Source: Deltaproteobacteria bacterium RIFOXYA12_FULL_61_11 (GTDB lineage: Bacteria; Bdellovibrionota_F; JAHFAK01; YA12-FULL-61-11). Taken from it: a stretch of DNA of 8,207 nucleotides. Position 1 is the first letter of the stretch, and each line of letters opens with the position of its first letter. Where the stretch lies: positions 1-8,207 of the forward strand of contig MGSU01000187.1 in NCBI GenBank assembly GCA_001799195.1, in the 5' to 3' direction. The notes below the pieces were generated by a model. That model searched no databases, was not told the DNA's origin, and was given only the letters and a program-made list of their open reading frames with translations. Of this stretch, positions 1 to 8,207 are shown piece after piece. Made by a program: the position numbers and the translations under genes.

Positions 1-2037
1 TCGATCCCGACCGTCGCAGGTCCAACCGACACCTCCGCCGCCCCGTCCGACCCTCCGGAAACCGTCTCCGAAGGGCTTAGCCCGCACCCCGACCTCTCCG
101 GCGATGGCGCCTCACCCGTATCCAACCCCTCGCCCGTGACCGAAGCCCCGAGCGAAACAGCCCCTCAGCGGTCCAGCCCTCCGGCATCGTTCTTCTCGTC
201 ACCCTACGCCCTCCTCGTCGCCAACAGCGTCTTGTTGGCTTCGACCATGGGTCTCACGGCGAGCATCCTCCCCGACGGCAACGTGTTCATCGCGCCCTTG
301 ACCGGAGCCGCTGTCGGCGGATTGTTCACCTATGGCTTCTTATGGGACCAACCTCACGCGCCCGGTTTCCCCCTCTTCCTGGGTTCGGCTTACGGGTACG
401 GCGCGCTCTTCGGTTACAGCGCCTACACCCTCTCGCCCCTGCGTTTCCACGGGGGCCGGCGGGTCTCGATCCTCAGCGGCGAGCTGCTCGGTTCGACCCT
501 GGCGTATCTGCGGCGCGACCTCCTCACCGCGGGGCCGGAAGAGCTCCTGACCATCGACCTGGCCTCGGCGGCGGCCCTGGGCCTCGCCACCGGGGTCCTG
601 CTCCAGTTCGATACTCCCTCTGAGCGAGTGGTCGCGGGCACGCTCGGCCTGGTCGGGGCCACTTCCTTGGTCGGAGCCACCCTCCTCTGCGACAAGGTGC
701 ATCCGACGGCAACCGATCTCCACAACACCTTCGCCTGGGCCCTCTTCGGCGGGCTCGGCGGGCTCGTCGCCCCCGGTACCCGTCGTCTCGAGGGCGGCTT
801 CCTCCTCGGACTCTCCGCTGGACTCGAGTTCTCCCTCCTCGAGAACCGGTATTTCGACCAGGCCCAGACCCAAAGGGCCTGGAGGGAGGTCGCCACCTAT
901 GACGCCGCGCTGTTCGGCCTCTCGCTAGGCCTACTCCTCGACCGAGCGGTAGGTCCGCTGGACAAGGACGAGACCACCCAAGCCCTGGTGCTCGGCTCGG
1001 CCATGCTCGGCCGCGCTGCGGCCTACGTTCTCCACTCGCCCTCGGTCGACCTCGCCTCACCCTCGACCTCTCCGGCGCTGATCTATGGGCTCTTCGGGGC
1101 CTGGGAGGGATTTCTCCTCTCGTGGAGCGTGTCCGGCGAGGAGCAGGTCGAGCGGCGGAACGGCGGCATGCTGCTGGGTGGCCTCCTCGGGTTCAACGGG
1201 TACCTCCTCGCCCACGAGCGCCTGACCGAGCTGCAACTCGGCTCGCCCGGGGCAGTGCTCCTGGCTCCGGTCGGTTCCATGCTCGGGTTCGGCCTGGGAT
1301 CGTTCATGACCCCCTCGAAGTACGTCAAGTTCCCCCTGGCCGCGGCAGGCGGGGCTCTCGGCGTTGCCGGCGCCTCCCGCTACCTCGGCGGCAAGGACCT
1401 CCCACTGGACTATCTCCTCGGGTTCGTGCCGGGGGTGACCTCTTCGATCCTGGCCCTCAACGCCCTCGAAGAGCTGGACACCAACACCCCTCAACACCGC
1501 AGCGACGGCATTGCCACGCTGACCGCCGCCACCTACCCGCTGCTCTTCTTTTTCCAAGGGCATCGCCGCGACGACCCCTTCTTGGACACGGTGACCCCGA
1601 CCTTATTCTCGCTGACCGGCTTCTCGCTGGGGTACTTCGTCGGCAATGGATGGTTCGGGGCCCGGCGGAACACCCCCCCGACCTTCGGGCTCCTCGGTCT
1701 GAACCTCGGCGTGGCAACGGCCCTGCTCCAACTCCACGATCTACCGCGCTTCGAGCCGTATGCCCCGCTGGCAGTGATGGGCGTGGGGTATACCGCATTG
1801 GGCTTGGGCGCCATCGTCTCAGGCAGCACCAGAGTCCACGCCATAACCTTGACCTCCGGCCTGCTGCTGGGCGGTTTCCTCGAGAGCCGTTTCGGGCTGG
1901 GCGCCCGATTGAGCGGCCTGCTCGGAACCGGGGGCTCGCGGGGAGGTCCGGCAGCGACACTCCCACTCCCTCAGCCCTTCGTGAGTCGCGACGAAGAAGG
2001 CCTCACCCTGGTCGGACTCCAAGGTATCTTCCCCTAA
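1..2037 (+). CDS. Polytopic glycine-rich membrane protein of unknown function, 5'-truncated by the window
   Basis: I do not recognise this family. The reading frame is open from base 1, giving 678 visible residues before TAA at 2035-2037. The first in-frame start codon is GTG at 136, but it has no Shine-Dalgarno and the frame stays open upstream, so the true start is probably outside the window. Visible residues 1 to about 65 are rich in Pro, Ser, Thr and Asp and look like a disordered, exposed segment or linker. The rest is a long series of roughly 18-20 hydrophobic stretches, many with glycine-zipper spacing, such as GGMLLGGLLGFNGYLL and GFGLGSF, joined by short loops with acidic residues or Arg. 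This predicts a multi-spanning inner-membrane protein. I see no transporter signature, catalytic motif or nucleotide-binding site. The lipoprotein gene starts 65 nt downstream on the same strand and could share its transcript. Coding status and membrane location are secure; function is unknown. Confidence 0.85.
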   Translation, partial: SIPTVAGPTDTSAAPSDPPETVSEGLSPHPDLSGDGASPVSNPSPVTEAPSETAPQRSSPPASFFSSPYALLVANSVLLASTMGLTASILPDGNVFIAPLTGAAVGGLFTYGFLWDQPHAPGFPLFLGSAYGYGALFGYSAYTLSPLRFHGGRRVSILSGELLGSTLAYLRRDLLTAGPEELLTIDLASAAALGLATGVLLQFDTPSERVVAGTLGLVGATSLVGATLLCDKVHPTATDLHNTFAWALFGGLGGLVAPGTRRLEGGFLLGLSAGLEFSLLENRYFDQAQTQRAWREVATYDAALFGLSLGLLLDRAVGPLDKDETTQALVLGSAMLGRAAAYVLHSPSVDLASPSTSPALIYGLFGAWEGFLLSWSVSGEEQVERRNGGMLLGGLLGFNGYLLAHERLTELQLGSPGAVLLAPVGSMLGFGLGSFMTPSKYVKFPLAAAGGALGVAGASRYLGGKDLPLDYLLGFVPGVTSSILALNALEELDTNTPQHRSDGIATLTAATYPLLFFFQGHRRDDPFLDTVTPTLFSLTGFSLGYFVGNGWFGARRNTPPTFGLLGLNLGVATALLQLHDLPRFEPYAPLAVMGVGYTALGLGAIVSGSTRVHAITLTSGLLLGGFLESRFGLGARLSGLLGTGGSRGGPAATLPLPQPFVSRDEEGLTLVGLQGIFP

Positions 2038-2102
2038 CGGTCCCCGAGAGGTACACTCCTACCATTGCCCCTTCCTCGATCAGGATCAGAGAGGTGTCCC
2101 TC

Positions 2103-3176
2103 ATGTTCCACCGCCTGCATCCGGTGCTCCTCCCACTCGTCTTCCTCTGGCTCTCTTGCAGCGACGACACCGTCCACCGCGAAGGATCCTCACCTCGCAT
2201 CGGCTGCACCAGCACGAGTTGTCCCGACGGGTATTACTGTCACGCTCAGAGCGGTTCGTGCATGCCACGGGCGACCTCTGCAACCCCGGCGCAGGAAGAA
2301 GCCTCCGAGCCCTCCTCGGACCACACCGCCCAACCCGATCCCGCAGACGCAGCCGAACCCACGGCCGACCAGGACCAACAGCCAGCGCCCCTTCCGGCAA
2401 CGACCCCCTGCACCTGCGGCGACCCCGAGGTCGAACCCTGCGGTCATTGCGAGGGCCGCTGTCCCGGAATATGTATGCTCGAGACGATGAGCTGCCAACA
2501 GGCCGAGAGCGCCTACGCGGGTACCCTCTCGTTTCGGTGCGTCTCCACGACCGAGCCGACGCCCCCGCCTCCCGGTCCCCATGACCCGGTCTGCACGTCG
2601 AATTGCGCGGGAAAGACCTGCGGCGCGGACGATGGCTGCGAAGGTACCTGTGGAGCCCCGACCGATGACGGCTGCCCCCTGGCCGGCGCCACGACCTTGG
2701 CCGATTTCGAGGTCTTCGGGTCCTGGTCGATCGGCGATCAGGCCAACGGGACCTTCAGCCGTGCCACCGATCAATTCCACGGCGGAGCGACTTCGGCCGC
2801 GTTGGCTTACTCCTTCCCCACCGCCGCCAACGACTTCGTGGTCTTCCGGCAGGACAGCCGAGAAACCATACCCGACTCCACGACGAAACTCTCGGCCTGG
2901 GTGTATGGGGACGGCAAAGGCTTCTTCTTCAACCTCTGGGTCCTCGACTCCACCGGTACGGCCTGGTCCATCCCCCTCGGACGCACCGACCACAACGGCT
3001 GGAAACGGCTCGAGAACACGCTCGTGATCCACGCCTGGCCGGGTGGGCACATCTTTGGTACCGGCACGGCGATCTCGAAGCCGTTGCGACTCTACGGCGT
3101 GGTCCTCGACGATGCTCCGGACAGCTTCACGGGAAACGGTACCATCTACCTGGACGACCTGCAGGCCTTGCCCTGA
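2103..3176 (+). CDS. Cys-rich lipoprotein with C-terminal jelly-roll-like domain
   Basis: This is a predicted 357-residue exported lipoprotein. The frame extends far upstream inside the preceding gene, but ATG 2103 is chosen because GAGG lies 8 nt before it (2091-2094) and a signal peptide begins there. A short n-region with Arg4 leads into a hydrophobic core and a lipobox-like FLWLSC, with lipidated Cys19; Trp at -3 is atypical. Residues 35-53 carry four Cys (including CPDGYYC), and 54-100 form an acidic Pro/Ala/Gln linker. A Cys-rich block follows at 103-146, then a second small motif at 164-183 (CTSNCAGKTCG and GCEGTCG) like repeats common in myxococcal-type secreted proteins. Residues 198-356 (FEVFGSWS, LSAWVYGDG, GWKRLE, GTIYLDDLQA) resemble the beta-sandwich, carbohydrate-binding-like domains found at the ends of extracellular glycosidases. 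No catalytic residues are evident, so binding or a structural surface role is inferred. The next gene is convergent, 38 nt away. Confidence 0.88.
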   Translation: MFHRLHPVLLPLVFLWLSCSDDTVHREGSSPRIGCTSTSCPDGYYCHAQSGSCMPRATSATPAQEEASEPSSDHTAQPDPADAAEPTADQDQQPAPLPATTPCTCGDPEVEPCGHCEGRCPGICMLETMSCQQAESAYAGTLSFRCVSTTEPTPPPPGPHDPVCTSNCAGKTCGADDGCEGTCGAPTDDGCPLAGATTLADFEVFGSWSIGDQANGTFSRATDQFHGGATSAALAYSFPTAANDFVVFRQDSRETIPDSTTKLSAWVYGDGKGFFFNLWVLDSTGTAWSIPLGRTDHNGWKRLENTLVIHAWPGGHIFGTGTAISKPLRLYGVVLDDAPDSFTGNGTIYLDDLQALP

Positions 3177-3214
3177 ACCGGAGGAACCGCGCAGGATCAC
3201 GCGGCGAGTGTGCT

Positions 3215-3904
3215 TCAAGCAGTCGGTCCGGCCTTTCCCAATTCCCCCCTGCGCAGTCCGAAGAACCCAACCTTGAGACCGCTGCGCAGGAGGAGGGCTC
3301 TCGCCTTGCCGTGGAGCAGGACCAGGCAGACGAAATCGACGACGGGCAAGAACAGGGCGAGAACGACGAGGAGCACGAAGGGCCGGGGAAAACGCATGGC
3401 CCTGGTCAGCCGGAACACGACCCACAACGAGAAGGGGACGTTGAACAGGCAGAGGAGCGGCTCCGCCGCCCTGGCGAGGGCGAAGATCATGGCGAAGACC
3501 AACATGCGTTGCGCTTGGGCGATAATGCTGATGTCGGCAACGACCACGCTCCGCACCACGCTGGCCGGGTCATCATCAACAACGGTCGTAGGTCTGGGAG
3601 GTGGGTTCTCGAAGTTCCACGGATTGATCAGCAGGAAGGTACTTTCTCCGAGGCTGATCCTGTCCCCGGGGTGTACCGAGGCGGTGCCGACACGTAACCC
3701 ATTGAGATAGGTGCCGTTGGTGGTGCCGAGATCGCGCAGGGTGATTCCCGCAAGCGAGATCTCGAGCGTGGCATGGCTGCGAGACAGGTTGATGTCCGGG
3801 ATCTTGACGGCATTGCCGAACCCCCGACCGATAGTGGTCTCGCCGGCGCGGATCATGAGGTCGTTCCCCCGCAACGGACCGGTTTCGAACAGTATCTTGT
3901 ACAT
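3215..3904 (-). CDS. FHA-domain protein with C-terminal membrane region
   Basis: This 229-residue protein begins with a forkhead-associated domain (about residues 4-92), a phosphothreonine-peptide recognition module. The family landmarks are present in order: GR at 26-27, SRSH at 41-44, TTNG at 61-64 and NG at 68-69. SRSH and the following TNG are the residues that contact the phosphopeptide in characterised FHA domains. A Pro/Asp-rich linker (about 99-117) leads to hydrophobic segments near 133-165 and 176-197, then a basic tail containing KVGFFG. The FHA head should therefore be cytoplasmic and tethered to the inner membrane. The start is supported by GGAGGG (3913-3918) with 8-nt spacing. 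The gene begins only 24 nt after the symporter stop, which suggests co-transcription. FHA domains usually act with Ser/Thr kinases, but none is encoded here, so the partner is unknown. The membrane half resembles uncharacterised bacterial proteins and I assign it no function. Confidence 0.92.
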   Translation of the reverse strand: MYKILFETGPLRGNDLMIRAGETTIGRGFGNAVKIPDINLSRSHATLEISLAGITLRDLGTTNGTYLNGLRVGTASVHPGDRISLGESTFLLINPWNFENPPPRPTTVVDDDPASVVRSVVVADISIIAQAQRMLVFAMIFALARAAEPLLCLFNVPFSLWVVFRLTRAMRFPRPFVLLVVLALFLPVVDFVCLVLLHGKARALLLRSGLKVGFFGLRRGELGKAGPTA

Positions 3905-3928
3905 GGAGGCAGCCCTCCGAGTCCTTGT

Positions 3929-5194
3929 TCAGTCCACCAGCGGGGTCGGTGCCTCGCAGCCGAGAGCCAATACCGGACTGCGTTGCCCCTCCAAGGATGC
4001 TACCGTCGTGGCCACACAGCAATCGCTCCAGACATTGACCGTGGTCCTGCACATATCCAGGACATGGTCCACGGCCAGGATCAGACCGACACCCTCCAGC
4101 GGTAAACCGACCGCGGTCAGGACCACGGACATCATCACCAACCCGGCCATGGGGATACCTGCGGCACCGATCGAAGCCAGGAGTGCGGTGAACACCACCA
4201 CCACTTGCTGCCCGAGACTCAGGTTTATTCCATAGGCCTGCGCGATGAACAGCGCCGCCACGCACTCATAGAGCGCGGTGCCGTCCATATTCACCGTGGC
4301 TCCGAGGGGCAGGACGAAGCCCGAAATGCGCGGCGACAGACCAGCCCGACGTTCGATACACTCGAGAGTCAAAGGCAAGGTAGCCGAAGAGGAAGCGGTC
4401 GAAAAGGCAGTGAGCAGGGCCGGGGACTGAGCAACGGCGAGACGCCAGGGTCTGGATCGCCCCAGTAACCGCACCATGAGGGGCAACGACACACTCGCAT
4501 GGATTACCAGCCCCGAGAAGACACAGAGCGCATAGAGTCCGAGCGGGAGGAAGGCCGCGAAACCGGTGTTGGCGACGATGCGAGCCACGATACCCCAGGC
4601 GCCGAGCGGAGCCAGGAGCATCACGAAGGCGGTCATCCGCATCATCACGGCATAGGCTGCTTGGAATACCGTAAGCAAGGCCTCGCGTTGCCGTTCGTTC
4701 TTCAGGTTGGCCAGGAAGACTCCGAAGAGGATGCAGAAGAAGATCACGGGCAGGATGCTGGCCTCGGACAGGGACTGGAAGACGTTGTCGGGAATCATGC
4801 GCCCGAGGAGATCCCAGACCGAACTCGTCGGCCGGTCGAGGAACGAGACATCGCGACGCAAACCGAGATCCGCGCCGACACCGGGCTGGAGAAGGTTGAC
4901 TAAGCCGAGTCCGGTGAGGATGGCGATGAGCGAGGTCAGGATGTAGAGAACGAGGGTTTTGAGGCCCAGCCGTCCGATGGTCTCGGCAGACCCTACCCCG
5001 GCGACACCGGTGATGATCGAGGTCACGATCAGGGGGACGATGAGCATACGCAAGAGGCGCAAGAAGAGGTCGGCGCAGTAGCCGACCACGGCGACGACCG
5101 CCGGCACCTCTCCCAGGAACCCCCCGGTGAGTATGCCGCAAACTATACCCAGGAAAATGAACAGGGTCAGCCGGTGAGCCGGATTGAGAGACAT
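3929..5194 (-). CDS. Dicarboxylate/amino acid:cation symporter (DAACS family, GltP/DctA-like)
   Basis: This 421-residue inner-membrane symporter should import acidic amino acids or C4-dicarboxylates coupled to Na+ or H+. Its length is usual for the family. The N-terminal half holds the scaffold helices (for example LLRMLIVPLIVTSIITGVAG at 47-66). The C-terminal core has the family signatures: SSSATLP (268-274, hairpin 1), NMDGT (302-306, helix 7), GAAGIPMAG (343-351, hairpin 2) and DHVLDMCRTTVNVWSD (376-391, helix 8). Asp380, Arg383 and Asn387 match the substrate-binding Asp, Arg and Asn of GltPh; the Arg favours an acidic substrate. The usual NVxGD reads NVWSD here. The open frame continues 60 codons upstream, but that stretch lies in the terminator and tRNA, so ATG 5194 is taken, with GAGGT (5201-5205) 6 nt before it. 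The FHA gene follows 24 nt downstream. I see no convincing promoter in 5195-5278. Glutamate versus dicarboxylate cannot be resolved from sequence. Confidence 0.95.
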   Translation of the reverse strand: MSLNPAHRLTLFIFLGIVCGILTGGFLGEVPAVVAVVGYCADLFLRLLRMLIVPLIVTSIITGVAGVGSAETIGRLGLKTLVLYILTSLIAILTGLGLVNLLQPGVGADLGLRRDVSFLDRPTSSVWDLLGRMIPDNVFQSLSEASILPVIFFCILFGVFLANLKNERQREALLTVFQAAYAVMMRMTAFVMLLAPLGAWGIVARIVANTGFAAFLPLGLYALCVFSGLVIHASVSLPLMVRLLGRSRPWRLAVAQSPALLTAFSTASSSATLPLTLECIERRAGLSPRISGFVLPLGATVNMDGTALYECVAALFIAQAYGINLSLGQQVVVVFTALLASIGAAGIPMAGLVMMSVVLTAVGLPLEGVGLILAVDHVLDMCRTTVNVWSDCCVATTVASLEGQRSPVLALGCEAPTPLVD

Positions 5195-5278
5195 CGGCGA
5201 ACCTCGGCCAAGCGTCGGGACGGGACGAACGGCCGAAGGGGGCCGGTAGCGAGCCGGCGACCGACGCGGTGAAACGAT

Positions 5279-5308
5279 TTGGGGGTATCCCTTGCGGGAC
5301 ACCCCCAA
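5279..5308 (-). terminator. Hairpin terminator-like structure after tRNA-Val
   Basis: A 13-bp stem with a 4-nt loop lies 7 nt beyond the tRNA 3' end. Arms are 5296-5308 and 5279-5291. On the minus strand the only non-Watson-Crick pair is G.U; on the plus strand it would be an A/C mismatch, which favours a minus-strand RNA. The following bases (AUCGUUUC) make only a weak U tract. Its position between the tRNA and the symporter suggests it ends or trims the tRNA transcript. Confidence 0.6.
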
Positions 5309-5315
5309 CGAAGGA

Positions 5316-5389
5316 TAGGCGCGAGGGGACTCGAACCCATGGCCTCTACCGTGTGAAGGTAGCGCTCTAACCAACTGAGCTACGCGCCT
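5316..5389 (-). tRNA. tRNA-Val (anticodon CAC)
   Basis: The 74-nt gene folds as a complete cloverleaf. The acceptor is AGGCGCG paired with CGCGCCU, followed by U8 and A9, D stem GCUC/GAGC, anticodon stem CUACC/GGUAG around loop UUCACAC, a 5-nt variable loop (AGGCC), and a T loop UUCGAGU. Positions 34-36 read CAC, decoding the valine codon GUG. The discriminator is A73 and CCA is not encoded (the genome reads ATCC there), so CCA must be added by tRNA nucleotidyltransferase. The T stem AUGGG/CCCCU contains one U50/C64 mismatch. A promoter lies just upstream and a hairpin just downstream, so it looks like a single-tRNA transcription unit. Confidence 0.95.
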
Positions 5390-5400
5390 TCGTTCTTCCC

Positions 5401-5429
5401 TGCTTAGGAGAAACGGCGGGGGGTGTCAA
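5401..5429 (-). promoter_or_regulatory. Sigma70-type promoter for tRNA-Val
   Basis: On the minus strand a perfect -35 box TTGACA (5424-5429) is followed by a 17-bp spacer and the poor -10 box TAAGCA (5401-5406). Eleven nucleotides separate the -10 from the mature tRNA 5' end at 5389, so transcription would start only a few bases upstream of the tRNA. The -35 match and geometry are good; the -10 is weak. Confidence 0.55.
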
Positions 5430-5455
5430 GGGGAAATGAGGAAGACGCCTAGGGC

Positions 5456-5881
5456 TCAATCGCATTGGCGATTGTCGAGCTTCTGGACCGGGCGGTTCTG
5501 CGGGGTGACCTCGTAACAGGCGTATTCCCCGTCGTGGTCGAGGTCGTGCCATTCCGAGAAGAAGCCGTAGGTCGCGCGGCAGTGCGAACCATCGACTGTT
5601 TGCACGGGGAAGTTCTTCGGGGTGACCTCCCAGCAGGCGTACATGCCATCAGCGTCACGGTCGTGCCAGGCATAGAAGGTCCCGTAGGCCTGCCGGCAGC
5701 GGGAGAGGTCGGCCTTCGCGACGATGCCGTTCTTCTGGGTCACCTGGTAACAGGTGTATTCTCCGTCATGATCGCGGTCGTGCCAGGCAAAGTAGTCTGC
5801 TCGGGCGGCGCTCGAGAAAAGGCCGATCATCACCATCCCGAGAACAAGCAAAGAGCCGGGAAGACGTTTGGTGGTAGACAT
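5456..5881 (-). CDS. Small secreted protein made of three 39-residue DxDxDG/Cys repeats
   Basis: I do not recognise this 141-residue protein. It starts with a signal peptide (Lys5, Arg6, hydrophobic 11-22) and a probable signal peptidase I site after Ala-Arg-Ala28. The mature chain is three tandem repeats with exact 39-residue spacing: Trp33/72/111, loop Cys44/83/122 and second Cys62/101/140. Each repeat reads WHDxDxDGxYxC, a VTxKN or VTPQN stretch, then a later Cys. The loop matches an EF-hand-type Ca2+ loop at positions 1, 3, 5 and 6. Position 12 is Glu in repeats 2 and 3 (Glu85, Glu124) but Gln46 in repeat 1. The pattern also recalls the DxDxDGxxC of Excalibur domains, although the surrounding sequence differs. 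Disulfide-stapled metal-binding modules in the periplasm or outside the cell are inferred. ATG 5881 has GGAG (5889-5892) at 7-nt spacing. The gene ends 26 nt before the tRNA promoter. Confidence 0.88.
   Translation of the reverse strand: MSTTKRLPGSLLVLGMVMIGLFSSAARADYFAWHDRDHDGEYTCYQVTQKNGIVAKADLSRCRQAYGTFYAWHDRDADGMYACWEVTPKNFPVQTVDGSHCRATYGFFSEWHDLDHDGEYACYEVTPQNRPVQKLDNRQCD
5459..5797 (-). repeat. Three tandem 117-bp coding repeats (39 residues each)
   Basis: Unit 1 is 5681-5797, unit 2 is 5564-5680 and unit 3 is 5459-5563, the last shortened by four codons. Spacing is exactly 117 bp with no indels between units. Recognisable DNA identity persists around the tryptophan/DxDxDG part and the VTP part, but many third positions differ. 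The units therefore look like old duplications held in register by selection, not recent slippage. Confidence 0.85.
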
Positions 5882-5943
5882 GGGAGTGCTCCATTGGTCA
5901 GGTTTCCGTTATCCACGCCGCTAGCAAAAGATGCGCCACTATT

Positions 5944-5960
5944 GTTGCAACATTTGCAAC
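5944..5960. promoter_or_regulatory. 17-bp palindrome in divergent intergenic region, possible operator
   Basis: GTTGCAA-CAT-TTGCAAC is a perfect 7+7 bp inverted repeat with a 3-bp centre. It lies in an AT-richer patch between the divergent repeat-protein gene (start at 5881) and glycosyltransferase gene (start at 6147). A weak plus-strand promoter-like pair overlaps it: TTGTTG (5942-5947), 17 bp, TAGATT (5965-5970). On the minus strand its TTGCAA could be a -35 for the repeat gene, but the -10 17 bp later (TTGCTA) is poor. The rest of 5882-6146 shows no further clear element except those listed separately. Confidence 0.4.
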
Positions 5961-6133
5961 GTGTTAGATTTGCCGCTTGGTGTCATCTCGACCGCGCTCC
6001 AGAAACCTGAACGCCAATCTTACTCTTGTGAGAACACCGGAGGAAACCTGGGTTGCGCTCACTCGTCCGGCGCAAGGTTGAGGAATACCGGAAGCCCAAA
6101 AACGACCCGCTGGTCTTCTTCACCGGTGACGGC

Positions 6134-6139
6134 TATCAT
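6134..6139 (+). promoter_or_regulatory. -10 box TATCAT placed for a leaderless glycosyltransferase mRNA
   Basis: TATCAT differs from TATAAT at one base and ends 7 nt before the ATG at 6147, which would put transcription start at or beside the A of the start codon. No Shine-Dalgarno precedes this ATG. The candidate -35 17 bp upstream (TGGTCT, 6111-6116) is weak. Together these fit a leaderless transcript, but a longer leader from the region near 5965 is an alternative. Confidence 0.4.
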
Positions 6140-6146
6140 TCCGATC

Positions 6147-7403
6147 ATGCGTGTGTTGGTGCTCAATTCCCGCGACGGTCTTGGTGGGGCGGAGTACGCA
6201 GCGGCTTCGCTCGCGGAAGGACTCCGTCTCCAGGATCGCCATCAGGTCGAGCTGCTCGTCGGGACGAGTCTCTCAGACCCCGCCAGCCAGATCCGCCCCA
6301 AGGGACTGCCGGGTCAACTCGAGCGAGGCCTCGCTCGCCTCGAGCAGACGTTGGGCCTGCCCTACCTCTGGCTGCCCTGGTCCACGGCCGCGCTGCAAAG
6401 GCGCCTCGCGACCTTCCGCCCCGAGGTGATCTCGCTGCACAATATACACGGCAATTACCTCGCGCTGCCCATGCTCCCGGCCTTGGCCGCTTCCGCGCCG
6501 CTGGTCCTCACCCTGCACGACGTGTGGCCACTCACCGGCCACTGCCAGTATCCCTACGAGTGCGAACGCTGGAGGTCCGGGTGCGGTAGTTGCCCCAGAC
6601 CCCGGGAATACCCAGCCTTGATGCTCGGCAGCAGCGGGTTGCACTGGCGACTGAAACGTTCGCTGTGGCATACGACCCGCCCAACCCTGGTCGCCCCCTC
6701 GGCCTGGCTTGCGTCCGTCGCGCGCCATAATCCCCTGGCCGCCGGACTCCCCCTCGTCACCATCCCGAACGGCATCGACACCTCCCTGTTCCGGCCCCGG
6801 GAGGAGCCCCGTCTCCCGGACCGATCCTTGCGCTCCGTGGTCTATTGCCTGCCGGCCGACCCCCATAATCGCCGCCGCAAGGGCGCCGACCTCGCCGTCG
6901 AACTCCTGCAGCGACTCTGTGCGTGCCCAGGGCCACCGCTGCGCCTCGAACTCGTCGGCGCCAGGGACCTCGACCTGCCCATCCCCACGGAGCGTCTTGT
7001 CGTCCGGCGGCACGGTTTCGTCCACGACCGGACCCGGCTCGCCTCGCTGCTCGCGGACTCTGACCTTCTCCTCCTCCCCTCCCGACAGGACAACCTGCCC
7101 ACCATCGCGCTCGAGGCCGCGGCCTGCGGCACTCCCTGTGTCGCTTTCGACGTTGGCGGTTGCGGCGAAACCGTCCTGCAGGAACAAACCGGGCTGCTGG
7201 TACCGCCTTTCGACCTCGCGGCCTTCACCGCGGCCGTGACCTCGCTCCTTCGCGACCATGACCGCCGCCTGGCCCTCGGACGCGCGGCCCGCCTCCACAT
7301 CCTCTCCGAATTCAGCCTCGCCCGGATGGCCGAGCGGTACGAGGCCTGTTTCCTCCAGGCTCGGCACGACTGGTTGCGAGACCAGGGTCGGCCTGTCCCT
7401 TGA
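6147..7403 (+). CDS. GT4-family glycosyltransferase
   Basis: This 418-residue GT-B fold enzyme should transfer a sugar from an activated (NDP) donor to a glycan or lipid acceptor at the cytoplasmic face. The N-terminal domain opens with MRVLVLNSRDGLGGAE, the usual strand plus glycine-rich loop of GT4 enzymes. It continues with SLHNIHGNYL (96-105) and LHDVWPLTGHCQY (123-135). A Cys set at 133, 139, 146 and 149 follows a pattern I associate with a GT4 subgroup from polysaccharide clusters. The C-terminal domain has PNGIDTSLFRP (207-217) and the donor-site region SRQDNLPTIALEAAACGTP (312-330), where the EX7E motif appears as DX7E (Asp315, Glu323). The frame is open back to 5931, but ATG 6147 gives the canonical family start. 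It lacks a Shine-Dalgarno and may be leaderless. No other glycan genes are visible, so donor and acceptor are unknown. The clpA promoter overlaps its stop codon. Confidence 0.93.
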   Translation: MRVLVLNSRDGLGGAEYAAASLAEGLRLQDRHQVELLVGTSLSDPASQIRPKGLPGQLERGLARLEQTLGLPYLWLPWSTAALQRRLATFRPEVISLHNIHGNYLALPMLPALAASAPLVLTLHDVWPLTGHCQYPYECERWRSGCGSCPRPREYPALMLGSSGLHWRLKRSLWHTTRPTLVAPSAWLASVARHNPLAAGLPLVTIPNGIDTSLFRPREEPRLPDRSLRSVVYCLPADPHNRRRKGADLAVELLQRLCACPGPPLRLELVGARDLDLPIPTERLVVRRHGFVHDRTRLASLLADSDLLLLPSRQDNLPTIALEAAACGTPCVAFDVGGCGETVLQEQTGLLVPPFDLAAFTAAVTSLLRDHDRRLALGRAARLHILSEFSLARMAERYEACFLQARHDWLRDQGRPVP

Positions 7404-7428
7404 CCCTCCCTCGGGGGATGGCTATGGT
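7400..7428 (+). promoter_or_regulatory. Sigma70-type promoter of clpA
   Basis: The -35 box TTGACC (7400-7405) overlaps the TGA stop of the glycosyltransferase. A 17-bp spacer leads to the -10 box TATGGT (7423-7428). Transcription would start near 7435, giving a leader of about 23 nt that carries the clpA Shine-Dalgarno. The -10 lies in the loop of a perfect inverted repeat, TCGGGGG (7411-7417) and CCCCCGA (7432-7438), which could be an operator. Confidence 0.5.
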
Positions 7429-7457
7429 GAGCCCCCGATCCGGAAAGGAGTCCGAGC

Positions 7458-8207
7458 ATGATCGCCCCAGAACTGGAGAAGACCATCAAGCGCGCCTTCT
7501 CCCTCGCCAAGTCGAGACGGCACGAATACGTCCTCCTCGAGCACCTACTGCACGCTCTCACCGAGGATACCGACGCCGCTGACGTGCTCCTGGGGTGCGG
7601 GGTGGACCTCGACGAACTCCGTCGGCGCCTGGCCGCCTATTTCGACGACCGATTGACCGCAATGCCCCGGCCCCTCGACCCGAGCGCCTCGGTCAGCTTC
7701 CAGGTGGTGCTGGAACTGGCGGCGGCCCAGGCCCAGGCAGCGGGTCGCGATCAGATCAACGGCAGCAACGTCCTGGTAGCCCTGTTCCGCGAGAAGAACG
7801 CTCACGCCGTCTACTTTCTGCGCCAATTGGGGGTAACCCGTTACGACCTCCTGCGCTACATCAGCCACGGCCTGGCCCCGCTCGAGAGTTCGGAGGGAGG
7901 TACGGCCGAAGAGGAACAGCCCGAGAAGGCCGCTCCTCAGCACAAGCCCGTGCGTTCGGCCCTGGCAAGCTACTGCGTGGACCTCAACGCCAAGGCGCGC
8001 GCGGGCAATATCGACCCGCTCATCGGCCGCGAACGCGAGCTGGAACGAGCCATCCACGTCCTCTTGCGGCGCAAGAAGAACAACCCGCTCTTCGTCGGCG
8101 AGGCAGGAGTGGGGAAGACCGCGCTCACCGAAGGTCTGGCCTTGCGTCTCGTCGAAGGGAAGGTCCCTCCGGCCCTTTCCGGCATGGAAATCCACGCCCT
8201 GGACCTG
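7458..8207 (+). CDS. clpA: ATP-dependent Clp protease ATP-binding subunit ClpA, 3'-truncated by the window
   Basis: ClpA is the AAA+ unfoldase that, as a hexamer, threads substrates into the ClpP chamber in the cytoplasm; the adaptor ClpS binds its N-domain for N-degron substrates. The first 250 residues are visible and the frame is open at the right edge (full ClpA is about 750). Residues 1 to about 140 are the double Clp-N domain: RRHEYVLLEHLLHAL (20-34) and its pseudo-repeat GRDQINGSNVLVALF (96-110), ending with YISHG as in E. coli ClpA. A charged linker (about 141-165) precedes AAA module 1, with IDPLIGRERELERAI (185-199), RRKKNNPLFVG (204-214) and Walker A GEAGVGKT (214-221). The N-domain and linker favour ClpA over ClpB or ClpC. 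ATG 7458 has AAGGAG (7445-7450) at 7-nt spacing. clpS is not in the window; the neighbour upstream is a glycosyltransferase. Confidence 0.97.
   Translation, partial: MIAPELEKTIKRAFSLAKSRRHEYVLLEHLLHALTEDTDAADVLLGCGVDLDELRRRLAAYFDDRLTAMPRPLDPSASVSFQVVLELAAAQAQAAGRDQINGSNVLVALFREKNAHAVYFLRQLGVTRYDLLRYISHGLAPLESSEGGTAEEEQPEKAAPQHKPVRSALASYCVDLNAKARAGNIDPLIGRERELERAIHVLLRRKKNNPLFVGEAGVGKTALTEGLALRLVEGKVPPALSGMEIHALDL

Follow-up and report, generated by a model that had tools for sequence, protein, structure and literature searches.

Loops of the DxDxDG type lie between two strands and bind Ca2+ in several unrelated folds, and a loop inserted between strands of CD2 makes a Ca2+ site (PMC3123361). 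The extra ligand of these loops always comes further along the chain, and it is common for the motif to be present in some homologues and missing from others (PMC3123361). Excalibur domains (PF05901) exhibit two Cys, a Cys-helix that comes first and a DxDxDGxxCE motif; a disulfide ties the helix to the site, and the domain is unfolded without Ca2+ (PMC5137146). Here, we describe a 141-aa protein (P0002), encoded in a window of 8,207 nucleotides (the whole stretch of DNA analysed), that combines DxDxDG loops with pairs of Cys in three tandem repeats.

The ORF for the three-repeat protein is a real gene (Table 1): its GC content at the three codon positions (0.59/0.44/0.78) resembles that of a transporter gene read in the same direction (0.64/0.49/0.76), and its ATG is preceded by GGAG ~8 bases upstream. 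An earlier reading made from the DNA letters (hereafter the sequence-only reading) had the gene coordinates right; the coding strand is the minus strand, and the plus frame translates to an unrelated sequence. The N-terminus exhibits a probable Sec signal of the AxA type, cut after Ala28, and export is predicted for the mature protein of 113 aa (13.3 kDa, pI ~5.0). Four DsbA-family matches in the source genome are compatible with periplasmic disulfide formation. No sigma-70 consensus was found on either strand of the intergenic region upstream of the gene. Further downstream of the gene lie a sodium:dicarboxylate symporter and an FHA-domain protein, while a Clp ATPase gene sits past the divergent glycosyltransferase gene; the neighbouring genes in the window suggested no candidate partner or ligand.

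Table 1. Features of the three-repeat locus (positions are those of the window).
Feature	Position	Strand	Details	Basis
Gene of the 141-aa three-repeat protein (P0002)	5456..5881	-	Stop codon included	ORF, codon-position GC, GGAG
Probable signal peptide	5798..5881	-	Residues 1-28: KR n-region, LLVLGMVMIGLF core, ARA at -3 to -1	Sequence
Repeat 1	5678..5794	-	Residues 30-68: loop D35-Q46, C44, C62	
Repeat 2	5561..5677	-	Residues 69-107: loop D74-E85, C83, C101; modelled beta-beta-beta-alpha	
Repeat 3	5459..5560	-	Residues 108-141: loop D113-E124, C122, C140	
Intergenic region, three-repeat gene to divergent glycosyltransferase gene (start 6147)	5882..6146	.	265 bases	
tRNA-Val (CAC), separate feature downstream of the three-repeat gene	5316..5389	-		

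The sequence-only reading had described the chain after Ala28 as three 39-residue repeats. The register was indeed exact, with W33/W72/W111, C44/C83/C122 and C62/C101/C140 each 39 residues apart, and all three repeats carried WHDxDxDGxYxC and a second Cys 18 residues past the loop Cys; the third unit is only 34 residues long, however, stopping one residue past its second Cys. Loop position 12 was Gln, Glu and Glu in repeats 1, 2 and 3 (DRDHDGEYTCYQ, DRDADGMYACWE and DLDHDGEYACYE, respectively), as had been read; from this difference the sequence-only reading proposed that the sites may differ in affinity. Self-similarity at an offset of 39 scored 233, compared to at most 21 when the mature chain was shuffled 2000 times. 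Pairs of repeats were 53–59% identical in protein and 64–69% identical in DNA, and the codon was kept at identical residues in only 9/20, 13/17 and 12/19 cases for the three pairs. Because identical residues often differ in codon, the duplications are not recent; the repeats have had time to drift, and the frame was retained meanwhile. Invariant columns made up 14 of the 34 shared by the repeats (W, H, D, D, D, G, Y, C, V, T, N, V, D and C). Within DxDxDG, positions 1, 3, 5 and 6 were constant in all three repeats and positions 2 and 4 varied; given 14/34 invariant columns, a hand calculation put the chance of all four core positions being invariant at ~2%.

Structure models, which were built from the window sequence alone, placed DxDxDG in a beta-hairpin turn rather than between two helices. 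A single 41-residue unit, modelled from an alignment of just three sequences (the window repeats of this one protein), gave a mean pLDDT of 87.4 with a beta-beta-beta-alpha order (E3-9, E15-20, E26-29, H32-39), and in a single-sequence model of the whole protein (pLDDT 63) the elements of each repeat followed nearly this order. No fold match was found in the PDB (best Foldseek E 1.4; no VIA-align Z ≥ 2). Of the previous label 'EF-hand-like', only the six-residue DxDxDG core survives, as the unit is predicted to be strand-loop-strand-strand-helix. The repeats share DxDxDG with the canonical EF-hand; at position 12, which is Glu/Asp in the EF-hand, repeats 2 and 3 have the acidic Glu and repeat 1 the amide Gln. 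The flanks here are predicted strands, and positions 8 and 10 are Tyr and Cys. The EF-hand was rejected on the predicted strands, which replace helix-loop-helix, and no EF-hand Pfam model matched.

The repeats also resemble the DxDxDG strand-loop-strand class, including the calcium blades (Rigden and Galperin 2004; Rigden et al. 2011, PMC3123361), which also has Dx[DN]xDG at a hairpin turn (predicted here). In all three repeats and in the model, the motif lies between secondary-structure elements and is followed by a later acidic or amide residue. Compared to calcium blades, however, the hairpin belongs to a Cys-Cys unit of 39 residues instead of a propeller blade, and there are three units only; the later acidic residue is five on (as in one glycoside hydrolase and in EF-hands) instead of two on, and loop position 9 is Thr/Ala instead of acidic. 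We infer that the three repeats bind calcium, and the later ligand could be the Gln/Glu at position 12.

No family in Pfam, NCBIfam, PHROGs or the PDB sequences claimed either the protein or its repeats, in agreement with the earlier suggestion of an undescribed repeat module; Pfam matches of the snake toxin type and to Ig_5 and Binary_toxB were all under cut-off and were treated as chance. A protein search gave two weak matches, both in the source genome (4.6 Mb, 87% complete, with one other genome of its class in the collection searched), and both of these are repeat proteins. One, C79, carries a signal and comprises four units in 163 residues; the other, C52 (L003:1225-2187), has 288 residues, an export-type N-terminus and two units between Pro/Thr/Glu-rich linkers. 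The tail of C52 consists of about a dozen 10-residue repeats of the YYLDENGYAY type and is extremely Tyr- and Asp-rich. When the window repeats were compared profile to profile with the two paralogues separately, the matches ran along almost the whole unit (E 1e-6 for C52 and 3e-4 for C79), and none of 40 column shuffles matched the score of either. An alignment of the three proteins showed W, the hairpin Cys and the second Cys to be common to all nine units, and tandem units of the form W-x(8-10)-C-x(17-19)-C number nine in three predicted exported proteins of one genome. A nine-unit profile search of this genome returned the three known proteins and nothing else significant. Variable copy number, set beforehand as a check, was borne out by the 3, 4 and 2 repeats of these proteins.

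The paralogues did not bear out a calcium-binding module as the definition of the family, since DxDxDG is absent from the units of both C79 and C52, yet the W/Cys/Cys frame is kept; at the place of the loop, C52 repeat 1 reads SNPADG, against DRDADG. What defines the family is thus the hairpin-helix knuckle stapled by cysteines, present in 2–4 copies, and the calcium-type loop at the turn of this knuckle is particular to one paralogue. As the paralogues lack the loop, calcium is not essential to the fold. The C52 repeats have Gln/Glu two residues past the hairpin Cys without any DxDxDG, and for this reason the Gln/Glu at position 12 may have a structural role instead of binding metal. Branching was not resolved in a tree built from all nine repeats, with which either gain or loss of the loop would be consistent. 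We consider it a tentative and rather doubtful proposal that this is a lineage-restricted knuckle family with calcium loops acquired by one paralogue at its hairpin turn and just a lone 'DG' left in a sister (C52 repeat 1); if true, it would provide a within-genome example of a convergent DxDxDG motif arising or being lost.

All three paralogues have an even number of Cys, with alternating gaps between successive ones: 18/21 for the window protein, 18-19/17 for C79 and 20/19 for C52. Each array begins with a hairpin Cys and has its last second Cys within a residue or two of its end, and the flanking linkers of C52 make its unit boundaries plain. Because the arrays open with the hairpin Cys and close just past the second Cys, the unit boundaries of all three proteins favour the C44-C62 type of disulfide that had been proposed, and pairing is presumably within each knuckle. 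An Asp preceding the second Cys is also conserved; as most C79 units have it too, and are without the loop, it more probably caps the helix.

Our preferred reading, held with slightly better than even confidence, is of an exported, disulfide-stapled binding or scaffold protein with three knuckles braced by calcium. The mature chain would consist of three knuckles in a row, each folding independently. In every knuckle, strand 1 (FYxWHD), the DxDxDG turn and strand 2 (xYxCYEVT) would form a beta hairpin, followed by a short third strand (PVxxVD) and then a short helix, with the disulfide tying strand 2 to the helix. Candidate Ca2+ ligands would be Asp 1, 3 and 5, the residue 7 carbonyl and a side chain further along, possibly Glu/Gln 12. 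Bound Ca2+ would stiffen the hairpin turn outside the cytoplasm, and in the periplasm or at the surface the array would probably act as a rigid element for binding or scaffolding, with calcium as a structural brace and not a signal. Counting against this reading are the Gln at position 12 of repeat 1, the Thr/Ala at position 9, the loop-less paralogues, the lack of a PDB fold match, neighbours that point to no ligand and a best model fed by just three sequences.

It is possible, if rather unlikely, that the knuckle itself is a functional peptide- or glycan-binding repeat and that the DxDxDG turn is an acidic flexible tip with no metal in vivo. The retention of W, Cys and Cys in both paralogues without DxDxDG is in favour of this, as is the Glu/Gln of C52, which need not be a ligand where there is no loop. 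However, the pattern within the loop, in which the four core positions are constant and those between them vary across all three repeats, fits selection for ligands and counts against this reading.

Counted from C62, the order of elements is helix-Cys and then DxDxDGxYxC, as in Excalibur. A divergent Excalibur array would pair C62-C83 and C101-C122 in Cys-helix-DxDxDG-Cys units folding on calcium, as the Excalibur disulfide joins the helix to the site and the domain folds only with Ca2+ (PMC5137146); the two also share a length of ~40 residues, export, DxDxDG followed by Cys, one helix and two Cys (PF05901; CbpL, PDB 5J8T, PMC5137146). Nevertheless, Excalibur has a Cys before the loop, Cys at loop position 9 and Glu at 10, whereas the repeats have Cys at 10, Glu/Gln at 12, a second Cys 18 residues past the loop Cys and three predicted strands, and DxDxDGxxCE occurs in none of the three loops. 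Neither the protein nor any of the nine repeats matched the Pfam Excalibur model at E up to 10, the source genome had no match at E up to 1, and hhalign of the window repeats with a real Excalibur protein gave a probability of 0.2%. The Excalibur register would also leave C44 and C140 unpaired, and both paralogue arrays begin and end against it. With Cys order, spacing and Glu position all different and the profile tests negative, the Excalibur relation raised by the sequence-only reading fell away, and we regard a divergent array of this kind as very unlikely.

Outside the source genome, searches with the repeat profiles brought up no convincing relative in 385 other genomes, where four weak matches were attributed to chance (none had the tandem W/Cys/Cys frame), or in 195 genomes of the phylum of G029 and G176, chosen because the Clp proteins of these two rank among the closest to that of the window. 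Plasmid, phage and viral searches yielded nothing usable. A scan of ~85,000 species for W-x-D-x-D-x-D-G-x-Y-x-C, a strict pattern applied to records that may omit relatives near the source genome, gave 30 stretches, none of which was in a tandem two-Cys array. Restriction to this lineage holds for the collections searched only.

The pattern scan led to secreted proteins of Oribacterium and related Lachnospiraceae (L010, L013, L015, L016, L021, L023, L025, L033, L036) with a single W.WIDxDGDGxYxCYAF hairpin and a weak Choline_bind_2 match, and some of these loci have two such genes. This is apparently a cell-wall-binding hairpin with a calcium-type turn and a Cys. Like the window protein, these secreted proteins have a WxDxDGDGxYxCYxF hairpin (weakly PF19085-like), and hhalign of the Oribacterium sequences with the window repeats gave an E of 2.6e-7 over 19 columns, which could suggest that the repeats are choline-binding-like cell-wall hairpins with a DGDG turn and a Cys that bind an envelope polymer. 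However, the Oribacterium sequences were chosen by the same motif, which biases the match, and little aligns outside that motif; they have one copy, lack the second Cys and differ in downstream sequence, and the window repeats matched no choline-binding profile. We find this reading, too, highly improbable. The notion of remote YegP/DUF1508 (PF07411) beta-beta-beta-alpha relatives, prompted by the top PDB matches in Foldseek (3bid and 2k7i, the latter a UPF0339 (YegP family) protein; E 1.4-2.0), is barely credible and was rejected on an hhalign probability of 0.1-0.2% over one aligned column, on shuffled columns that did as well in 17 of 40 cases and on VIA Z values that never reached 2.

If the calcium-braced knuckle is right, an unlisted scaffold would be added to the folds known to carry a DxDxDG calcium loop, and the tandem copies together with loop-less paralogues in the same genome would allow gain and loss of the loop to be studied directly. 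A self-contained, disulfide-stapled calcium knuckle of 39 residues would also suit protein engineering as a compact subject. No known pathway is altered by the finding.

Other ORFs of the window were also of note. A long hydrophobic, Gly/Leu-rich ORF (1-2037, plus strand) runs off the window edge and had no Pfam match. Positions 2103-3176 (plus strand) encode a probable lipoprotein (LWLSC) of 357 aa that had no Pfam match and has a Cys-rich N-terminal part (CTSTSCPDGYYC..., CTCGDPEVEPCGHCEGRC). The FHA-domain protein (3215-3904, minus strand) exhibits a membrane-like stretch at its C-terminus.
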